A DNA stretch of 64,000 nt, taken from positions 3,193,001 through 3,257,000 of the forward strand of contig NZ_CP019511.1 in NCBI RefSeq assembly GCF_002002925.1, written 5' to 3'. The DNA is from Sphingomonas sp. LM7 (GTDB lineage Bacteria; Pseudomonadota; Alphaproteobacteria; Sphingomonadales; Sphingomonadaceae). The notes beneath the pieces are model-generated. The model worked only from the letters and a program-made list of their open reading frames with translations, did not search any database and was not told where the DNA came from. Of the stretch, positions 1 through 64,000 are shown piece by piece. A program made the translations under genes and the position numbers. The number at the start of each line of letters is the position of its first letter. Within the stretch, counting starts at the first letter, position 1.

Positions 1-1244
1 TCGCCGACCGGCATCACGCGCGTCACGTCGGTAGTGCCGTCGGCATATTGCCCGCCCGAATCGACGAGATAGAGCTGGCCGAGTTCGATCGGCCGGCTCG
101 ATTCGTCGGTGACCTTGTAATGCGGGATCGCGCCATTGGCGCCGGTGGCGGAGATGGTGTCGAAGCTCAGATCCTTGAGCACGCCGGTTTCCTCGCGGAA
201 TGCCTGGAGCTTGGCGCCTGCCGACATCTCGGTAAGCACACCTGCAGGCGCCGTCTCTTCGAACCATTTGAGGAAGCGGACCAAAGCCGCGCCGTCGCGC
301 GCCTGCGCGGCTTTCTGCCCGGCGATTTCGGCGGGGTTCTTGAGCGCCTTGGCGAGGACGACGGGATCGCGCAGGCCGAGGATCTTTGCGCCGCCGGCAT
401 CGAGCGAATCGAAGATCGCGGCGACGGCGCGCTCGGGATCGGCGGCGACGCGCTTGCCGGCAAAGCCCTGGAGCGTGGGCGCGAAGGTGGCGCGATCGTG
501 CAGCCGAATCGCATTGCCGAGATGCTGGCGGACGGCGTCGGTGATCTTCTCCGGCGCAACGAACAGGTCGGCAGTGCCGTCGGCATTGACGATGGCATAG
601 GCGAGCGCGACCGGGGTGTGGCTGACGTCCTGTCCGCGGATATTGAATGCCCAGGCGATCGAATCGAGCGCGGAGAGGACGACCGCGTCGGCCTTCCGCG
701 CGGAAAGCCACTCGGCGATCTCGGCGCGCTTGGCCGCGGAGGTCCGCCCGGCAGCAGCATCTTCCTGCACTGCGAGCGTCGCGTCCGAAGGCGTGGGGCG
801 GTCGGGCCATACGGAATCGACCGGATTGGTATCGACCGCGACGAGCTCCGCGCCCTTTTCGGCAAGCGCCTTGCGCGCTTCCTCGACCCAGGCGCGGGTG
901 TGCAGCCACGGATCATAGCCGATCCGCCCGCCGTCCGGGGCATGCTCGCCCAGCCATCCGGCCATGCTGGTCGCCGGAACCGAGACATATTCCCATTGAT
1001 CGGCCGAGACCTGCTGGCGGACCTGAAGCGTGTAGCGGCCGTCGGTGAAGATCGCGGCTTCGCTGGAGAGCACCACTGCGCTGCCGGCGCTGCCCTGGAA
1101 CCCGGTCAGCCAGGCGAGGCGCTGGGCATAGGCGCCGACATATTCGGACATATGCTCGTCGGTCAGCGGCACGACGAAGCCGTCGAGCCGGTCGCGCTTG
1201 AGCTGCTCGCGGAGGGCGGAAAGGCGGTCGGCGTAGCTCGACAT
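1..1244 (-). CDS. Xaa-Pro aminopeptidase (aminopeptidase P, M24B), 3' end cut off
   Basis: Cytoplasmic metallopeptidase expected to remove an N-terminal residue that precedes proline. The ATG at 1244 starts MSSYADRLSALREQL; about 414 codons are visible of the roughly 600 usual for the three-domain form, and the gene leaves the window at the left edge. Visible are the creatinase-type N-terminal domain (TGFQGSAGSAVV and FTDGRYTLQ near residues 45-75), a second creatinase-like domain, and the start of the catalytic pita-bread domain with YLVDSGGQYADGTTDVTR, whose two aspartates are the first metal ligands of M24 enzymes. The remaining His/Glu ligands lie outside the window. A 180 bp gap separates it from the divergent PLP enzyme gene. 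Family assignment is confident; the physiological substrate is not known. Confidence 0.93.
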   Translation of the reverse strand, partial: MSSYADRLSALREQLKRDRLDGFVVPLTDEHMSEYVGAYAQRLAWLTGFQGSAGSAVVLSSEAAIFTDGRYTLQVRQQVSADQWEYVSVPATSMAGWLGEHAPDGGRIGYDPWLHTRAWVEEARKALAEKGAELVAVDTNPVDSVWPDRPTPSDATLAVQEDAAAGRTSAAKRAEIAEWLSARKADAVVLSALDSIAWAFNIRGQDVSHTPVALAYAIVNADGTADLFVAPEKITDAVRQHLGNAIRLHDRATFAPTLQGFAGKRVAADPERAVAAIFDSLDAGGAKILGLRDPVVLAKALKNPAEIAGQKAAQARDGAALVRFLKWFEETAPAGVLTEMSAGAKLQAFREETGVLKDLSFDTISATGANGAIPHYKVTDESSRPIELGQLYLVDSGGQYADGTTDVTRVMPVG

Positions 1245-1424
1245 ATCAGAAAATCCTTGCCCGATCCGGGCCACGAAGTTGACGAAGTTGACTAATACCA
1301 TCGCGCGAGAAAAGGACGCTCGCTGCCAGCTTTATGCGGGTGCGGGGGGCACGGACGGACATCCGTTCCGAAATCGCAGATGAATTCCTACTTTGAAAGC
1401 GCCAAGTCGCGCTATCGAGGGCGT

Positions 1425-2507
1425 ATGGACGCTTTTCCCCTGCCTCGCCACGCGGTGCCCACGCCAGCGCTGCTGCTCGATCGCGCCGCGCTGATGCGCA
1501 ACATCGCAGCGATGGCTGCCTTTGCCGAAGCGCAGGGTGTCGAATTGCGTCCGCACGCCAAGACGCACAAGTCCGCCGAGATCGCGCGGCGGCAGATCGC
1601 GGCGGGTGCGGTGGGGATATGCTGCGCCAAGCTGGCCGAGGCCGAGGCACTGGCCGAAGGCGGCGTCGGCGACATCCACCTTACTTCGTCGGTAGTAGCC
1701 CCGGGCGCGATCCACCGGCTGGCGGGCCTGAACCGGCGGATCGCGCTGTCGACGGTGGTGGATCATCCCGACAACGCCCGCGCACTGGGGGCGGGCATAG
1801 ACGGCCTCACCGTGTTCATCGATGTCGACCCGGGTAGCCATCGCACCGGCGTGACCTCCGCCGCGGCGGCGGTCGAACTCGCCCAGGTCATCGCGGCAAC
1901 GGGCACGCTCAAGCTGGGCGGGGTACAATTCTATTGCGGCTCGCACCAGCACATCCAGAGCCTCGCCGAGCGCCGCGCCGCGATCGTCGAGCGCACCGAT
2001 TATCTCCGCGCGGTGCTGGACGCATTGCGCGCGGCCGGCTTCTACGTACCGATCGTCACTGGCGCGGGCACCGGCACCTTCGCGATCGACGCGTCGCTGG
2101 GGGTATTCACCGAGCTGCAGGTCGGATCGTACATTTTCCTCGACCGTGAATATCTCGATTGTGAACTCGCCGGGCCGCGCTTCGAGCCGGCGCTGTTCGT
2201 CGACGCGACGGTGGTGAGCGCGAACACCCCGGGGATGGTGACGATCGATGCGGGGTTAAAGGCGTTCGCGACCGACGCCGGCGCGCCGGTCGTGCTCGGC
2301 GGCGCGCCGGCGGGCAGCCGCTATGCCTTTACCGGCGACGAACATGGCGCGCTGTTCGGCGACGATTTGCCCGGACTCGGCGCGCGGGTGACGCTGATGC
2401 CGCCGCATTGCGATCCGACAGTCAATTTGTACGATCGCTATCAGCTGCTCGACGGTGACAATGTGGTGGAGGCCTGGCCAGTGACTGCGCGCGGCCGATC
2501 GACCTGA
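1425..2507 (+). CDS. D-threonine aldolase / D-serine dehydratase-like PLP enzyme (DSD1 family)
   Basis: Fold-type III PLP enzyme with an alanine-racemase-like barrel and a metal-binding C-terminal domain. The HAKTHK motif (Lys46 is the likely Schiff-base lysine) lies near the N-terminus, and PPHCDPTVNLYD (His328, Asp330) matches the metal-binding site of D-threonine aldolase and D-serine dehydratase. I chose the ATG at 1425 (360 aa) because GAGGG lies just upstream and the protein then begins MDAFPLPRHAVPTPALL as family members do; an upstream in-frame ATG at 1380 would add 15 unconserved residues. It stands alone on the plus strand ahead of a GGDEF gene. Whether it cleaves D-threonine or a related beta-hydroxy-D-amino acid, or dehydrates D-serine, cannot be decided from sequence. 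Confidence 0.85.
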   Translation: MDAFPLPRHAVPTPALLLDRAALMRNIAAMAAFAEAQGVELRPHAKTHKSAEIARRQIAAGAVGICCAKLAEAEALAEGGVGDIHLTSSVVAPGAIHRLAGLNRRIALSTVVDHPDNARALGAGIDGLTVFIDVDPGSHRTGVTSAAAAVELAQVIAATGTLKLGGVQFYCGSHQHIQSLAERRAAIVERTDYLRAVLDALRAAGFYVPIVTGAGTGTFAIDASLGVFTELQVGSYIFLDREYLDCELAGPRFEPALFVDATVVSANTPGMVTIDAGLKAFATDAGAPVVLGGAPAGSRYAFTGDEHGALFGDDLPGLGARVTLMPPHCDPTVNLYDRYQLLDGDNVVEAWPVTARGRST

Positions 2508-2601
2508 CGGCACCCTCTGCCGCGTTAAGCGTTGCTGTTTCGAATATGTTCAGGGCACACCGGCACAGATCGACGGTCGCCACGAAGCATGATGAGGGTC
2601 G

Positions 2602-3477
2602 ATGCGCTTCTATCTCGCCAGTTCGTTCGTGTTTCCGCGCAGCTTCCGGCTGCGGCTGTTCGCGATTTGCTTCGTCGCCACGCATGTTCCGTTGCTCGCC
2701 TATGTCGGCTGGGGCGCAGCGACCGGGCGGCTGGCGCTGGCCGAATTCCTGCTGCTGCTGCTCGCGACGGTGGTGGGGATGGGAATCGCGCTGTTCGGGA
2801 TCGGCGCGCTGCTCGCCCCGATCCATGTCGCGCGCGATGCGCTGGCGACGCTCGAGCAGGGCGGCACCGTTGCGCCGCTTCCAGCAGACAATGAGGACGT
2901 GATCGGCAACCTGCTGGGCAGCGTAAATCGCGCTGCGAGCGCCGCCGATGCGCGGATGCGCGAGCTCGATCTCGCGGCGAAGGAGGATATGCTCACCGGC
3001 GTGCGCAACCGGCGCGGCTTCCTTGCCGACATCGCCGATTTCCTGCCTGCCGAGCGGCGCGGGACGATCGCCTTGCTAGATCTGGATCAGTTCAAGTCGG
3101 TCAACGACCGGTTCGGGCATGACGAAGGCGATCGCGTGCTGCGCGATTTCGCGGCGCGGCTCTCCTCCGAGTTGCGCCGTGGCGATCTGGTCGCGCGCTG
3201 GGGTGGCGAGGAATTCGCAGTGCTCTTCCGCGGCGCGACCGAGGAAGAGGCGGCGCGCGTGCTGACTCGCGTCAGCCAGCGCCTGATCGCCACCCCGCTG
3301 GCGGTCCTCGACGGACAGGCAGTGACCTTTTCGGCCGGCATCTGCCGCTTCGGGGGCGAAGGGCTCGAGGAGGCGATCGGATGCGCCGACGAAGCGCTGT
3401 ACGAAGCCAAGGAAAACGGGCGGAACCGCATCGTCCGCGCAAATCGCGGCGGCCAGCAGGTGCTTCCGCTCAGCTGA
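2602..3477 (+). CDS. Membrane-bound diguanylate cyclase (GGDEF)
   Basis: Predicted to make cyclic di-GMP from two GTP at the inner membrane. Two hydrophobic segments (about residues 19-40 and 46-72) are followed by a short linker and a GGDEF domain from about residue 125 to the end. The active-site signature is intact (GGEEF at 201-205), as is the metal-binding region around DLDQFKSVND. An RRGD I-site sits at 192-195, exactly five residues before GGEEF, so product inhibition is expected. There is no periplasmic sensor domain of any size. A GAGGG Shine-Dalgarno precedes the ATG. The PilZ protein at 30020-30352 is a possible c-di-GMP effector in the same window, but no link between them can be shown here. 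Confidence 0.92.
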   Translation: MRFYLASSFVFPRSFRLRLFAICFVATHVPLLAYVGWGAATGRLALAEFLLLLLATVVGMGIALFGIGALLAPIHVARDALATLEQGGTVAPLPADNEDVIGNLLGSVNRAASAADARMRELDLAAKEDMLTGVRNRRGFLADIADFLPAERRGTIALLDLDQFKSVNDRFGHDEGDRVLRDFAARLSSELRRGDLVARWGGEEFAVLFRGATEEEAARVLTRVSQRLIATPLAVLDGQAVTFSAGICRFGGEGLEEAIGCADEALYEAKENGRNRIVRANRGGQQVLPLS

Positions 3478-3525
3478 GCCGCTCGGGGCTTCGACACGGC
3501 GCCAAGCTGCGGTAAGGGGCGGGGC

Positions 3526-5625
3526 ATGACCGACCTTCCCAAGCCGCCCGTCGCCGCCACCCGTCCGCACAGCTTCTCTGCCCATGGCGTCAGCATTGAC
3601 GATCCCTGGGCATGGCTGCGCGACCCGGGCTATCCGGAGGTCACCGACAAGGACGTGCTCGCCTATCTCGAGGAAGAGAACGCGTATTTCGAGACGGTGA
3701 TCGCGCCGCTGAAGCCGCTCAGCGAGAGGCTGTTCCAGGAGATGCGCGGACGGATCAAGGAAGACGAATCGACTGTTCCGCAAAAGGACGGCGACTGGCT
3801 TTACTGGACCGATTACGAGACCGGCGGCGAATATCCGCGCTGGTGGCGCAAGCCCGTTGCCGGCGGCGCGGACGAGCTGATCCTCGACGAGCCGGCACTG
3901 GCGGCGGGCAAGGAATATTTCCGCGTCGGCGCGATCGCGATCAGCGAGGACGGCGCGCTGATGGCCTATTCCACGGACGATGACGGGTCCGAGCGCTACA
4001 CGATCCGCTTCAAGGACCTGGATGGCGGCGCGGCGATCGGCGAAAAGATCGAAGGCGCCGCGGGCAAATGGGGCAGCGTCTCGATCGAAGGCACGATCGG
4101 TAATATCGTGTTCACTGCCAGCGGCGACGCCATCCTCTATGGCGTGACCGACGAGAATTGGCGGACGCGGACGATCAAGCTTCACCGGCTGGGCACCCAG
4201 CCCGCCGAGGACGTCGTGGTCTATTTCGAGGAGGAACTGGGCTTCTCGGTGGGCGCCGAGCTGAGCAGCGATCGCAAATGGATCCTGCTTACCACCAGCG
4301 ATCACGAGACCAGCGAGATCCGGCTCTATCCGGCCAATGATCCGCTTGCCGAACCGATCCTGGTCAGCCCGCGCAAGACCGGCCGCGAATATGATGTGGA
4401 CGTGCATGGCGACACGCTGTTCATCCACACAAACGACACCGATCCGCAATTCCGGCTGGTCACTGCGGGCATCGCCAATCCCGGCGAATGGGCCGAGCGG
4501 ATCGCGCCGTCGCAGCATTTCTACATGACCGGCGTGGCCTGTTTCGAGCGCTTCTTCATCGTCGAAGGGCGCGAGGACGGGCTCGATCAAGTCGAACTGC
4601 ATCGCTACGACCCCGCCATCGCCCCGGTGCGGCTGGCGTTTCCGGAGGCGAGCTATGTCGCGGGCCTGGCCGACAATCCCGAATATGACGTAGATCGGCT
4701 GCGGCTGAGCTACGAATCGATGGTCACCCCGGGGACGGTGCAGGAGTATGACGTCGCCACCGGCGGACTCGAGACGCTAAAGATGCAGGAAATCCCGAGC
4801 GGCTATGATGCGTCGAAATATCGCACCGAACGGCTGAAGATCGCCGCGCGCGACGGCACACAGGTGCCGGTTTCAATTGTCTATCCCAAGGACTTTCCGC
4901 GCGACGGCAGCGGCAAGCTCTATCTGTATGCCTATGGTGCCTATGGCTATGCGATCCCGCCGGGCTTCTCGACCAGCCGGATGTCGTTCCTCGACCGCGG
5001 CATGGCGTTCGCGATCGCGCATATCCGCGGCGGCGACGATCTCGGCCAGCAATGGTATCACGACGGCAAGCTGGAGAAGCGGACCAACACCTTCAACGAT
5101 TTCGTCGACGTGGCGAAGGGGCTGATCGCGGAGGGCTTCACGCATGAGGGCGGCATCGCGATCGCCGGGCGTTCGGCAGGCGGCGAGCTGATGGGCGCGG
5201 TGGTCAATTCAAACCCTGAACTGTGGGGGGCGGTGGTCGCCGACGTGCCATTTGTCGATGTGCTCAGCACGATGCTCGACGCCGAACTGCCGCTCACTCC
5301 GGGCGAATGGCCCGAATGGGGCAATCCGATCGAGGATCCCAAGGCGTTCGAAACGATCCGATCCTACTCGCCGTACGACAATGTCACCGCGCAGGCCTAT
5401 CCGCCCTTGTTCATCTCGGGCGGGCTCAACGATCCGCGCGTGACCTATTGGGAGCCCGCCAAATGGGCCGCCAAGCTGCGCGCGACCAAGACCGACGACA
5501 ATGTCCTGGTGCTCAAGACCAATATGGGCGCCGGGCATGGCGGCAAGTCGGGCCGCTGGGAAAGCCTGAAGGAAGCCGCCGACGAGATGGCGTTCGTGCT
5601 GTGGCAGCTGGGGGTGGCGGAATAA
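3526..5625 (+). CDS. ptrB: Oligopeptidase B / prolyl oligopeptidase family (S9A)
   Basis: Serine oligopeptidase with a seven-bladed propeller followed by an alpha/beta hydrolase domain; family members cut short peptides, typically after basic residues, in the cytoplasm. At 699 aa it has normal family length. The start MTDLPKPPVAATRPH has no signal peptide, and the DDPWAWLRDPGYPEV stretch is the conserved S9A opening. Catalytic residues are visible: Ser550 in GRSAGGE, Asp636 in GGLNDPRV and His671 in GAGHGGKSGR. The propeller covers about residues 75-410. It is separated by 48 bp from the GGDEF gene and is probably transcribed on its own. Oligopeptidase B fits better than prolyl oligopeptidase on overall motif pattern, but specificity is inferred. 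Confidence 0.93.
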   Translation: MTDLPKPPVAATRPHSFSAHGVSIDDPWAWLRDPGYPEVTDKDVLAYLEEENAYFETVIAPLKPLSERLFQEMRGRIKEDESTVPQKDGDWLYWTDYETGGEYPRWWRKPVAGGADELILDEPALAAGKEYFRVGAIAISEDGALMAYSTDDDGSERYTIRFKDLDGGAAIGEKIEGAAGKWGSVSIEGTIGNIVFTASGDAILYGVTDENWRTRTIKLHRLGTQPAEDVVVYFEEELGFSVGAELSSDRKWILLTTSDHETSEIRLYPANDPLAEPILVSPRKTGREYDVDVHGDTLFIHTNDTDPQFRLVTAGIANPGEWAERIAPSQHFYMTGVACFERFFIVEGREDGLDQVELHRYDPAIAPVRLAFPEASYVAGLADNPEYDVDRLRLSYESMVTPGTVQEYDVATGGLETLKMQEIPSGYDASKYRTERLKIAARDGTQVPVSIVYPKDFPRDGSGKLYLYAYGAYGYAIPPGFSTSRMSFLDRGMAFAIAHIRGGDDLGQQWYHDGKLEKRTNTFNDFVDVAKGLIAEGFTHEGGIAIAGRSAGGELMGAVVNSNPELWGAVVADVPFVDVLSTMLDAELPLTPGEWPEWGNPIEDPKAFETIRSYSPYDNVTAQAYPPLFISGGLNDPRVTYWEPAKWAAKLRATKTDDNVLVLKTNMGAGHGGKSGRWESLKEAADEMAFVLWQLGVAE

Positions 5626-5656
5626 TCGCCACCCGCTTGTCCTGCGGGAAGTCGGC

Positions 5657-5845
5657 CTAGCGCGGCGCTCGCGTGGCCAGCCGGCTCTCGCGGGCGCAGG
5701 TATGGCAGAAGGCGAAGTCGAATATTTCGCTGAGCACCCAGGCCTGGCTTTCCAGGTTCCATTCTGCCCAAGCGTCGCGCGTCACGGCTACGCTGCCGCA
5801 GCGTTCGCACGCATATTCTACCCGAGGAGCGTCGCCTTCTGCCAT
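5657..5845 (-). CDS. Small twin-CxxC (zinc-ribbon-like) protein
   Basis: A 62-residue protein starting MAEGDAPRVEYACERCGS and carrying two CxxC pairs (CERC near residue 13 and CHTC near residue 47), the arrangement expected of a small zinc ribbon or rubredoxin-like knuckle. No transmembrane segment or signal peptide is present. It is rich in Trp and acidic residues between the two pairs (DAWAEWNLESQAWV). It lies 68 bp downstream of the DUF4893 lipoprotein gene on the same strand and converges on ptrB. I do not recognise a characterised family. The longer in-frame extension upstream reads as an antisense shadow of the neighbour and has no conserved look, so the short start is preferred; no strong ribosome binding site is visible. 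Confidence 0.7.
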   Translation of the reverse strand: MAEGDAPRVEYACERCGSVAVTRDAWAEWNLESQAWVLSEIFDFAFCHTCARESRLATRAPR

Positions 5846-5913
5846 ACGGACATGGTGGCACGGTTCGGGTCCGCTTCGGACGAAAGTGGCTCCGAAACGG
5901 AGGCGTTTGCCGG

Positions 5914-6555
5914 CTAGCCCGGCTGCTGTTCGGACGGGACGGGGGTGAGTTCGTAGATGTCGAGCTGGCCGGGGGCGGTCCCCGCGACGGCCAGCCGCCA
6001 GCGGAAGCCGCCGACACGCTCGACCACGCCGATCATGTCGCGCGCAGGCTCGTTGCCATAGCCGATCGAATTGTCGCCAGCGCGGCGCTGGCGCGCGCCG
6101 AGGAAGACATAATGGTCGCCATCGGGATGGAAATAGCCCGCGGTGGGGTCGCTGCCGGTCTGCTTGACGAAGGCGATGCCGTCGGCCGTGCTCGACACGA
6201 AGCAGAAGTCGCTGGTCGAGGCGCGAACCGTGGCGGGACCGCGCGCCGGGGTGCGCAGGCGGAGCACGCGGCACCGATAGGAGCCGGGGGAGACCGCGGG
6301 CATGTCGAGCCCGGCATCGGGATCGACCAGCTTGCCCTGTGCACTGCGGACACGCGGCGAGAGCCTGGCGTGGAGCCGGTTCCAGTCCGCAGCCAGATTG
6401 TCGAGCCGAGCCGCGTCGTCGGGCGTGATCGACGTGCGCCATGCCGCCGGTTCTTCGACGGCGACGGTGCTCACCAGCACCACGCGCGACGGCGCCTTGG
6501 CCGCGCACGCGGCAAGGAGTGAACACAAGGCAAGCGTGGCGATGCGCCGATACAT
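5914..6555 (-). CDS. DUF4893 domain lipoprotein
   Basis: A 213-residue exported protein of unknown function. It begins MYRRIATLALCSLLAACAAK: a short signal peptide ending in an LAAC lipobox, so lipidation at the first Cys is expected. The mature part matches the DUF4893 pattern, with RLDNLAADWNRL, a Cys-containing core around YRCRVLRL and SDFCFVSS, and FHPDGDHYVFLGARQ near the end. GGAGG lies about 8 nt upstream of the ATG, supporting this start over a far longer open frame that extends to 7008. The twin-CxxC gene follows on the same strand. DUF4893 proteins are found mainly in sphingomonads; none has a known role that I can cite. Confidence 0.85.
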   Translation of the reverse strand: MYRRIATLALCSLLAACAAKAPSRVVLVSTVAVEEPAAWRTSITPDDAARLDNLAADWNRLHARLSPRVRSAQGKLVDPDAGLDMPAVSPGSYRCRVLRLRTPARGPATVRASTSDFCFVSSTADGIAFVKQTGSDPTAGYFHPDGDHYVFLGARQRRAGDNSIGYGNEPARDMIGVVERVGGFRWRLAVAGTAPGQLDIYELTPVPSEQQPG

Positions 6556-6697
6556 TGGCGATCCTCCGATCAACGTTCCGAATTGTCGAAAACCGTTATC
6601 GAAAGATAAACGCAAGACGTTAACGAAGCGTAAATGCCCGCGAAAATCTTGCGCTGCAGCATGGCGCGGTCGTGTTCGCCGACCGCGCCTGCGTGCC

Positions 6698-7309
6698 TCA
6701 GAAGTGGGCGATGATGCCCGCAACCGGCTGGAAGCTGTTGAAGTCGCCGAAGCTATTGACCTCGAGCCGGAACCGGATGCCCGAGCGGCTAGTGACGCCG
6801 CCCAAGCCGATGTCCTTGGGGCCGACTTCGATGCCGAGACCGGCGGTGATGTCATGGAAATCGCGGCTGTCGTCGCCCAGCGCGTCGAAATTGACCCACT
6901 GATAGCCGGCCTTGCCGTAGATGAGGCCACTGTCGCCGATGCGGAAGCCGGCGCGGCCCGCGACGCCATATTCCCAATCGATCGCGCCCTTGACACCCTT
7001 GGTGGCATTGCCTTCTACGCCTACGAACACCGGCCCGAGCGGCACGTTGACGCCGACGACGCCCTGGACGATCCCGCCGTCGAAATCGCGGCCGCCCGGA
7101 GCAGCCGGGATGCCCGCAGTGCGGTTATAGGCATTGTCGTCGAACTGCTCATAGCCGCCCATGATGCCGAAATAGGGTTCGATGCCGAAGCCCGGCGAGC
7201 CGTCCGGCGCGCGCGCGGCTTCGATATTGGCGTCGGTGGCGGTGTCCTGCGCGAAGGCGACAGTCGGGAGCGCCGCGGCGAAGGCCGCGGTGGCGAGTAG
7301 GATACGCAT
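6698..7309 (-). CDS. Outer-membrane beta-barrel protein (OmpA-barrel/porin-like)
   Basis: A 203-residue secreted protein. MRILLATAAFAAALPTVAFA is a clear Sec signal peptide with an A-x-A cleavage site before QDTATD. The mature protein has alternating amphipathic strands with many Gly and aromatic residues (FGIEPYFGIMGGYEQF, GVNVPLGPVFVGVEG, GLIYGKAGYQWV) and ends in phenylalanine (VAGIIAHF), as expected for an eight-stranded outer-membrane barrel inserted by BAM. No peptidoglycan-binding OmpA domain follows. The in-frame ATG 25 codons upstream is rejected because it would bury the signal peptide. The gene is monocistronic. Its role (adhesion, small solute passage or structural) is unknown. 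Confidence 0.82.
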   Translation of the reverse strand: MRILLATAAFAAALPTVAFAQDTATDANIEAARAPDGSPGFGIEPYFGIMGGYEQFDDNAYNRTAGIPAAPGGRDFDGGIVQGVVGVNVPLGPVFVGVEGNATKGVKGAIDWEYGVAGRAGFRIGDSGLIYGKAGYQWVNFDALGDDSRDFHDITAGLGIEVGPKDIGLGGVTSRSGIRFRLEVNSFGDFNSFQPVAGIIAHF

Positions 7310-7504
7310 GTGGGGAGATAACCTCGTGGACGCTGTGAAATACTCCCGATGCCGCAACCCGGATACGCTGGGCACAAGCGGCATCGGTCAGGGCAGAAGC
7401 GACGAGCGAGTCTTTTGTTGCAGCGCAACCGAAGTAAAATCGCCGGGGTATAAAACTGTGGCACAAAGGCCACGGTTCCTGAACCTCAGATAAACGGAAA
7501 GTCC

Positions 7505-7999
7505 CTATTCGGCGGCCCGTGCCTCAGGCGCGTCGTCGGCGACGTCTTCGGGCAATGCCCAGACCAGGTCGCCCTTTTGCAGCGTGCGGCCGTCATGAGA
7601 CTGGACGGTGACCTGCGCGATCGGCTTGTGGTCGCGGGTATCGACCAGCACCGGAAAGGCGGGGACGCAGGTCTCCCAGCGTTCGCCCCACTGGCGCAGC
7701 GCGATCATCGTCGGCAGCAGCGCATAGCCCTTGTCGGTGAGGCGATATTCGATCTTTCGGCGGTCTTCGGGGCAGGGTTGCCGTTCGAGAATGCCCTTGT
7801 CGACCAGCCGGGCGAGCCGGTTGGCCAGGATGTTGCGGGCAATGCCGAGTTCGGACTGGAACTCCTCGAAATGATGGAGCCCGTTGAACGAACCGCGCAG
7901 GATCAGGAACGCCCAGCGCTCGCCCATCGCCTCCAGCGCGGCCGGCAGGCTGCATTCTTTCGCAAGCGCACGCAGGGATTCTCTGATCGCACCACCCAT
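7505..7999 (-). CDS. HxlR-family winged-helix transcriptional regulator
   Basis: A 164-residue DNA-binding regulator. Residues about 15-105 form the HxlR winged helix, with ECSLPAALEAMGERWAFLILR (a Cys at the usual redox or ligand position), LGIARNILANRLARLVDKGIL as the recognition region and the wing RRKIEYRLTDKGYALLPT. A C-terminal tail of about 55 residues ends in an acidic Ala-rich stretch. The gene is divergent from the CC_3452-like gene at 8150, with a 150 bp spacer holding palindromic sequence that overlaps a TTGACA box reading toward this gene, so autoregulation and control of the divergent gene are plausible. The ligand is unknown. Confidence 0.9.
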   Translation of the reverse strand: MGGAIRESLRALAKECSLPAALEAMGERWAFLILRGSFNGLHHFEEFQSELGIARNILANRLARLVDKGILERQPCPEDRRKIEYRLTDKGYALLPTMIALRQWGERWETCVPAFPVLVDTRDHKPIAQVTVQSHDGRTLQKGDLVWALPEDVADDAPEARAAE

Positions 8000-8070
8000 A
8001 GCGAAATATCCTAACCCAAATCACCGTCGCTAGGAACGGGATAACGCATTGCAACGCAGCAATAGTTTCT

Positions 8071-8121
8071 GGTTGCAACTTACCTCTGTGTCAATTAGGT
8101 ATCGTTTGGCAACCTAGTTGC
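8071..8121. promoter_or_regulatory. Candidate HxlR operator / divergent promoter region
   Basis: Inverted repeats lie between the divergent hxlR-like gene and the 8150 gene: GGTTGC (8071-8076) with TACCT (8081-8085) mirrors AGGTA (8097-8101) with GGCAACC (8108-8114), and a shorter perfect pair GCAAC-cta-GTTGC covers 8109-8121. A TTGACA box on the reverse strand (8089-8094) sits inside the repeat and could be the -35 of the regulator gene. Placement between a regulator and its neighbour fits an operator; binding is inference. Confidence 0.4.
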
Positions 8122-8149
8122 ACAAGGACACGCTCCCCAGGAGGAAGAC

Positions 8150-8464
8150 ATGACCCGTTTCTTCGCCGTCGCGGCAGCCGCCGCGGCTACGCTGGCGCTC
8201 ACCCCCGCGACCGGCTTCGCGCAGACCGCGCGCGGCTATTATGCTGCGACGCCGGCGACTTCGACCGACAAGACCAGCCTAGTCACCCGCTCGACGATCT
8301 GGAAGTGCGGCGAGGGCGTCTGCGTCGCGTCCAAGGCCAATGCCCGCGACAACATCGTCTGCGAACTGGTCGCACGCGAAGTCGGCCAGCTCTCGGCATT
8401 CCGCGCCAATGGCGCCGAGTTCGACGCCGACGCGCTTGCCAAGTGCAACACCAAGGCACGCTAA
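8150..8464 (+). CDS. CC_3452-like small periplasmic protein
   Basis: A 104-residue exported protein. The first 24 residues (MTRFFAVAAAAAATLALTPA, then TGFA) form a Sec signal peptide, cleaved before QTARGY. The mature part carries STIWKCGEGVCVASKAN and NIVCELVAREVGQLSAF, with four cysteines likely to form two disulphides. This looks like the short alphaproteobacterial CC_3452 family named after a Caulobacter protein, of unknown function. A GAGGAAG Shine-Dalgarno lies 6 nt before the ATG. It is divergent from an HxlR regulator and only about 50 bp upstream of rel, so read-through into rel is possible. Confidence 0.8.
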   Translation: MTRFFAVAAAAAATLALTPATGFAQTARGYYAATPATSTDKTSLVTRSTIWKCGEGVCVASKANARDNIVCELVAREVGQLSAFRANGAEFDADALAKCNTKAR

Positions 8465-8512
8465 AACCACAATTTCGTTGCAATGCCGCAGCACGGGACG
8501 CCATCTAGTTCC

Positions 8513-10600
8513 GTGCTGCGTCAATATGAACTTGTAGACCGGGTCCTTTCCTACGACCCCGAAGCCGACGAGGCGCTGCTCAACCGCGCCTATGTGTTCT
8601 CGGTCAACGCCCATGGCAGCCAGAAGCGCGCGAGTGGCGACCCCTATTTCAGTCATCCGATCGAAGTGGCCGGCATCCTTACCGACCTCCACCTCGATGA
8701 TGAGACGATCGCCACGGCGATCCTCCACGATACGATCGAGGATACCGTCGCCACGCCCGAGGAGATCCGGCGGCTGTTCGGCGACAATGTAGCGCGAATG
8801 GTCGACGGGGTGACCAAGCTCTCCAAGATCGAGGCGCAGACCGAGAGCGAGCGCGCGGCGGAGAATTTACGCAAATTCCTGCTGGCGATGTCGGACGACA
8901 TCCGCGTGTTGCTGGTCAAGCTGGCCGACCGGCTGCACAACATGCGCACGCTCCACTTCATCAAGAACCCGGACAAGCGCAAGCGCATCGCCCGTGAGAC
9001 GATGGAGATCTATGCCCCGCTCGCCGAGCGGATCGGCATGTACGAGTTCATGAAGGAGATGCAGACGCTCGCCTTCCGCGAGCTCGAGCCTGAGGCCTAT
9101 GAGAGCATCACCAAGCGGCTCGACAATCTCTCGGTCGAGGGCGAGGACCGCATCGCCAAGATCGCGTCGGGATTGAAGCTGCTGCTCGGGCGTGGCGGAG
9201 TCGATGCCGAGATTTCAGGACGCGAGAAACATCCCTATTCGATCTGGAAGAAAATGTCCGAGCGCCATGTGTCGCTCGAGCAGCTCTCGGACATCATGGC
9301 GTTCCGCGCGATCGTCGAGACCGAAGAGGAATGCTATCGCGCATTGGGGGTGATCCATCGCCGCTGGCCGATGGTGCCGGGGCGGTTCAAGGATTATATC
9401 TCGACGCCCAAGCGCAACGGCTATCGCTCGCTTCACACCACGATCATGCATGCCGGCGATACCCGGGTGGAAATCCAGATTCGCACGCGCGACATGCACG
9501 CCCGCGCCGAGTTCGGGCTCGCCGCGCACTGGGCGTACAAGCAGGATTCGGTGCGGCCCGACACCCAGGTCAGCTGGATTCGCGACCTGATCGAGATCCT
9601 CGAGCATGCCGAAAGCCCCGAGGAGCTGCTCGAACATACCCGGATGGCGATGTACCAGGACCGGATCTTCGCTTTCACCCCCAAGGGCGAACTGATCCAG
9701 CTGCCCAAGGGATCGACACCGATCGACTTCGCCTATGCCGTCCACACCGATCTGGGCGACCAGGCGGTGGGCGCCAAGGTCAATGGCAAGGTGGTGCCGC
9801 TGCGCACCGAGATAGCGCAGGGCGATCAGGTCTCGATCCTGCGGTCCAAGGCGCAGGAGCCGCAGGCCAATTGGCTCAACTTCGCGATCACCGGCAAGGC
9901 ACGCGCAGCGATCCGCCGCCATATCCGGCACAAGGAGCGCGACGAAACCGTGGCGCTGGGGCGCAAGCTCTACGACGAGATCGTCGCGCGCCTACCCACC
10001 CCGCCGGGCGACGGTGCGCTCAAGGACGCACTCGCCCGCCTCAAGCTCGCGGACGAGGACGTGCTGATGGAGGCGATCGCGCGCCGCAAGCTGACCGACA
10101 TCCAGGTGATGGAAGCGGTGATGCCCGGCTCGACGGACGGCGCCGAGCACGAAATGCCCAGCCAGGCGCGGGCGATCGACATCAAGGGACTGACGCCCGG
10201 CGTCGCCTTCGATTTCGCCGAGGATTGCCGGCCGGTGCCGGGCGACCGCATCGTCGGCGTCCGCCGCCCCGGCGAACCGATCGAAGTCCATCGCATCGAT
10301 TGCGCCAGCCTGGCCGATACCGACGAGGACGATTGGGTGGACTTGACCTGGGGCGACAAGGCCGAGGGCGGCACTGCGCGGATCGCCGTCACGCTCAAGA
10401 ACGAGCCCGGCGCGCTGGGCGCGGTGGCGACGCTGATCGGCCAGCAAAAAGCCAATATCCTCGGCCTGCGCATGGATAATCGCGACACCACGTTTCACAC
10501 CAACACGATCGACCTGGAAGTCCGCAACGCCACGCATCTGATGCGGCTGCTCGCGGCGCTGCGGGCGGCGGATGCCGTGAATTCGGCCGAGCGTATCTGA
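8513..10600 (+). CDS. rel: Bifunctional (p)ppGpp synthetase/hydrolase (Rel/SpoT)
   Basis: Makes and degrades the stringent-response alarmones ppGpp and pppGpp. Domain order is complete: HD hydrolase (HPIEVAGIL ... HDTIED, about residues 40-190), RelA/SpoT synthetase (SGREKHPYSIWKKM, about 230-345), TGS (IFAFTPKGELIQLPKG, about 375-435), a linker and a C-terminal ACT domain (about 610-690). Residues 291-294 read RFKD, the RxKD motif of bifunctional enzymes rather than the ExDD of synthetase-only RelA. I start at GTG 8513 (695 aa): LRQYELVDRVLSYDPEAD then aligns residue for residue with the N-terminus of E. coli SpoT. An ATG at 8483 would add ten residues. Its stop overlaps the next start (TGATG). 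Confidence 0.95.
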   Translation: MLRQYELVDRVLSYDPEADEALLNRAYVFSVNAHGSQKRASGDPYFSHPIEVAGILTDLHLDDETIATAILHDTIEDTVATPEEIRRLFGDNVARMVDGVTKLSKIEAQTESERAAENLRKFLLAMSDDIRVLLVKLADRLHNMRTLHFIKNPDKRKRIARETMEIYAPLAERIGMYEFMKEMQTLAFRELEPEAYESITKRLDNLSVEGEDRIAKIASGLKLLLGRGGVDAEISGREKHPYSIWKKMSERHVSLEQLSDIMAFRAIVETEEECYRALGVIHRRWPMVPGRFKDYISTPKRNGYRSLHTTIMHAGDTRVEIQIRTRDMHARAEFGLAAHWAYKQDSVRPDTQVSWIRDLIEILEHAESPEELLEHTRMAMYQDRIFAFTPKGELIQLPKGSTPIDFAYAVHTDLGDQAVGAKVNGKVVPLRTEIAQGDQVSILRSKAQEPQANWLNFAITGKARAAIRRHIRHKERDETVALGRKLYDEIVARLPTPPGDGALKDALARLKLADEDVLMEAIARRKLTDIQVMEAVMPGSTDGAEHEMPSQARAIDIKGLTPGVAFDFAEDCRPVPGDRIVGVRRPGEPIEVHRIDCASLADTDEDDWVDLTWGDKAEGGTARIAVTLKNEPGALGAVATLIGQQKANILGLRMDNRDTTFHTNTIDLEVRNATHLMRLLAALRAADAVNSAERI

Positions 10601-11202
10601 TGCTCGCCGCCGCTTTGCTCCTACTCGCAGTGCCCCCTTCCCTTGCACCCGCCAGCCCGGTGACGGCGCAAAAGGCCGCGCCGATGAACGACCAGCGCTT
10701 CTGGAGCATCATCGAGCGTTCGTCTGCCCGGGATCAGGCGCAGCAGAAGGCCAATCTGCGTCGCAGCCTCGCGGTGTTGCCAGTGACGGATCTGATCGCA
10801 TGGCAGGCGGCCTATGATGCAAAGCGTACCGCGGCCTATAGCTGGGACCTGTGGGGCGCGGCCTATGTCATTCATGGCGGCGCGTCGGATGACGGTTTCG
10901 ACTATTTCCGCAGCTGGCTGATCGCGCGCGGACGCCGCGTCTATGAAAGCGCGCTTGCCGACCCGGATAGCCTTGCCACAGCCATCGCTGCGGGGACTAC
11001 CGAACCCGCCGAGTTCGAAGGCCTCGGCTACGTCGCGATTGAACTCTGGGCGACGCGCACCGGACGCGATCCCGCGCAAATGCCGAGCGACGTGGCGCAA
11101 CCGTCCCAGCCGACCGGCAAGCCGTGGACGGAGGAAAATGCCGTCCTCGCGGCGCGCTATCCGAAGCTATGGAAGCGTTTCGGCAGCGCGCCACTCGGAT
11201 AG
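10600..11202 (+). CDS. DUF4240 domain protein with N-terminal hydrophobic leader
   Basis: A 200-residue protein whose start overlaps the rel stop by one base (TGATG), implying translational coupling. The DUF4240 domain begins at MNDQRFWSIIERSS (residue 29) and covers about 130 residues with YSWDLWGAAYVIHGGAS and FDYFRSWLIARGRRVYE; function unknown. Residues 1-28 are hydrophobic (MLAAALLLLAVPPSLAPASP) and resemble a signal peptide without a strong positive n-region. An internal ATG at 10684, preceded by AAAAGG, would give a cytoplasmic protein matching the domain edge, so the start is uncertain. It converges on the DUF6607 gene with three bases between stops. Confidence 0.78.
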   Translation: MLAAALLLLAVPPSLAPASPVTAQKAAPMNDQRFWSIIERSSARDQAQQKANLRRSLAVLPVTDLIAWQAAYDAKRTAAYSWDLWGAAYVIHGGASDDGFDYFRSWLIARGRRVYESALADPDSLATAIAAGTTEPAEFEGLGYVAIELWATRTGRDPAQMPSDVAQPSQPTGKPWTEENAVLAARYPKLWKRFGSAPLG

Positions 11203-11205
11203 GCG

Positions 11206-12171
11206 CTAGCCCCCCGCCGCCTTGGTCGCCTGGTCCATCAGCGCCTTGGCGATGCGGATCGCGTCGGCTTCCTTGATCTTGCCGGCCTGAAGCTCGTCGG
11301 CGATCTCGAGGACGCGGCCGCTGATCACGGTGCCGTGATCGGCTTCCTCGGTGATGCGGATGCCGCCCTTGGCCGCAGCGATGCGGTCCCATTCGGCGCG
11401 GATCGCGACCCAATAGCCCTTGGTCGCCGCCCAATAGTCCTCGGCTGCCTTGACGTTGAAGGCGTCGTCCCTCGTGTAGCTGTTGAGGACATATTCCTGG
11501 ACGATCGGGGCGAGCGTGCCGCTGACCTCGCCCATCTTGAGATTGTCCTGCCAGTGGATCCAACCCGCGGGGCCGCGGGCGTGCCGGTTTATCCCGAGAT
11601 AGCGGTCATAGACCGGGCCGCGGATCGCGTCGCGGCGGGCGAGCGGGCGCCAGCTCTCGCCCGATTGCCAGCGGCGCACGCCGCCGAATGTTTCCCACTT
11701 GCCCCAGCCGCCGTAGCGCGGGCTGTCGTCGACTTGGTAGACGGTCTGCGACCACACGCCCTTGCGCGCTTCGGGCGAGAGCGCAGTCCAGGTCCACGCA
11801 TCGGGACCGGCATAAGTGAGGACGCGCGCGGGCTCATATTCCCAATCCTGCCGCCAATGCTTGATCACCATCGGCGTGCCGCCGGCATCGACGACGAGCA
11901 GATGCTGGAGGCGGATGAGGCGGCCCGTGTCCTCGATCACGCGGACGACTTCGTGTCCGCCCGATACCTTAGCCGGGATCGGCGTGTAATCGGCGCGCCA
12001 CGACGTCGCTTCCTGCATGTCGAAGCGGACCTTGTAATTGCCCGCCATGCCTAGGATGTCGGCGCGGTCGGCATCGAACCTGGATGCAGGCGCGACTGCC
12101 GGCGTAGGCTGGGCGAGGACCGGGATCGGCGCGAGCAGCGCGAGTGCGGCGGCGAAGCGAAGGCTCTTCAT
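11206..12171 (-). CDS. DUF6607 family exported protein
   Basis: A 321-residue protein with a Sec signal peptide (MKSLRFAAALALLAPIPVLA, cleavage before QPTPAV). The mature region carries the DUF6607 signature ILGMAGNYKVRFDMQEATSW followed by Trp-rich strands (HWRQDWEYEPARVLTY, DAWTWTALSPEARKGVW). GAGGAGG lies 8 nt before the ATG. Only 14 bp separate it from the upstream TonB receptor gene, so the two are one transcription unit, and a role in handling the receptor's substrate at the cell envelope is a reasonable inference. No enzymatic motif is visible. Not to be confused with haem-degrading enzymes: no HugZ-like or HmuS-like features are present. Confidence 0.85.
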   Translation of the reverse strand: MKSLRFAAALALLAPIPVLAQPTPAVAPASRFDADRADILGMAGNYKVRFDMQEATSWRADYTPIPAKVSGGHEVVRVIEDTGRLIRLQHLLVVDAGGTPMVIKHWRQDWEYEPARVLTYAGPDAWTWTALSPEARKGVWSQTVYQVDDSPRYGGWGKWETFGGVRRWQSGESWRPLARRDAIRGPVYDRYLGINRHARGPAGWIHWQDNLKMGEVSGTLAPIVQEYVLNSYTRDDAFNVKAAEDYWAATKGYWVAIRAEWDRIAAAKGGIRITEEADHGTVISGRVLEIADELQAGKIKEADAIRIAKALMDQATKAAGG

Positions 12172-12185
12172 GATGCGATTCCTCC

Positions 12186-14378
12186 TCAGAACCGGTAGCT
12201 GATCGAGACGCTGCCGTTGCGGCCCGGCTGGGTATAGGCATCCTTGACCGTCGAGGTGTCGGCGAGGCCACGCACGTCGTTCCACCAGGCATATTTGCGG
12301 TCGAACAGATTGAATACCCCGGCGCGCAAGGTCAGGCCCTGGGTCAGCCGGAAGAAAGCCGTGGCGTCGAGGATGGTGAAGGCACCGGGCCGATAGCAGA
12401 CGCCGGTGCAGATGCCCGTGGTCGCATCCACGGCCTTTTGCGCGCTGTGGGTGGCGATCAGCTGGCCGCCGAAGCGCCCGTCGGCGTCGCGATAGCCGGC
12501 GCCCACGACCAGCTTTAACGGATCCACCGTCGAAAGCGGCGAACGCGCGCCATCGGGATGGATCACATCGCCTTCGGCATAGGAAAGCGCCACCCGCCCG
12601 GTGAAGCCGCCGACATTGGCTTCGAACCGTGCCTCTGCGCCCTTCACTTTGGCGCGATCTAGATTGACGAACTGGTAGATCGCCGGGTTTGCCGGGGTGA
12701 AGCCGCCGCTGACCACTTCCTGCGAGATGAAGTCCTCATAATCGGCGTGGAATGCGGTCAGGTCGACGCGGATGCCGCCCTTTTCATAGCGCAGCCCGGC
12801 CTCGATGCTCTCGCTCGTCTCGGGCCCGAGATCGGGGTTGGGGCGCGAGGTGTAGCCAAAGGCGATGTTCGAGAAGAACTGGTTCACCTGGCCCGGCTCG
12901 GGCGCCTTGAAGCCCTGGGCATAATTGGCGAACAGCCGGATGCCGCTGCCCGCCTGGAGCACCGCGCCGAGCTTGGGCGAGACGCGCGAATCGCTCTGCG
13001 CCGCGCCGGCGAAGCTCGGCAGCAGCGGATCGTCCTGCGGCGACAGGTCGTATGCATCGAAGCGCAGCGCAGGGTACAGCGTCAGCGGGCCGAGCGCGAT
13101 CTCGTCGGCGATGTACACGCCGGCCAGCGTATAGTCGGTTTCGGGGAAGGCGCGGGTCGGGAAGACCTCGCCCGCGGGCGGCAGCACGCCGTCGCGCAGG
13201 CCGCGCTGGCGAGTCTTGCTGATATCGCCGCCGATTACCACGCGGTGCGCGAGCCCGCCGGTGGCGAAGCCCGAACGCAGCTCGACCGAGGCGCCGTAGA
13301 CGGTGTTCTCGAAGGTGTTGAGCCGTTCGCGATCGGCGGCGGGGGTGCGGTCCTCGTCGGTGAACTGGCGGTCGTCGGCATCCTGCCAGAAGGCGCTGAT
13401 CCGGGCGTAGTCGAACGCGCCTTCGCCGGTCCAGGTCCAGTCGCCGGCGATGCGGCCGCGCTTGCCGGTGTCGCGCGCTTCGAGCAGCTCGACCGTCGCG
13501 CTGCGCCCGGTGAGCACCTCGGTGAACAAATGAGTGTCGAGATATTCGCCGGTCAGGCGGAAGCGGTTGCCGCCGGGACCGTCATAGACGATGCGGCCGA
13601 GCACTGCGTTGGAGCGGCCGTCCTGCGGATTGGGCTCGGTGCGCGCGGCGCCGAGGCCGCCGACATCGCCCTTGTTGTCGAGCTCGCTGAAGTCGCGGCG
13701 GGTATAAGCGAGCATCGCCGACCAGTCGCCGCTGCGCCCGGCGAGGATCGCGGTCTGCGAAAATTCATTGTCCGCCGAACTGTAGGCCGAGCGCGCGAGC
13801 CCGCCGACCGACTTGTCGCCCGCCAGGAAATCCGCCGGGTTGCTGGTGACGAAGCTCACCGCGCCGGCCAGCCCGTCGCTGCCGTACAGCGCCGAGGCGG
13901 CGCCGCGCAGGATCTCGACCGACTTGATCAGCCCGACATCGACATAGTCGCCGCGCCCGGCCGCCTGCGCGCCGAAAGTGAAGCCGTCGGGAACGCGGAC
14001 GCCGTCGACCTGCATCAGCACGCGATTGCCGCCGATCCCGCGGATGACGAAGCCTTCATTGCCTGCGCGGCCGGTGACGCCCAGCGCGGCGCCGAAGCGC
14101 GTCGGCGCGCGCGGGACAGTGACGCCCGGCTCGAAGCGGACGAGATCCTTGATGTCGGTCGCCAGTTCGTCGGCGATGCGGCGCTCGTCGATCACGGTGA
14201 CGGTGGCGGGCGCATCGACGGTGGCGAGCGGCTGGCGCGTCGCAGTGACGGTGATCGGCCGCGGATCGACCACTTCCTCGCCCTGCGTCGGCGCGCCTTG
14301 CGTGACGTCCTGCGCCATTGCCGGCGTCGCCGCCGCGCATGCCAGTACGCTGATCCCCGTTGCTACCCACCGCTTCAT
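12186..14378 (-). CDS. TonB-dependent receptor, haem/haemoglobin type
   Basis: Outer-membrane active transporter of 730 residues driven by TonB/ExbBD. It has a signal peptide (MKRWVATGISVLACAAATPA), a plug domain (about residues 50-170, ITVTATRQPLATVDAPATV, GNRVLMQVDGVRVPDG, EILRGAASALYGSDG) and a 22-strand barrel ending SVSISYRF. The FKAPEPGQVNQ and NPDLGPETSESIEAG stretches correspond to the FRAP/NPNL boxes of haem receptors, with conservative changes, so haem or haemoglobin is the likely substrate. The start at 14378 is chosen over 14414 because it places the signal peptide at the N-terminus. It is followed at 14 bp by DUF6607 and preceded by a Fur-box-like palindrome; iron repression is expected. 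Confidence 0.87.
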   Translation of the reverse strand: MKRWVATGISVLACAAATPAMAQDVTQGAPTQGEEVVDPRPITVTATRQPLATVDAPATVTVIDERRIADELATDIKDLVRFEPGVTVPRAPTRFGAALGVTGRAGNEGFVIRGIGGNRVLMQVDGVRVPDGFTFGAQAAGRGDYVDVGLIKSVEILRGAASALYGSDGLAGAVSFVTSNPADFLAGDKSVGGLARSAYSSADNEFSQTAILAGRSGDWSAMLAYTRRDFSELDNKGDVGGLGAARTEPNPQDGRSNAVLGRIVYDGPGGNRFRLTGEYLDTHLFTEVLTGRSATVELLEARDTGKRGRIAGDWTWTGEGAFDYARISAFWQDADDRQFTDEDRTPAADRERLNTFENTVYGASVELRSGFATGGLAHRVVIGGDISKTRQRGLRDGVLPPAGEVFPTRAFPETDYTLAGVYIADEIALGPLTLYPALRFDAYDLSPQDDPLLPSFAGAAQSDSRVSPKLGAVLQAGSGIRLFANYAQGFKAPEPGQVNQFFSNIAFGYTSRPNPDLGPETSESIEAGLRYEKGGIRVDLTAFHADYEDFISQEVVSGGFTPANPAIYQFVNLDRAKVKGAEARFEANVGGFTGRVALSYAEGDVIHPDGARSPLSTVDPLKLVVGAGYRDADGRFGGQLIATHSAQKAVDATTGICTGVCYRPGAFTILDATAFFRLTQGLTLRAGVFNLFDRKYAWWNDVRGLADTSTVKDAYTQPGRNGSVSISYRF

Positions 14379-14392
14379 TGAAATAAACCTTT

Positions 14393-14419
14393 CGCTAACG
14401 AGACTGACTCGCATTAGCG
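14393..14419 (-). promoter_or_regulatory. Candidate Fur box upstream of the haem receptor
   Basis: A 27 bp imperfect palindrome centred on 14406, 15-41 bp upstream of the receptor start. Its outer arms CGCTAA and TTAGCG pair perfectly and the inner positions pair at three more of seven, giving 9 matches of 13. On the gene strand the core reads TAATGCGAGTCAGTCTCGTT, which resembles the AT-flanked, GAG/CTC-centred Fur boxes of alphaproteobacteria. Position and operon content (TonB receptor) support iron control; binding is untested. Confidence 0.42.
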
Positions 14420-14534
14420 TCGGTTAGGATCATCATTCATGCGGGTCAATGCCGTAACGAAGTCGGGAGCGCGCATCGGGGCCACGCGCAATTTCATGTG
14501 ACGGCGAAGCCACACGCCGCTACAGCGGCCGGTC

Positions 14535-15560
14535 ATGAAGAGGCCCAAGCTTTCCGTCGTCATCCCCTGCTACAATGAAGAGGCGTGCCTCGAGGCGCTG
14601 CACGGCCGCGTGTCGGCCGCGGCGCAGGCGAGCGTGGGCAACGACTACGAGATCGTGCTGATCAACGACGGCTCGCGCGACCAGAGCTGGAAAGTGATGC
14701 AGCGGCTGTGCGAAGCCGATCCGCGCCTCGTCGCGATCAACCTCTCGCGTAACCACGGCCACCAGCTCGCGCTAACTGCCGGGCTCGATCTGTGCGCGGG
14801 CGAGGAGATCCTGATTATCGACGCCGATTTGCAGGATCCGCCCGAGCTGATGACCGACATGCGCGCGGCGATGAAGAGCCAGGGCGCCGACGTCGTCTAT
14901 GCCGTGCGGCGCAAGCGTGACGGCGAGACGATCTTCAAGAAGATCACTGCCGCCTTTTTCTATCGCATGCTCGACCGGATCACCGACACGCCGATCCCGC
15001 TCGACACCGGCGACTTCCGACTGATGACGCGGCGCGCGCTCGACGCGTTCCTGTCGCTCCCCGAACAGGCGCGCTTCATCCGCGGGATGGTCGCCTGGGT
15101 CGGGTTCAAGCAAGTGCCCTTCCCCTATGACCGGCACGAGCGGCTGGCGGGCGAGAGCAAATATCCGCTCGGCAAGATGATCCGCTTCGCATTGGACGCG
15201 ATCACTGGCTTCTCGACTGCGCCGTTGCGTTTCGCCAGCCATGTCGGGCTGCTGCTCACCGGCGCCTCGGTGCTGCTCATCCTCTACATCATCGTCGCGT
15301 GGCTGATGGGCAATGCGATCCAGGGCTGGACCTCGACGATGCTCGTCGTGGTGGTGATCGGCGCGGTGCAGATGTTCGTGCTGGGGATGATCGGCGAATA
15401 TCTCGGGCGGCTGTACGTCGAGTCGAAGCGGCGGCCATTGTACCTCGTCGCCGACGTCGCCGGGCCGGTGCGCGGCCATGCGTCGCTGGGCTATCGCTTC
15501 GAGGATTCGGGCGAAGTCAGCGTCTCGCCGCAGGTTACGCGGAGCGAGGCGGCCGAATAG
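14535..15560 (+). CDS. GtrB-like polyprenyl-phosphate glycosyltransferase (GT2)
   Basis: A 341-residue membrane enzyme predicted to transfer a sugar from a nucleotide donor to undecaprenyl phosphate on the cytoplasmic face. The GT2 catalytic domain (about residues 5-235) shows SVVIPCYNEEACLEAL, VLINDGSRDQSW, and the metal-binding IIDADLQDPPE. Two transmembrane helices follow (about 240-262 and 275-300), the layout of GtrB/Gtr bactoprenol glucosyltransferases and DPM1-like enzymes. A GtrA-family partner lies at 16361-16807, and a GT-C-like protein at 16990, so this cluster could build and use a lipid-linked sugar. The sugar is unknown. The ATG at 14535 is the first in frame; no strong Shine-Dalgarno is seen. 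Confidence 0.88.
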   Translation: MKRPKLSVVIPCYNEEACLEALHGRVSAAAQASVGNDYEIVLINDGSRDQSWKVMQRLCEADPRLVAINLSRNHGHQLALTAGLDLCAGEEILIIDADLQDPPELMTDMRAAMKSQGADVVYAVRRKRDGETIFKKITAAFFYRMLDRITDTPIPLDTGDFRLMTRRALDAFLSLPEQARFIRGMVAWVGFKQVPFPYDRHERLAGESKYPLGKMIRFALDAITGFSTAPLRFASHVGLLLTGASVLLILYIIVAWLMGNAIQGWTSTMLVVVVIGAVQMFVLGMIGEYLGRLYVESKRRPLYLVADVAGPVRGHASLGYRFEDSGEVSVSPQVTRSEAAE

Positions 15561-15630
15561 CTACCTTGGAGAGTGCTGCGTAACCTCACGGTGGGTTGCC
15601 CGGAGCCGGACGGGGGGGAGGGGGACCCCG

Positions 15631-16359
15631 TTACTTCTTCGAAGCCAGCGTGATCAGCGACAGCCCCGGCGGCAGCGGCACGCGGCCGACCATGTGGCGC
15701 TCGAGCCGGAAAATCCCTTCGAACAAGGTGTTGAGCGGCTTGGGCGGGGGCGAATCGTCGCTGTCGTCCTTGCCCATCAGCTTGCCGGCGAAGCGCGCCG
15801 CGACTGCGACCGGGAACAGCAGCGAATTGAAATAGCCGAGCTTGGCGCCTTGCAGCCCGGCCTTGTCGAGCAGTGCCTCGAACCCGGCCTTCGAATAGCG
15901 CCGCTTGTGGTGGTTGACCACGTCGTGCGCGCTCCACATCCATTGGTGCGCGGGGACCGTGATCAGGATGCGGCCGCCGGGCTTGAGCGCGGTGGCGATG
16001 GCCTGCAATGCCGCGACATCGTCCTCGACATGCTCGATCACGTCGAGCACCGCGACGAGGTCGTAGCTACCGGGCTCAATGCCGACCAGATCGGGAAGCG
16101 GCGAGGTGCCGACGGGCTTGCCGAGCCGTTCGCTGGCCTTGGCGCCTGCGGTCTCGTCGATCTCGATCGCGTCGATCTCGCCGAACTGGGCGAGCATCGG
16201 GAGGTTGTGCCCGGTGCCGCAGCCGATCTCGAGAATGCGCGCGCCCTGGGGCAAATCGCCCCAGCGCGTCAGGTAATCGGCGAGGATGTCGCGGCGGGCG
16301 CGATACCACCAATGCGTGGTGTCGTGCGCGGCCATGCGCTCATAAACGATGCGGTCCAT
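15631..16359 (-). CDS. Class I SAM-dependent methyltransferase
   Basis: A 242-residue methyltransferase with the Rossmann SAM-binding motif I ARILEIGCGTGHNLPML (about residues 40-56), an acidic motif II (IDAIEIDE), and VAVLDVIEHVEDD plus the post-core LKPGGRILITVPAHQWMWS. The N-terminus HDTTHWWYRARRDIL is seen in methyltransferases within polysaccharide and lipid-linked glycan loci. A hydrophobic stretch around residues 190-205 may associate with membrane. Its start lies one base beyond the stop of gtrA-like gene 16361-16807, so the two are co-translated. Substrate is unknown; O-methylation of a glycan or lipid carrier is only a guess from context. Confidence 0.85.
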   Translation of the reverse strand: MDRIVYERMAAHDTTHWWYRARRDILADYLTRWGDLPQGARILEIGCGTGHNLPMLAQFGEIDAIEIDETAGAKASERLGKPVGTSPLPDLVGIEPGSYDLVAVLDVIEHVEDDVAALQAIATALKPGGRILITVPAHQWMWSAHDVVNHHKRRYSKAGFEALLDKAGLQGAKLGYFNSLLFPVAVAARFAGKLMGKDDSDDSPPPKPLNTLFEGIFRLERHMVGRVPLPPGLSLITLASKK

Positions 16360-16360
16360 T

Positions 16361-16807
16361 CTATCCGAATACCCATTGCCGGTTGAGCGCGAAAGTCGCG
16401 AACGGCGTTATCAGCACGATCGGCACCAAAGGGAGCCATTGCGGTCCGTGGAGCGGCCCGGTGATGACCCAGGTGAAGGCCGCGTTGAGGAGGAGGCCGA
16501 AGCCCTGCACGACGAGGAATTTCAAGTGCTGGCGCCCGCTCTGGTCGCGCGTGCCGTGCCCCTTGAAGCTCCAGAAGCTGTGGAGGAAGAAACCGCAGGT
16601 CACCGCGACGAGGAACGCCGGCGGCACCGCGGCCACCGCGAGGTTCTTGGGCAGCACGAAATAAGCGAGCGGCAAATACACCGCCGAATAGATCACCGTG
16701 GAGATCCCCCCGGCGATGCCGAACCGGATCAGCTGGCCGAGCACGCCGCCGGCCATCAGGGAATCCAGTCGATCAAGGATAGCTGCCACTCTCTGCCTTT
16801 GTTCCAC
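16361..16807 (-). CDS. GtrA family membrane protein
   Basis: A 148-residue protein with four predicted membrane helices (about residues 22-45, 55-75, 92-115 and 122-142). It contains the GtrA pattern: LIRFGIAGGISTVIYSAVYL at the start of the domain, FVLPKNLAVAAVPPAF, HSFWSFKGH and the closing FATFALNRQWVFG. GtrA proteins are proposed to help flip polyprenyl-linked sugars across the inner membrane. It is the first gene of a two-gene unit with the methyltransferase (one-base gap between stop and start). A REP-like repeat lies just upstream. The GtrB-like GT2 nearby is encoded on the opposite strand. Confidence 0.88.
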   Translation of the reverse strand: MEQRQRVAAILDRLDSLMAGGVLGQLIRFGIAGGISTVIYSAVYLPLAYFVLPKNLAVAAVPPAFLVAVTCGFFLHSFWSFKGHGTRDQSGRQHLKFLVVQGFGLLLNAAFTWVITGPLHGPQWLPLVPIVLITPFATFALNRQWVFG

Positions 16808-16814
16808 GCAATAT

Positions 16815-16930
16815 CCGTTCGGGCTGCGCTTGTCGAAGCCGTGTACTTCCTAGAGAAGAAAGACAGCCCCCTTCGACTGCCTGCCAAGGCAGGCGCTCAG
16901 GACAGGCTTGGACAAGCTCAGGGCGAACGG
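16815..16930. repeat. REP-like inverted repeat with internal hairpin
   Basis: Between the divergent gtrA-like and GT-C genes, 16815-16839 and 16906-16930 are inverted copies matching at 21 of 25 positions, each ending in the CCGTTCG / CGAACGG tip. Between them a perfect 7 bp stem GCCTGCC-aa-GGCAGGC covers 16879-16894. The arms contain GCTTGTCGAAGC and GGACAAGCTCAGG, which I associate with interspersed repeats of sphingomonad genomes. No coding capacity is visible. Confidence 0.7.
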
Positions 16931-16989
16931 ATGGGATTGCCGCAGCCGCGCAGCGCACTAGAGGGCTGTCGAGCCAAGGGGAAGCGATT

Positions 16990-18828
16990 TTGAAGCTGAG
17001 CGATTTGCGCATCGAACGCGAACTGGACCGGCGCTGGCTGGCGGGGATGCTGGTCTTCTGGCTGGGCGTGGTCGCCTGGTACGTCTGGCAGCGCCAGGGC
17101 AACATCTATTGGCTCACCCTGGGCGACACCGACGACAATATGCGGCTGATGCAGGTCCGCGCGCTGCTCGCCGGGCAGGGCTGGTATGATCTGCGCCAAT
17201 ATCGCCTCGATCCGGCGCTGGGCGGGTTCGACATCCATTGGTCGCGCATCGTCGACTTGCCGATCGCCGGGCTGATCCTGCTCTTGAAGCCGTTCCTCGG
17301 CACGGCGCAGGCGGAGAAATGGGCGTGCGGGCTCGCGCCGCTGCTCCCGCTGGCCGTGACGATGACCGGGCTGTGCCTCACCGCGCGCCGGCTGGTCGCG
17401 CCCCAGGCCTGGCTGCTCGCGCTGATCATCCTGATGGGGTGCACGTCGACAATGCTGATGTATGCGCCGCTGCGCATCGATCATCATGGCTGGCAGCTCG
17501 CCTGCCTGGCGCTCACCGTCGCGGGCCTCGCCGACCGCGAGCGCGCGCGCGGCGGCGCCACGGTCGGGCTGTCGAGCGCGCTGTCGCTGAGCATCGGGCT
17601 CGAGCTGCTGCCCTATTGCGCGATGGCGGGGGCGATCATCGCGCTGCGCTGGGTGTGGGACCGCGGCGATGCGCGGCGGATGCAAGTCTATGGGCTGAGC
17701 CTGGCCGGCGGCACGGCGCTCGGCTTCGCATTGTTCGCGTCGAACGCCAACCAGGCGCTGCGCTGCGATGCGCTGACGCCGGTATGGTTGAGCGTGATGG
17801 TCGCGGCGGGGGCGCTGCTGTTCGCGTTGTCGCTGGTGAATGCCGGAAATCGCTGGATCCGGTTGGCGCTCGCTGCGGTGGCGGGCGGGGCGATCGTTGC
17901 CGGCTTCGTCCTCCTCTTCCCGCAATGCCTCGGCCGGCCCGAGGGGGTCTCGGACGAACTGGCGCGGACCTGGCTCAACAATGTCCGCGAGGCGCGGCCG
18001 ATCTACAAGCACGCCTTCAAGACCGGCTTCCCGATCGCCGCGCTGCCGGTGATCGGCATCCTCGGCGCCTTGGTCGCCACCTGGCGGGCGCGGCGCAGCG
18101 AGGCGGCGGTGGCCTGGGCGGCGATCGCGCTGTTCACGGCGTTCGCCGCGGCGATGTTGCTGTGGCAGATCCGCGCTGGGCCCGCGGCGCAGATGCTCAG
18201 CGTCCCCGGTGCAACGGCGCTCGCCTGGATCGTCGTGCCGTGGTTCCTGCGGCGCTCGTCGATGCTGCTGCGGGTGTTCGGTTCGGCGCTGGCGTTCCTG
18301 ATCGTCTCGGGGCTGTTCGCAGGGCTGGTCCTGCCCTGGCTTCCCGCCGAGAAGGGCAAGGCCAAGGCGGGGACCGACCGCGTCGGCAAGGCCAATGCCG
18401 CCTGTGCGCGCGTGACCTCGCTGCGGCCGCTCAACGCGATCCCCAAGGCCGTGATGTTCACCCATGTCGACATGGGCCCGCGGCTGATCGTGGTGACGCA
18501 TCATGACGGGATCGCCGGCCCCTATCACCGCAATGGCGCGGCGATCCTCGACGTCCACCACGCGTTCACCGGCCCGGCGAGTGGCTTCCGGCCGATCGCG
18601 GCGCGGCACAAGGCGCAGTATCTGCTGATCTGCCCCGACATGTCGGAGACCACGGTCTATCGCTCGCGCAGCCAGAACGGGTTTTTCGGCCAGCTTTATC
18701 GCGGCCGGGTTCCCAATTGGCTCGAGTCGGTGCCGCTGCCGGAGAAGTCGCCGTTCAAGCTGTGGCGGATCCGCTACGACCTGCCCGACGTTCCGGTCAG
18801 TGCCCCGAAAGCGCCGCCCCGGCGCTGA
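16990..18828 (+). CDS. GT-C-like polytopic membrane protein (putative glycosyltransferase)
   Basis: A 612-residue inner-membrane protein with about ten to twelve hydrophobic helices up to residue 460 and a soluble C-terminal domain (about 470-612) containing FTHVDMGPRLI, THHDGIAGPYHRNG and YLLICPDMSETT. The early loop after the first helix has GDTDDNMRLMQVRALL and FDIHWSRIVDL, acidic signatures like the catalytic loop of GT-C glycosyltransferases, and DHHGWQLAC resembles STT3/GT39 relatives. The first codon is TTG at 16990, preceded by AAGGGGA at suitable spacing. It overlaps the convergent marC gene by 32 bp. Transfer of a lipid-linked sugar is inferred, not proved; some database entries of this type carry misleading transporter names. 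Confidence 0.75.
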   Translation: MKLSDLRIERELDRRWLAGMLVFWLGVVAWYVWQRQGNIYWLTLGDTDDNMRLMQVRALLAGQGWYDLRQYRLDPALGGFDIHWSRIVDLPIAGLILLLKPFLGTAQAEKWACGLAPLLPLAVTMTGLCLTARRLVAPQAWLLALIILMGCTSTMLMYAPLRIDHHGWQLACLALTVAGLADRERARGGATVGLSSALSLSIGLELLPYCAMAGAIIALRWVWDRGDARRMQVYGLSLAGGTALGFALFASNANQALRCDALTPVWLSVMVAAGALLFALSLVNAGNRWIRLALAAVAGGAIVAGFVLLFPQCLGRPEGVSDELARTWLNNVREARPIYKHAFKTGFPIAALPVIGILGALVATWRARRSEAAVAWAAIALFTAFAAAMLLWQIRAGPAAQMLSVPGATALAWIVVPWFLRRSSMLLRVFGSALAFLIVSGLFAGLVLPWLPAEKGKAKAGTDRVGKANAACARVTSLRPLNAIPKAVMFTHVDMGPRLIVVTHHDGIAGPYHRNGAAILDVHHAFTGPASGFRPIAARHKAQYLLICPDMSETTVYRSRSQNGFFGQLYRGRVPNWLESVPLPEKSPFKLWRIRYDLPDVPVSAPKAPPRR

Positions 18829-19438
18829 AGCTGGCCCGCAGCCCGTCGATCACGAACTGCGCGGCTAGCGCGGCGAGAAGGACGCCGAGCAGCCGCGAGA
18901 CTACTGCCTCGATCTTGGCGCCGACGACGCGCATGATCGGGCCGGCGATGAGCAGCGCGAGCAAGGTCAGCGCAAGGATCGACGCCATCGCCGCGAGCAC
19001 CACCGCCGAACGCTCGATCCCGTTGTTCTGCGACATCAGCAGCATCACCGATGCGATCGATCCCGGTCCGGCGATCATCGGCATCGCCATTGGGAAGATC
19101 GAGATATCGGCGATCTCGTCGGCGCGGATCTTCTCGGCGCGGTCCTCGCGGCGCTCGGTGCGCTTCTCGAACACCATTTCGAGCGCGATCAGGAACAGCA
19201 TGATCCCCCCGGCGATGCGGAAGGCATTGAGGCTGATGCCGAGCGCCTTGAGCAGTGCCTCGCCGAACAGTGCGAAGCCGAACAGGATCGCCGAGGCGAC
19301 GAGCACCGCGCGCATCGCCATCGCGCGGCGATGGACTGCGCTGGCACCGGTAGTGAGCCCGGCAAAGATCGGCGCGCAGCCCGGCGGATCGATCACCACG
19401 AAGAAGGTGACGAAGGCGGATACGAAGAGTTCGATCAT
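18797..19438 (-). CDS. MarC family integral membrane protein
   Basis: A 213-residue protein with six predicted helices, beginning MIELFVSAFVTFFVVIDPPG (the PPG of MarC family entry helices) and containing NAFRIAGGIMLFLIALEMVF and FPMAMPMIAGPGSIASVML, the second family signature. MarC proteins (UPF0056) are inner-membrane proteins of unresolved function; the old link with multiple antibiotic resistance in E. coli was not sustained. The ATG overlaps the stop of the upstream gene (ATGA), so it is the last gene of the argB-folD unit. Its 3' end overlaps the convergent GT-C gene by 32 bp. Confidence 0.9.
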   Translation of the reverse strand: MIELFVSAFVTFFVVIDPPGCAPIFAGLTTGASAVHRRAMAMRAVLVASAILFGFALFGEALLKALGISLNAFRIAGGIMLFLIALEMVFEKRTERREDRAEKIRADEIADISIFPMAMPMIAGPGSIASVMLLMSQNNGIERSAVVLAAMASILALTLLALLIAGPIMRVVGAKIEAVVSRLLGVLLAALAAQFVIDGLRASFSAGAALSGH

Positions 19439-20037
19439 CTGGGTGCCGCCACCTTGTTCGAGACCGCCGAAACGAATGTCCTGCCGTCCCAGATCCATGC
19501 ATCGAAGCTGCGTGCTCCGGCAGCACTGACTTCCCAGTGCCAGAGCAGCGTGCCGTCGGGCGACTGGCCGTCGCCGGCCTTGTCGCCCAACGGCGCCATC
19601 GGGGTCGCGGTCGGCTCGCTGATCGGCGCGCAGGATGCCTTTACCGTCTCGGCCTTGGCCGGCACGGCGCGTGGCTTGGCGAGCGTGTCGCCATGGTCGA
19701 GCTCCCATTTCCACGCGCCTTGCGGCTGCTTGCGCCACACGGTGGTGAAATAGCCGGCGCTCTTCGGCAGGATCCAGGGGCCGGTGTTGATCGCGGTGGT
19801 GCCGTCGCACGAGACATAGCTCTGCGCGGGCCACCATTGCACCGCGACCGGCGGGTTCTTGTCCGGAAGCGCCTTCTGGACCTTTTCCGGCTGCGGCAGG
19901 AACAGGATTGCGTCGTCGGTGGCGAACTTGCGGAAGGCGGTCCACTGCCCCTCAGCCTGCGCGGCGCGGCGGAATGCCTCTTCGGCATCGACTGCGGTCG
20001 TCTCGGGGTCCGTGGCGAGCAGCAGCAGCGCCAGCAT
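19435..20037 (-). CDS. Exported hypothetical protein
   Basis: A 200-residue protein starting [20 protein letters not shown], a very short hydrophobic leader lacking a positive n-region, then a soluble domain. AFRRAAQAEGQWTAFRKFAT and DDAILFLPQPEKVQ at residues 21-55 recall the opening helix of SnoaL/DUF4440-like NTF2 folds, and WKWELDHGDTLAKP plus FDAWIWDGRTF supply the Trp-rich strands expected there. I cannot name the family with certainty and infer no activity. It is translationally coupled on both sides: TGATG with folD upstream and ATGA with marC downstream. Confidence 0.72.
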   Translation of the reverse strand: MLALLLLATDPETTAVDAEEAFRRAAQAEGQWTAFRKFATDDAILFLPQPEKVQKALPDKNPPVAVQWWPAQSYVSCDGTTAINTGPWILPKSAGYFTTVWRKQPQGAWKWELDHGDTLAKPRAVPAKAETVKASCAPISEPTATPMAPLGDKAGDGQSPDGTLLWHWEVSAAGARSFDAWIWDGRTFVSAVSNKVAAPR

Positions 20038-20912
20038 CAGATCGCCTTTTCGTCGAGTGCGACTCCCGCGCGGCGGTGCGCCGCCACCAGCGTGTTGCGG
20101 AGCAGGACCGCGATCGTCATCGGGCCGACTCCGCCGGGGACCGGGGTGATCGCTCCCGCAACGTTCGCCGCACTGTCGAAATCGACGTCGCCGGTCAGGC
20201 CGGTCTCGGTGCGATTGATGCCGACATCGATCACGGTCGCGCCGGGCTTTAGCCACTCGCCCTTGACGAAGTGCGGGATGCCCACGGCGGCGACGACGAT
20301 GTCGGCGTGGCGCAGATAATGCGGCAGGTTCTTTGTCCGCGAATGCGCGATCGTCACCGTACAGCTCTTCGCGGTCAGCAGCGCAGCCATCGGCTTGCCG
20401 ACGATGTTCGAGCGGCCGATCACGACTGCGTCGAGCCCGGAAAGGTCGCCCAGCCGGTCCTCGAGCAGCATCAGGCAGCCGAGCGGGGTGCACGGCACGA
20501 AGCCGGGCAGGCCGGTGGCGAGGCGGCCGGCATTGACCGGGTGGAAGCCGTCGACATCCTTGTCCGGGCTGATCCGCAGCAGCACTTCCTGCTCGTTCAG
20601 ATGCCGTGGCAGGGGCAGCTGGACGAGGATGCCATCCACTGCCGGGTTAGCATTGAGCTCGTCGACCAGCGCGACCAGCGTCGCCTGATCGGCATCGGCG
20701 GGCAGCTTGTGCTCGAAGCTTTCCATCCCCGCCTCGCGGGTCTGTTTGCCCTTCGAGCGGACATAGACTGCCGAGGCGGGATCCTCGCCGACCAGCACGA
20801 CCGCGAGCCCGGGCGCGCGCCCCGCCGCCTCGCGGAATGCGGGAACGTGTTCGGCGATCCGGGCCCGGAGGCCCGCCGCGAATGCCTTGCCATCGATCAG
20901 TGCTGCGCTCAT
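20037..20912 (-). CDS. folD: Methylenetetrahydrofolate dehydrogenase/cyclohydrolase FolD
   Basis: Bifunctional cytoplasmic enzyme that interconverts 5,10-methylene-, methenyl- and 10-formyl-tetrahydrofolate using NADP. At 291 aa it has normal length. Family motifs are all present: [17 protein letters not shown] with the substrate-site Tyr and catalytic Lys (about residues 43-56), [35 protein letters not shown], and the nucleotide-binding [17 protein letters not shown]. The C-terminus carries [15 protein letters not shown]. The start overlaps the end of the DUF167 gene (ATGA). It supplies one-carbon units for purine, thymidylate and methionine synthesis. Confidence 0.97.
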
Positions 20913-21223
20913 GGCACGCGTCCATAGAGACTGGCGGCGATCTTCGCCAGCGCGTCCGGATCGCCGGCGACGGCCAATCGCTTGAGCCGCGCAGTATCGC
21001 CTGCAATCAGCGTCACGGCGCGCTTGGGAACGTCGAATGCCTTGGCCACCAGCGGCACCAGAGCCGCGTTCGCTGCGCCTTCCACCGGCGGCGCAGCCAG
21101 CCGCGCGGCGAAATGTTCGTCGGTGCCCGCGGCGAAGCCATCGCGTGAGGCACGCGGCGTCACGCGCACGGCAATCTCGATCCCGTCAGGGCGCAGCGTC
21201 CACGCCGCGCCCGTACGGCTCAG
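20909..21223 (-). CDS. DUF167/YggU family protein, probable CTG start
   Basis: Small cytoplasmic protein of the DUF167 (YggU) family, function unknown. Core motifs are [11 protein letters not shown] and [20 protein letters not shown]. The nearest conventional start is GTG at 21169 (86 aa), but that removes the first beta strand. The frame is open a further 18 codons to CTG at 21223, giving 104 aa starting [19 protein letters not shown], which aligns with the N-terminus of E. coli YggU (96 aa). That CTG overlaps the yggT stop as CTGA, the same geometry as the ATGA overlaps elsewhere in this operon. No ATG, GTG or TTG lies between. I therefore give the longer span and flag the start as unconfirmed. 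Confidence 0.8.
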
Positions 21224-21522
21224 AGCTGCCCGCCCAGCGCGATGCGATAGAGCGCCGGCAACACGGCCTGCTGGAGAATCAGCAGGATCACCAGCACCAC
21301 CATCGGCGAGAGGTCGAGTCCGCCGAAATCGGGCAGCACGCGCCGGATCGGGCGATAGATCGGATCGGTCATCTTCTGCAGCGCGCGCCAGATCGCGCCG
21401 ACATACTCATTGTGCGTATTGATCACGTTGAACGCCAGCAGCCAGGACAGGATGGCCTGGACGATGATGATCCACCAGACGACGGTCAGGATGATTCGAA
21501 GGATGTCGAGGATCAGGATCAA
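21220..21522 (-). CDS. YggT family membrane protein
   Basis: A 100-residue inner-membrane protein with two long hydrophobic helices (about residues 3-28 and 72-92) flanking a conserved loop. Family motifs are WWIIIVQAILSWLLAFNVIN, and MTDPIYRPIRRVLPDFGGLDLSPMV, where the PIYRPIRR stretch is diagnostic. YggT proteins have been connected with osmotic or ion stress tolerance and, in some bacteria, with cell-envelope or division processes; no activity is established. It lies 45 bp downstream of argB and overlaps the probable CTG start of the DUF167 gene, the usual yggT-yggU partnership. Confidence 0.92.
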   Translation of the reverse strand: MILILDILRIILTVVWWIIIVQAILSWLLAFNVINTHNEYVGAIWRALQKMTDPIYRPIRRVLPDFGGLDLSPMVVLVILLILQQAVLPALYRIALGGQL

Positions 21523-21567
21523 GCCCGGTGCTCCGAAAGAGGATATGGTGCCTAGATAGCGCGTCGA

Positions 21568-22467
21568 TCAGGCGTGGACCAGCGTGCCCGCGCCGCGCCG
21601 GGTGAAGATCTCGAGCAGCATCGCGTGGGGCACGCGCCCGTCGAGAATCACTGCGGCATCGACCCCGGCTTCCACTGCAGCGACGCAGGTCTCGACCTTG
21701 GGAATCATGCCACCCGAAATCGTGCCGTCGGCCTTGAGCGCGGCGATGCCTGCGGGATCGAGGTCGGTCATCAGCTCGCCGGTCTTGTCGAGCACGCCCG
21801 CCACGTCGGTGAGCAGGAAGAAGCGCTTGGCGCCGCACGCGCCGGCGATCGCGCCCGCCATGGTGTCGGCGTTGATGTTGTAAGTGTGACCGTCGGCGCC
21901 GAGCGCGATCGGCGCGACTACCGGGATGAAGCCCTGTGCGGCGAGCGAGCGCAGGATCGACGCATCGACCGACACCGGTTCGCCGACAAAGCCGAGATCG
22001 ACATGACGCTCGATCCCGCTCAGCGGATTGGCGTCGCGGCCTTCCACCTTGCGCGCGGTGACCAGGCCGGCATCCTTGCCCGAAATGCCGACCGCCTTGC
22101 CGCCGGCCTGTCCGATCCAGCCGACGATTTCCTTGTTGATCGATCCGGCGAGGACCATCTCGGCGATCCGCGCAGTCTCGGCATCGGTGACGCGCAGGCC
22201 GCCGACGAATTGCGATTCGACGCCCAGGCGTTTGAGCATCGCGCCGATCTGCGGCCCGCCGCCATGGACGACGATCGGATTGATGCCGACTGCCTGCAGC
22301 AGCACCATGTCTTCGGCGAAGTCGCGCGCCAGCTCGGGATCGCCCATTGCGTGGCCGCCATATTTCACGACGAAGGTCGCGCCGGCATAACGCTGCAGAT
22401 AGGGCAACGCCTCGGTGAGGGTCTCGGCCTTGGCGAGCATCGCGGGATCAGGTGCGTGGTCGGTCAT
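21568..22467 (-). CDS. argB: Acetylglutamate kinase
   Basis: Second enzyme of arginine biosynthesis: phosphorylates N-acetyl-L-glutamate with ATP in the cytoplasm. At 299 aa it has the usual length. Visible motifs are [11 protein letters not shown] (residues 33-43, phosphate-binding Lys), [41 protein letters not shown] and [16 protein letters not shown]. The N-terminal extension of about 25 residues before the kinase core is the type seen in arginine-inhibited hexameric enzymes, so feedback inhibition by arginine is likely. The gene heads the reverse operon that continues through yggT, DUF167, folD, a hypothetical gene and marC. No other arg genes are in the window. Confidence 0.96.
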
Positions 22468-22552
22468 CGCGCGCCCTTAGGACAAAGCGCGCGTCAGCCC
22501 AAGCGGTTTGGAAACGACTCCAGAGCCTCAACCCAACGGTGGAAGCGACGCC

Positions 22553-23230
22553 TCAGAGCGACCGCCGGCGATCGAGGAAGCGACCGAGCCCGACGAAGAA
22601 ATAGATCAGCGGCGGGACCAGCACGAGGCTGAGCACGACCTTGGTGAGCATCTGGCCGACAAGCAGCTCGCGGATCGGGAACACGCCGTAGAAAGCGACC
22701 GAGATGAAGATCAGCGTGTCGGCGATCTGGCTGAGCATGCTGGCGACTGCCGCGCGCAGCCACAGCATCTTGCCGCCGCCGCTCTTCAATGCGCTGAAGA
22801 TCGTGACGTTGAGGATCTGCGAGATGCCATAGGCGATGATGCCGCCGAGCCAGATGCGCGGCGTGCCCGACATCATCAGCTCGAAGGCATGGAGACGGTC
22901 GGGCTCCATGCTCGGCGAGGCGGGCAGCGCCAGCACCAGCAACGACAGCAGCACCGACGTAATCAGCGGTATAAAGCCCCACAGCACCAGCCGACGCGCG
23001 GTATCGGGACCGTTGAGCTCGGCGACTGCGCTCGACACTGCGACGAGCAGCAGGAAGGCGAATATCCCGGCTTCGACGGCGAGTGGGCCGACCCCGACCC
23101 AAGTGCCGATCTGCGAGATGGGCCCGAGCGACACCTGCTTGTTGCCGAGCACCCCGGCGATGCAGACCATGCCGCCATAGAAGATCGACAGGAAGAAGAG
23201 CGAGCGCGTGATGTTCGGGCGGATTTCCAT
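22553..23230 (-). CDS. Queuosine precursor transporter (YhhQ/VUT family)
   Basis: A 225-residue polytopic inner-membrane protein with six or so helices. It matches the YhhQ family (formerly DUF165): FFLSIFYGGMVCIAGVLGNKQVSLG near the N-terminus, PRIWLGGIIAYGISQILNV in the middle, and SMLSQIADTLIFISVAFYGVF, with the conserved S-Q-x-x-D-T pattern. YhhQ of E. coli imports queuosine precursors such as preQ0/preQ1 for tRNA modification. It lies 85 bp upstream of argB on the same strand but with no coupling. A GluQ-type enzyme acting on queuosine-containing tRNA-Asp is encoded at 30714-31688. Confidence 0.88.
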   Translation of the reverse strand: MEIRPNITRSLFFLSIFYGGMVCIAGVLGNKQVSLGPISQIGTWVGVGPLAVEAGIFAFLLLVAVSSAVAELNGPDTARRLVLWGFIPLITSVLLSLLVLALPASPSMEPDRLHAFELMMSGTPRIWLGGIIAYGISQILNVTIFSALKSGGGKMLWLRAAVASMLSQIADTLIFISVAFYGVFPIRELLVGQMLTKVVLSLVLVPPLIYFFVGLGRFLDRRRSL

Positions 23231-23364
23231 TGCCGGACGCTAGCGGGAAAGAAGCCGTTGCGAAAGATGCGGTTGCGGCCCCTCTGGCCTGACGGCGCGC
23301 AGTGTGTATGGTCCCGCTTTTGCCGGCCGGATCCTGGGCCGGCCTCGGGGGCGCAGACCGGCGA

Positions 23365-24666
23365 ATGACTCAGTTTCCCATCGGTATCTTCGGCATCGTC
23401 GCGATCCTCGCGATCGCCTGGCTGCTTTCGAGCAACCGCCGCGGGATCAGCCTGCGCGTGGTCGGCTCGGCCTTCGCGCTGCAGGCGGGCATCGCCATCC
23501 TCGTGCTGCGCACCAGCTGGGGACAGGCGGCACTGCATACGCTTTCGAACGGCGTGTCGGCGCTGCTCGGTTATGCCGCGGCGGGCACGAGCTTCCTGTT
23601 CGGTCCGCTGGCCCGGCCCGAGTTGGGCGGACAGAGCTTCGCGATCGCCGCGCTGCCCGTGATCATCTTCTTCGCCGCGCTGGTGTCGATCCTCTACCAT
23701 CTCGGCGTGATGCAGTTCGTCGTCCGCTGGATCGGCGGCGCGATCGAGAAGGTGGTCGGCACTACCAAGGTCGAATCGCTGTGCGCCGCGGCGAACATCT
23801 TCGTCGGTCAGAGCGAATCGCCTTTGGTGATCCGGCCCTATCTGGCGCGGCTGACGCCGTCGCAGCTGTTCGCGGTGATGACTGTCGGCATGGCCGGCGT
23901 CGCCGGGACGATCCTCGCCGCCTATGCCAGCCTGCTCGGGCCGCAGGCGCTGCCCTATCTGCTCGCCGCATCGTTCATGGCGGCGCCGGGCGGGCTGCTG
24001 ATGGCCAAGATCATGATGCCCGACGATCTTGTGCCTGCGAACGGCCAGCTGCCGCTCGGCGACGATCTCGAGGACGAGGCGATCAAGGTCGCCGAGCATG
24101 ATATCGAGGAAGAGCGCGCGGCCAACCTGATCATGGCCGCGGCGACCGGCGCCTCGACCGGCGTCAAGATCGCCGTCGCGGTCGGCGCGATGGTGCTGGC
24201 CTTCGTCGCGCTCGTCGCGCTCGCCAACGGGCTGCTTGCCGGCGCGGGCAATTGGGTGGTCTATGCCAGCGGCAACGCGCCCTGGGCCCAGGCCTGGTTC
24301 GCCGATCTGAGCTTCCAGAGAATCATCGGATCGGTGTTTGCGCCGGTGATGTATCTGCTCGGCATCTCGTGGCACGAGGCCGTCGCCGCCGGCGGGCTGT
24401 TCGGCACCAAGCTGGTGCTCAACGAATTCGTCGCGTTCATCGATCTCGGCCAGATGAAGGATCTCGCCCCGCGCACCGTGGCGATCATCACGTTCGCGCT
24501 GTGCGGCTTCGCCAATTTCAGCTCGATTGCGATCCAGATGGCCGCGACCGGCAGCCTCGCGCCGAACCAGCGCCCGATGATCGCCAAGCTCGGTGTCCGC
24601 GCGCTGATCGCGGGCAGCCTGGCGAACCTGATGTCGGCGGCGCTGGCGGGGCTGCTCCTGCCGTGA
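23365..24666 (+). CDS. Concentrative nucleoside transporter (CNT/NupC family)
   Basis: A 433-residue inner-membrane symporter predicted to import nucleosides with Na+ or H+. The CNT signatures are clear: AANIFVGQSESPLVIRPYL (GQSESP, about residues 150-168) in the first core half, and GTKLVLNEFVAF plus CGFANFSSIAIQMAATGSLAP in the second half, corresponding to the nucleoside- and cation-binding re-entrant segments. Ten or more hydrophobic helices are spread along the chain, with an acidic hydrophilic loop (about 228-252, DDLEDEAIKVAEHDIEEE). I start at ATG 23365; an upstream in-frame ATG at 23302 adds 21 unlikely residues. The next gene starts inside its stop codon (GTGA). Confidence 0.93.
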   Translation: MTQFPIGIFGIVAILAIAWLLSSNRRGISLRVVGSAFALQAGIAILVLRTSWGQAALHTLSNGVSALLGYAAAGTSFLFGPLARPELGGQSFAIAALPVIIFFAALVSILYHLGVMQFVVRWIGGAIEKVVGTTKVESLCAAANIFVGQSESPLVIRPYLARLTPSQLFAVMTVGMAGVAGTILAAYASLLGPQALPYLLAASFMAAPGGLLMAKIMMPDDLVPANGQLPLGDDLEDEAIKVAEHDIEEERAANLIMAAATGASTGVKIAVAVGAMVLAFVALVALANGLLAGAGNWVVYASGNAPWAQAWFADLSFQRIIGSVFAPVMYLLGISWHEAVAAGGLFGTKLVLNEFVAFIDLGQMKDLAPRTVAIITFALCGFANFSSIAIQMAATGSLAPNQRPMIAKLGVRALIAGSLANLMSAALAGLLLP

Positions 24667-25058
24667 GCGTGTTCGTCCTGCTCGCGGCATTCTGTCTGCC
24701 GCCGCCGCCAGGCATGCCAGAGCCTACGCCGCCCAGCGAGGCCGAGAAGGCGCGGGTGATCGCCACGACTTTCAGCAACATCGTGTCCGGGGTGGTGACG
24801 CGCAACGACAACAAGGTGCGCTTCAAGATCCTCAAGGTCTACAAGGGCACGCTGAAACGCGGGCAGGTGATCGATGCCTATCCCGCGCACGGCTTCTATT
24901 CCGATCAGCCCTGCCCGGGCATGATCCCTCCGCTGCCGACCATCAAAGGCGCGACGGGCGTGATTGCGTTCAACGAACTGCCGGCGCCGCTCCAATGGGT
25001 CGAGTCCCGATGGCTGGCGGAGATGAAGCGGACCGGTCTGGTACAGGACCCGCGCTAG
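24663..25058 (+). CDS. Small exported hypothetical protein
   Basis: A 131-residue protein whose GTG start overlaps the nucleoside transporter stop (GTGA), so it is translationally coupled. [20 protein letters not shown] gives a brief hydrophobic leader with a Cys at position 11 followed by a proline run, possibly a signal peptide or lipoprotein-like leader, without a basic n-region. The body has a single small beta-rich domain: [36 protein letters not shown], and YSDQPCPGM. The strand pattern with VYKG resembles the small beta-barrel (NTR/TIMP-like) secreted proteins, but I do not recognise a defined family. It ends in a four-base CTAG shared with the convergent dehydrogenase gene. Confidence 0.72.
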
Positions 25059-25924
25059 CGCGTCGGCACGGGCTCGGCGCCGGAGTAATCGTAGAAACCG
25101 CGCTTGGTTTTACGCCCGTACCAGCCGGCCTCGACATATTTCACCAGCAGCGGGGCAGGGCGGAACTTGGGGTCGCCGGTGCCTTCGAACAGCACGCGGG
25201 TGATTTCGAGGCAGGTATCGAGCCCGATGAAATCGGCGAGCGTGAACGGGCCCATCGGATGGTTGAGCCCGAGCGTGCAGGCGGCGTCGATGTCGGGGAT
25301 CGTCGCGACGCCTTCGCCGAGCGCGAAGCACGCCTCGTTGAGCATCGGCATCAGCACGCGATTGACGATGAAGCCGGGCGCGTCGTTGGCGTGGACGATG
25401 CGCTTGCCGAGCGACTGACCGAATTTCTCGACCGCGGCGACGGTGGCGTCGGCAGTGGCGAGGCCGCGGATCAGCTCGACCAGCCCCATCACCGGCACCG
25501 GGTTGAAGAAGTGGACGCCCATGAAGCGCGCAGGATCGGGCGCCGCCTGGGCAAGCCGGGTAATCGGAATCGACGAGGTATTGCTGGCAAGGATCGCGTC
25601 CGCGCCCAATGCCTTGCCGACGGTCTCGAAGATCTGGCGCTTGATTGCCTCGCGCTCGGTCGCAGCCTCGATGACGAGGTCGCACGGCGCCATCGCGGCC
25701 AAGTCGCTCACCGGGGTGATCCGTCCAAGCGCCGCCTCGGCGTCGGCGGCGCTGATCTTCTCCTTCTCGACGGCGCGGGCGAGCTGCTTGCCGATACCGG
25801 CCTTGCCTGCCTCGGCGCGCGCCTGATCGACGTCGGAGAGCAGCACGGCGTACCCCGCCTGCGCCGAAACCTGCGCGATGCCCGCGCCCATCTGTCCCGC
25901 GCCGATCACGCCCACCGTCTGCAT
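25055..25924 (-). CDS. 3-hydroxybutyryl-CoA dehydrogenase (3-hydroxyacyl-CoA dehydrogenase family)
   Basis: Cytoplasmic oxidoreductase predicted to interconvert 3-hydroxybutyryl-CoA and acetoacetyl-CoA with NAD(P). At 289 aa it is a stand-alone HBDH rather than a FadB fusion. The Rossmann motif [19 protein letters not shown] is at residues 4-22. The catalytic region has [35 protein letters not shown] (catalytic His) and [18 protein letters not shown]. The C-terminal helical domain holds [20 protein letters not shown] and ends GFYDYSG. It is monocistronic here. A role in butyrate, PHB or fatty-acid turnover cannot be distinguished; no thiolase or crotonase is in the window. Confidence 0.94.
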
Positions 25925-25990
25925 CGTCCGTCTCCAATTTCGCTTTGCCGTCCCCTACCGCCCCGCGCGGGGCTCGGCTAGACACTGGAC

Positions 25991-26956
25991 ATGCTGATGC
26001 TCGCGCTCTTCCTCGCCGCCGATCCCGCAACCGGCACCTCACAGATCTATGGCGATTGGGCGGTGGCCTGCGACAATCTCAAAATCTGCGAGATGACGTC
26101 GCTGCTTGTCGAGCAATCCGAAGAAGAGCTGATTTCGGCGTCGATCAGCCGTGCGCCCGGGCCGCAGGGCGGTTTCGAAGTCGTGGTCGATTCAGGCAAG
26201 GCGGCCGGCAGCCTCGCGCTCGCCATCGACGGCAAAACCGTGGCGCGCGGCGTTCCCAAGGCGGGGGTGGTCCGCTTCCAGGGGGCCGACGCGGCACGCA
26301 TCGTCGCGGCGATGATCGACGGGTCCACGCTCACGCTCGCTAATGCCAGCATCTCGCTGAAGGGATCGTCGGCGGCGCTGCGGTTCATCGACGCAGGACA
26401 AGGCCGTGCCGGGACGGTTACGGCCGCTGTCGCCAAGGGAACCAGACCCGCAGCCGGCGTGCCCGCCGGGCCCGCGACGCCGCGAGTCGCTGCGCTCCGG
26501 GGCGGCGGCAAGCCTGCGCCGATCAGCGCTGCGCTGCGGGCGCAGATGAAGAAGGCCGCTGGCTGCGAGGAGACCAGCGAGACCGACCCCAACGAGCTTC
26601 AGGCCTTTGCACTGGGCGGCGGGGCGACGCTGGCGCTGCTGCCGTGCGGTAGCGGCGCCTACAACATCAACAGCGTGCCGTTCTTGGTGCGCGGCGGCAA
26701 GGCTGTAGTCGCGGACATCGACTATTCGGGCGACGGCAGCGGCGAGGCGCCGATGCTCACCAATGCCTGGTGGGACGCCAAGACCAGCGTGCTGAGTACC
26801 CATGCCAAGGGCCGCGGGATCGGCGATTGCGGCGAGAGCGCGAGCTTCGTCTGGGACGGCAAGGCATTCCACCTGATCGAACTGCGATCGATGGACGAGT
26901 GCCGCGGCTCGACCAACTGGCTGCGCACCTGGAAGGCGGAGCCGGTCTATCGCTGA
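25991..26956 (+). CDS. DUF1176 domain exported protein
   Basis: A 321-residue protein with a short hydrophobic N-terminus (MLMLALFLAADPATG) and a mature region typical of DUF1176. Family stretches are IYGDWAVACDNLKICEMTSL at residues 19-38, VPKAGVVRFQGADAARI, CEETSETDPNELQAFAL, and the conserved C-terminal block TNAWWDAKTSVLSTHAKGRG followed by DCGESASFVWDG. Five or more cysteines are conserved in pairs and suggest disulphides in the periplasm. Its function is unknown. It is divergent from the dehydrogenase gene and converges on egtD with about 70 bp between. Confidence 0.88.
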   Translation: MLMLALFLAADPATGTSQIYGDWAVACDNLKICEMTSLLVEQSEEELISASISRAPGPQGGFEVVVDSGKAAGSLALAIDGKTVARGVPKAGVVRFQGADAARIVAAMIDGSTLTLANASISLKGSSAALRFIDAGQGRAGTVTAAVAKGTRPAAGVPAGPATPRVAALRGGGKPAPISAALRAQMKKAAGCEETSETDPNELQAFALGGGATLALLPCGSGAYNINSVPFLVRGGKAVVADIDYSGDGSGEAPMLTNAWWDAKTSVLSTHAKGRGIGDCGESASFVWDGKAFHLIELRSMDECRGSTNWLRTWKAEPVYR

Positions 26957-27024
26957 GTTTTTCGTTCACTGAGTGCAGGTTGGGGCCCAGATCCCACGAC
27001 GTCGGCGAGCAGCTTCTAGGCCGA

Positions 27025-28002
<978 letters not shown>

Positions 28003-28004
28003 GG

Positions 28005-29279
28005 TTACAGGTCCTTGGCCAGGCGTACGCCGGTGAACTGCCAGCGCTGGTGCGGATAGAAGAAATTGCGGTAGCTCGCGCGGACATGCCCGCGCGGCGT
28101 GGCGCAGCTGCCGCCGCGCAACACGAACTGCCCGCTCATGAACTTGCCGTTATATTCGCCGACTGCGCCCTCCGCAGTGCGGAAGCCCGGATAGGGGCGA
28201 TAGGCGCTGCCGGTCCATTCCCAGACGTCGCCGAAGAATGCCGGCCCGCCGGTGGAAGGGCGCGGTTCGACCGCGCCGGCGGCGTCAAGCTGGTTGCCGC
28301 CGTTCGGATCGTGGCTGCTCGCCGCAGCTTCCCATTCAAATTCGGTGGGCAGCCGCGCGCCGGCCCAGCTGGCATAGGCGTCGGCTTCGAACAGGCTGAC
28401 ATGGGTGACCGGTGCGGCGGGGTCGATCGGGCGGCGGCCGTCCAGCCCGAAACGAGTCCAGATGCCGTCGCGCTGCTCCCAATAGAGCGGCGCCGTGACG
28501 CCTTCGGCCTGCACCCACGCCCAACCGTCGGCGAGCCAGTGCCGCGGCTCGCGATAGCCGCCATCGGCTACGAACGCGGCCCATTCGCCATTGGTGACGG
28601 TACGGTCGGCGAGCGCATGCGGGTGGAGCAGTTCGCTATGCCGCGGGCTTTCGCAATCGAAGGCAAATCCGGTTGACGCGCCTGACAAGATATCATGGCC
28701 GATCTCGACGACGCCCGCGCGCCCTTCGATCCAGTCGATCGGGCCGGGCATGGCGACCGGGACCTTGGGAGAGCCCGGCCAAATGGCTGGTTCCAGCGGG
28801 TTTATCGAGAAATGGTGGAGAATGTCGGTAAGCAGTAGTTCCTGATGCTGCTCCTCGTGATGGCAGCCCAGCGCAACCAGTTCCTGCACCTCTGCGGGCA
28901 GGCCGGGGAGCGCTGCCGTCAACGCCATGTCGACCGACTCGCGCCAGGCGAGGATCTTGAGCAGCGACGGCTGCGACAGCATGCCGCGGCGCGCGCGAGC
29001 ATGACGGGCGCCTTCGGCCTCGTAATAGCTGTTGAACAGGAACGGCCAGCGTTCGTCGAACAGCCGATAGCCGGGAACGTGATCGCGCAGCACGAAAGTC
29101 TCGAAGAACCATGTCGTGTGCGCAAGATGCCATTTGGCAGGCGAAGCATCGTCCATCGACTGGATCGTCGCATCGGCATCGGACAAAGTGGCCACGATCG
29201 CGACGCTGAGAGCCCGAACGCGCCCGAAGCGCGCCGCGAGCGGACAGGAAGCTGGGGCCGGACCAGTTTCTGTTCGCAT
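28005..29279 (-). CDS. egtB: Ergothioneine biosynthesis sulfoxide synthase EgtB
   Basis: Non-haem iron enzyme that joins hercynine to a cysteine-type thiol with O2, forming the sulfoxide intermediate of ergothioneine. The N-terminal DinB-like domain supplies the iron triad: His54 in LAHTTWF, and His141 and His145 in the HHEEQHQE motif. The C-terminal FGE-sulfatase domain (about residues 190-424) shows [37 protein letters not shown] and the closing [13 protein letters not shown]. Length (424 aa) is usual. With no egtA or egtC in view, direct use of cysteine is plausible but not decided. It lies 51 bp downstream of the adenosyltransferase gene on the same strand. Confidence 0.94.
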
Positions 29280-29330
29280 TATGTTCTTCTACCCGCAGCG
29301 GAGACTAGCGTCAACTATGATCGACGGCGA

Positions 29331-29888
29331 TCAGCGCGAAGCCCCCGGAACCCACAAAACGTCTCCGCCCGCCGATTGGTTCACTGCGCGCGCCGCAACG
29401 AAGAGCAGGTCGGACAGACGATTGAGATAGGCCAGTGCATCCGCGCGCAATGCGATTTGCGCCGCGGCACCGACTGCGGTCCGCTCGGCACGGCGCGTGA
29501 TCGCGCGCGCCAGGTGGAGCGACGCGGCGGCGGACGCGCCGGCAGGCAGGATGAAGCTGGTCAGGGGATCGAGCGTGGTATTGAGATGGTCGATCCGTTC
29601 CTCCAGCCAACCGACCTGACCGGGCAAGATGCGCAGTGCGCCTTCGACTTCTATTGGGGTGGCGAGATCGGCACCGAGATCGAACAAGTCGTTCTGGATG
29701 CGCGCCAGCATCTCGCTGAAGCTGCCGGGACCAAGGGCCGCGCGGGCGACGCCGATTGCACTGTTGGCTTCATCGACATCGCCGATCGCCGCCATGCGCG
29801 GATCGGCCTTGGACACGCGCGATCCGTCGACCAGCCCGGTGGTGCCGTCGTCGCCGGTGCGCGTGTAGATCTTGTTGAGCTTGACCAT
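29331..29888 (-). CDS. PduO-type cob(I)alamin adenosyltransferase
   Basis: A 185-residue cytoplasmic enzyme that adds the 5'-deoxyadenosyl group of ATP to cob(I)alamin, producing adenosylcobalamin. The PduO/CobA2-type signatures are present: KIYTRTGDDGTTGLVDGSRV at residues 6-25 (ATP binding), GDVDEANSAIGVAR, IQNDLFDLGADLATP, and the C-terminal ARAITRRAERTAVG with NRLSDLLFVAARAVNQ. The gene may share a transcript with egtB-egtD (51 bp gap). No other cobalamin genes occur in the window, so it probably acts in salvage or final activation. Confidence 0.94.
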   Translation of the reverse strand: MVKLNKIYTRTGDDGTTGLVDGSRVSKADPRMAAIGDVDEANSAIGVARAALGPGSFSEMLARIQNDLFDLGADLATPIEVEGALRILPGQVGWLEERIDHLNTTLDPLTSFILPAGASAAASLHLARAITRRAERTAVGAAAQIALRADALAYLNRLSDLLFVAARAVNQSAGGDVLWVPGASR

Positions 29889-30019
29889 CGCCGCGTCCTA
29901 CCCTCGGCCGGCGCGATTGGCCACCGGCGCAGGCCAACGCGGTTATCGAACGGCTAAGCGTGTCCCTCGACTCCGCGTAAACCCTGGGCGTCTATAGTTC
30001 AGGCAGGGGAGTCCCTGTC

Positions 30020-30352
30020 ATGAACCTGACCGACCAGAACAAGAACGATGCCCTTATCGGCCGGCTGGCCGAAGCCGACCGGCGCGCCAGTCCGCGGACC
30101 TCCACGGCGTTGACTGCGACCATCCGCGCGAGCGGCGAAGTGCGGCGGATCAAGGGCGAAGTTGCCGATGTCTCGGTCGAGGGCTGCAAGATCTTCACCT
30201 GGGGCCTGCACGAAGGCGACGAAGTATGGGTGGCGATAGCGCATCTGGCGCCGATGCCGGCACGAGTCGCCTGGTCGCGCGAGGGCGTGGTGGGGCTCAA
30301 GTTCAAGGGCACGCTGCACCAGTCGCTGGTGACGCATCTCGGATTCCTGTGA
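30020..30352 (+). CDS. PilZ domain protein (predicted c-di-GMP receptor)
   Basis: A 110-residue stand-alone PilZ protein. Both halves of the c-di-GMP binding signature are visible: RRASPR (RxxxR) at about residues 21-26 and DVSVEGCKIF (DxSxxG) at about 50-59, followed by the closing beta strands VWVAIAHLAPMPARVAW and GLKFKG. It should therefore bind c-di-GMP made by enzymes such as the GGDEF protein at 2602-3477. It is divergent from the adenosyltransferase gene. A 31-residue membrane peptide is encoded 18 bp downstream. Target process (motility, envelope or polysaccharide) is unknown. Confidence 0.9.
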   Translation: MNLTDQNKNDALIGRLAEADRRASPRTSTALTATIRASGEVRRIKGEVADVSVEGCKIFTWGLHEGDEVWVAIAHLAPMPARVAWSREGVVGLKFKGTLHQSLVTHLGFL

Positions 30353-30370
30353 GCGCCATGGGCGGGCCCG

Positions 30371-30466
30371 ATGCGCCGCCCGCCGCTGCTTGATCTCGAA
30401 CTCGCGGTCCTGATCGGACTGCTGCTGATCGCGTTGATCTGGTGCCTGGCGATCCTGAGCGGCTGA
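30371..30466 (+). CDS. Putative 31-residue single-pass membrane peptide
   Basis: A short open frame starting ATG at 30371 and ending TGA at 30466. The product begins MRRPPLLDLELAVLIGLLL and continues as one hydrophobic helix to IWCLAILSG, with a basic N-terminus (two Arg) predicting an N-in orientation. It begins 18 bp after the PilZ stop on the same strand and converges on the HIG1-like gene with eight bases between stops. GGGCGGGCCCG just upstream is a weak ribosome binding site at best. The composition is what a real small membrane protein would show, but chance cannot be excluded at this length and no family is known to me. Confidence 0.4.
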   Translation: MRRPPLLDLELAVLIGLLLIALIWCLAILSG

Positions 30467-30474
30467 GCGGGCGG

Positions 30475-30705
30475 TCAGCCCTTCGCCGACACCAGCAACA
30501 GCAACAGCGCGATGATCGCGATCGCCACGCCCTGGAGCAGGATGCGCTGCTGCATCAGCTTGTTTGAGCGCAGCGCGCGGTCACTGGGGCCTTCGCCCTC
30601 CAGGTCCTGCGTAGTGGTCTGGGCCATGTTGACCAGGCCCTTGATGAGCACGAAGACGACCGCGAGCATCGCGGCGATTAGCAGGGCGGCGAGGAAAAAG
30701 GTCAT
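30475..30705 (-). CDS. HIG1-like twin transmembrane protein
   Basis: A 76-residue protein with two transmembrane helices (about residues 3-27 and 54-73) joined by a hydrophilic loop. The segment SNKLMQQRILLQGVAIAIIA before and into the second helix matches the HIG1 (hypoxia-induced gene 1) pattern, as in bacterial 'twin transmembrane proteins'. In mitochondria HIG1 proteins assist cytochrome oxidase assembly and supercomplexes; a similar respiratory role here is inference. It follows gluQ by eight bases and is probably co-transcribed with it. Confidence 0.82.
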   Translation of the reverse strand: MTFFLAALLIAAMLAVVFVLIKGLVNMAQTTTQDLEGEGPSDRALRSNKLMQQRILLQGVAIAIIALLLLLVSAKG

Positions 30706-30713
30706 GGCCTCTC

Positions 30714-31688
30714 CTACGCCTTTGCCGGCGCGAAGCCAACTGGAAGCCGCCCTGCGCGCAAACGATCGGCAAGCGCCCGCCCGTCCTCGCCGGCTACGCG
30801 CATCGCCTCGAGCGTCGGCGCCCCGTGGCGCTTGGCGAGGCGCTGGCCGTCAGGGCCGGTGAGCAGCGCGTGATGGCGATATTCGGGCGTGGGCAGGCCG
30901 AGCAGCGCCTGGAGCAGGCGGTGGACATGCGTTGCCCCGAACAAGTCTAGCCCGCGGACAACATGGGTGATGCCCTGCCCGGCGTCGTCGATGGTGACGG
31001 CGAGGTGGTAGGAGGCAGGGGCATCCTTGCGGGCGAGGATGACGTCGCCGTGGGAGCGGGGATCGGCGCGGATCCAGCCTGCGAGGGTATCGTGCCACGT
31101 CAATTCCCTTTCCCAATGGGAGAGGGAGGGAGTCGACGCGGTCGGCGGAAGGGTGAGGGCAGGTGGGGGTGTCGCGCTGCCCTCACCCTTCCCACCGCCT
31201 GACGGCGGCGGACCCCTTCCCGCTCCCGATGGGAGAGGGAGATTTGCCAGCGCCTTCTCCATATCCAGCCGCCAGCTGTGCGGGCGGGCGAGGTCCGGCG
31301 CTGCAAGCCCGCGGCAGGTCCCTGGATATAGCGCTCCCTCCGGCCCATGCGGTGCTGACAGGATCGCGGCAATATCGGCGCGGGTGCAGAAACAGGGGTA
31401 GAGCAGCCCCATGCCGCGCAGTTGGTCGAGCGCGGCTTCGTACAGGTCCAGCCGCTGAGACTGGAAGGTGACTTCGCCGTCCCAACCCAGCCCGAGCCAT
31501 TCGAGATCGCGCAGGATCGCCTCGACATGTTCGGGGCGGCTGCGGGTGCCGTCGATATCCTCGATGCGCAGGCTGAAGCGGCCGCCCAGCGCGCGCGCAA
31601 AATCATGCGCCTGGATTGCTGAGAAGGCGTGACCCAGATGGAGGCGCCCCGTCGGGCTCGGCGCGAATCGCGTGTGGATAACCATCAA
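30714..31688 (-). CDS. gluQ: Glutamyl-Q tRNA(Asp) synthetase with an in-frame repeat insertion
   Basis: Activates glutamate with ATP and attaches it to queuosine-34 of tRNA-Asp. It has the GluRS-like catalytic core without anticodon-binding domain: FAPSPTGRLHLGHA (HIGH-type, residues 8-21), RIEDIDGTRSRPEH, the zinc-site FCTR, ITHVVRGLDLF and the KMSKS-like RLAKRHGAPT. Length is 324 aa against roughly 290-300 expected. The excess is a low-complexity, Pro/Gly-rich stretch at about residues 150-196 (SGAGRGPPPSGGGKGEG ... STPSLSHWERE) encoded by the palindromic element at 31104-31241. The insert sits between the SWRLD strand and LTWHD, near the zinc-binding insert. The frame remains open, so the enzyme is probably still made. 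Confidence 0.92.
   Translation of the reverse strand: MMVIHTRFAPSPTGRLHLGHAFSAIQAHDFARALGGRFSLRIEDIDGTRSRPEHVEAILRDLEWLGLGWDGEVTFQSQRLDLYEAALDQLRGMGLLYPCFCTRADIAAILSAPHGPEGALYPGTCRGLAAPDLARPHSWRLDMEKALANLPLPSGAGRGPPPSGGGKGEGSATPPPALTLPPTASTPSLSHWERELTWHDTLAGWIRADPRSHGDVILARKDAPASYHLAVTIDDAGQGITHVVRGLDLFGATHVHRLLQALLGLPTPEYRHHALLTGPDGQRLAKRHGAPTLEAMRVAGEDGRALADRLRAGRLPVGFAPAKA
31104..31241. repeat. Palindromic repeat element inserted in frame inside gluQ
   Basis: A 138 bp element (46 codons). Its ends are direct near-repeats of 25 bp (31104-31128 and 31217-31241, 22 of 25 identical), each containing a small hairpin of the form TCCC-rat-GGGA. Its centre is a perfect 14 bp inverted repeat (31149-31162 with 31177-31190, AAGGGTGAGGGCAG and its complement) around a 14 nt loop. 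The length is a multiple of three and no stop codon occurs in the gluQ frame. This resembles REP-type elements tolerated inside coding genes, as known for Rickettsia palindromic elements. Confidence 0.8.
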
Positions 31689-31784
31689 GCCGGCCCTTGA
31701 CCGCGAGTCGCGGCATATGCTGTCATGTGCCCGTCACCATTCCCCGCCAGGGACTGTGGCGAGCAAAAACGGGTGAGGGAACGC

Positions 31785-32351
31785 ATGTACCATCCCGATC
31801 TGATCCGTCATCCGGACAGTTGCCCCGCGCTTGTGCTCAACGCCGATTACACGCCGCTCAGTTATTATCCACTCAGCGTGTGGCCGTGGCAGACTGCGAT
31901 CAAGGCGCTGTTCCTCGATCGGGTGGACGTTGTCTCCTTCTACGAACGCGAAGTGCGAAGTCCCAGCGCGAGGCTGAAGCTTCCTTCGGTCATCGCGCTC
32001 AAGCAATATGTTAGACCGTCCCAATTCCCTGCCTTCACGCGCTTCAACCTGTTCCTTCGCGACAAGTTTTCCTGCCAATATTGCGGGACCCAGCGCGACC
32101 TTACCTTCGACCATGTCATTCCCCGCGCGCAAGGCGGACGCACTACCTGGGAAAATGTCGCCACCGCCTGCGCGCCGTGCAACCTCAAAAAAGGCGGGCG
32201 AACCCCGAAACAGGCGGCGATGCCGCTCCATATCGAGCCGATCCGCCCGACCAGCTGGCATCTCCAGGAACATGGCCGGCGCTTTCCGCCCAATTATCTC
32301 CACCAGACCTGGCGCGACTGGCTCTATTGGGATGTCGAGCTCGAAGCCTGA
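31785..32351 (+). CDS. HNH endonuclease
   Basis: A 188-residue protein with a treble-clef HNH domain: FSCQYCGTQRDLTFDHVIPR at about residues 101-120 gives the first CxxC and the catalytic His (DH), then TTWENVATACAPCNLKKGGR supplies the Asn and the second CxxC. The N-terminal part (CPALVLNADYTPLSYYPLSV, FLDRVDVVSFYE) matches the widespread bacterial HNH family found as single housekeeping genes in alphaproteobacteria and elsewhere. The ATG at 31785 is chosen because GAGGGA lies 4 nt upstream; an open frame from 31725 is less likely. Biological substrate unknown; there is no phage, intein or restriction context. Confidence 0.9.
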   Translation: MYHPDLIRHPDSCPALVLNADYTPLSYYPLSVWPWQTAIKALFLDRVDVVSFYEREVRSPSARLKLPSVIALKQYVRPSQFPAFTRFNLFLRDKFSCQYCGTQRDLTFDHVIPRAQGGRTTWENVATACAPCNLKKGGRTPKQAAMPLHIEPIRPTSWHLQEHGRRFPPNYLHQTWRDWLYWDVELEA

Positions 32352-32410
32352 CGGCTAGGCAATCGCGGCGCCGCGCTTATACGGGCGGCGCGATTGTCCG
32401 AGGAGTGTTC

Positions 32411-32791
32411 ATGCGTATCCTGTTTTCCGTTCTCGTCCTGCTCGGCATGGCCGGCACCGCTGCTGCCGCCGACGGCACCATGCCTACGCGCTTCCAGGGC
32501 GAATGGGCGGTCCGGCTCACCGATTGCGGACTGCGCGGCGGCGACAATACCGAGGGCATGACGATCACTGCGCGCGCGATCGGCCATTACGAGGAGAGCA
32601 TCGCGATCAAGCGCGTGACCGTGCTGGGCAAGGACAGCGTCCGCTACGAAGGCATATTGTCTACTTATGACGGCGAAGAGCCGGTCACCGATACGCTGCG
32701 CATTTCGGCAGACGGCAAACGCCTGATCGAAGCCGGCTATGCCGACGGCCCGAACAGCAAGGCGCCGGACCTGCTGCGCTGCACCCGCTAA
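32411..32791 (+). CDS. Exported hypothetical protein
   Basis: A 126-residue protein with a clean signal peptide (MRILFSVLVLLGMAGTAAAA, cleavage before DGTMPT). AGGAG lies 6 nt before the ATG. The mature part starts MPTRFQGEWAVRLTDCGLRG, a pattern seen in small beta-barrel or lipocalin-like periplasmic proteins that measure 'stress' or bind small ligands, and has two cysteines (DCG and LRCTR) that could form one disulphide. I do not recognise the family. It stands between the HNH and PBP genes on the same strand with gaps of 59 and 84 bp. Confidence 0.75.
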   Translation: MRILFSVLVLLGMAGTAAAADGTMPTRFQGEWAVRLTDCGLRGGDNTEGMTITARAIGHYEESIAIKRVTVLGKDSVRYEGILSTYDGEEPVTDTLRISADGKRLIEAGYADGPNSKAPDLLRCTR

Positions 32792-32875
32792 GGTTGCGCC
32801 ACGGACTGCCTTACAATAATAACACACCGTGGCGTATTGCTTTCCCCTTCGCGCCGGGGCGGATAAGAGGCGCTG

Positions 32876-35104
32876 ATGGCCCGTGACCCCGGCTCGAGCG
32901 ACATGCGCTTTCCGCTTCGGCGCCCGACGGAAACGGGGGACGCGCCCGAGGTGCGGGCGTGGCGTCCGACGCGCGCCGATCCGCCGCCGCCGCTGGCAGT
33001 GACGCCCGAGCTGCCGAAGCCCGAACCAACGCAGCCCAGATTCGCGCCCGACCCGGTATGGCGTCCGGCGCCGCCGGCACCGCCGCCGCCGCCGCCACCA
33101 CCGCCGTCGGGAGAAGGTCCTGGGCCTGACGCGGGCGATGCCAGTCTTCCGGCGGTCCGCAAGCGCTTCCGCTTTCGCTGGCGCTGGGTGAGCTGGGGCG
33201 TTGCCGGGTTCATCCTGTTGTTCGTGCTGGCGGTGGCGTGGCTCGCGCTGACCGCGCCGCTTTCCAAGTCGCTTCAGCCGCCGGCGCCGCCGTCGATCAC
33301 CTTGCTCTCCGCCGAGGGCAAGCCGATCGCGCGGCGGGGGGCCGATATCGCCGCGCCAGTCGATGTCTCCAAGCTCCCCGACCATGTCGCCGAGGCGTTT
33401 GTCGCGATCGAGGACCGGCGCTTCTTCGGACATATGGGCGTCGATCCGCGCGGGATCGCGCGTGCGTTTTTCCACAATGCGACCAGCGACGGCGGCTCGC
33501 AGGGCGGCAGCACGATCACCCAGCAGCTCGCCAAGAATGCGTTCCTGACCTCCGACCGGACGATGACCCGGAAGATGCGCGAAGTGATGATCGCCTTCTG
33601 GCTCGAGGCGTGGCTGACCAAGGAAGAGATTCTCTCGCGCTACCTGTCGAACGTCTATTTCGGCGACAATGTCTATGGTCTGCGCGCCGCGGCGAACCAC
33701 TATTTCAGCGTCGAACCCGAGCGGTTGACGCTGAGCCAGGCGTCGCTGCTCGCGGGGCTGGTCAAGGCGCCGAGCCGGCTCGCGCCGACGGGCAATCTCA
33801 AGGGCGCGCGCGATCGCCAGAAGCTGGTGATCGGCGCGATGGTCGCCAGCGGCGCGCTCACCGAGGCCGAGGCGGCGCGCGTGCGCCCGGCGGTGCTCAA
33901 GGTGAGCAAGGACAAGGAACTGCCGAGCGGCACCTATTTTGCCGATTGGGTGCTGCCCGAGGCGCGCGACCGCGCCGGCGGCGTCGCGACCGAGCAGACG
34001 GTCAAGACCACGCTCGAGATGAACCTCCAGCAGCATGCCGAACGCGCGGTGCGCGGCGCGGGGTTGCGGAAAACGCAGATCGCACTGGTGGCGATGCGGC
34101 CCGACGGGCGCGTCGTCGCGATGGTCGGCGGCAAGAATTATCGCGAGAGCCCGTTCAACCGCGCCACCCAGGCGCGACGCCAGCCGGGATCGACCTTCAA
34201 GCTGTTCGTCTATCTCGCGGCGTTGCGCTCGGGGATGACGCCCGACACGCTGGTCGACGATTCGCCGGTGACGATCGGCGACTGGTCGCCGACGAACAGC
34301 GACCGCCGCTATGCCGGCAAGATCACGCTGCGCCAGGCATTCGCCAAGTCGAGCAACGTCGTCGCGGCGCGGCTGACCAACGAGATTGGCGTCGGCCGGG
34401 TGATTCGTGCGGCGCGCGACCTGGGCATCTCGACGCCGATCGCCAATGAGGCGTCGATCGCGCTCGGTACGTCGAGCGTGTCGCTGCTCGAACTGACTGC
34501 CGCTTATGCTGCGGTGGCCAATGGCAGCTATCCGGTGCGCCCGCGCGGGCTCGACGATGCCGAGAGCGCCGATGACTGGCTCGCCGCGCGGCTGGGCTCG
34601 GCGACGCGCATGCCCGGCGGGCAGCTCGAGGATCTGCGCTCGATGCTCGGCACAGTGGTGACTTCGGGCACCGGGCGCAGCGCGGCGCTGTCGATCCCCG
34701 CCTTCGGCAAGACCGGGACGACGCAGGACGCGCGCGACGCGTGGTTCATCGGCTATGCCGGCGATCTGGTCGCCGCGGTATGGATCGGCAACGACGATAA
34801 TTCGCCGATCCCGGGCCTGTCGGGCGGCGGCATCCCGGCACGGGTGTGGCGCGACTTCATGGTCCGCGCGCTCGGCGTCTCGCTGCCCCCGCCGCCGCCG
34901 GTGGAAGAGGAATATGAGAACGAGACGACGCTCGACGACGTGCTCAACAGCGTCGGCGCATTCGTCGAAGGATCGGGGATCGAGACCGACGTACTCGGCC
35001 CGCGCGACCGGCCGTTCCCGCCCGACGAGGAGGAATTTCCAGTGGAGGACGAACAGCGCCCGCCGCCGCGCGGCAGCGGCCGTCGCGGCGAGGAGGGGAA
35101 TTGA
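32876..35104 (+). CDS. Class A penicillin-binding protein (PBP1-type glycosyltransferase/transpeptidase)
   Basis: Inner-membrane enzyme that polymerises and cross-links peptidoglycan. Residues 1-98 are a cytoplasmic, proline-rich tail (including a run of nine prolines near residue 70), followed by one transmembrane helix (about 104-126). The GT51 domain carries Glu179 in EDRRFFGHMG, then GGSTITQQLAKN and RKMREVMIAFWLE. The transpeptidase domain has Ser439-x-x-Lys442 in PGSTFKLF, the SSN motif in AKSSNVVAA and KTGTTQDARD. The C-terminus is an acidic, proline-rich tail. At 742 aa it is of PBP1C/PBP1A-like length without an OB insert. It is followed after 30 bp by the threonine aldolase gene. 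Confidence 0.95.
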   Translation: MARDPGSSDMRFPLRRPTETGDAPEVRAWRPTRADPPPPLAVTPELPKPEPTQPRFAPDPVWRPAPPAPPPPPPPPPSGEGPGPDAGDASLPAVRKRFRFRWRWVSWGVAGFILLFVLAVAWLALTAPLSKSLQPPAPPSITLLSAEGKPIARRGADIAAPVDVSKLPDHVAEAFVAIEDRRFFGHMGVDPRGIARAFFHNATSDGGSQGGSTITQQLAKNAFLTSDRTMTRKMREVMIAFWLEAWLTKEEILSRYLSNVYFGDNVYGLRAAANHYFSVEPERLTLSQASLLAGLVKAPSRLAPTGNLKGARDRQKLVIGAMVASGALTEAEAARVRPAVLKVSKDKELPSGTYFADWVLPEARDRAGGVATEQTVKTTLEMNLQQHAERAVRGAGLRKTQIALVAMRPDGRVVAMVGGKNYRESPFNRATQARRQPGSTFKLFVYLAALRSGMTPDTLVDDSPVTIGDWSPTNSDRRYAGKITLRQAFAKSSNVVAARLTNEIGVGRVIRAARDLGISTPIANEASIALGTSSVSLLELTAAYAAVANGSYPVRPRGLDDAESADDWLAARLGSATRMPGGQLEDLRSMLGTVVTSGTGRSAALSIPAFGKTGTTQDARDAWFIGYAGDLVAAVWIGNDDNSPIPGLSGGGIPARVWRDFMVRALGVSLPPPPPVEEEYENETTLDDVLNSVGAFVEGSGIETDVLGPRDRPFPPDEEEFPVEDEQRPPPRGSGRRGEEGN

Positions 35105-35134
35105 CCTGAAAGGCGTGGGCCGCGATTGCGGGCC

Positions 35135-36136
35135 ATGCGCTTCTTTTCCGACAATGCCGCCCCGGTCTGCCCGCAGGTGCTCGACGCGCTGGTTCGCGCC
35201 AACACCCTCGACACTGCCTATGACGGCGATCGCTGGTCGCAGCAGCTGGACGGCGCCTTTTCCAATTTGTTCGGCACGCAGGTCCGCGCGCTGTGGGTGC
35301 CTTCGGGCACGTCGGCCAATGCGCTGGCGCTCGCTGCGCTCTGCCCGCCGCACGGCAGCGTGGTCTGCCATCGCGACGCGCATATCCAGAACGACGAATG
35401 CGGCGCGCCCGAATTCTATACGCACGGCGCCAAGCTGCTGCTCGCCGACGGGCCGGGCGCCAAGCTGACTCCGGAAACGCTGGCCGCGGCGCTCGCGCCG
35501 ATCCGCAACGACGTCCATCAGGTCCAGCCGCACGCCGTCTCGATCACCAACGCGACCGAATATGGGCTGGTCTATACGCCTGACCAGGTCGCGGCGATTT
35601 CGGCCGTCGCCAAGGCGCGCGGGCTGGGTCTGCATATGGACGGCGCGCGCTTTGCAAATGCCGTCGCGCACCTCGGCTGCGCGCCCGGCGACGTCACCTG
35701 GCGCGCCGGCGTGGATGTGCTGAGCTTCGGCTTCGTCAAGAATGGCGGGATGAGCGCCGAGGCACTGATCTTCTTCAAACCCGAGCTCGCCGACGCGACG
35801 CTGTATCGCCGCAAGCGCGCCGGGCTGCTGCTGTCCAAGGGGCGGTATCTCGCCGTGCAGCTGCTCGCGATGCTGGAGGGCGATCTGTGGCTCGCCAATG
35901 CCCGCGCCGCCAATGCCGGCGCGCGATTGCTTGCCGAAGCGGCGGGCGATCGGCTGGTCCATCCGGTCGAGGCCAATGAAGTGTTCCTCAAGGCGAATCC
36001 CGACGAAGCTGCGTCGCTGCGTGCGCTCGGTTTCGACTTCTACGATTGGGCGCCGGGTGAAGTGCGGCTGGTGACCTCGTGGGACCAGCGCGAAGAGGCG
36101 ATCCGGCCGCTGGCGGACGCGATCGCCGCGCTGTGA
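35135..36136 (+). CDS. ltaE: Low-specificity L-threonine aldolase
   Basis: PLP-dependent fold-type I enzyme that splits L-threonine or L-allo-threonine to glycine and acetaldehyde. The ATG at 35135 (333 aa) begins MRFFSDNAAPVCPQVLDAL, the family start; a TTG three codons earlier is less likely. Signatures are FGTQVRALWVPSGTSANALA (cofactor phosphate site), HRDAHIQNDECGAPEFY, LHMDGARFANAVAHLG (Asp that pairs with the pyridine nitrogen) and the lysine region VDVLSFGFVKNGGMSAEAL, with the PLP lysine in FVKNGG. The next gene begins inside its stop codon (GTGA). Together with the DSD1-type enzyme at 1425 the strain can probably cleave both D- and L-beta-hydroxy amino acids. Confidence 0.92.
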   Translation: MRFFSDNAAPVCPQVLDALVRANTLDTAYDGDRWSQQLDGAFSNLFGTQVRALWVPSGTSANALALAALCPPHGSVVCHRDAHIQNDECGAPEFYTHGAKLLLADGPGAKLTPETLAAALAPIRNDVHQVQPHAVSITNATEYGLVYTPDQVAAISAVAKARGLGLHMDGARFANAVAHLGCAPGDVTWRAGVDVLSFGFVKNGGMSAEALIFFKPELADATLYRRKRAGLLLSKGRYLAVQLLAMLEGDLWLANARAANAGARLLAEAAGDRLVHPVEANEVFLKANPDEAASLRALGFDFYDWAPGEVRLVTSWDQREEAIRPLADAIAAL

Positions 36137-37092
36137 GGCGCTTCGTCTCCTTCCGGGCGCCGATCGCCGAGCCGCCGGTAGAGAAGGTCTCGCCACGCTC
36201 GGCGCGGCTCGACGTGATCCTGCCGTTTCTCGTCGTCACGTTGATCTGGGGATCGACCTGGATCGTGATCCGCGACCAGCTCTCGGTAGTGCCGCCCAGC
36301 TGGTCGGTGAGCTATCGCTTCATCGTGGCGGGGGTGGTGATCCTCGCCTGGGGATTGTTGCGCGGCGATTCGCTGCGGCTCGATGCGCGGGGGTGGGCGT
36401 TCGCGGTGGCGCTGGGGTTCGCGCAGTTCGTGCTCAATTTCAACTTCGTCTACCGCGCCGAGCAGCACATCACTTCGGGTGTGGTGGCGATCGTCTATGC
36501 GCTGTTGCTGGTGCCCAATGCGATCCTCGCGCGGATCTTCCTCGGCCAGCTGATGGGGCGCCAGCTGCTGATCGGATCGGCGGTGGCGATGGCCGGAGTG
36601 GCGCTGTTGTTCGTCCATGAGGCGCGACTGAGCGATGCCGGACCGCAGGCGGCGTTGCTCGGCATCGGCATCGCGCTGCTGGGGGTGCTCTCCGCCTCGG
36701 TCGCCAATGTCATGCAGGCGATGAAGACTGCCAAGGCCTATCCGATGGCGGCAACGCTCGGCTGGGCGATGCTGACCGGCGCGGCGATCGATGCCGTCTT
36801 CGCCTGGGCGACGGTGGGACCGCCGGTGATCGAGATGCGCTGGAGCTATATCGCGGGGACGCTCTATCTTGGCGTGCTCGGCTCGGCGCTTGCCTTCACG
36901 ATCTATTTCCAGCTGATCCGCACGATCGGCCCGGCCAAGGCGGCCTATACCAGCGTGCTCATTCCGGTGATCGCGATGCTGCTTTCGACGATCTACGAAG
37001 GCTATCGCTGGTCGGCGCTTGCCGCAGCCGGCGCGGTGCTGGTGCTGGCGGGGCTGGTGCTGGCGCTCAAGGCGCGCAGGCCCAATCGATAG
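36133..37092 (+). CDS. EamA/DMT family transporter
   Basis: A 319-residue membrane protein with ten predicted helices in two EamA repeats. The first repeat starts LPFLVVTLIWGSTWIVIRDQ with the common WGS-x-W motif, and the second ends YTSVLIPVIAMLLSTIYEGY before the final helix. DMT-family members export amino acids or other metabolites; threonine or glycine export would fit the coupled aldolase gene but is unproved. The start is GTG at 36133, overlapping the aldolase stop (GTGA). The 3' end overlaps the convergent epimerase gene by 91 bp, over the last transmembrane helix. Confidence 0.88.
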   Translation: MRRFVSFRAPIAEPPVEKVSPRSARLDVILPFLVVTLIWGSTWIVIRDQLSVVPPSWSVSYRFIVAGVVILAWGLLRGDSLRLDARGWAFAVALGFAQFVLNFNFVYRAEQHITSGVVAIVYALLLVPNAILARIFLGQLMGRQLLIGSAVAMAGVALLFVHEARLSDAGPQAALLGIGIALLGVLSASVANVMQAMKTAKAYPMAATLGWAMLTGAAIDAVFAWATVGPPVIEMRWSYIAGTLYLGVLGSALAFTIYFQLIRTIGPAKAAYTSVLIPVIAMLLSTIYEGYRWSALAAAGAVLVLAGLVLALKARRPNR

Positions 37093-37841
37093 TCCGCGAA
37101 GCGCGGCCGCCAGCCGAGCACGCGCTTCGCCTTGCCGTTCGCGACGCGGCGATTCTCCGAATAGAAGCCACGCGCCTGCGGGCTGAGATCGGCCTGGCCG
37201 AGCGGGACGAGCGGCGGCAGCGCGATGCCGAGCAGCTGGCACGCATAGGCGATCACGTCGCTTTGCGGCGCCGGCAGGTCGTCGGAGAGGTTGTAGGCGC
37301 CGCGCGGCGCGTCGAACCCCGCGGCTAGCCCCGCGATGATGTCGTCGAGATGGATGCGGCTGAAGACCTGGCCGGGGACATGGATCCGCGCCGCCTCGCC
37401 CCGCGCGGCGCGCTCCAGCGGCGAGCGGCCGGGGCCGTAGATGCCGGGAAGGCGGAACACGCGTGCCCCGAGCGCCAGCCACGCTGCATCGGCCTCGGCC
37501 CGCGCGGTGCGGCGGCCGGTGCCGGTAGGCGCAGTCTCATCGACCCAGGCACCGTTTGTGTCGCCATAGACTCCGGTCGAGGAGAGATAGCCTAGCCAGC
37601 CGCGCGCTTCGGCGAGTTGCGGGCCGAAGGCGGCGAGGATCGGATCGCTTTCGCCGGGCGCCACCGTCGAGACGATATGCGTGGCGTGGCTGATCTCGAA
37701 CGCGACGCGATCTGTATCGGCAACGGCGATGCTGTCGCCGCGTCCGTCGCGCGTAACGGACGCGATCCGCCAGCCGCCCGGGGCGAGATGCCGCGCGAGT
37801 GCGCTGCCGGTATAGCCCTGGCCGAAGATCAGCAGGCGCAT
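37002..37841 (-). CDS. NAD(P)-dependent sugar-epimerase-like / SDR-extended protein
   Basis: A 279-residue protein with a Rossmann fold: RLLIFGQGYTGSALARHL at the N-terminus (a GxGxTG variant) and a serine-rich catalytic region WLGYLSSTGVYGDTNGAWVDE, then RVFRLPGIYGPGRSPLER and FSRIHLDDI, typical of the extended SDR 'YeeZ/NAD-epimerase-like' group. The typical Tyr-x-x-x-Lys pair is not evident, so catalytic activity is uncertain. The last 23 residues (ALSASTSPASTS...) are low-complexity and are read antisense to the 3' end of the EamA gene, a sign that the original stop was lost. Substrate unknown. Confidence 0.85.
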   Translation of the reverse strand: MRLLIFGQGYTGSALARHLAPGGWRIASVTRDGRGDSIAVADTDRVAFEISHATHIVSTVAPGESDPILAAFGPQLAEARGWLGYLSSTGVYGDTNGAWVDETAPTGTGRRTARAEADAAWLALGARVFRLPGIYGPGRSPLERAARGEAARIHVPGQVFSRIHLDDIIAGLAAGFDAPRGAYNLSDDLPAPQSDVIAYACQLLGIALPPLVPLGQADLSPQARGFYSENRRVANGKAKRVLGWRPRFADYRLGLRALSASTSPASTSTAPAAASADQR

Positions 37842-37850
37842 TTGCGACTA

Positions 37851-37868
37851 CCCTCCCCGCGTGGAGGG
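37851..37868. repeat. GC-rich hairpin downstream of the third M28 gene
   Basis: Stem CCCTCC/GGAGGG (37851-37856 with 37863-37868) around a six-base loop, in the 36 bp between the epimerase start and the M28 peptidase stop. It has no following T-run, so it is not a classical terminator. The same stem composition recurs at the other M28 junctions. Confidence 0.5.
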
Positions 37869-37877
37869 AGGACCGGT

Positions 37878-39524
37878 TCAGCGCGCGCCATGGCCGCCGA
37901 ACTGGACGCCGAAGAAATCGCCCTTGTTCCAGCGCGGCCGCGCGTCGGCATCAGCGACGGCGCGCGCCGCGGCATAATTGACTCGGGTGAATTTCACTGC
38001 CGTCGCCCAGTCGATCGGTAGCGCCATGTCGTCCGAGGGCTTGTGATAGTGATTGGCGAGGAAGTCCTGCTGCGCCGCCGCGCCGGGTCCGCCGGGGCCG
38101 GTATCGATCGACACGGCGGGGATGCCCGCCTGGACGAAGCTGTAATGGTCCGATCGGATGAAGAACATCTCCTCGGGCGCGGGGTCGGGGACGACTTTCA
38201 GTCCCTCCGTCGCCGCCGCCGCGGCATAGGTCGCGCCGAGGCTCGATCGCTCGCCGCCCAGCACCACGATGTCCTGCATCGCGAAAGTGAGGATCGGCAT
38301 GTCGAGATTGATGTCGGCGACCAGGCTGCTGCCCGTGGGCAGGCCGGGCTGCGCGGCGAAATAGCTGGAGCCGACCAGCCCCTTCTCCTCGGCGGTGAGC
38401 GCGACGAACAGGATCGACCGGCGCGGGCGCTGGCCCGATGCCTGGAAGGTGCGGGCGACTTCGAGCATCGTCGCGATGCCCGCGGCATTGTCCATCGCGC
38501 CGTTGTAGATCCTGTCGCCCTTTTCCGGCTCACCGACGCCGACATGGTCGAGATGCGCCGAGACCACGAGATATTCGCTCCTGAGCGCAGCGTCCGAGCC
38601 TTCGAGGATTCCGACGACGTTGCTGCTGCGCTTCGTGGCGACGCGGGTGCTCGCCGCCAGCTTGAGCGTGCCGACCAGCGGGCCGGTGGGCAGCCGGGTG
38701 CCGCGGCGTTCGGCGCCGAGCACGTCGCGCCACTTGATCCGCGAGCCGGCGAACAGCTTCTCGGCGCCCGCCTGCCCGACATAGCCGACCACCGGTGCGC
38801 CGGGGGCGACGCTATGCGCCTTGCCGTCGGGGGCGACCCAGCTGGTGCGCTCGTAGTTGTAATAGGGCGCCATCGCCTCGATCGGGAATTCGGCGCGGCG
38901 CTCGATCGATTCGAGGATGATCACGGCCTTGGCGCCGCGGGCCTGGGCGAGCCGCGCCTTCTGGTCATCGTCCCCCAGATGCGCGGCGACGTCGTCGGGC
39001 AGCCCGGCGGGCACGCCGGCATAGAGCGCGACGATCTTGCCGCGCACGTCGAGCCCGCGATAATCGTCGCGCTTGCCCTCGGGATAGACCAGGCCATAGC
39101 CGGCGAAGACGACTTGCCCCTCGGCAGTGAAGTCCGGCGTGGTCGGGATGCCCTGGTTGACGAAGTCGATGCCGAACTGGAGCGGGATCGCAGTGCCGCC
39201 GCGGGTAAGCGTCCATTTCGCCTTTTTGGCCGGGCGATAGGTGACGAGGCCGACCGGCTGGAGCCAGCCCTGCTCGCCGCCGGGCTTGAGCCCTATTCCT
39301 TCCATCTGCGCGGCGACATACTCGGCGGCGATGTCATAGTCGCGCGTCCCCGCCTCGCGCCCGCGCAACGAGTCCGACGCGAGGAACTGGACATGCGCCT
39401 TCAGCGCCGCCTGTTCGGGGGGAAGTTGCTGGGCGGAGGCCGGGAACGCGAAGAGCAATGCGGCGAGGAAAATTTTCCTCCCTAGGGAGGAGGGCAAGGT
39501 GAAGGGGCTGCGCGGCAGGCTCAT
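37878..39524 (-). CDS. M28 family metallopeptidase (tandem copy 3)
   Basis: A 548-residue exported zinc aminopeptidase-like protein. The signal peptide is MSLPRSPFTLPSSLGRKIFL with the hydrophobic AALLFAFPASA cleaved before QQLPPE. It has a PA-type insert domain (about residues 120-290, VVFAGYGLVYPEGKRDDYRG) within the M28 catalytic domain. Zinc ligands match the family: VVSAHLDHVG (His), NGAMDNAAG (Asp), LTAEEKGLVGS (catalytic and ligand Glu), INLDMPI (Asp) and ANHYHKPSDD (His). Its start overlaps the stop of copy 2 (ATGA). The C-terminal WNKGDFFGVQFGG is shared by all three copies. It is the last gene of the tandem unit. Confidence 0.92.
   Translation of the reverse strand: MSLPRSPFTLPSSLGRKIFLAALLFAFPASAQQLPPEQAALKAHVQFLASDSLRGREAGTRDYDIAAEYVAAQMEGIGLKPGGEQGWLQPVGLVTYRPAKKAKWTLTRGGTAIPLQFGIDFVNQGIPTTPDFTAEGQVVFAGYGLVYPEGKRDDYRGLDVRGKIVALYAGVPAGLPDDVAAHLGDDDQKARLAQARGAKAVIILESIERRAEFPIEAMAPYYNYERTSWVAPDGKAHSVAPGAPVVGYVGQAGAEKLFAGSRIKWRDVLGAERRGTRLPTGPLVGTLKLAASTRVATKRSSNVVGILEGSDAALRSEYLVVSAHLDHVGVGEPEKGDRIYNGAMDNAAGIATMLEVARTFQASGQRPRRSILFVALTAEEKGLVGSSYFAAQPGLPTGSSLVADINLDMPILTFAMQDIVVLGGERSSLGATYAAAAATEGLKVVPDPAPEEMFFIRSDHYSFVQAGIPAVSIDTGPGGPGAAAQQDFLANHYHKPSDDMALPIDWATAVKFTRVNYAAARAVADADARPRWNKGDFFGVQFGGHGAR
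39465..39490. repeat. Overlapping perfect palindromes in the 5' coding region of M28 copy 3
   Basis: GAGGAAAATTTTCCTC (39465-39480) and CCTCCCTAGGGAGG (39477-39490) are two perfect palindromes sharing four bases. They lie in the signal-peptide codons of the copy-3 peptidase. The second has the same CCTCCC/GGGAGG arms as hairpins at 37851-37868 and 41145-41200, suggesting a repeat that has become coding. Confidence 0.5.
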
Positions 39525-41131
39525 TTCGCGCCCGGGCCGCCGTACAGCGTCCCGAAGAAATCGCCCTTGTTCCACAGCGGACGCTGGTCGGCACCGGCGA
39601 GCGCGCGGGCGATCGCATAGTTGAGCTTCACGAAGCGGACGCCCTGGCTGAAATCGATGAGGCTCACCTCGTCCGACGGCTGGTGATAATGCTTCTCGCC
39701 GAATTCCTCGATCGCCGCCTTGCCCGGGCCACCCGGGCCGGGCTCGAGCGACACCGCGGGAATGCCGGCGCGGACGAAGCTGTAATGGTCGGAGCGCACG
39801 AAGCTGGCCTGTTCGGGCGCCGGATCGGGCGTCAGCTTCAGCCCCTCGGCGCCGGCGACCGCCGCCACCGTCGGCCCGATGCTGGTGCGATCGGCGCCAT
39901 AGGCGACCAGATCCTCGAACTTGTAGGTGAGCACCGGCATGTCGAGATTGACGTCGGCGACGATGCTGCCCTTGGGCACGGTCGGGTTGGCAGCGAAATA
40001 ATCCGAACCGACCAGGCCCTTTTCCTCCGCAGTGACCGCGACGAACAGGATCGAGCGGCGCGGGCGCTTGCCGGTGGCAGTGAATGCCTTCGCCACTTCG
40101 AGCATCGCGGCAGTGCCGACGGCATTGTCCATCGCGCCATTGTAGATCGTGTCGCCCTTCGCATCGGGCTTGCCGACGCCGACGTGATCGAGATGGGCGG
40201 AGATCACGACATATTCGCCCTTCAGCGCCGGGTCCGATCCTTCGAGCAGACCGACGACATTGTTGGCGGTGAGCGTCTTGATCTCGGTGTTGGCGGTGCC
40301 CTGGGCGACCACGCCGAGCGCGCCGGTCGGGAGTTTCCTGCCTGCCTTGTCGGCGGCGAGGACATCGGGCCATTTGATCTTCGAGCCGGCGAACAGCTTT
40401 TCGGCGCCGACCATGCCGACATAGGCAAAGGCGGGGGCGCTCGGCCCCTGCGCATGCGCCCGGCCATCGGGATCGGCCCAAGTCATGCTCGAGCTGTTCC
40501 AATAGCCGATGCTCGCCTCGAACGGGAAGACGGCGTGGCGGGTGTTGCCCTCGATCAGGATCACGCCGACTGCGCCGCGTTCGGCGGCGGTGCGGGCCTG
40601 TTCCTCGGGCTGGCTCAGATGCGCGCGGACTTCGCTCTGCAGCGATTGCGGGGCATCGCGCAGCACCGCGACGATCTTCCCCTTCACGTCGAGGCCCTTG
40701 TAGTCGTCATGGCCGGTGGCGCGGTCGATCACGCCATAGCCGGCAAACACCACCGGCGCCGACAGCACGAGCGTCGCCTCGCGCGCGTTCGATCGGGCGA
40801 CGAAGTCCTTGCCCCATTCGAGCGTGGTCGTGGTCGCACCGCGGGTGAGCGTCAGCGTGCCGTGATCGGCGCCCTTGAACGACACCAGCGGCACCGGCTG
40901 GAGCCATGCGCCGTTCGCTGCGCCGGGCTTGAGCCCGGCGGCGAGCATCTGCGCGGCGACATATTGCTCGGCGACGGCGAGTTCGTTCGAGCCCGTATCG
41001 CGCCCCCGCATCGCGTCCGAAGCGAGAAAGGCGACATGCGCCTTGAGCGCGGCCTCGGCCGGGGGGAGTTCCTGCGCGAGGGCCGGCGTGGCGAAGAGGA
41101 GGGGGAGAAGGAGCAGGGAGGTACGCATCAT
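39521..41131 (-). CDS. M28 family metallopeptidase (tandem copy 2)
   Basis: A 536-residue exported zinc peptidase paralogue. MMRTSLLLLPLLFATPALA is a Sec signal peptide cleaved before QELPPAE. Insert and catalytic domains match its neighbours: VVFAGYGVIDRATGHDDYKG, then VISAHLDHVGVGKPDAKGD, NGAMDNAVGTAAML, VTAEEKGLVGSDYFAANP, VNLDMPVLTY and EKHYHQPSDE provide the ligand set. The second ATG (41128) could equally be the start. A 76 bp spacer with two GC-rich hairpins separates it from copy 1, and the stop overlaps copy 3 (ATGA). Probably digests peptides in the periplasm for uptake; specificity unknown. Confidence 0.93.
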   Translation of the reverse strand: MMRTSLLLLPLLFATPALAQELPPAEAALKAHVAFLASDAMRGRDTGSNELAVAEQYVAAQMLAAGLKPGAANGAWLQPVPLVSFKGADHGTLTLTRGATTTTLEWGKDFVARSNAREATLVLSAPVVFAGYGVIDRATGHDDYKGLDVKGKIVAVLRDAPQSLQSEVRAHLSQPEEQARTAAERGAVGVILIEGNTRHAVFPFEASIGYWNSSSMTWADPDGRAHAQGPSAPAFAYVGMVGAEKLFAGSKIKWPDVLAADKAGRKLPTGALGVVAQGTANTEIKTLTANNVVGLLEGSDPALKGEYVVISAHLDHVGVGKPDAKGDTIYNGAMDNAVGTAAMLEVAKAFTATGKRPRRSILFVAVTAEEKGLVGSDYFAANPTVPKGSIVADVNLDMPVLTYKFEDLVAYGADRTSIGPTVAAVAGAEGLKLTPDPAPEQASFVRSDHYSFVRAGIPAVSLEPGPGGPGKAAIEEFGEKHYHQPSDEVSLIDFSQGVRFVKLNYAIARALAGADQRPLWNKGDFFGTLYGGPGAK

Positions 41132-41144
41132 CTTGCCTTCATTC

Positions 41145-41200
41145 CCCTCCCGGAGCGGGGAGGGCAGGGAACAGTAGCCCCTCCCTTTGCGGGGAGGGGC
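41145..41200. repeat. Two GC-rich hairpins between M28 copies 1 and 2
   Basis: First stem 41145-41151 with 41158-41164 (seven pairs, loop GGAGCG); second stem 41177-41185 with 41192-41200 (nine pairs, GCCCCTCCC and its complement, loop TTTGCG). They fill most of the 76 bp gap. Neither is followed by a T-run on the reverse strand, so attenuation, RNA stabilisation or a REP-type repeat are more likely than full termination. Confidence 0.6.
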
Positions 41201-41207
41201 GTTGAAG

Positions 41208-42878
41208 TCACTTCTGCATCGGTCCGCCGAACAGCGTGCCGAAGAAGTCGCCCTTCTTCCACATCGGCTTCTGGTCCGCGTCAGCGATCTCGCGGGCGAT
41301 GCGATAATTGACGTCGACGAAGCGCGCGCCCGATTCCCAGTCGATCGCCGGCAGCTGGACGAGATCGTCCGAAGGCTGGTGATAATGGGTGCTCAGGAAC
41401 GCATCGGTCGCCGCCTTGCCGGGGCCCTTCTCGCCCGGCCACAGGAAGACCGAGGGAATGCCCTGCTGGACGAAGCGATAATGGTCCGATCGCACGAAGA
41501 ACGCCTCGTCGGGCCGCGGATCGCCGCCCACGCCTACGCCGAGTTGGGCAGCAGCGCGCGCCACCGTCTCGCCCAAAGTCGAATGCGCCGCACCGAACGG
41601 AGTCACGTCCTCGAACTTGTAGTTGATGATCGGCATGTCGAGATTGACGTTGGCGACGATGTCCGCCTTGGGCACCGTCGGGTTCTGGGCGAAATAGTCG
41701 GAACCGACCAGACCCTTCTCCTCGGCAGTGACTGCAAGGAACATGATCGATCGCCGTGGCGGCTTGGCCGAGGTCTTGAAGCGCTTGGCCTCCTCGATCA
41801 GCGAGGCGATGCCGACGGCATTGTCCATCGCGCCGTTATAGATCGTGTCGCCCCGGGCATTGGGCTTGCCGACACCGACGTGATCGAGATGTGCGGTGAG
41901 CACCACCACTTCCTTCGACAGCGCCGGATCGCTGCCCGGCAGCATGCCGGCGACATTGTAGCTGGTGATCGGGCTCGCCGCGGTCTTGAGCGCGACGGTG
42001 AGCGTCGCGGGAAGCGGCATCGCCTTGAAGGTCGCGCCGTCCTTCTTCGCGGCTTCGAGGATTTTGGCCCAGGGCGTCCGCGCGCCGGCAAACAGTTTGG
42101 CCGCGCCGGCCTGGCTGATCGTGCCGAGGCTGGGGCTCGCCGGAGTCGGGATGTAGCCGCTGCCGTCGGCGCGCGCCCAGGTGACACGGGGCCGATCCCA
42201 GGTGGCAGCGATCGTCTTGAACGCATAATTGCCCCGGCCGGCGATCGGCGATTCGAGCGTGACATAGCCGACGGCGCCGCGCTTCAGCGCGATCTCGGCC
42301 TTGGTCGCGGCGCTGCCGAAATGGGCGCGCTCCTCGGCCGGGAAGCTGGAAGGCGCGCCGGCGAAGAAGGCGACGATCCTGCCCTTCACGTCGACGCCCT
42401 TATAGTCGTCGCGGCCGAGCCCGACGATGCCCTGGCCGACGAACACCACCGGCGCGGTCACGGTATAGTCGAGCTTGCTCGGGTTGCCCGCAGGCACATA
42501 GTCCTCGCCGAACACGAGGGCGGCCGACGGCCCCTTGCCGGCGATGGCCATGCTGCCCTTGTCGGCGGGCTTGTAGCTGAGCAGCGGCACCTTCTGGAGA
42601 TACCCGCCGTCGTCGCCCGCGGGGCGCAGGCCGGCTGCGTAGAATTGCGATGCGACATATTGCGCGGCGATGTCATATTCGGCGCTTCCCGCCTCGCGCC
42701 CGCGCATCTGATCCGAAGCGAGGAACAGTATGTGGCTCTTGAGTGCTGCCTGGTCGGCGGGCAGCTCGGCGTTGACGATGGCGTTGGTCTGGGCAGGCGT
42801 AGGCGCCGCGGCGTCCTGCGCGAGCGCCGGGGCGGCGATCAGCGCGATCAAGCCGAACGGCGCAGTCAATCGAAGCAT
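41208..42878 (-). CDS. M28 family metallopeptidase (tandem copy 1)
   Basis: A 556-residue exported zinc peptidase, first gene of the tandem unit. MLRLTAPFGLIALIAAPALA is the signal peptide, cleaved before QDAAAPT; a 20-residue linker precedes the conserved ELPADQAALKSHILFLASD block shared with the other copies. Zinc-site motifs are VLTAHLDHVGVGKPNARGD, NGAMDNAVGIASLI, VTAEEKGLVGSDYF, VNLDMPI and STHYHQPSDD. It closes with MWKKGDFFGTLFGGPMQK. It is divergent from pepN (107 bp gap), placing four peptide-degrading enzymes side by side. The three copies differ along their lengths, so the duplications are old. Confidence 0.93.
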   Translation of the reverse strand: MLRLTAPFGLIALIAAPALAQDAAAPTPAQTNAIVNAELPADQAALKSHILFLASDQMRGREAGSAEYDIAAQYVASQFYAAGLRPAGDDGGYLQKVPLLSYKPADKGSMAIAGKGPSAALVFGEDYVPAGNPSKLDYTVTAPVVFVGQGIVGLGRDDYKGVDVKGRIVAFFAGAPSSFPAEERAHFGSAATKAEIALKRGAVGYVTLESPIAGRGNYAFKTIAATWDRPRVTWARADGSGYIPTPASPSLGTISQAGAAKLFAGARTPWAKILEAAKKDGATFKAMPLPATLTVALKTAASPITSYNVAGMLPGSDPALSKEVVVLTAHLDHVGVGKPNARGDTIYNGAMDNAVGIASLIEEAKRFKTSAKPPRRSIMFLAVTAEEKGLVGSDYFAQNPTVPKADIVANVNLDMPIINYKFEDVTPFGAAHSTLGETVARAAAQLGVGVGGDPRPDEAFFVRSDHYRFVQQGIPSVFLWPGEKGPGKAATDAFLSTHYHQPSDDLVQLPAIDWESGARFVDVNYRIAREIADADQKPMWKKGDFFGTLFGGPMQK

Positions 42879-42985
42879 GTAGAGTCCTCAAAAGTCTGGA
42901 ATACCGTACCGGTAGCAGCGCGAAACCGTTAGGCAAGCGGACAGTTTCTAGTGGCGGCGAGGGGGCTTGGTCCTATATCGCGATC

Positions 42986-45577
42986 ATGATGGCAGACGCT
43001 CAGACCGCAACCCAGGCGCCCGTAGTGACGCGCCGCGAGAATTATCGCGAGCCCGATTGGCGCGTTCCCGAGATCGCACTCGACTTCGATCTCGATCCCG
43101 CCGCGACGCGCGTCCGCACGACCCTGTGGGTCGAGCGCAACGGCAGCCATGCCGAGCCGCTGCGGCTGGCCGGCGAGGGGCTGACTGCGCTGGTCGTCCG
43201 GGTCGACGGCGTCGTCGCCGAGGATTGGACGATGGAAAGCGGCGGCCTTGTGGTCCCGCTCACCGGCGCCGCGCACAAGATCGAGACCGAAGTCGAGATC
43301 GCGCCCGAGCGCAACACCCAGCTGATGGGGCTCTATGCCTCGGGTGGGATCCTGTGCACCCAGTGCGAGGCCGAGGGCTTTCGCCGCATCACCTTCTTCC
43401 CCGACCGGCCCGACGTGCTCAGCCGCTACAAGGTCAAGCTGACTGCCGACAAGGCGCGCTTCCCGGTGCTGCTCGCCAATGGCGATCCGATCGCGTCGGG
43501 CGATCTGGAAGGCGGCAAGCACTGGGCCGAGTGGCACGATCCCTTCCCCAAGCCGAGCTATCTGTTCGCGATCGTCGCGGGCGATCTCGTCGCCAATCGC
43601 GGCAGCTTCACGACAATGTCGGGGCGCGAAGTGCAGCTGGGCATCTGGGTGCGCAGCCCCGATCTCGCCAAGACCGATCATGCGCTCCACGCGCTCAAGC
43701 TGAGCATGGCGTGGGACGAGAAGGTCTATGGCCGAGAGTACGACCTCGACGTGTTCAACATCGTCGCGGTGGAGGATTTCAATTTCGGCGCCATGGAGAA
43801 CAAGGGGCTGAACGTCTTCAACAGTCGCTACATCCTAGCCGACCCCGATACCGCGACCGACTATGACTATGACGCGATCGCCGCGGTGGTCGCGCACGAA
43901 TATTTCCATAACTGGTCGGGCAATCGCATCACCTGCCGTGACTGGTTCCAGCTCTCGCTCAAGGAAGGCTTCACGGTCTTCCGCGACCAGAGCTTCTCGG
44001 CCGATCAGGGCAGCGCCGCGGTCAAGCGGATCGAGGATGTCCGAGGCTTGCGCGCGTCGCAATTCCCCGAGGATGCCGGCCCGCTCGCGCATCCGGTGCG
44101 CCCCGACGAATATATCGAGATCAGCAACTTCTACACGGCGACGATCTACAACAAGGGCGCCGAAGTCATCCGGATGATGGCGACGATCCTCGGCCCCGAG
44201 AAGTTCCGCGCCGCGACCGATCTGTATTTCGACCGGTTCGACGGCACTGCCGCGACGTGCGAGGATTTCGTCCAGTCGATGGAGCAGGGCGGCGGCGTCG
44301 ATCTGACCCAGTTCCGCCGCTGGTACAGCCAGGCCGGCACGCCGCGCGTCTCGGCGACGCTTGCGCAGGAGGGCGGCCGCGCCCGCCTCACGCTGCGCCA
44401 GCACGTCCCGCCGACTCCGGGCCAGCCGGTCAAGGAACCGATGGTCATCCCGCTCAAGGTCAAGCTGTTCGGCGCGATCACCGGGCGGCCGATGTGCGAC
44501 GAGCAACTGGTATTGCTCAAGGACGAGACGCACGAGATCGTGTTCGAGAATTTGTCCGAGCAGCCGGTGCTGTCGGTCAATCGCGGCTTCTCCGCGCCGA
44601 TCGTGGTCGATACCAACCGGACGGCCAAGGACCTCGCCTTCCTCTCGGCGCATGATGACGATCCGTTCGCGCGCTACGAGGCGATGCAGCAGCTGATGCT
44701 CGATACGCTGGTCGCGTCGGTCGCCAATGGCGGCACCGACCATACTGCGGTGATCGAGGCAGTGCGCAATACGCTCACCGACCCGGCGCTCGACCGCGCC
44801 TTCGTGGCGGAGGCAGTGCTGCTCCCGTCGGACAGCTTCATCGGCGACCAGATGCCGGTGGTCGAGCCCGAGGCGATCTTTCGCGCGCGTGAGGCGCTCC
44901 GCCAGGATCTCGGCAAGGCGCTCGCGACCGAATGGCGCGCCGCCTATGAAGGCAGCCTCGCCAATCGCTTTGAATATTCGCCCGCGGCCAAGGGCGCGCG
45001 GCGGCTGAAGACAGTGGCGCTCGGCTATATCGCGGCAAGCGGCGCGGCCGATGCCGAGAAGCTGGCGTTCGACCAGTTCAGCGGTGCGGACAACATGACC
45101 GACCGTCAGGGCGCGCTGACCACGCTGGTCAACGGCGCCTCGCCGTTGCGCGAAGAAGCGCTGGAGGCGTTTTACAAGCGCTATCAGGGCAATGGCCTGG
45201 TGCTCGACAAATGGTTCCAGACCCAGGCGCTGTCGGCGCGCGAGGACGCGCTGCAGGTCGTCGAGCGGCTGGCCGCGCATCCTGACTTCACGCTGTCGAA
45301 CCCCAATCGTGCACGTTCGCTGATCGGTGCATTCAGCGTCAACCAGCGCGCGTTCCACGACGTGTCGGGCCGCGGCTACCGCTTCGTCACCGACCAGCTG
45401 ATCGCGCTCGACAAGCTCAATCCGCAGACCGCGGCCAAGCTGCTGCCGCCGCTCGGCCGCTGGAAGCGCTTCGACGAAGGCCGTGCCGCCAAGATGCGCG
45501 CCGAGCTCGAACGCATCGTCGCGACGCCGGGGCTGAGCAAGGACATGTTCGAACAGGCGAGCAAGTCGCTGGATTAG
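42986..45577 (+). CDS. pepN: Aminopeptidase N (M1)
   Basis: Broad-specificity cytoplasmic zinc aminopeptidase of E. coli PepN type, 863 aa. Visible features: N-terminal saddle domain, the exopeptidase loop NFGAMENKGLNVFNSRYIL (GAMEN), the gluzincin site His304-Glu305-x-x-His308 in VVAHEYFHNWSGNRITCRD with the third ligand Glu327 in SLKEGFTVF, and a C-terminal alpha-solenoid (from about residue 540, DNMTDRQGALTTLV onward). No signal peptide. The second ATG (42989) is an equivalent start. It stands alone between the M28 genes and a GT39-like gene. Confidence 0.97.
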   Translation: MMADAQTATQAPVVTRRENYREPDWRVPEIALDFDLDPAATRVRTTLWVERNGSHAEPLRLAGEGLTALVVRVDGVVAEDWTMESGGLVVPLTGAAHKIETEVEIAPERNTQLMGLYASGGILCTQCEAEGFRRITFFPDRPDVLSRYKVKLTADKARFPVLLANGDPIASGDLEGGKHWAEWHDPFPKPSYLFAIVAGDLVANRGSFTTMSGREVQLGIWVRSPDLAKTDHALHALKLSMAWDEKVYGREYDLDVFNIVAVEDFNFGAMENKGLNVFNSRYILADPDTATDYDYDAIAAVVAHEYFHNWSGNRITCRDWFQLSLKEGFTVFRDQSFSADQGSAAVKRIEDVRGLRASQFPEDAGPLAHPVRPDEYIEISNFYTATIYNKGAEVIRMMATILGPEKFRAATDLYFDRFDGTAATCEDFVQSMEQGGGVDLTQFRRWYSQAGTPRVSATLAQEGGRARLTLRQHVPPTPGQPVKEPMVIPLKVKLFGAITGRPMCDEQLVLLKDETHEIVFENLSEQPVLSVNRGFSAPIVVDTNRTAKDLAFLSAHDDDPFARYEAMQQLMLDTLVASVANGGTDHTAVIEAVRNTLTDPALDRAFVAEAVLLPSDSFIGDQMPVVEPEAIFRAREALRQDLGKALATEWRAAYEGSLANRFEYSPAAKGARRLKTVALGYIAASGAADAEKLAFDQFSGADNMTDRQGALTTLVNGASPLREEALEAFYKRYQGNGLVLDKWFQTQALSAREDALQVVERLAAHPDFTLSNPNRARSLIGAFSVNQRAFHDVSGRGYRFVTDQLIALDKLNPQTAAKLLPPLGRWKRFDEGRAAKMRAELERIVATPGLSKDMFEQASKSLD

Positions 45578-45597
45578 GGCAGCGCCCAGCGGTTGCC

Positions 45598-45619
45598 GGT
45601 TCGGGACAAGCCCGGAACC
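45598..45619. repeat. Hairpin downstream of pepN
   Basis: GGTTCGGGACAAGCCCGGAA with the last two bases CC forms an eight-pair stem with one bulge, 20 bp after the pepN stop. No T-run follows. It may end the pepN mRNA or be a small REP-like element. Confidence 0.4.
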
Positions 45620-45749
45620 GACGGGCGGGCGGGTTCGTGACAGGGGTGGGGCGGTCCGCTAAGCAACGGTCAACGCGGTCGCAACCAAGGCTATTATCGA
45701 TGCACTTGTCCCGGAGTCCGGCCGCCGAGCACCGGGTCATGCCGCGCTG

Positions 45750-47306
45750 ATGCCAGGCGAGAGCCCCGTCGCGGCGGTACGTGCGCCGCGCCTGCCGCCG
45801 CTTGCTGCACTGCTCGATACGGTCCCGAACTGGGCGATCCTGCTCTTCGCCGCGATCGTCGTGCGCGCCGTCGCGTTCGGCAACCCGGTCGTCCATGTCG
45901 ATGAGGAATTCTATTTCTACACGGCGCAGCGCATGCTCGACGGCGCCCTGCCGTTCGTCGACATCTGGGATCGCAAGCCGATCGGGCTGTTCCTGATCTA
46001 CCTCCCCGGCGCGGCGTTCGGCCCGGTGGCCGGGCTGTGGGTCTATCAGGCGATGGCGCTGGCCAGCGTGGTGCTCACTGCCTGCCTCATCCTGCGGCTC
46101 GCCGACCATGCCGGCTGGGGCCGGGGCGGGCTGGTCGCAGCGCTGCTCTACATCTTCATGCTCGGCTATGGCGACGGACAGAGCGGCCAGGCGCCGGTCT
46201 TCTACAATCTCCTCACCGGCCTTGCGATGCTGCTCGCCTTGCCGTGCGCCGCCTCGGCCGATTCCGATCCGCTCCGCCGCGGCAAGGCAGTCGCCGCGAT
46301 GGCGCTGATCGGGCTGGCGCTGCAGGTCAAATATTCGGTGCTGTTCGAGGGCATGTTCCTTGGGCTCTGGCTGTTGTGGCGCGAACATCGCCTCGGCCAT
46401 GGGCCGGACCGCATTGCGCGGTTCGGGCTGAGCCTGGTCGCGACGGCGATGCTGCCGACGATCATCGCCTGGGGCTATTACGCCGCGATCGGCCAAGGCG
46501 AGGCGTGGTTCTACGCCAATTTCGGCTCGATCTTCGATCGCCAGAGCGATCCTGCGCTGGTGTTGCTCGGCGCCTTCCTCAAGGTCGCGCTGATCCTCGG
46601 GCCGCTACTCGTCGTCAGCGGGCTGTCGCGCCATGTGCCGGTCAGCGACGAAAGCGAGCGTCCGGTGCGCGCGCTGATGTTCGGCTGGCTGATCGCCGCG
46701 GTGGTCGGGCTCATCCTGTTCGGCACCTGGTTCAATCATTATGCGCTGCCGGTGATGCTGCCGGCCTGCGTGTGCTGCGCGGGGTTCCTCGGCAGCAATG
46801 CGATCGGGCGGAAGGTCGTCACGCCGATCCTGCTGCTCGCGGCCGGGGTCGGCGGCGAATATACCGTGTGGAGCGCGAAGTGGCATCGCGGCGACGCCGC
46901 GCAGCTCGAGACGCTGGTCGAGGCGATCGGGCATGGCCGCGGCTGCCTCTATGTCTATTCGGGCAATGTCAGCCTGTATGGGCATAGCGGGCGGTGCACG
47001 CTGTCCGACTGGGTGTTCCCCAGCCATTTGTCGCGCGAGCGCGAGAATGGCGCGATCGGCGTCGACCAGCTTGCCGAGATCGCGCGGATCTTCGCGCGCA
47101 AGCCGGAAGTCGTGGTGATGGCGCCGGCCTTTTCGGGCGAGCGTGCCCAATCGCGTGCGCTCGTCCTCACCAAGCTGCGCGACCGCCGCTACACGCTGCG
47201 CGGCCGCTATCCGCTCGGCAAGCTGATGCTCGACGTCTACGCCGCGCCGGGCAGCACCGCGGGGGTCCCGCCGGCACCGCGTTTGGCGGCCAGCAGCCCC
47301 TCATAA
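45750..47306 (+). CDS. GT39/ArnT-like membrane glycosyltransferase
   Basis: A 518-residue polytopic inner-membrane protein with about eleven helices, beginning with a helix at residues 27-48 and the periplasmic loop VVHVDEEFYFYTAQRMLDG, where the DE pair is the catalytic-loop signature of GT-C enzymes. WDRKPIGLFLIYL and GYGDGQSGQAPVFYN are further conserved GT39/PMT_2 stretches. A soluble C-terminal part has CLYVYSGNVSLYGHSGRC. It probably transfers a sugar from a polyprenyl carrier to an unknown acceptor. Its 3' end overlaps the convergent GT4 gene by 70 bp and codes a low-complexity tail. Confidence 0.8.
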   Translation: MPGESPVAAVRAPRLPPLAALLDTVPNWAILLFAAIVVRAVAFGNPVVHVDEEFYFYTAQRMLDGALPFVDIWDRKPIGLFLIYLPGAAFGPVAGLWVYQAMALASVVLTACLILRLADHAGWGRGGLVAALLYIFMLGYGDGQSGQAPVFYNLLTGLAMLLALPCAASADSDPLRRGKAVAAMALIGLALQVKYSVLFEGMFLGLWLLWREHRLGHGPDRIARFGLSLVATAMLPTIIAWGYYAAIGQGEAWFYANFGSIFDRQSDPALVLLGAFLKVALILGPLLVVSGLSRHVPVSDESERPVRALMFGWLIAAVVGLILFGTWFNHYALPVMLPACVCCAGFLGSNAIGRKVVTPILLLAAGVGGEYTVWSAKWHRGDAAQLETLVEAIGHGRGCLYVYSGNVSLYGHSGRCTLSDWVFPSHLSRERENGAIGVDQLAEIARIFARKPEVVVMAPAFSGERAQSRALVLTKLRDRRYTLRGRYPLGKLMLDVYAAPGSTAGVPPAPRLAASSPS

Positions 47307-48442
47307 TAGGCCATGAGCTCGACCGTGTGGTCGCGGTCGCTGCGCACCTTGCCGGCGGCGACGCGCGCGGCGGCGCGCAGGATCGCGGGCTCGCGTGCGA
47401 ACATCCGGCGTACCGCTGCGGCGGCCGACAGCGCGTCGCGCGCGGCATAGGTCTCGGCAAACAGCGGATCGGCGATCTCGGCGAACCCGCCTTCGTCTGG
47501 CCCGATCAGCGGCAGGCCGGAAGCCAGCGCCTCGGAGGCGACCAGCCCGAACGGCTCTGCATCCGATCCGTGGATCAGCGCGTCGCAACTCGCCATGATG
47601 CGGGAGAGGCGGACGCGGTCATAGACCGGGCGGAAGATGCGGATATGCGGGCTGCCGGCGATGCGCTGCTCCAGGTGACGCCGCTCGGGGCCGTCCCCGA
47701 TCAGGATAAGGCCGACCGGAATGTCGGTCGCGGCGGACTCGACGGCGTCGATCACCAGCGGCCAGCGCTTTTCCTTGTGGTGCCGGCCAAGCCCGAGCAG
47801 CAGATGCCCCTCGGGCGGCAGGCCGCATTGCTCGAGCAGCGCGATGCGCAATTTCTCGTCGCGCAGATCGGGTGAGAACCAGCTGCGCTCGATCCCCAGC
47901 GGCATCGACGCATCGACGGTCATCCCCCGCCGGCGAAAGCGCTTGGCGAGCGCCGGGCCGTTGGTGACGAACGCGTCGTAATGGCCGAGAAAGCGGTTCA
48001 TGTAGCGCGTGTACCAGGCGAAGGCGCGCTCGACCTGGATCGGCGTGGCGATATTGTCGAGCCAGCGCTGCGGATAGGCACCCATCTGGTCGCCATGCGC
48101 GAAGAACACCTTGAGCGACGGCCCCTTCCAGTTGGCGACGGTCCAGGCCGGCAGCCAGGGCGAGCTGCATTCGACGATGTCGGGCTGAAGCTGGTCGAGC
48201 AGCTTCCACACCGGCTCGTCCTTGACGAAGATGCAGTAGTTGCGGTCGAGCACCAGTGCCGGCGACTTGACCCACAGGATGCGGCCGCCGCCCGGGCGAT
48301 CCTCGACGCCGTCTTCCAGTGCGGGGGCGATCACGGTCAGCTCATGACCCATATCGGCCATGATCCCGATCTTGCGATCGATATAGGTGCGCACCCCGCC
48401 GCCGGTGGGCGAGTAGAATTCGTTGACGTCGACGATCCGCAT
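47237..48442 (-). CDS. GT4-family glycosyltransferase
   Basis: A 401-residue cytoplasmic GT-B glycosyltransferase. The N-terminal half has VNEFYSPTGGGVRTYIDRKI (glycine loop, residues 5-24). The C-terminal half has LLGLGRHHKEKRWPLVIDAV, LILIGDGPERRHLE and the donor-binding EX7E region GSDAEPFGLVASEALASGLP. The ATG has GAGGAG upstream. It is the third gene in a unit with the multi-pass membrane protein and DUF2141 genes (10 bp after DUF2141). The last residues (AAKRGAGGTPAVLPGAA) are encoded antisense to the GT39-like gene. Sugar and acceptor are unknown. Confidence 0.9.
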   Translation of the reverse strand: MRIVDVNEFYSPTGGGVRTYIDRKIGIMADMGHELTVIAPALEDGVEDRPGGGRILWVKSPALVLDRNYCIFVKDEPVWKLLDQLQPDIVECSSPWLPAWTVANWKGPSLKVFFAHGDQMGAYPQRWLDNIATPIQVERAFAWYTRYMNRFLGHYDAFVTNGPALAKRFRRRGMTVDASMPLGIERSWFSPDLRDEKLRIALLEQCGLPPEGHLLLGLGRHHKEKRWPLVIDAVESAATDIPVGLILIGDGPERRHLEQRIAGSPHIRIFRPVYDRVRLSRIMASCDALIHGSDAEPFGLVASEALASGLPLIGPDEGGFAEIADPLFAETYAARDALSAAAAVRRMFAREPAILRAAARVAAGKVRSDRDHTVELMAYYEGLLAAKRGAGGTPAVLPGAA

Positions 48443-48452
48443 GGCCGTCTCC

Positions 48453-48965
48453 TCAGTCGAGCGGGGCGAAGCCGCCTAGGCCCTTCAGATACTGGGCACG
48501 CACGGTGATCTGGCCGCCGCTGGCGGGCACGTTGACCAGCGCCTGGCGGACCTTGGGCCGGCTGCGGCCGAGCCGCGCATTGCTCGGGAAGCCGGCGCCG
48601 TCCTGCCAGAAGTTGAACTTGTTCTTGCCGTCGCGGTCATGCGTAAACAGCAGCGCCCATTGCCCCGCGCTCGGCGCGCGGATGCACAGGCTGACGGCAC
48701 CTGCGGCCGGCGTGGGTGCCCATACGCGGCGCATCTGCTTGCCCTCGGCCTTGATCGTGCGGTCGTCCTTGAGGAAATCCTCCTCGTTGCCCGGATAGAG
48801 CTCGAGCTTGAGGCGGCCGCTGCGATCCTTGAGGCCCGTTACGTTGACGTACAGCTTGGGTCCCGATCCCGCAGCGCAGGAGCCGTCGAGCGGGTCCTGC
48901 GCGCGTGCGGCGCCGGGCAGCGCCACCGCGGCCAAGGCGAGGGAGAGAAGGGCAGGGCGAATCAT
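48453..48965 (-). CDS. DUF2141 domain exported protein
   Basis: A 170-residue protein with a signal peptide (MIRPALLSLALAAVALPGAA, cleaved after RA before QDPLDG). The DUF2141 domain follows: LYVNVTGLKDRSGRLKLELY, LKDDRTIKAEGKQMRR, and the ending block WALLFTHDRDGKNKFNF with GFPSNARLG, a beta-sandwich fold of unknown function. The start overlaps the stop of the upstream membrane-protein gene (ATGA) and the GT4 gene follows, tying it to the glycosylation locus. Confidence 0.88.
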   Translation of the reverse strand: MIRPALLSLALAAVALPGAARAQDPLDGSCAAGSGPKLYVNVTGLKDRSGRLKLELYPGNEEDFLKDDRTIKAEGKQMRRVWAPTPAAGAVSLCIRAPSAGQWALLFTHDRDGKNKFNFWQDGAGFPSNARLGRSRPKVRQALVNVPASGGQITVRAQYLKGLGGFAPLD

Positions 48966-49915
48966 TGCTTGTTCCTCGTGATCAGTGCGTGCGCGCTGAA
49001 GCCCGCGATCAGCGCGACATGGGCCAGGAGCGTCAGCGCCGCGATCAGCGCCATCAGTTCGGGAAGCGCCTCGCCCTGGCCGATCACCACGCCGGCGATC
49101 GTCGCGAAAGCGACTTCCTTGTTGGGGACGAGCGGCAGGCGCCAGACGAGCAGCCGGCCGGCGGCCATCAGCAGCCAGAAGCCGATCGAGACTTCGGGGA
49201 GCGCGAAATGCCACGCGACGGCGATGAGCAGCGAACCGGTGAGGATGCGGGTGCAATGCACGCCGAAGATCCACCACAGCATGCTGCGCGGCAGCGAGAA
49301 TACGCGGCGCGAAAAGATCATGAAGGGGAGCGAGGTGCCGATGATGATCGCGATCGATCCCCACACCCAATATTGCTGGGTGCCGGTGAGCAGGCCCATG
49401 CCGAACGGTGCGGCGAGCAGGATCATCGCCAGCGTGACCGCGTTGCCCGCGATCGCCGACAGGATCGTCACGTCCTTCACTGCGCCAAACGGCGCCGCGA
49501 CCATCTGGGTGCGCTGGCGTGCCCAGGCGTAGAAATAGGCCTCGCCCGAATAGCCGATCAGCACTTCGTTCGAGATGCGCTTCTTGTGGAGCGCGGCCAT
49601 GCCGGCGATCGGGATGTTCCACAGCCGCTTGAAGATCACATAGTCGAAGGTCGGCGGCCCCAGATAATAGAGCAGCAACGCGATATAGAAGAGCGGGTGC
49701 GTCGGAAGCCGGCGCGACAGCCCGGCCAGCCCCGAATCGAACAGCTCGTGCGCCAGCGCGCCGATCATCAGCAGCGTCAGCGCGCCGCCGAGCAGCATCG
49801 GCCAGCGCCGCCTGATCTTTTCGACGGGCTCCAGGCCCGCAAGGTCCGGCGTGCTCGCCAACGGAGCTTCGACAGCGCTGGTGTTCACCGAAGCCTCCAC
49901 TGCTGGTTCGTTCAC
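48962..49915 (-). CDS. Multi-pass membrane protein, possibly flippase-like
   Basis: A 317-residue inner-membrane protein. A cytoplasmic N-terminus of about 38 residues (acidic then RRRW) leads into seven or eight hydrophobic helices. The layout, with YYLGPPTFDYVIFKRLWNIP and NEVLIGYSGEAYFYAWARQR between helices, resembles the LPG-synthase transmembrane / UPF0104 'flippase-like' group, but I cannot confirm the family. The start is GTG at 49915; no strong ribosome binding site is seen and internal starts are possible. It is coupled to DUF2141 (ATGA) and lies in the same unit as a GT4 enzyme, so export or modification of a lipid-linked glycan is a reasonable guess. Confidence 0.7.
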   Translation of the reverse strand: MNEPAVEASVNTSAVEAPLASTPDLAGLEPVEKIRRRWPMLLGGALTLLMIGALAHELFDSGLAGLSRRLPTHPLFYIALLLYYLGPPTFDYVIFKRLWNIPIAGMAALHKKRISNEVLIGYSGEAYFYAWARQRTQMVAAPFGAVKDVTILSAIAGNAVTLAMILLAAPFGMGLLTGTQQYWVWGSIAIIIGTSLPFMIFSRRVFSLPRSMLWWIFGVHCTRILTGSLLIAVAWHFALPEVSIGFWLLMAAGRLLVWRLPLVPNKEVAFATIAGVVIGQGEALPELMALIAALTLLAHVALIAGFSAHALITRNKQ

Positions 49916-50078
49916 TGGGTCATTTCCGCTGCAGACACGTCAAAACAAATTTCGCTTTGTTTCCGCGTCTTGCATCGCCCCCCGAATGTGCGCGCCCGTG
50001 CGGAGATGGCCAACTGACAGCAGAATGCGGTTTATTGCTGGGGCGATTTGGGCGTAAGCGTGGCAATCTACAAGACAT

Positions 50079-51188
50079 ATGTCGCACCGCACCCCCGCCG
50101 CCACCGCCCGACACATCCTCACCTGCGCCCAGACGATGCGCGGCGGCGGGGTCGAACGCGCGATGCTGCGCATGGCGCAAGGGTGGCTGCGCGAGGGGCG
50201 CCGGGTCACGCTGGTGCTCGGCAGCGACGAAGGGCCGCTGGCTGACGAGATCCCCGCGGGCATCGAACTGATCCAGCTCGAGGACGCCCGCTATTCGGCG
50301 CTGTTCCGGCTCGGCGCGCATGTCCGCGCGACCAAGCCGGACCTGATCTTCTGCCCCGGCAACCACTATAGCGCCGTCGCCGCGCTTGCTCGGCTCGACC
50401 TCGGCCGCGCCTGTCCGCCGATCGTCGCCAAGGTTTCGAATGCGCTCGTCCGGCCCGAACAGGGCGCCGCCGCCGCCTGGGCGTACCGGCGCTGGCTACG
50501 GCTCCACCGGCGCTTCCTCGACCATGTCGTCGCGATGACGCCGGCGATGGCGGCGGAGGCAGTGACGGAGATGCGCATGCCGCCCGAGCGGGTGAGCGTG
50601 ATCGCCAACCCGCCTGCCACCGCGCGTGCCGACGCCGTGCCGGTCGAACTGCCCGCGGGACGGTACATCGTCGGCGTCGGGCGGCTCGAACCGCAGAAGC
50701 GCTGGGACCGGCTGATCGCCGCGTTGCCAAAGATCGCCGATGGCGACGTCCGCCTGCTGATCCTCGGCGAAGGCGGGCAGCGCGCGACGCTGGAAGCGCA
50801 AGTCGCGTCGCTCGGCTTGGGTGATCGCGTTTCGATGCCGGGGCATGCCGGCGATCCGCTTCCCGCGCTGCAGGGCGCGGCGGTGGCGGTTCTGACTTCG
50901 GATTATGAAGGCGTACCCGGGGTGCTGCGCGAGGCACTGTCGGTGGGGACGCCGGTGGTGTCGACCGAATCGAGCGTGGCGGTGCGCGAAATCGTCGACG
51001 GGGCCGAACTGGGCAGCGTGATCGCGCGCGAAGACGCCGTCGGGCTGGTTGCGGCATTGGACTATTGGCTGACGCCGGGGCGCGCGCGCCCTGCGCCTGT
51101 GCTGGCGGGCGGCGATCCGATTGCGGACTACCTCGCGCTGTTCGACGGATTGGTGGATGCTCGCGCCGAGGTTCAGCGCATCCGGTAG
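50079..51188 (+). CDS. GT4-family glycosyltransferase
   Basis: A 369-residue GT-B glycosyltransferase. N-terminal half: HILTCAQTMRGGGVERAMLR (glycine loop near residues 12-31) and FCPGNHYSAVAALA. C-terminal half: YIVGVGRLEPQKRWDRLIAA, LLILGEGGQRATLEAQV and the donor-site block SDYEGVPGVLREALSVGTPV with the EX7E glutamates. It is similar in layout to WaaG/PimA-type enzymes that work on lipopolysaccharide or capsular glycans. It is divergent from the flippase-like unit and overlaps the convergent TonB receptor gene by 16 bp. Substrates unknown. Confidence 0.9.
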   Translation: MSHRTPAATARHILTCAQTMRGGGVERAMLRMAQGWLREGRRVTLVLGSDEGPLADEIPAGIELIQLEDARYSALFRLGAHVRATKPDLIFCPGNHYSAVAALARLDLGRACPPIVAKVSNALVRPEQGAAAAWAYRRWLRLHRRFLDHVVAMTPAMAAEAVTEMRMPPERVSVIANPPATARADAVPVELPAGRYIVGVGRLEPQKRWDRLIAALPKIADGDVRLLILGEGGQRATLEAQVASLGLGDRVSMPGHAGDPLPALQGAAVAVLTSDYEGVPGVLREALSVGTPVVSTESSVAVREIVDGAELGSVIAREDAVGLVAALDYWLTPGRARPAPVLAGGDPIADYLALFDGLVDARAEVQRIR

Positions 51189-53212
51189 CGCAGCCCGAAC
51201 CACAGGGTCCGCGGCGTCGCGCGCTCGATCACTCCGGGGCCGCTGATCCCCGCCTCGATTCGCGCATCGGCGAGATTCTCGGCGCGCAGCTCGGCGGTCA
51301 GGCTGCCGGTCAGCGGCAGCGCGGCGACGGCGTCGAAGGTCAGCGCATCGGCGAGTTCGCGGCTGTTCTGGTCGTCTTCGAACTGTGGCGAGGCATAGCG
51401 GGCGGTGAGTGCGCCGCCGAGATCGCGTCGCATCCAGGCCAGCGTCGCCGATGCCTGGTGCTGCGCGGTCTGCGCCGGACGGAGATCGTCGAGCGTTGCG
51501 GCGGCGCCCGAAGCGCGCACCCGCGAATCGGCAAGGGCATAGGATGCCGAGAAGCTGAGCGGGCCGGTGCCCAGCCGCGCGTCGAGCTCGACGCCGCGCG
51601 CTTCGACGGCGTCGAGGTTCTGGCGCTGGCGATATGCACCGGCGGCCGAGACGAAGCCGACGCCGGGGAAGGTGCCGGGGCCTTTGGCGATCGTCACATT
51701 GGCGATCGCATCGTCGAGCCGGTTCCAATAGCCGGTCGCGCGCAGCGTCAGTGTCGGGGTCGGGCGCCAGTCGAGCCCGATCTCCGCGCCGGTCAGCCGC
51801 TCGGGATCGAGCGCGGCGTTGGCGGCGGTCGCATCGGCGCCGACGCGGAATGGGCGATAGAGTTCGTTGAGGGTCGGCAGCCGCCATCCGCGATATGCCG
51901 CCGCGCGGAAGGTCACGGTGCCCATCTTTAGCGCGGCGCCGACACGCCCCGTCGCCTCGGTGCCGCTGCGGTCGGCAAAGCCGAGATCGGTCAGCGCTGC
52001 GCCGCCTGCGAGCGGCGTCTCGACCAGCAATCCGTTGGTGATCGTCCAGCGATCGAGGCGACCGCCCAGGTTTAGCGTCAGCGGGCCGGCTTCGTAGCTG
52101 GCGTCGGCGAACCCGCCCAGGGTTAGGCTTTCGCCGCCTGCCACGCGCCGGCGCGTCGGGGCGCCTGCGACATAGGTGTAGCGCTCCTGGGTGCGGCCCG
52201 AGACGTGGCGCACGTCGCTGCCCAGCCGCAGCGTCACGCCGCCGCCGATCGGGGGCTGGACCTCGATGCGTCCGCCCACGCCGGTGGCGGGCACGCTGTA
52301 CTGGTCGAGCGTCGCCGTCGCGGCGGTGCGCGTGTCGTTGACGCTGGCGAAGCCGCTCGCGAACTGGCGCGTCTGCAGATAGGCCAGCGCCGACCAGCCC
52401 CAGCCGCCGCGCTTGACCAGCCGGATGCTCGCATCGGCGCCGTCGCTGGCGACGCGCGTGAAATCGACGCCGCGGTCGCGCCGGTCGGTGAAGCCCGAGA
52501 CATTGGCCTGGAGCTCGGCGCCGCCGCCGATGTCGACGACGCTGCGCAGCGCGAGGCTGGCCTGCTCATAGGGTGCTGCGCGGTCGGCCGGGCCGCGCTG
52601 CCCCTCGACCACCGGCACGAAGCCGTCGCCGCGCGCATATTGCCCGGCGATCGTGACGAAGCCGCTGCCGAGTGTCGCTGAACCGAGTGCAGTCGCGTCG
52701 ACGCTGTCGCGGCTGCCATAGGCTGCGCGCAGCTGGAGCGCGCCGAGGTCCGCAGGAGATCCGCTGATCAGGTCGATCGTGCCCGCGAGTGCGCCGGGGC
52801 CGGCATAGCCGCTGCCGCCGCCCCGGGTGATGCGGATCGCCGCGAGCCGTTCGGGCAGATAGGCGGGGAACGCCACCCAGCCGCCGAACGGATCGGTCTG
52901 CGGCACGCCGTCGAGCACCACCAGCGCGCGGCTCGACGCATTGCCGCCGAGCCCCCGCAGGGTAACGCCCTGGCTGGTCGGGTGTGCCGAGCGCGAGTCG
53001 GAGCGGCGGAACTGCGCGACTCCCGCGGCGTCGCGCAGCGCGTCCTCCAGCCGGTTGCTTGCAGTGGCGATGAGGCGTTCGCGCTCGATCGTGACCACGG
53101 CATAGGCCGCTTCGCCCGGCGGCGCATCGAGCCCGCGCCCGGTGACGACGATTTCGTCGGGGTCCGTCTGGGCGAGTGCGGGGAGAGGGAGAAGAAGTGC
53201 CGCTGCCGCCAT
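51173..53212 (-). CDS. TonB-dependent receptor, substrate unknown
   Basis: Outer-membrane transporter of 679 aa. MAAAALLLPLPALAQTDPDE is the signal peptide plus the start of the mature chain, leading into an IVVTG TonB-box-like segment, a plug domain (SNRLEDALRDAAGVAQF, GVTLRGLGGNASSRALVVLD) and a barrel ending TLWFGLRYRMR. It lacks the haem-receptor boxes of the 12186 gene. The frame is open 44 more codons to an ATG at 53344, but that extension is coded by the inverted repeat at 53222-53329 and would mask the signal peptide, so 53212 is chosen. It is the last gene after maiA. Confidence 0.85.
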   Translation of the reverse strand: MAAAALLLPLPALAQTDPDEIVVTGRGLDAPPGEAAYAVVTIERERLIATASNRLEDALRDAAGVAQFRRSDSRSAHPTSQGVTLRGLGGNASSRALVVLDGVPQTDPFGGWVAFPAYLPERLAAIRITRGGGSGYAGPGALAGTIDLISGSPADLGALQLRAAYGSRDSVDATALGSATLGSGFVTIAGQYARGDGFVPVVEGQRGPADRAAPYEQASLALRSVVDIGGGAELQANVSGFTDRRDRGVDFTRVASDGADASIRLVKRGGWGWSALAYLQTRQFASGFASVNDTRTAATATLDQYSVPATGVGGRIEVQPPIGGGVTLRLGSDVRHVSGRTQERYTYVAGAPTRRRVAGGESLTLGGFADASYEAGPLTLNLGGRLDRWTITNGLLVETPLAGGAALTDLGFADRSGTEATGRVGAALKMGTVTFRAAAYRGWRLPTLNELYRPFRVGADATAANAALDPERLTGAEIGLDWRPTPTLTLRATGYWNRLDDAIANVTIAKGPGTFPGVGFVSAAGAYRQRQNLDAVEARGVELDARLGTGPLSFSASYALADSRVRASGAAATLDDLRPAQTAQHQASATLAWMRRDLGGALTARYASPQFEDDQNSRELADALTFDAVAALPLTGSLTAELRAENLADARIEAGISGPGVIERATPRTLWFGLRYRMR

Positions 53213-53221
53213 CCATAGCCC

Positions 53222-53329
53222 GTCACCCCCGCCGAAGTGCCGGGGTCCACTGCGCCGCGAGGAATCTCCCAGATTTGTCAGGGTCCCGCCCGGCCGCTTG
53301 GTGGACCCCGGCACTTCGACCGGGGTGAC
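53222..53329. repeat. Long inverted repeat between maiA and the TonB receptor
   Basis: 29 bp arms at 53222-53250 and 53301-53329 are inverted copies with 27 of 29 matches (GTCACCCC ... GGGGTCCAC and complement), separated by a 50 bp loop. The unit reads without stop in the receptor frame. Its arms resemble the hairpin at 61509-61536 and belong to a type I associate with sphingomonad intergenic repeats. It could fold into a stable RNA hairpin at the receptor leader. Confidence 0.75.
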
Positions 53330-53340
53330 ATCAATACGAG

Positions 53341-53961
53341 TCATTTTGGCGCCACGCGGTCCGGATGCGCCGCTGCGAATGCCTCGATCTCCTGTGCGGC
53401 GGCGTCGGCACGCACCAGTTTGGGATAGGCGTCAAGCGGCGTGGCGAAGCGCCGCGCATTGAACATCTGCGGCACGAGGAACACGTCGGCGATTCCCGGG
53501 GCATCGCCGCCAAGGAAGCGCGCGTCGCCGGCCATCGCTTCCAGCGCGGCGAAGCCCTCGGCGATCCAGTCGCGGGTCCAGTCGTCGCGTGCGGTATCCT
53601 CGATGCCCATCGCCTTCAATCGCCGCATCACGCGAAGGTTGTTGAGCGGATGGACGTCGGCACCGATCACCAGCGCCTGCGCCAGCGCGGCGGCGCGCGC
53701 GTCGGGGTCCTCCGGGATCAGCCGCGGCTCGGGATGCCGCGCATCGAGCCAGTCGATGATCGCGAGGCTCTGGGTCAGCACCTTGCCGTCCACTTCGAGC
53801 GCGGGCACGAACCCCTGCGGATTGCGCGCGAGATGCTCGGGGCTGCGCTGCTGGTTCTCGAGCAGCATCACGTCGTGGCGCGCATATGCCAGGCCCTTGA
53901 GGTTGAGCGCGATGCGGACGCGATATGCCGCGGACGAGCGGAAATAATCGTGAAGCAGCAT
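53341..53961 (-). CDS. maiA: Maleylacetoacetate isomerase (zeta-class glutathione transferase)
   Basis: A 206-residue enzyme predicted to isomerise maleylacetoacetate to fumarylacetoacetate with glutathione, in tyrosine catabolism. The zeta signature SSAAYRVRIALNLKG at residues 9-23 contains the catalytic serines. NPQGFVPALEVDGKVLTQSL includes the glutathione-binding Pro and Ser, and the C-terminal helical domain has GADVHPLNNLRVM. Length is usual. The stop lies within an ATGA at the repeat-coded ATG of the TonB ORF. It follows the AI-2E family gene by 20 bp. Fumarylacetoacetase and homogentisate genes are not in the window. Confidence 0.9.
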   Translation of the reverse strand: MLLHDYFRSSAAYRVRIALNLKGLAYARHDVMLLENQQRSPEHLARNPQGFVPALEVDGKVLTQSLAIIDWLDARHPEPRLIPEDPDARAAALAQALVIGADVHPLNNLRVMRRLKAMGIEDTARDDWTRDWIAEGFAALEAMAGDARFLGGDAPGIADVFLVPQMFNARRFATPLDAYPKLVRADAAAQEIEAFAAAHPDRVAPK

Positions 53962-53981
53962 GTTTCGCCTCCCGGAATGGC

Positions 53982-55151
53982 TCAGGTAACGGGGGGCTGC
54001 CCCGGCGGTTCCGCGATCGTCGCAGTGCCCGGCACGGTGTCGCGGTGGCGCACCCGCCAGTGGAAGCCGCGCGGCGCATTGTCGCGGGCCCGAGCCGAGC
54101 GCTCGGCCTCGCTCTCCAGCGCGACCTTGATCATCGCGACGATCGGATCGGCGAGCGCCAGTCCCATGATCCCGAACAAGGTGCTGGCGAGGATCTGCGC
54201 CGACAGCGTCAGCGCCGGCGGCAAGTCGACCGTGCGCTTGGCGACGATCGGGATCAGCACATAGCCGTCGAAGGTCTGCACGCCGAAATAGATCGCGATC
54301 GCCCACAGACCCTGGTCGACGCCGGCACTGAACCCGACCGAAATCATCAGCACGCCGCTGATGAACGCGCCGATGTTGGGGATGAAGGCCAGGATGCCGG
54401 TGATGATGCCGAGCAGCAGCGCCATCGGCACCCCGGCGATCGACAGCAGGATCCAGGTCAGCACGCCTTCGAACAACATGCCGAGCAGCCGCCCGGCGAG
54501 CAGCACGCGCAGCATCCGCGCCATCCGCGCGATCGTCACGGCGAAATCGTCGCGCGCCTCGACCGGAACCATCCATTGCAGCCCGCGCTCGTAAATGCGC
54601 GGCTCGATCGCGACGAACAGCCCGATCGACATCACCATGAGCAGGCTGGCACCTGCGCCCAGCACGGTGCCGACGGCCGACGTCAGCCGGCCGATCGAGC
54701 CCAGCGCCTGCTGCGCCATGCCGGTCAGGTCGGCGCGGCCGGGCATCAGGCCCAGGCTGGAAATCCATTCGACGACTCGGTTGCCCTGGACTTCCAGCGT
54801 CGCGCGAAGCTGTTCGGCCTGGAGCGCGATCTGGACGCCGGTGAGGTAGAAGACGCTGCCGATGAACCCGATCACCGCGACCACGACGATCAGCAGCCGG
54901 AAGCCGCGCGGGATCGGCAGCACTCGGCCGAGCAGACGCACGCCGCCGTCCAGCATCGACGCGAAGACCAGCGCGCCGAAGATGATCAGCAGCGGCTGGA
55001 TAAGCAGCACGACCAGCGCGGTGCCGATCGCCAGCCCGAACCAGACCGAAGCGCGCTTGAGCTCGGCGCGCACGATCGGGTCGCGCAATTCGTTGGGGCC
55101 GGGCTCGTGGACGACCTGGACGCCTTCGCTCGCGGGGGAATCGGCGGTCAT
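53982..55151 (-). CDS. AI-2E family (PerM-like) transporter
   Basis: A 389-residue membrane protein with about eight helices. The first hydrophobic pair (about residues 38-70) precedes a long periplasmic or cytoplasmic section, and the conserved core GRLLGMLFEGVLTWILLSIA, GILAFIPNIGAFISG and FDGYVLIPIVAKRTVDLPP is the AI-2E (DUF20/UPF0118) family pattern. Members have been described as AI-2 exporters or Na+/H+ antiporters; the substrate here is unknown. The ATG overlaps the lepB stop (ATGA). A cytoplasmic tail of about 55 residues is basic and proline-rich. Confidence 0.9.
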   Translation of the reverse strand: MTADSPASEGVQVVHEPGPNELRDPIVRAELKRASVWFGLAIGTALVVLLIQPLLIIFGALVFASMLDGGVRLLGRVLPIPRGFRLLIVVVAVIGFIGSVFYLTGVQIALQAEQLRATLEVQGNRVVEWISSLGLMPGRADLTGMAQQALGSIGRLTSAVGTVLGAGASLLMVMSIGLFVAIEPRIYERGLQWMVPVEARDDFAVTIARMARMLRVLLAGRLLGMLFEGVLTWILLSIAGVPMALLLGIITGILAFIPNIGAFISGVLMISVGFSAGVDQGLWAIAIYFGVQTFDGYVLIPIVAKRTVDLPPALTLSAQILASTLFGIMGLALADPIVAMIKVALESEAERSARARDNAPRGFHWRVRHRDTVPGTATIAEPPGQPPVT

Positions 55152-56029
55152 TTACTGTCCTGTGTCGGATGGAGCGAAGTGCCGGCGCGGCCCGAGCGGA
55201 ACGAGGCGGGCCAGGTCAGCGGGTTCCAATTGGCGCTGCCGTCCAGCGAGAAGGTGATGAATTCGGCGCGGCCGCCGATATTCTCCCAGGGCACCGGCCC
55301 GCCGAGCCCGTTCTGCGCGATGGTGAAGCGGCTGTCGGCGCTGTTGTCGCGGTTGTCGCCCATCAGGAACACCCGGCCCTGCGGTACATGGATCTCGGGA
55401 TAATTGTCGCCCGGGCTCCAGCCCTTGTCGACCGTGTCGTACGAGCGGCCGTTGGGCAGGGTCTCGCGCAGGATCGGCAGGCGGCAGAAATGCTGCCCGC
55501 CCGCGCCGCTGACCAGCAGCCCGGGATAGTGATCGGCGTCGCAGCGGGTATTGGCGTCGACGGGGATGTCGCGGGTGCCCGCGGCGCGGCGCGGAACTGG
55601 CTTGCCGTTCAGCCAGACCACGCCGTCGCGTACCGCGATCCGGTCGCCCGGCAGGCCGATGACGCGCTTGATGTAATCGGTCTTGGTCCCCGGCGGAGTC
55701 ACGATCACCACGTCGCCGCGCTGCGGCAGGCTGCCGAACAGCCGGCCGGGAATGAACGACAGCAAGTGGAAGGTCGGGGTGACGAAGCTGTAGCCATAGG
55801 GATATTTGGTGACGACCAGCCGGTCGCCGACCAGCAGCCCCGGCATCATCGATTCGGACGGAATATAGAATGGCTTGGCGATCAGGCTGTGGAAGCCGAG
55901 CACCGCGAGTACCAGCCACACGATTCCGCGCAGCTCGGCCCACCAGTCGGTGCCGCGCCGCTTTTCGGTTACCGGTTCTTCGAAGCCCTGTTCGTGCGTC
56001 AACGCCAACTCATCCGCGGCCATGGCCAT
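55148..56029 (-). CDS. lepB: Signal peptidase I
   Basis: Inner-membrane protease that cuts Sec and Tat signal peptides on the periplasmic side, 293 aa. One transmembrane helix (about residues 34-52) leads to box B with the catalytic Ser60 in PSESMMPGL, then the general-base Lys121 in DYIKRVIGLPGDRI, and box E MGDNRDNSADSR. An additional insert with two cysteines (TRCDADHYPG and FCRLPIL) lies between boxes D and E. The ATG at 56029 overlaps the acpS stop (TGATG); a TTG one codon earlier is less likely. In many alphaproteobacteria rnc and era follow lepB, but here an AI-2E gene does. Confidence 0.95.
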   Translation of the reverse strand: MAMAADELALTHEQGFEEPVTEKRRGTDWWAELRGIVWLVLAVLGFHSLIAKPFYIPSESMMPGLLVGDRLVVTKYPYGYSFVTPTFHLLSFIPGRLFGSLPQRGDVVIVTPPGTKTDYIKRVIGLPGDRIAVRDGVVWLNGKPVPRRAAGTRDIPVDANTRCDADHYPGLLVSGAGGQHFCRLPILRETLPNGRSYDTVDKGWSPGDNYPEIHVPQGRVFLMGDNRDNSADSRFTIAQNGLGGPVPWENIGGRAEFITFSLDGSANWNPLTWPASFRSGRAGTSLHPTQDSK

Positions 56030-56442
56030 CAATCGTCCTTCCCGACCGCGATCGCCTCGATCATCACCATGGCGAAGGCCCAGGGATGATCATCGGTCAG
56101 CGTGAGATGCACCTTCGCGACGTGGCCGTCGGGGGTGAGTGCGTCAAGCCTCGCCTTCGCCCCCCCGGTCAGCGCCAGCGTCGGCGCCCCCGAAGGCGCG
56201 TTGACGACACCGATATCCTTGAGGAACACCCCCTGCTTGAACCCGGTTCCGACAGCCTTGGAATAAGCTTCCTTGGCGGCGAAGCGCTTGGCGAGCGTGG
56301 CGGCGCGATTGTGCGGCCGGCGATCGGCCTTGGCGATCTCGGTTTCGGTAAAGGCGCGCTGCTCGAAGCGGGTGCCGAAGCGGTCGAGCGAATTCTGGAT
56401 CCGCTCGATATTACAGAGGTCGGAGCCGAGACCGAGGATCAT
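56029..56442 (-). CDS. acpS: Holo-[acyl-carrier-protein] synthase
   Basis: Transfers the 4'-phosphopantetheine arm of CoA to acyl carrier protein, activating fatty-acid synthesis. At 137 aa it is the standard small AcpS. The family motifs are [12 protein letters not shown] at residues 4-15 (metal-binding Asp8) and [16 protein letters not shown] at about 52-67 (Glu ligand and CoA-binding Lys). The ATG overlaps the stop of the small membrane gene (ATGA), and its stop overlaps lepB (TGATG). Confidence 0.96.
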
Positions 56443-56762
56443 GAAGCCGTGCCCGCAAGATAAAAGGGGACCGCCAGCTGCGCCGCTAGTCCAAGCGACG
56501 GCGAGATCAACAGGGCCGACCCGTGACGCAACCTCTCACGTTCGAAAGCGCGATAGGCGAGCTTTTGCGCTACAAAGGCGTAGCCGAGCGGAACGGCCAC
56601 ATAGAGAGTGAATGGCCCAAAGGCAGTCGCGAGTTTTCCGCCGATCGAAAGGCCGCCAATCATCAACATCACGAAAAGCAGCGAGACGATGACCGACCCT
56701 AACACCGACAGGAAATAGACTGCTTCCGCGACCTTCCTGGAAACGAGGCGGGCGGTAGTCAT
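56439..56762 (-). CDS. Small membrane protein in the pdxJ-acpS interval
   Basis: A 107-residue protein with three likely hydrophobic helices (about residues 14-42, 48-68 and 86-105). It begins [20 protein letters not shown] and has a basic middle loop [12 protein letters not shown]. The start overlaps the pdxJ stop (TGATG) and the stop overlaps the acpS start (ATGA), so it is co-translated with both. I do not recognise a family and assign no function. The strong coupling to two essential genes argues for a real gene rather than a spurious frame. Confidence 0.75.
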
Positions 56763-57490
56763 CACCGCGCCTCGTCCATCAGCGCTCGCATCCGCTGGAC
56801 CACCGGCGCCAGCCCGTCGAAGATCGCCTCGCCGATCAGGAAATGGCCGATATTGAGTTCGGCGACCTGCGGGATCGCGGCGATCGGCACGACGTTGTCG
56901 AAGGTCAGCCCATGACCGGCATGCGGTTCGAGTCCCGCCTTGGCGGCGAGCGCCGCGGCGTCGGCGATGCGGCGCAGCTCGTCGGCGCGCGCGTCTTCGG
57001 CCAGCTCGCAATAGCGGCCCGTATGCAGCTCGACCACCGGCGCGCGCAGGCGCAATGCCGCGTCGATCTGCCGCTCGTCGGGCTCGATGAACAGCGACAC
57101 GCGGCAGCCGGCGTCGAGCAGCCTGGCGACCATCGGCGCGAGATGATTATGCTGGCCCGCCGCGTCGAGCCCTCCCTCGGTGGTACGCTCCTCGCGTTTC
57201 TCGGGAACGATGCACACCGCGTGCGGACGGTGCCTGAGCGCGATGCTGAGCATTTCGTCGGTCGCCGCCATCTCCAGGTTGAGCGGCACGCTAAGCTCGG
57301 CGACCAGTCGGGCGATGTCGTCGTCGGTGATGTGGCGGCGATCCTCGCGCAGATGCGCAGTGATCCCGTCGGCCCCCGCCTCGACGGCGAGCAGTGCCGC
57401 GCGCACCGGATCGGGATAGCCCGATCCGCGCGCGTTCCGCACGGTCGCGACATGGTCGATATTGACGCCCAGGCGGAGCTTGCCGGTCAT
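56762..57490 (-). CDS. pdxJ: Pyridoxine 5'-phosphate synthase
   Basis: Condenses 1-deoxyxylulose 5-phosphate with 3-amino-2-oxopropyl phosphate to give pyridoxine 5'-phosphate in the DXP-dependent vitamin B6 pathway. The 242 aa chain is a TIM barrel of usual length. Family motifs are [17 protein letters not shown] at residues 6-22, [42 protein letters not shown] and [11 protein letters not shown], with the flexible loop around residues 95-105 that closes over the active site. The ATG overlaps the pyrE stop (ATGA). Confidence 0.97.
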
Positions 57491-58071
57491 GCTTCCGCAC
57501 GGCTCCCGGGCTTGATCGCCGGGATCGCCGCCAGCTCGGGCGGCAGCGCATCGGGCTGGTAGGTCGGCACGTCGAGCCGGATCAGCGGGAAGAACGGCAC
57601 GTCGAACGCGGCGCTTCCGCCCGAGCGATCGACCAGCGACGCCATCGCGATCACTTGCCCGCCGGCTTCCTCGATCGCCTTGATCGCCTCGCGCGAGGAA
57701 AGGCCAGTGGTGACGACGTCCTCCATCATCAGCACTTTCTGGCCGGGCGTGAGCCGGAAGCCGCGGCGAAGCTCGAAACTGCCGGTCGGGCGCTCGACGA
57801 ACATCGCCTCGACACCCAGCGCGCGCGCCATCTCGTGTCCGGCGATGACGCCGCCCATCGCCGGCGACACCACGGCGCTGATCTGTGTGCGGAGATCGGC
57901 GGGGATCTGCGCCGCCAGTGCCTCGGCCAGCCGCGCGCCGCGCGCTGGGTCCATCAGCACCCGCGCGCACTGGAGATAGCGCGGGCTGCGCAGCCCCGAG
58001 GACAGGATGAAATGACCCTCGAGCAGCGCATCCGCGGCGCGGAACTCCGCCAGAATCTCGTCTTGGGTCAA
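57487..58071 (-). CDS. pyrE: Orotate phosphoribosyltransferase
   Basis: Converts orotate and PRPP to orotidine 5'-monophosphate in pyrimidine synthesis. The PRPP-binding loop [18 protein letters not shown] (about residues 112-129) is complete, and [15 protein letters not shown] and [13 protein letters not shown] are the other family blocks. I choose TTG at 58071 (194 aa) because AAGGAG lies eight bases upstream and the product starts [20 protein letters not shown]; a TTG at 58104 would add eleven basic residues without a good ribosome binding site. It is the first gene of the pyrE-pdxJ-acpS-lepB unit. Confidence 0.95.
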
Positions 58072-58150
58072 CGCATGCGCTCCTTGCTGCTTCCGGCGGC
58101 GCAACTCTTACGGGGGGCACCCCGTCACCGCAACGGCCATGCAAAAAGGG

Positions 58151-58178
58151 TTGAGAATGGGCATCCGTCGCGTATAGG
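58151..58178 (+). promoter_or_regulatory. Candidate sigma-70 promoter for ctaC-ctaD
   Basis: TTGAGA at 58151-58156 and TATAGG at 58173-58178 with a 16 bp spacer, in the 172 bp gap between pyrE and ctaC, about 65 bp before the ctaC ATG. The boxes fit the alphaproteobacterial housekeeping pattern moderately. Other start points cannot be excluded. Confidence 0.35.
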
Positions 58179-58243
58179 CCGCTGACTCGGTTCCTTTTCC
58201 ATATTTGCCGACGGCGCAGCCACGAACAGGGTGAATACAGACG

Positions 58244-61076
<2,833 letters not shown>

Positions 61077-61102
61077 GCCATCGGCCGAAAGGCTGGCGCA
61101 AG

Positions 61103-61130
61103 CGCCCCGGGGGAGACTCCGGGGCGTTTT
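61103..61130 (+). terminator. Rho-independent terminator of ctaC-ctaD
   Basis: Perfect eight-pair stem CGCCCCGG (61103-61110) with CCGGGGCG (61119-61126), an eight-base loop, and a TTTT tract at 61127-61130 followed by CGTTT. It lies 27 bp after the ctaD stop. The clearest intrinsic terminator in the window. Confidence 0.85.
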
Positions 61131-61215
61131 CGTTTGGCGATTGCGCGCCCGTCCGCGACTATGGCGCGTTGAAAGTCTGCGCCGGATCCTGCCCGGCGCG
61201 CGTGAAGGGGCGTAG

Positions 61216-61503
61216 ATGTACAAATGGCCATATGGCGACTGGGCCAGCGCGGGCATCGATGCCTGGGCGCTGGGCCTCGAAGCCTCGTCGGTGATCGGAT
61301 TGCGCGTCGCCAAGATGGCCGGCGGTGGCGTCGGCGCGGCCGAAGAGGCGCAGCTGATGCTGTCCGAGAAGATGCAGGCCGCCTTCGAGCTCCAGACCGC
61401 GCTGGTCACCGGCCGGCTGGGCGACAACCCGCTGACCGGTACGCAGAAGGTCCTCAAACATTATCGCCGCAAGGTGAAGGCCAACCGCAAGCGGCTCGGC
61501 TGA
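61216..61503 (+). CDS. Conserved-looking 95-residue hypothetical protein
   Basis: Begins MYKWPYGDWASAGIDAWALG and continues as a largely alpha-helical chain: LEASSVIGLRVAKMAGGGVG, AAEEAQLMLSEKMQAAFELQ, then a strongly basic C-terminus KVLKHYRRKVKANRKRLG. No signal peptide or membrane segment. The amphipathic helices with small residues, and the 'EKMQAAFELQ' heptads, recall phasin-like or other helical granule proteins, but I cannot assign a family. It sits alone between the ctaD terminator and a REP-type hairpin. Confidence 0.7.
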   Translation: MYKWPYGDWASAGIDAWALGLEASSVIGLRVAKMAGGGVGAAEEAQLMLSEKMQAAFELQTALVTGRLGDNPLTGTQKVLKHYRRKVKANRKRLG

Positions 61504-61508
61504 GCCTT

Positions 61509-61536
61509 CGTCACCCCGGCTCAAGCCGGGATGACG
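61509..61536. repeat. REP-type hairpin after the 95-residue gene
   Basis: Arms GTCACCCCGGC and GCCGGGATGAC pair at 10 of 11 positions around a TCAA loop, a few bases after the stop at 61503 and before the convergent DUF4199 stop. The arm begins with the same GTCACCCC as the inverted repeat at 53222-53329. It may act as a bidirectional mRNA end, though there is no T-run. Confidence 0.6.
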
Positions 61537-61555
61537 AAGACTCTCGGTCCGGTTC

Positions 61556-62107
61556 TCAGCCCAGGCCGGGCGTAGCGCGCGCGGGCAGGAAGCGCGGATT
61601 GCGCAGCAGTCCCGCCGAGACCAGCGAGACCAGCAGCCCCACCGGGAAGATCTCGTTGAAGGTCATCGGCAGGCGGAACAGCGGGTTGGCATATTGCAAA
61701 CGAAGCGCCTCCATCTCGGCGGCGAATTTCGCGATCTCGGCGGCGGCGACGCCCTGCGCGCGCTTCTCGGCGACCAGCGACTCGGTATAGGCGCCGATAA
61801 AGTCGGTGCTCGTCATTGCCAGCGCCGCTTCCCATGCGGCGACATAGAAGATTCCGGCGACCACGCTGATCGCCAGGCCCATGCCGAAAGCGGGCCAGAA
61901 GCGGATCACGCCGCCCAGATCGTCGTCGCGCCGCCGCTTGATCGCGAGGAACACCATGCTCAGCGCCACCAGCATGGTCAGATAGCCGATCGCCATGCCG
62001 AGCCAGCCGCTCGGCGCATTCTCGGCAAGGACCGTGAAGATGCCGAAGGTCGGGATGCCGACGATCACGCCGGCAATGACGCCGTAGGTCAGGATGGTGC
62101 GAAGCAT
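61556..62107 (-). CDS. DUF4199 membrane protein
   Basis: A 183-residue inner-membrane protein with four to five predicted helices (about residues 5-28, 36-56, 68-92 and 150-168). It matches the DUF4199 pattern with MLRTILTYGVIAGVIVGIPT at the start, YLTMLVALSMVFLAIKRRRD in the second helix, and a central charged region AEKRAQGVAAAEIAKFAAEM. GGGAG precedes the ATG. It lies 91 bp downstream of the membrane LuxR regulator on the same strand and is its most likely co-transcribed partner or target. Function unknown. Confidence 0.87.
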   Translation of the reverse strand: MLRTILTYGVIAGVIVGIPTFGIFTVLAENAPSGWLGMAIGYLTMLVALSMVFLAIKRRRDDDLGGVIRFWPAFGMGLAISVVAGIFYVAAWEAALAMTSTDFIGAYTESLVAEKRAQGVAAAEIAKFAAEMEALRLQYANPLFRLPMTFNEIFPVGLLVSLVSAGLLRNPRFLPARATPGLG

Positions 62108-62198
62108 GAAATTTCTCCCGCAAAGGTTGCGGCACCGTTGGGGCGCGGCGGGCGCCGCGGAGCAATCGCCCGAAAGGGTGATTTGCGCGAAATGCGCA

Positions 62199-62609
62199 TC
62201 ACGGCACGATCCCGAGCTCGCGGGCGCGGGCGATTGCATCGGTGCGCCGCCGGGCGTCGAGCTTCTCGAACAGCCGCGCGACATGCGTCTTCACGGTGTT
62301 GGGCGAGACGTGGAGCCGATCGGCGATTTCCCTGTTCGATCGTCCCGCGGCCAGTTCGTGGAGCACCGCCAGTTCGCGCGCGCTGATGCCCAGCGCCGCC
62401 TGCGCCTTCGGATTGCCGTCGAACGGCGCCGCGCCGGGCCGCGCCAGCGCGCGCATGCCGAGCACGATGCCCAGGACGAGGAACCCCGCCGCGATCAGGA
62501 AGATGTAGATGTCCTCGAAATACGTCCGCGCGATGCGGCGATAGTCGAGCCATTGCAGCGCCAGCGTCCCGGCCGCCAGCACTGCGCCATAGGGAAGTAT
62601 GCGCCTCAC
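62199..62609 (-). CDS. Membrane-tethered LuxR-type HTH regulator
   Basis: A 136-residue protein: two hydrophobic helices in the first 55 residues (RRILPYGAVLAAGTLALQWL and FEDIYIFLIAAGFLVLGIVL) followed by a LuxR/GerE DNA-binding domain (about residues 74-136). The HTH core is ISARELAVLHELAAGRSNRE, LHVSPNTVKTHVARLFEKLD, matching NarL/FixJ-type recognition helices. There is no receiver or autoinducer domain. I start at GTG 62609 with GGGGGC upstream; a TTG nine codons earlier is also possible. It is divergent from ctaB (105 bp) and upstream of DUF4199. The stimulus is unknown. Confidence 0.85.
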   Translation of the reverse strand: MRRILPYGAVLAAGTLALQWLDYRRIARTYFEDIYIFLIAAGFLVLGIVLGMRALARPGAAPFDGNPKAQAALGISARELAVLHELAAGRSNREIADRLHVSPNTVKTHVARLFEKLDARRRTDAIARARELGIVP

Positions 62610-62714
62610 AATGCCCCCGTCGCCGCCCCGGGGCAAAGGCTAGCGCCGCGCCGGGCATGAGACAATGCGGCCCCTTTCCCCCCGGGTGCGCCCGGCCTAT
62701 AGCGCTGCCAAGCC

Positions 62715-63617
62715 ATGAGCACTTCCGCCGCCACCGTACTCCTTCCTGCCGAATGGCGGGATTTTCTCGCGCTGACCAAGCCGCGGGTGATGACGCTCGT
62801 CGTGTTCACCGGGCTGTGCGGGATGCTCGCCGCGCCGGTGCCGATTCATCCGATTCTCGGCTTCACCGCGATCCTGTGCATTGCGCTCGGTGCGGGCGCG
62901 GCGGGCGCGCTCAACCAATGGTATGAAGCCGATCTCGATTCGAAGATGCGCCGCACGCAAGGGCGGCCGCTGCCTGCCGGGCGGATGGACCGCCAGTCGG
63001 CGCTGCATTTCGGCGTGGGACTCGCCTGTTTCAGCCTCGCATTGATGTATTTCGCGATCAACCTGGCGGCGACGCTGATCCTCGCGGTGTCGATCCTGTT
63101 CTACGTCTTCATCTACACGATCTGGCTCAAGCGCCGCACGCCGCAGAACATCGTCATCGGCGGCGCCGCGGGTGCCTTCCCGCCGCTGATCGGCTGGGCG
63201 GCGGCGACGGGGGATGTCGCGCTGCTGCCGGCGTTGCTGTTCGCGCTGATCTTCCTGTGGACGCCGCCGCATTTCTGGGCACTCGCGCTGTTCGTGAAGA
63301 CCGATTACGCCAATGCCGGAGTGCCGATGCTGCCGGTCGTGGCGGGCGAACGCAACACGCGCACCCAGATCGGACTCTACACCTTCCCCATGGCCGCCGC
63401 CGCGGTCGCACCCTGGCCGCTTGGGCTCACCGGCGCGCTCTATGGCTGGTCGGCGGTGCTGCTGACCGGCATCTTCGCCGCGCTGGTGGTCCATGTCACC
63501 TTCCGCACGTCGGTGCCCGACGACACGATGGTGCCCGAAAAGCGGCTGTTCAAATATTCGATCCTCTATCTGTTCCTGATGTTCGGCGCGTTGGTCGCCG
63601 ATAGGTGGTTTGCATGA
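62715..63617 (+). CDS. ctaB: Protohaem IX farnesyltransferase
   Basis: Converts haem b to haem O by adding a farnesyl group, a step in making the haem a of the ctaC-ctaD oxidase. It is a UbiA-superfamily membrane prenyltransferase of 300 aa with nine helices. The first Asp-rich motif is [20 protein letters not shown] and the second region is [38 protein letters not shown] opens the domain. Its stop overlaps the next start (ATGA). It reads away from the LuxR regulator gene. Confidence 0.96.
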
Positions 63618-63754
63618 ACGACGTCGACCAAACCGAAGTGATCCGCGCTCGCCAGCGCGCGCGGGCGCGCGTGATGGCGCTGCTGCTCGGCGCGTTCGTC
63701 ATCCTCGTCTTCGCGATCTCGATCGTGAAGATGCAGATCGGGCACGGCGGATGA
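63614..63754 (+). CDS. 46-residue single-pass protein between ctaB and ctaG (CoxF-like)
   Basis: [20 protein letters not shown] is a basic cytoplasmic N-terminus, followed by one transmembrane helix ([18 protein letters not shown]) and a short tail KMQIGHGG. Its ATG overlaps the ctaB stop and its stop overlaps the ctaG start, both as ATGA. Alphaproteobacterial cta/cox operons often carry a short membrane protein here, sometimes called CoxF; it is presumed to help oxidase assembly, but no mechanism is established. Position and double coupling make it a real gene despite its size. Confidence 0.8.
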
Positions 63755-64000
63755 ACCGCAATGCCCGCACTGCGCTGCTCGCCGGCCTAGGTGTGTGCAC
63801 GATGACCGGCGTCGGCTTCGCCAGCGTGCCGCTCTATCGGATGTTCTGCGAAGTGACCGGGCTCAACGGGACCACCCAGCGTGGCGAGCGCGCGCCGGGC
63901 GCCACGGGGCAGAAGATCACCGTCGCCTTTGACAGCAATGTCGCGGCCAAGCTGCCCTGGAAGTTCACGCCGGAGCGCCGCGCCGACACGATCGACATCG
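63751..64000 (+). CDS. ctaG: Cytochrome c oxidase assembly protein CtaG/Cox11, 3' end cut off
   Basis: Cox11-type copper chaperone that delivers CuB to subunit I. Only the first 83 codons are in the window. [20 protein letters not shown] leads into a single membrane anchor and VGFASVPLYRMFCEVTGLNG, the strongly conserved Cox11 PLYRMFC stretch, then ITVAFDSNVAAKLPWKFTPE at the start of the periplasmic domain. The copper-binding CFC motif lies beyond the window edge. The start overlaps the 46-residue gene (ATGA). Confidence 0.95.
   Translation, partial: MNRNARTALLAGLGVCTMTGVGFASVPLYRMFCEVTGLNGTTQRGERAPGATGQKITVAFDSNVAAKLPWKFTPERRADTIDI

What the first reader, a model, noticed from the sequence alone, without database searches (positions are those of the whole stretch)
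31104..31241. Palindromic repeat element inserted in frame inside gluQ
A 138 bp element with 25 bp near-direct terminal repeats and a perfect 14 bp internal inverted repeat lies inside the GluQ coding frame, adding about 46 low-complexity residues between two conserved blocks. Its length is a multiple of three and it introduces no stop. In-frame repeat insertion of this kind is established for Rickettsia palindromic elements; I know of no description in gluQ of sphingomonads. The site is next to the zinc-binding insert, so the enzyme may tolerate a surface loop or may be impaired.
Basis: partly seen in the sequence, partly recalled or inferred. Interest (0 to 1): 0.72.

Follow-up and report, generated by a model that had tools for sequence, protein, structure and literature searches.

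The report
Reused repeat landing loop in gluQ
A palindromic DNA repeat sits in frame inside a tRNA-modifying enzyme gene of a Sphingomonas-type bacterium, and some related species carry other repeats in the same loop of the enzyme, apparently without losing the gene.

Summary
Window 31103-31241 is a palindromic repeat of about 138 bp, in frame in a full-length gluQ (30714-31688, minus strand). The genome matches this family ("A") at 22 places, gluQ included, some of them partial; one other is in frame in ileS. The larger finding lies outside the window. I read the gluQ loop in 194 of 201 genomes of the genus; 29 carry a repeat-like insert at this loop, in four groups (A, B, C, E), A in both orientations. 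28 of 29 are in frame and none of the 194 loops has a stop. One genome of another sphingomonad genus and one Rhizobium have inserts there too. Elsewhere the copies' lengths are not tied to three, so the frame probably reflects selection on the gene. dN/dS is as low with the insert as without, and the model shows a disordered loop, so GluQ is probably working. Intragenic palindromic repeats are known (Rickettsia RPEs; REPs in several phyla, including tRNA synthetases of sphingomonads). The addition is one loop filled by different repeat families across a genus, in gluQ and again in ileS. How the elements move, and whether repeated arrival or local exchange explains the exact reuse, is open.

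The parts
30714..31688 (-). gluQ (tRNA glutamyl-Q(34) synthetase, GluQRS), 324 codons from a TTG; the ATG one codon on is the likelier start
31103..31241 (-). family-A palindromic repeat element inside the gluQ frame (about 46 codons)
31104..31128 (.). outer hairpin / terminal repeat, copy 1
31217..31241 (.). outer hairpin / terminal repeat, copy 2 (88% identical to copy 1)
31147..31192 (.). central stem: 16-nt perfect inverted repeat with 14-nt loop
   Evidence: two-sided pair changes at its loop end

Best explanation
The segment is a copy of a dispersed, non-coding, REP/RPE-like palindromic repeat (family A) that entered gluQ. It is kept because it landed, in frame and without a stop, in a loop between the strand ending at WRLD and the strand beginning at xWHD, which can hold about 45 disordered residues without loss of function. 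The same loop has been filled by different repeat families in Sphingomonas relatives. Shown: the repeat family and its copies, same-site inserts of sequence-distinct groups, the frame, purifying selection on the rest of the gene, and a disordered loop in the model. Inferred: that the segment is translated, that the enzyme is active, and that reuse comes from a permissive loop plus element activity, perhaps helped by one-hairpin remnants left by earlier elements. Not known: what moves the elements.
For: Family A at 22 places in this genome, gluQ included (34 matches; 40 of 58 candidates scored, some matches partial). At E 1e-6 family A is found in 35 of 42 and B in 37 of 42 genomes searched (20 candidates scored per genome). 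Same-site inserts in 29 of 194 gluQ genes: A 8 (one reversed), B 15, C 3, E 3. In frame in 28 of 29, no stop in any of 194 loops. Median dN/dS 0.165 inserted, 0.178 others. Model: residues 152-188 pLDDT under 50, fold otherwise that of GluQRS/GluRS. Elsewhere in GluQ, indels of 8 aa or more in 2 of 194, one of them the rest of an insert at this loop. Another A copy is in frame in ileS of this genome (TIGR00392 760.5 bits, cut-off 621.4).
Against: One insert (G088) is out of frame. That genome's ileS match is also split between two frames, at the ileS repeat loop, which suggests sequencing trouble at hairpins in an 88%-complete genome but could be real. All 15 B inserts begin at nearly the same place, nearly all in the same frame, and B insert identity tracks gluQ divergence in part (r 0.50, 105 pairs), so many B cases may descend from one insertion. 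The C group is held together by short matches (74% over 54 nt; 22 identical nt). No direct evidence of translation or activity; no mobilising enzyme found.
Confidence: 0.82

Rival explanations
1. One old insertion (B-like) in the ancestor of the clade, later altered by ectopic gene conversion or template switching between repeat copies, gives the A/B mosaic; few true insertions at this site.
For: B inserts share frame and near-identical boundaries; B insert identity correlates with third-position identity, r 0.50; one-hairpin loops exist at the site (L032; several proteins); weak A-B similarity (best 74% over 85 nt, part of it gluQ flank).
Against: C and E inserts have different flanks and no hit to A or B at E 1e-2; A occurs in both orientations; A insert identity does not track gluQ divergence (r 0.10, 28 pairs); inserts in another genus (G228) and in Rhizobium setariae (L070) lie outside the clade; presence/absence needs at least 9 changes on the 194-genome tree.
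Confidence: 0.25
2. gluQ is a decaying pseudogene in inserted strains, so anything may accumulate there.
For: GluQ is dispensable in E. coli (recalled); one frame-broken case, G088.
Against: 28 of 29 in frame, no stops in the loops; median dN/dS 0.165; conserved motifs invariant in a 61-sequence alignment that includes inserted forms; the same pattern in ileS (essential, recalled).
Confidence: 0.05
3. The insert is a functional domestication: a selected disordered segment or mRNA hairpin that tunes GluQ.
For: Very stable RNA fold; 13 of 15 genomes in the small subtree around the window carry an insert.
Against: The encoded peptides differ between families, orientations and frames, so no peptide function is conserved; insert-free relatives are common.
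Confidence: 0.08

Closest known systems
Rickettsia palindromic elements (RPE; Ogata et al. 2000, 2002: not read; as summarised in PMC10969869, passages read)
   Same: About 150-bp palindromic repeats of several families, inserted in frame in genes.
   Different: Another group of bacteria; no sequence comparison with RPEs was made here; the same loop of one gene is filled by different families in different species; most copies examined here lie outside recognised genes.
GTAG- and CGTC-tagged REPs, including intragenic ones (Di Nocera et al. 2013, PMC3733652; section 15 and passages read)
   Same: Dispersed palindromes, some inside ORFs; the paper names tRNA synthetases of X. oryzae, E. 'lithoralis' and S. 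alaskensis, and two Xanthomonas recB genes with different REPs at about the same site. Two family-C inserts here (G140, G110) hold a unit beginning CGTC.
   Different: Family A shows neither tag at its ends; the reuse here involves four groups of repeats in 29 genomes in gluQ, and again in ileS.
REPIN/RAYT systems (PMC3116915, search listing only)
   Same: Short non-autonomous palindromes.
   Different: No Y1_Tnp (PF01797) match in this genome.
Bacterial MITEs such as those of Coxiella (PMC5896051, search listings only)
   Same: Small palindromic or inverted-repeat elements, some inside ORFs.
   Different: No target-site duplication or parent transposase recognised here.

Membership tests
Protein-coding palindromic elements of the RPE kind | Dispersed palindromic repeat with many copies in the genome | tested here: met
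   22 places, some partial; palindromic fold
Protein-coding palindromic elements of the RPE kind | In-frame insertion in otherwise conserved genes | tested here: met
   gluQ and ileS
Protein-coding palindromic elements of the RPE kind | Sequence homology to RPE families of Rickettsia | not tested
   No RPE sequence was fetched; membership by descent is not claimed
GTAG/CGTC REP superfamilies | GTAG or CGTC tag at one end | tested here: not met
   Family A ends read AAAT-CTCCC...GGGA-ATT (other copies). Two family-C inserts do contain a unit beginning CGTC
REPIN/RAYT | A RAYT (Y1_Tnp) transposase in the genome | tested here: not met
   0 of 1 for PF01797 in the own genome; the control rings in 5 of 14 genomes. 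A lost or transient RAYT is not excluded
MITE | Target-site duplication | tested here: inconclusive
   Flanks listed; no clear duplication, and the AATT-like ends seem to belong to the palindrome
GluQRS (host protein) | Score above a curated GluQRS cut-off | tested here: met
   NF004315.1, 323.8 against 250; below the cut-offs of the other GluQRS models listed
GluQRS (host protein) | Glutamyl-queuosine synthesis | not testable with these tools
   Needs an assay

The most novel reading that the evidence does not exclude
The gluQ loop (and the ileS loop) is a site-locked landing pad: each palindromic element that decays leaves a one-hairpin remnant in frame, and that remnant acts as a docking site, by homology or hairpin-specific insertion, for the next element of the same or another family. 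The same codons are thus emptied and refilled over genus-level time, and a housekeeping enzyme carries a constantly replaced disordered segment.
Probability: 0.25. Interest if true: 0.68.

Novelty: new variant of a known kind. Interest (0 to 1): 0.52.

Why it matters
It gives a natural replicated experiment: one enzyme loop into which evolution has put different repeats, in different orientations, with the gene kept under selection. That makes the question of how palindromic repeats enter and persist in coding sequence testable in bacteria that are isolated and grown, whereas the classic case is in obligate intracellular Rickettsia. It also warns that such loops inflate GluQ and IleS alignments in sphingomonads.

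Tried and rejected
Rfam: 19 matches, all far below their gathering scores (microRNA families and one IRES), driven by the palindrome; rejected. RAYT transposase: no match. A second transposase family tried late (PF01610) had no match either; transposases were not surveyed widely. The idea that the element is adapted to coding was tested and rejected: lengths are not multiples of three more often than chance and open frames are not clearly enriched (seven of ten own-genome copies below expectation, three above; the 29 gluQ inserts 3.6 against 3.2 expected). Single linkage of inserts merged A with B, and put G228 with them, through weak hits; the best A-B hit is 74% over 85 nt and includes about 20 nt of gluQ flank. 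I keep A and B as two families, but a distant link is not excluded; 4 of 310 shuffled inserts also gave a hit at that threshold. One search used wrong coordinates (a C-terminal piece of gluQ) and serves only as a single-copy control. The first loop reader failed on 55 of 194 loci and was replaced by the tblastn version. Literature: the listings of searches showed me no paper on inserts in gluQ of sphingomonads; the library holds only open-licence papers, only the top rows were seen, and Ogata 2002 was not held.

Left out of the census: 201 genomes searched, 194 loops read. Of the other 7, six had only weak matches (best E 6.4e-17 to 1.5e-24), which I took to be GltX without looking, and one (G179) had only the C-terminal part on its contig. 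Three loops not in frame with the tblastn parts: G088 is counted as inserted, G026 and G111 have no insert. G046 (54-nt loop, 82.5% over 40 nt to a B insert) was not counted as inserted.

Full report

It is a dispersed repeat. In the 4.16-Mb genome the element gives 34 matches at 22 distinct places, gluQ included (40 of 58 candidates scored; several matches cover only 30-65 nt). At 20 of these places I looked for reading frames of 130 aa or more running through the element: 23 such frames at 13 places. Apart from gluQ's own, all 22 were tested against NCBIfam or Pfam. Two matched a family. One is isoleucyl-tRNA synthetase (TIGR00392, 760.5 bits, cut-off 621.4) with the element in frame in its middle. 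The other is a DUF559 frame (106.1 bits) in which the element lies upstream of the domain (residues about 65-86, domain 112-214), so it may lie before the true start. So two of the 20 places are clearly in frame in recognised genes, gluQ and ileS.

The same loop in relatives. I read the gluQ loop in 194 of 201 genomes of the genus. Between the two blocks used, 138 of 194 have 11 residues; the window has 54. In 29 genomes the loop measures 96 nt or more and is repeat-like. By blastn these are group A (8 genomes, one in reverse orientation), B (15), C (3, joined by short matches only) and E (3). A and B are themselves dispersed: matched in 35 of 42 and 37 of 42 genomes searched. That C and E are multi-copy in their genomes was not tested; two C inserts contain a unit beginning CGTC, as CGTC-tagged REPs do. 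Two proteins (P0069, P0080) carry a further type that I recognise as repeat-like from memory only. Of 110 homologous proteins whose loop could be parsed (120 listed of 7999 found; ordered by likeness to the query, so biased), 66 have long loops (59-77 residues by that measure) and 44 short ones (26-42). Some short ones look like a single hairpin of family A (for example P0052, P0053, P0058, P0093); L032 shows this at DNA level.

Outside the genus. The family search drew 199 genomes, three of them of the own genus. I read the loop in 50 genomes of other genera. One (G228) has a 147-nt loop whose ends resemble family A (91% over 43 nt to the G119 insert). The remaining genomes were judged, if listed, only by match span. 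Among the 72 loci outside Sphingomonas, Rhizobium setariae (L070) has a 228-nt loop; that its peptide looks like a Rhizobium repeat is recalled, and its copy number was not tested.

How many events. On the 194-genome gluQ tree (loop left out) presence/absence needs at least 9 changes and group identity at least 17. In the 40-genome clade around the window (22 inserted) the figures are 7 and 14; with weak branches collapsed, 7 and 16. These include losses and switches. Among inserted genomes alone, group changes are close to what shuffled labels give (8 against a mean of 9.2 in the clade; 11 against 12.7 on the large tree), so group identity is barely inherited. For A, insert identity is unrelated to third-position identity of gluQ (r 0.10, 28 pairs); for B it is partly related (r 0.50, 105 pairs); the three E inserts (r 1.0, 3 pairs) look inherited. 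B inserts also share boundary and, nearly all, frame, so B may be one or a few old insertions. C and E have other flanks and no hit to A or B.

Why in frame. In the loops 28 of 29 inserts keep the frame and none has a stop. Own-genome copies do not on the whole have more open frames than their composition predicts. So the elements are not built for coding; selection on gluQ probably picks the harmless ones. The one frame-broken case, G088, comes from a genome whose ileS match also changes frame, at the ileS repeat loop; error at hairpins is likely there, but a real break is not excluded.

Does GluQ still work? Median dN/dS outside the loop to the nearest relative is 0.165 (29 inserted genomes, range 0.111-0.39) and 0.178 (165 others); pairs overlap and are not independent. 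Conserved motifs are invariant in a 61-sequence alignment with both kinds. An AlphaFold2 model (mean pLDDT 77.2, pTM 0.78) gives pLDDT under 50 to residues 152-188, between helix 142-147 and strand 196-199. This fits a disordered surface loop. Translation and activity are not shown.

ileS is a second such loop. In 35 genomes searched, 34 matched and 30 loci were given. From these, 27 ileS loops were cut out. Of the 27, 13 match a gluQ insert by blastn at E 1e-4 or better: A 3, C 3, E-like 7; the C and E-like matches are weak (64-77% identity). The peptides are the same kind of low-complexity segments.

How it probably works. Palindromic repeats, moved by an unknown activity (no PF01797 match here), land now and then in genes; most such landings are presumably removed by selection. 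Two loops, in gluQ and ileS, tolerate about 45 extra disordered residues and so collect them. Deletion within the palindrome may then leave in-frame remnants. Whether remnants attract new elements is the open and most interesting point: the near-identical boundaries of A and B in gluQ suggest more precision than mere tolerance, or exchange in place.

What is known. A review (PMC10969869, passages) describes Rickettsia palindromic elements in frame in many genes. Di Nocera et al. (PMC3733652, section 15) list intragenic REPs in several phyla, among them tRNA synthetases of X. oryzae, E. 'lithoralis' and S. alaskensis (which synthetases is in a supplement I did not see), and note two Xanthomonas recB genes with different REPs at about the same site. 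So the kind is known, and even the class of target genes. New here, as far as the listings I saw show, are gluQ as a target and the filling of one loop by several groups of repeats across a genus.

Noticed in passing
L013:1501-1623 (genome C1:3486520-3486642): A second family-A copy lies in frame inside ileS of the same genome; relatives carry other repeats in the same ileS loop.
   Followed up: yes
L017:1501-1563 (genome C1:3384194-3384256): A partial family-A copy lies in frame upstream of a DUF559 domain; it may be before the real start codon.
   Followed up: partly
L070:3001-4041: Rhizobium setariae GluQ has a 228-nt loop at the same site with a repeat-like peptide; copy number in that genome was not tested.
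   Followed up: partly
L394 (G228): A genome of another Sphingomonadaceae genus has an in-frame, A-like insert at the same gluQ site.
   Followed up: partly
L138 / L040 (G088): gluQ is out of frame at the insert, and ileS changes frame at its own repeat loop, in this one-contig, 88% complete genome.
   Followed up: partly
IleS residues about 300-355, loci L305-L334: A second IleS stretch is highly variable in length and sequence between relatives; not repeat-like at a glance.
   Followed up: no
window 27025-29279 (-): Two adjacent genes look, from memory of the families, like an EgtD/EgtB-type pair; not checked by any search.
   Followed up: no
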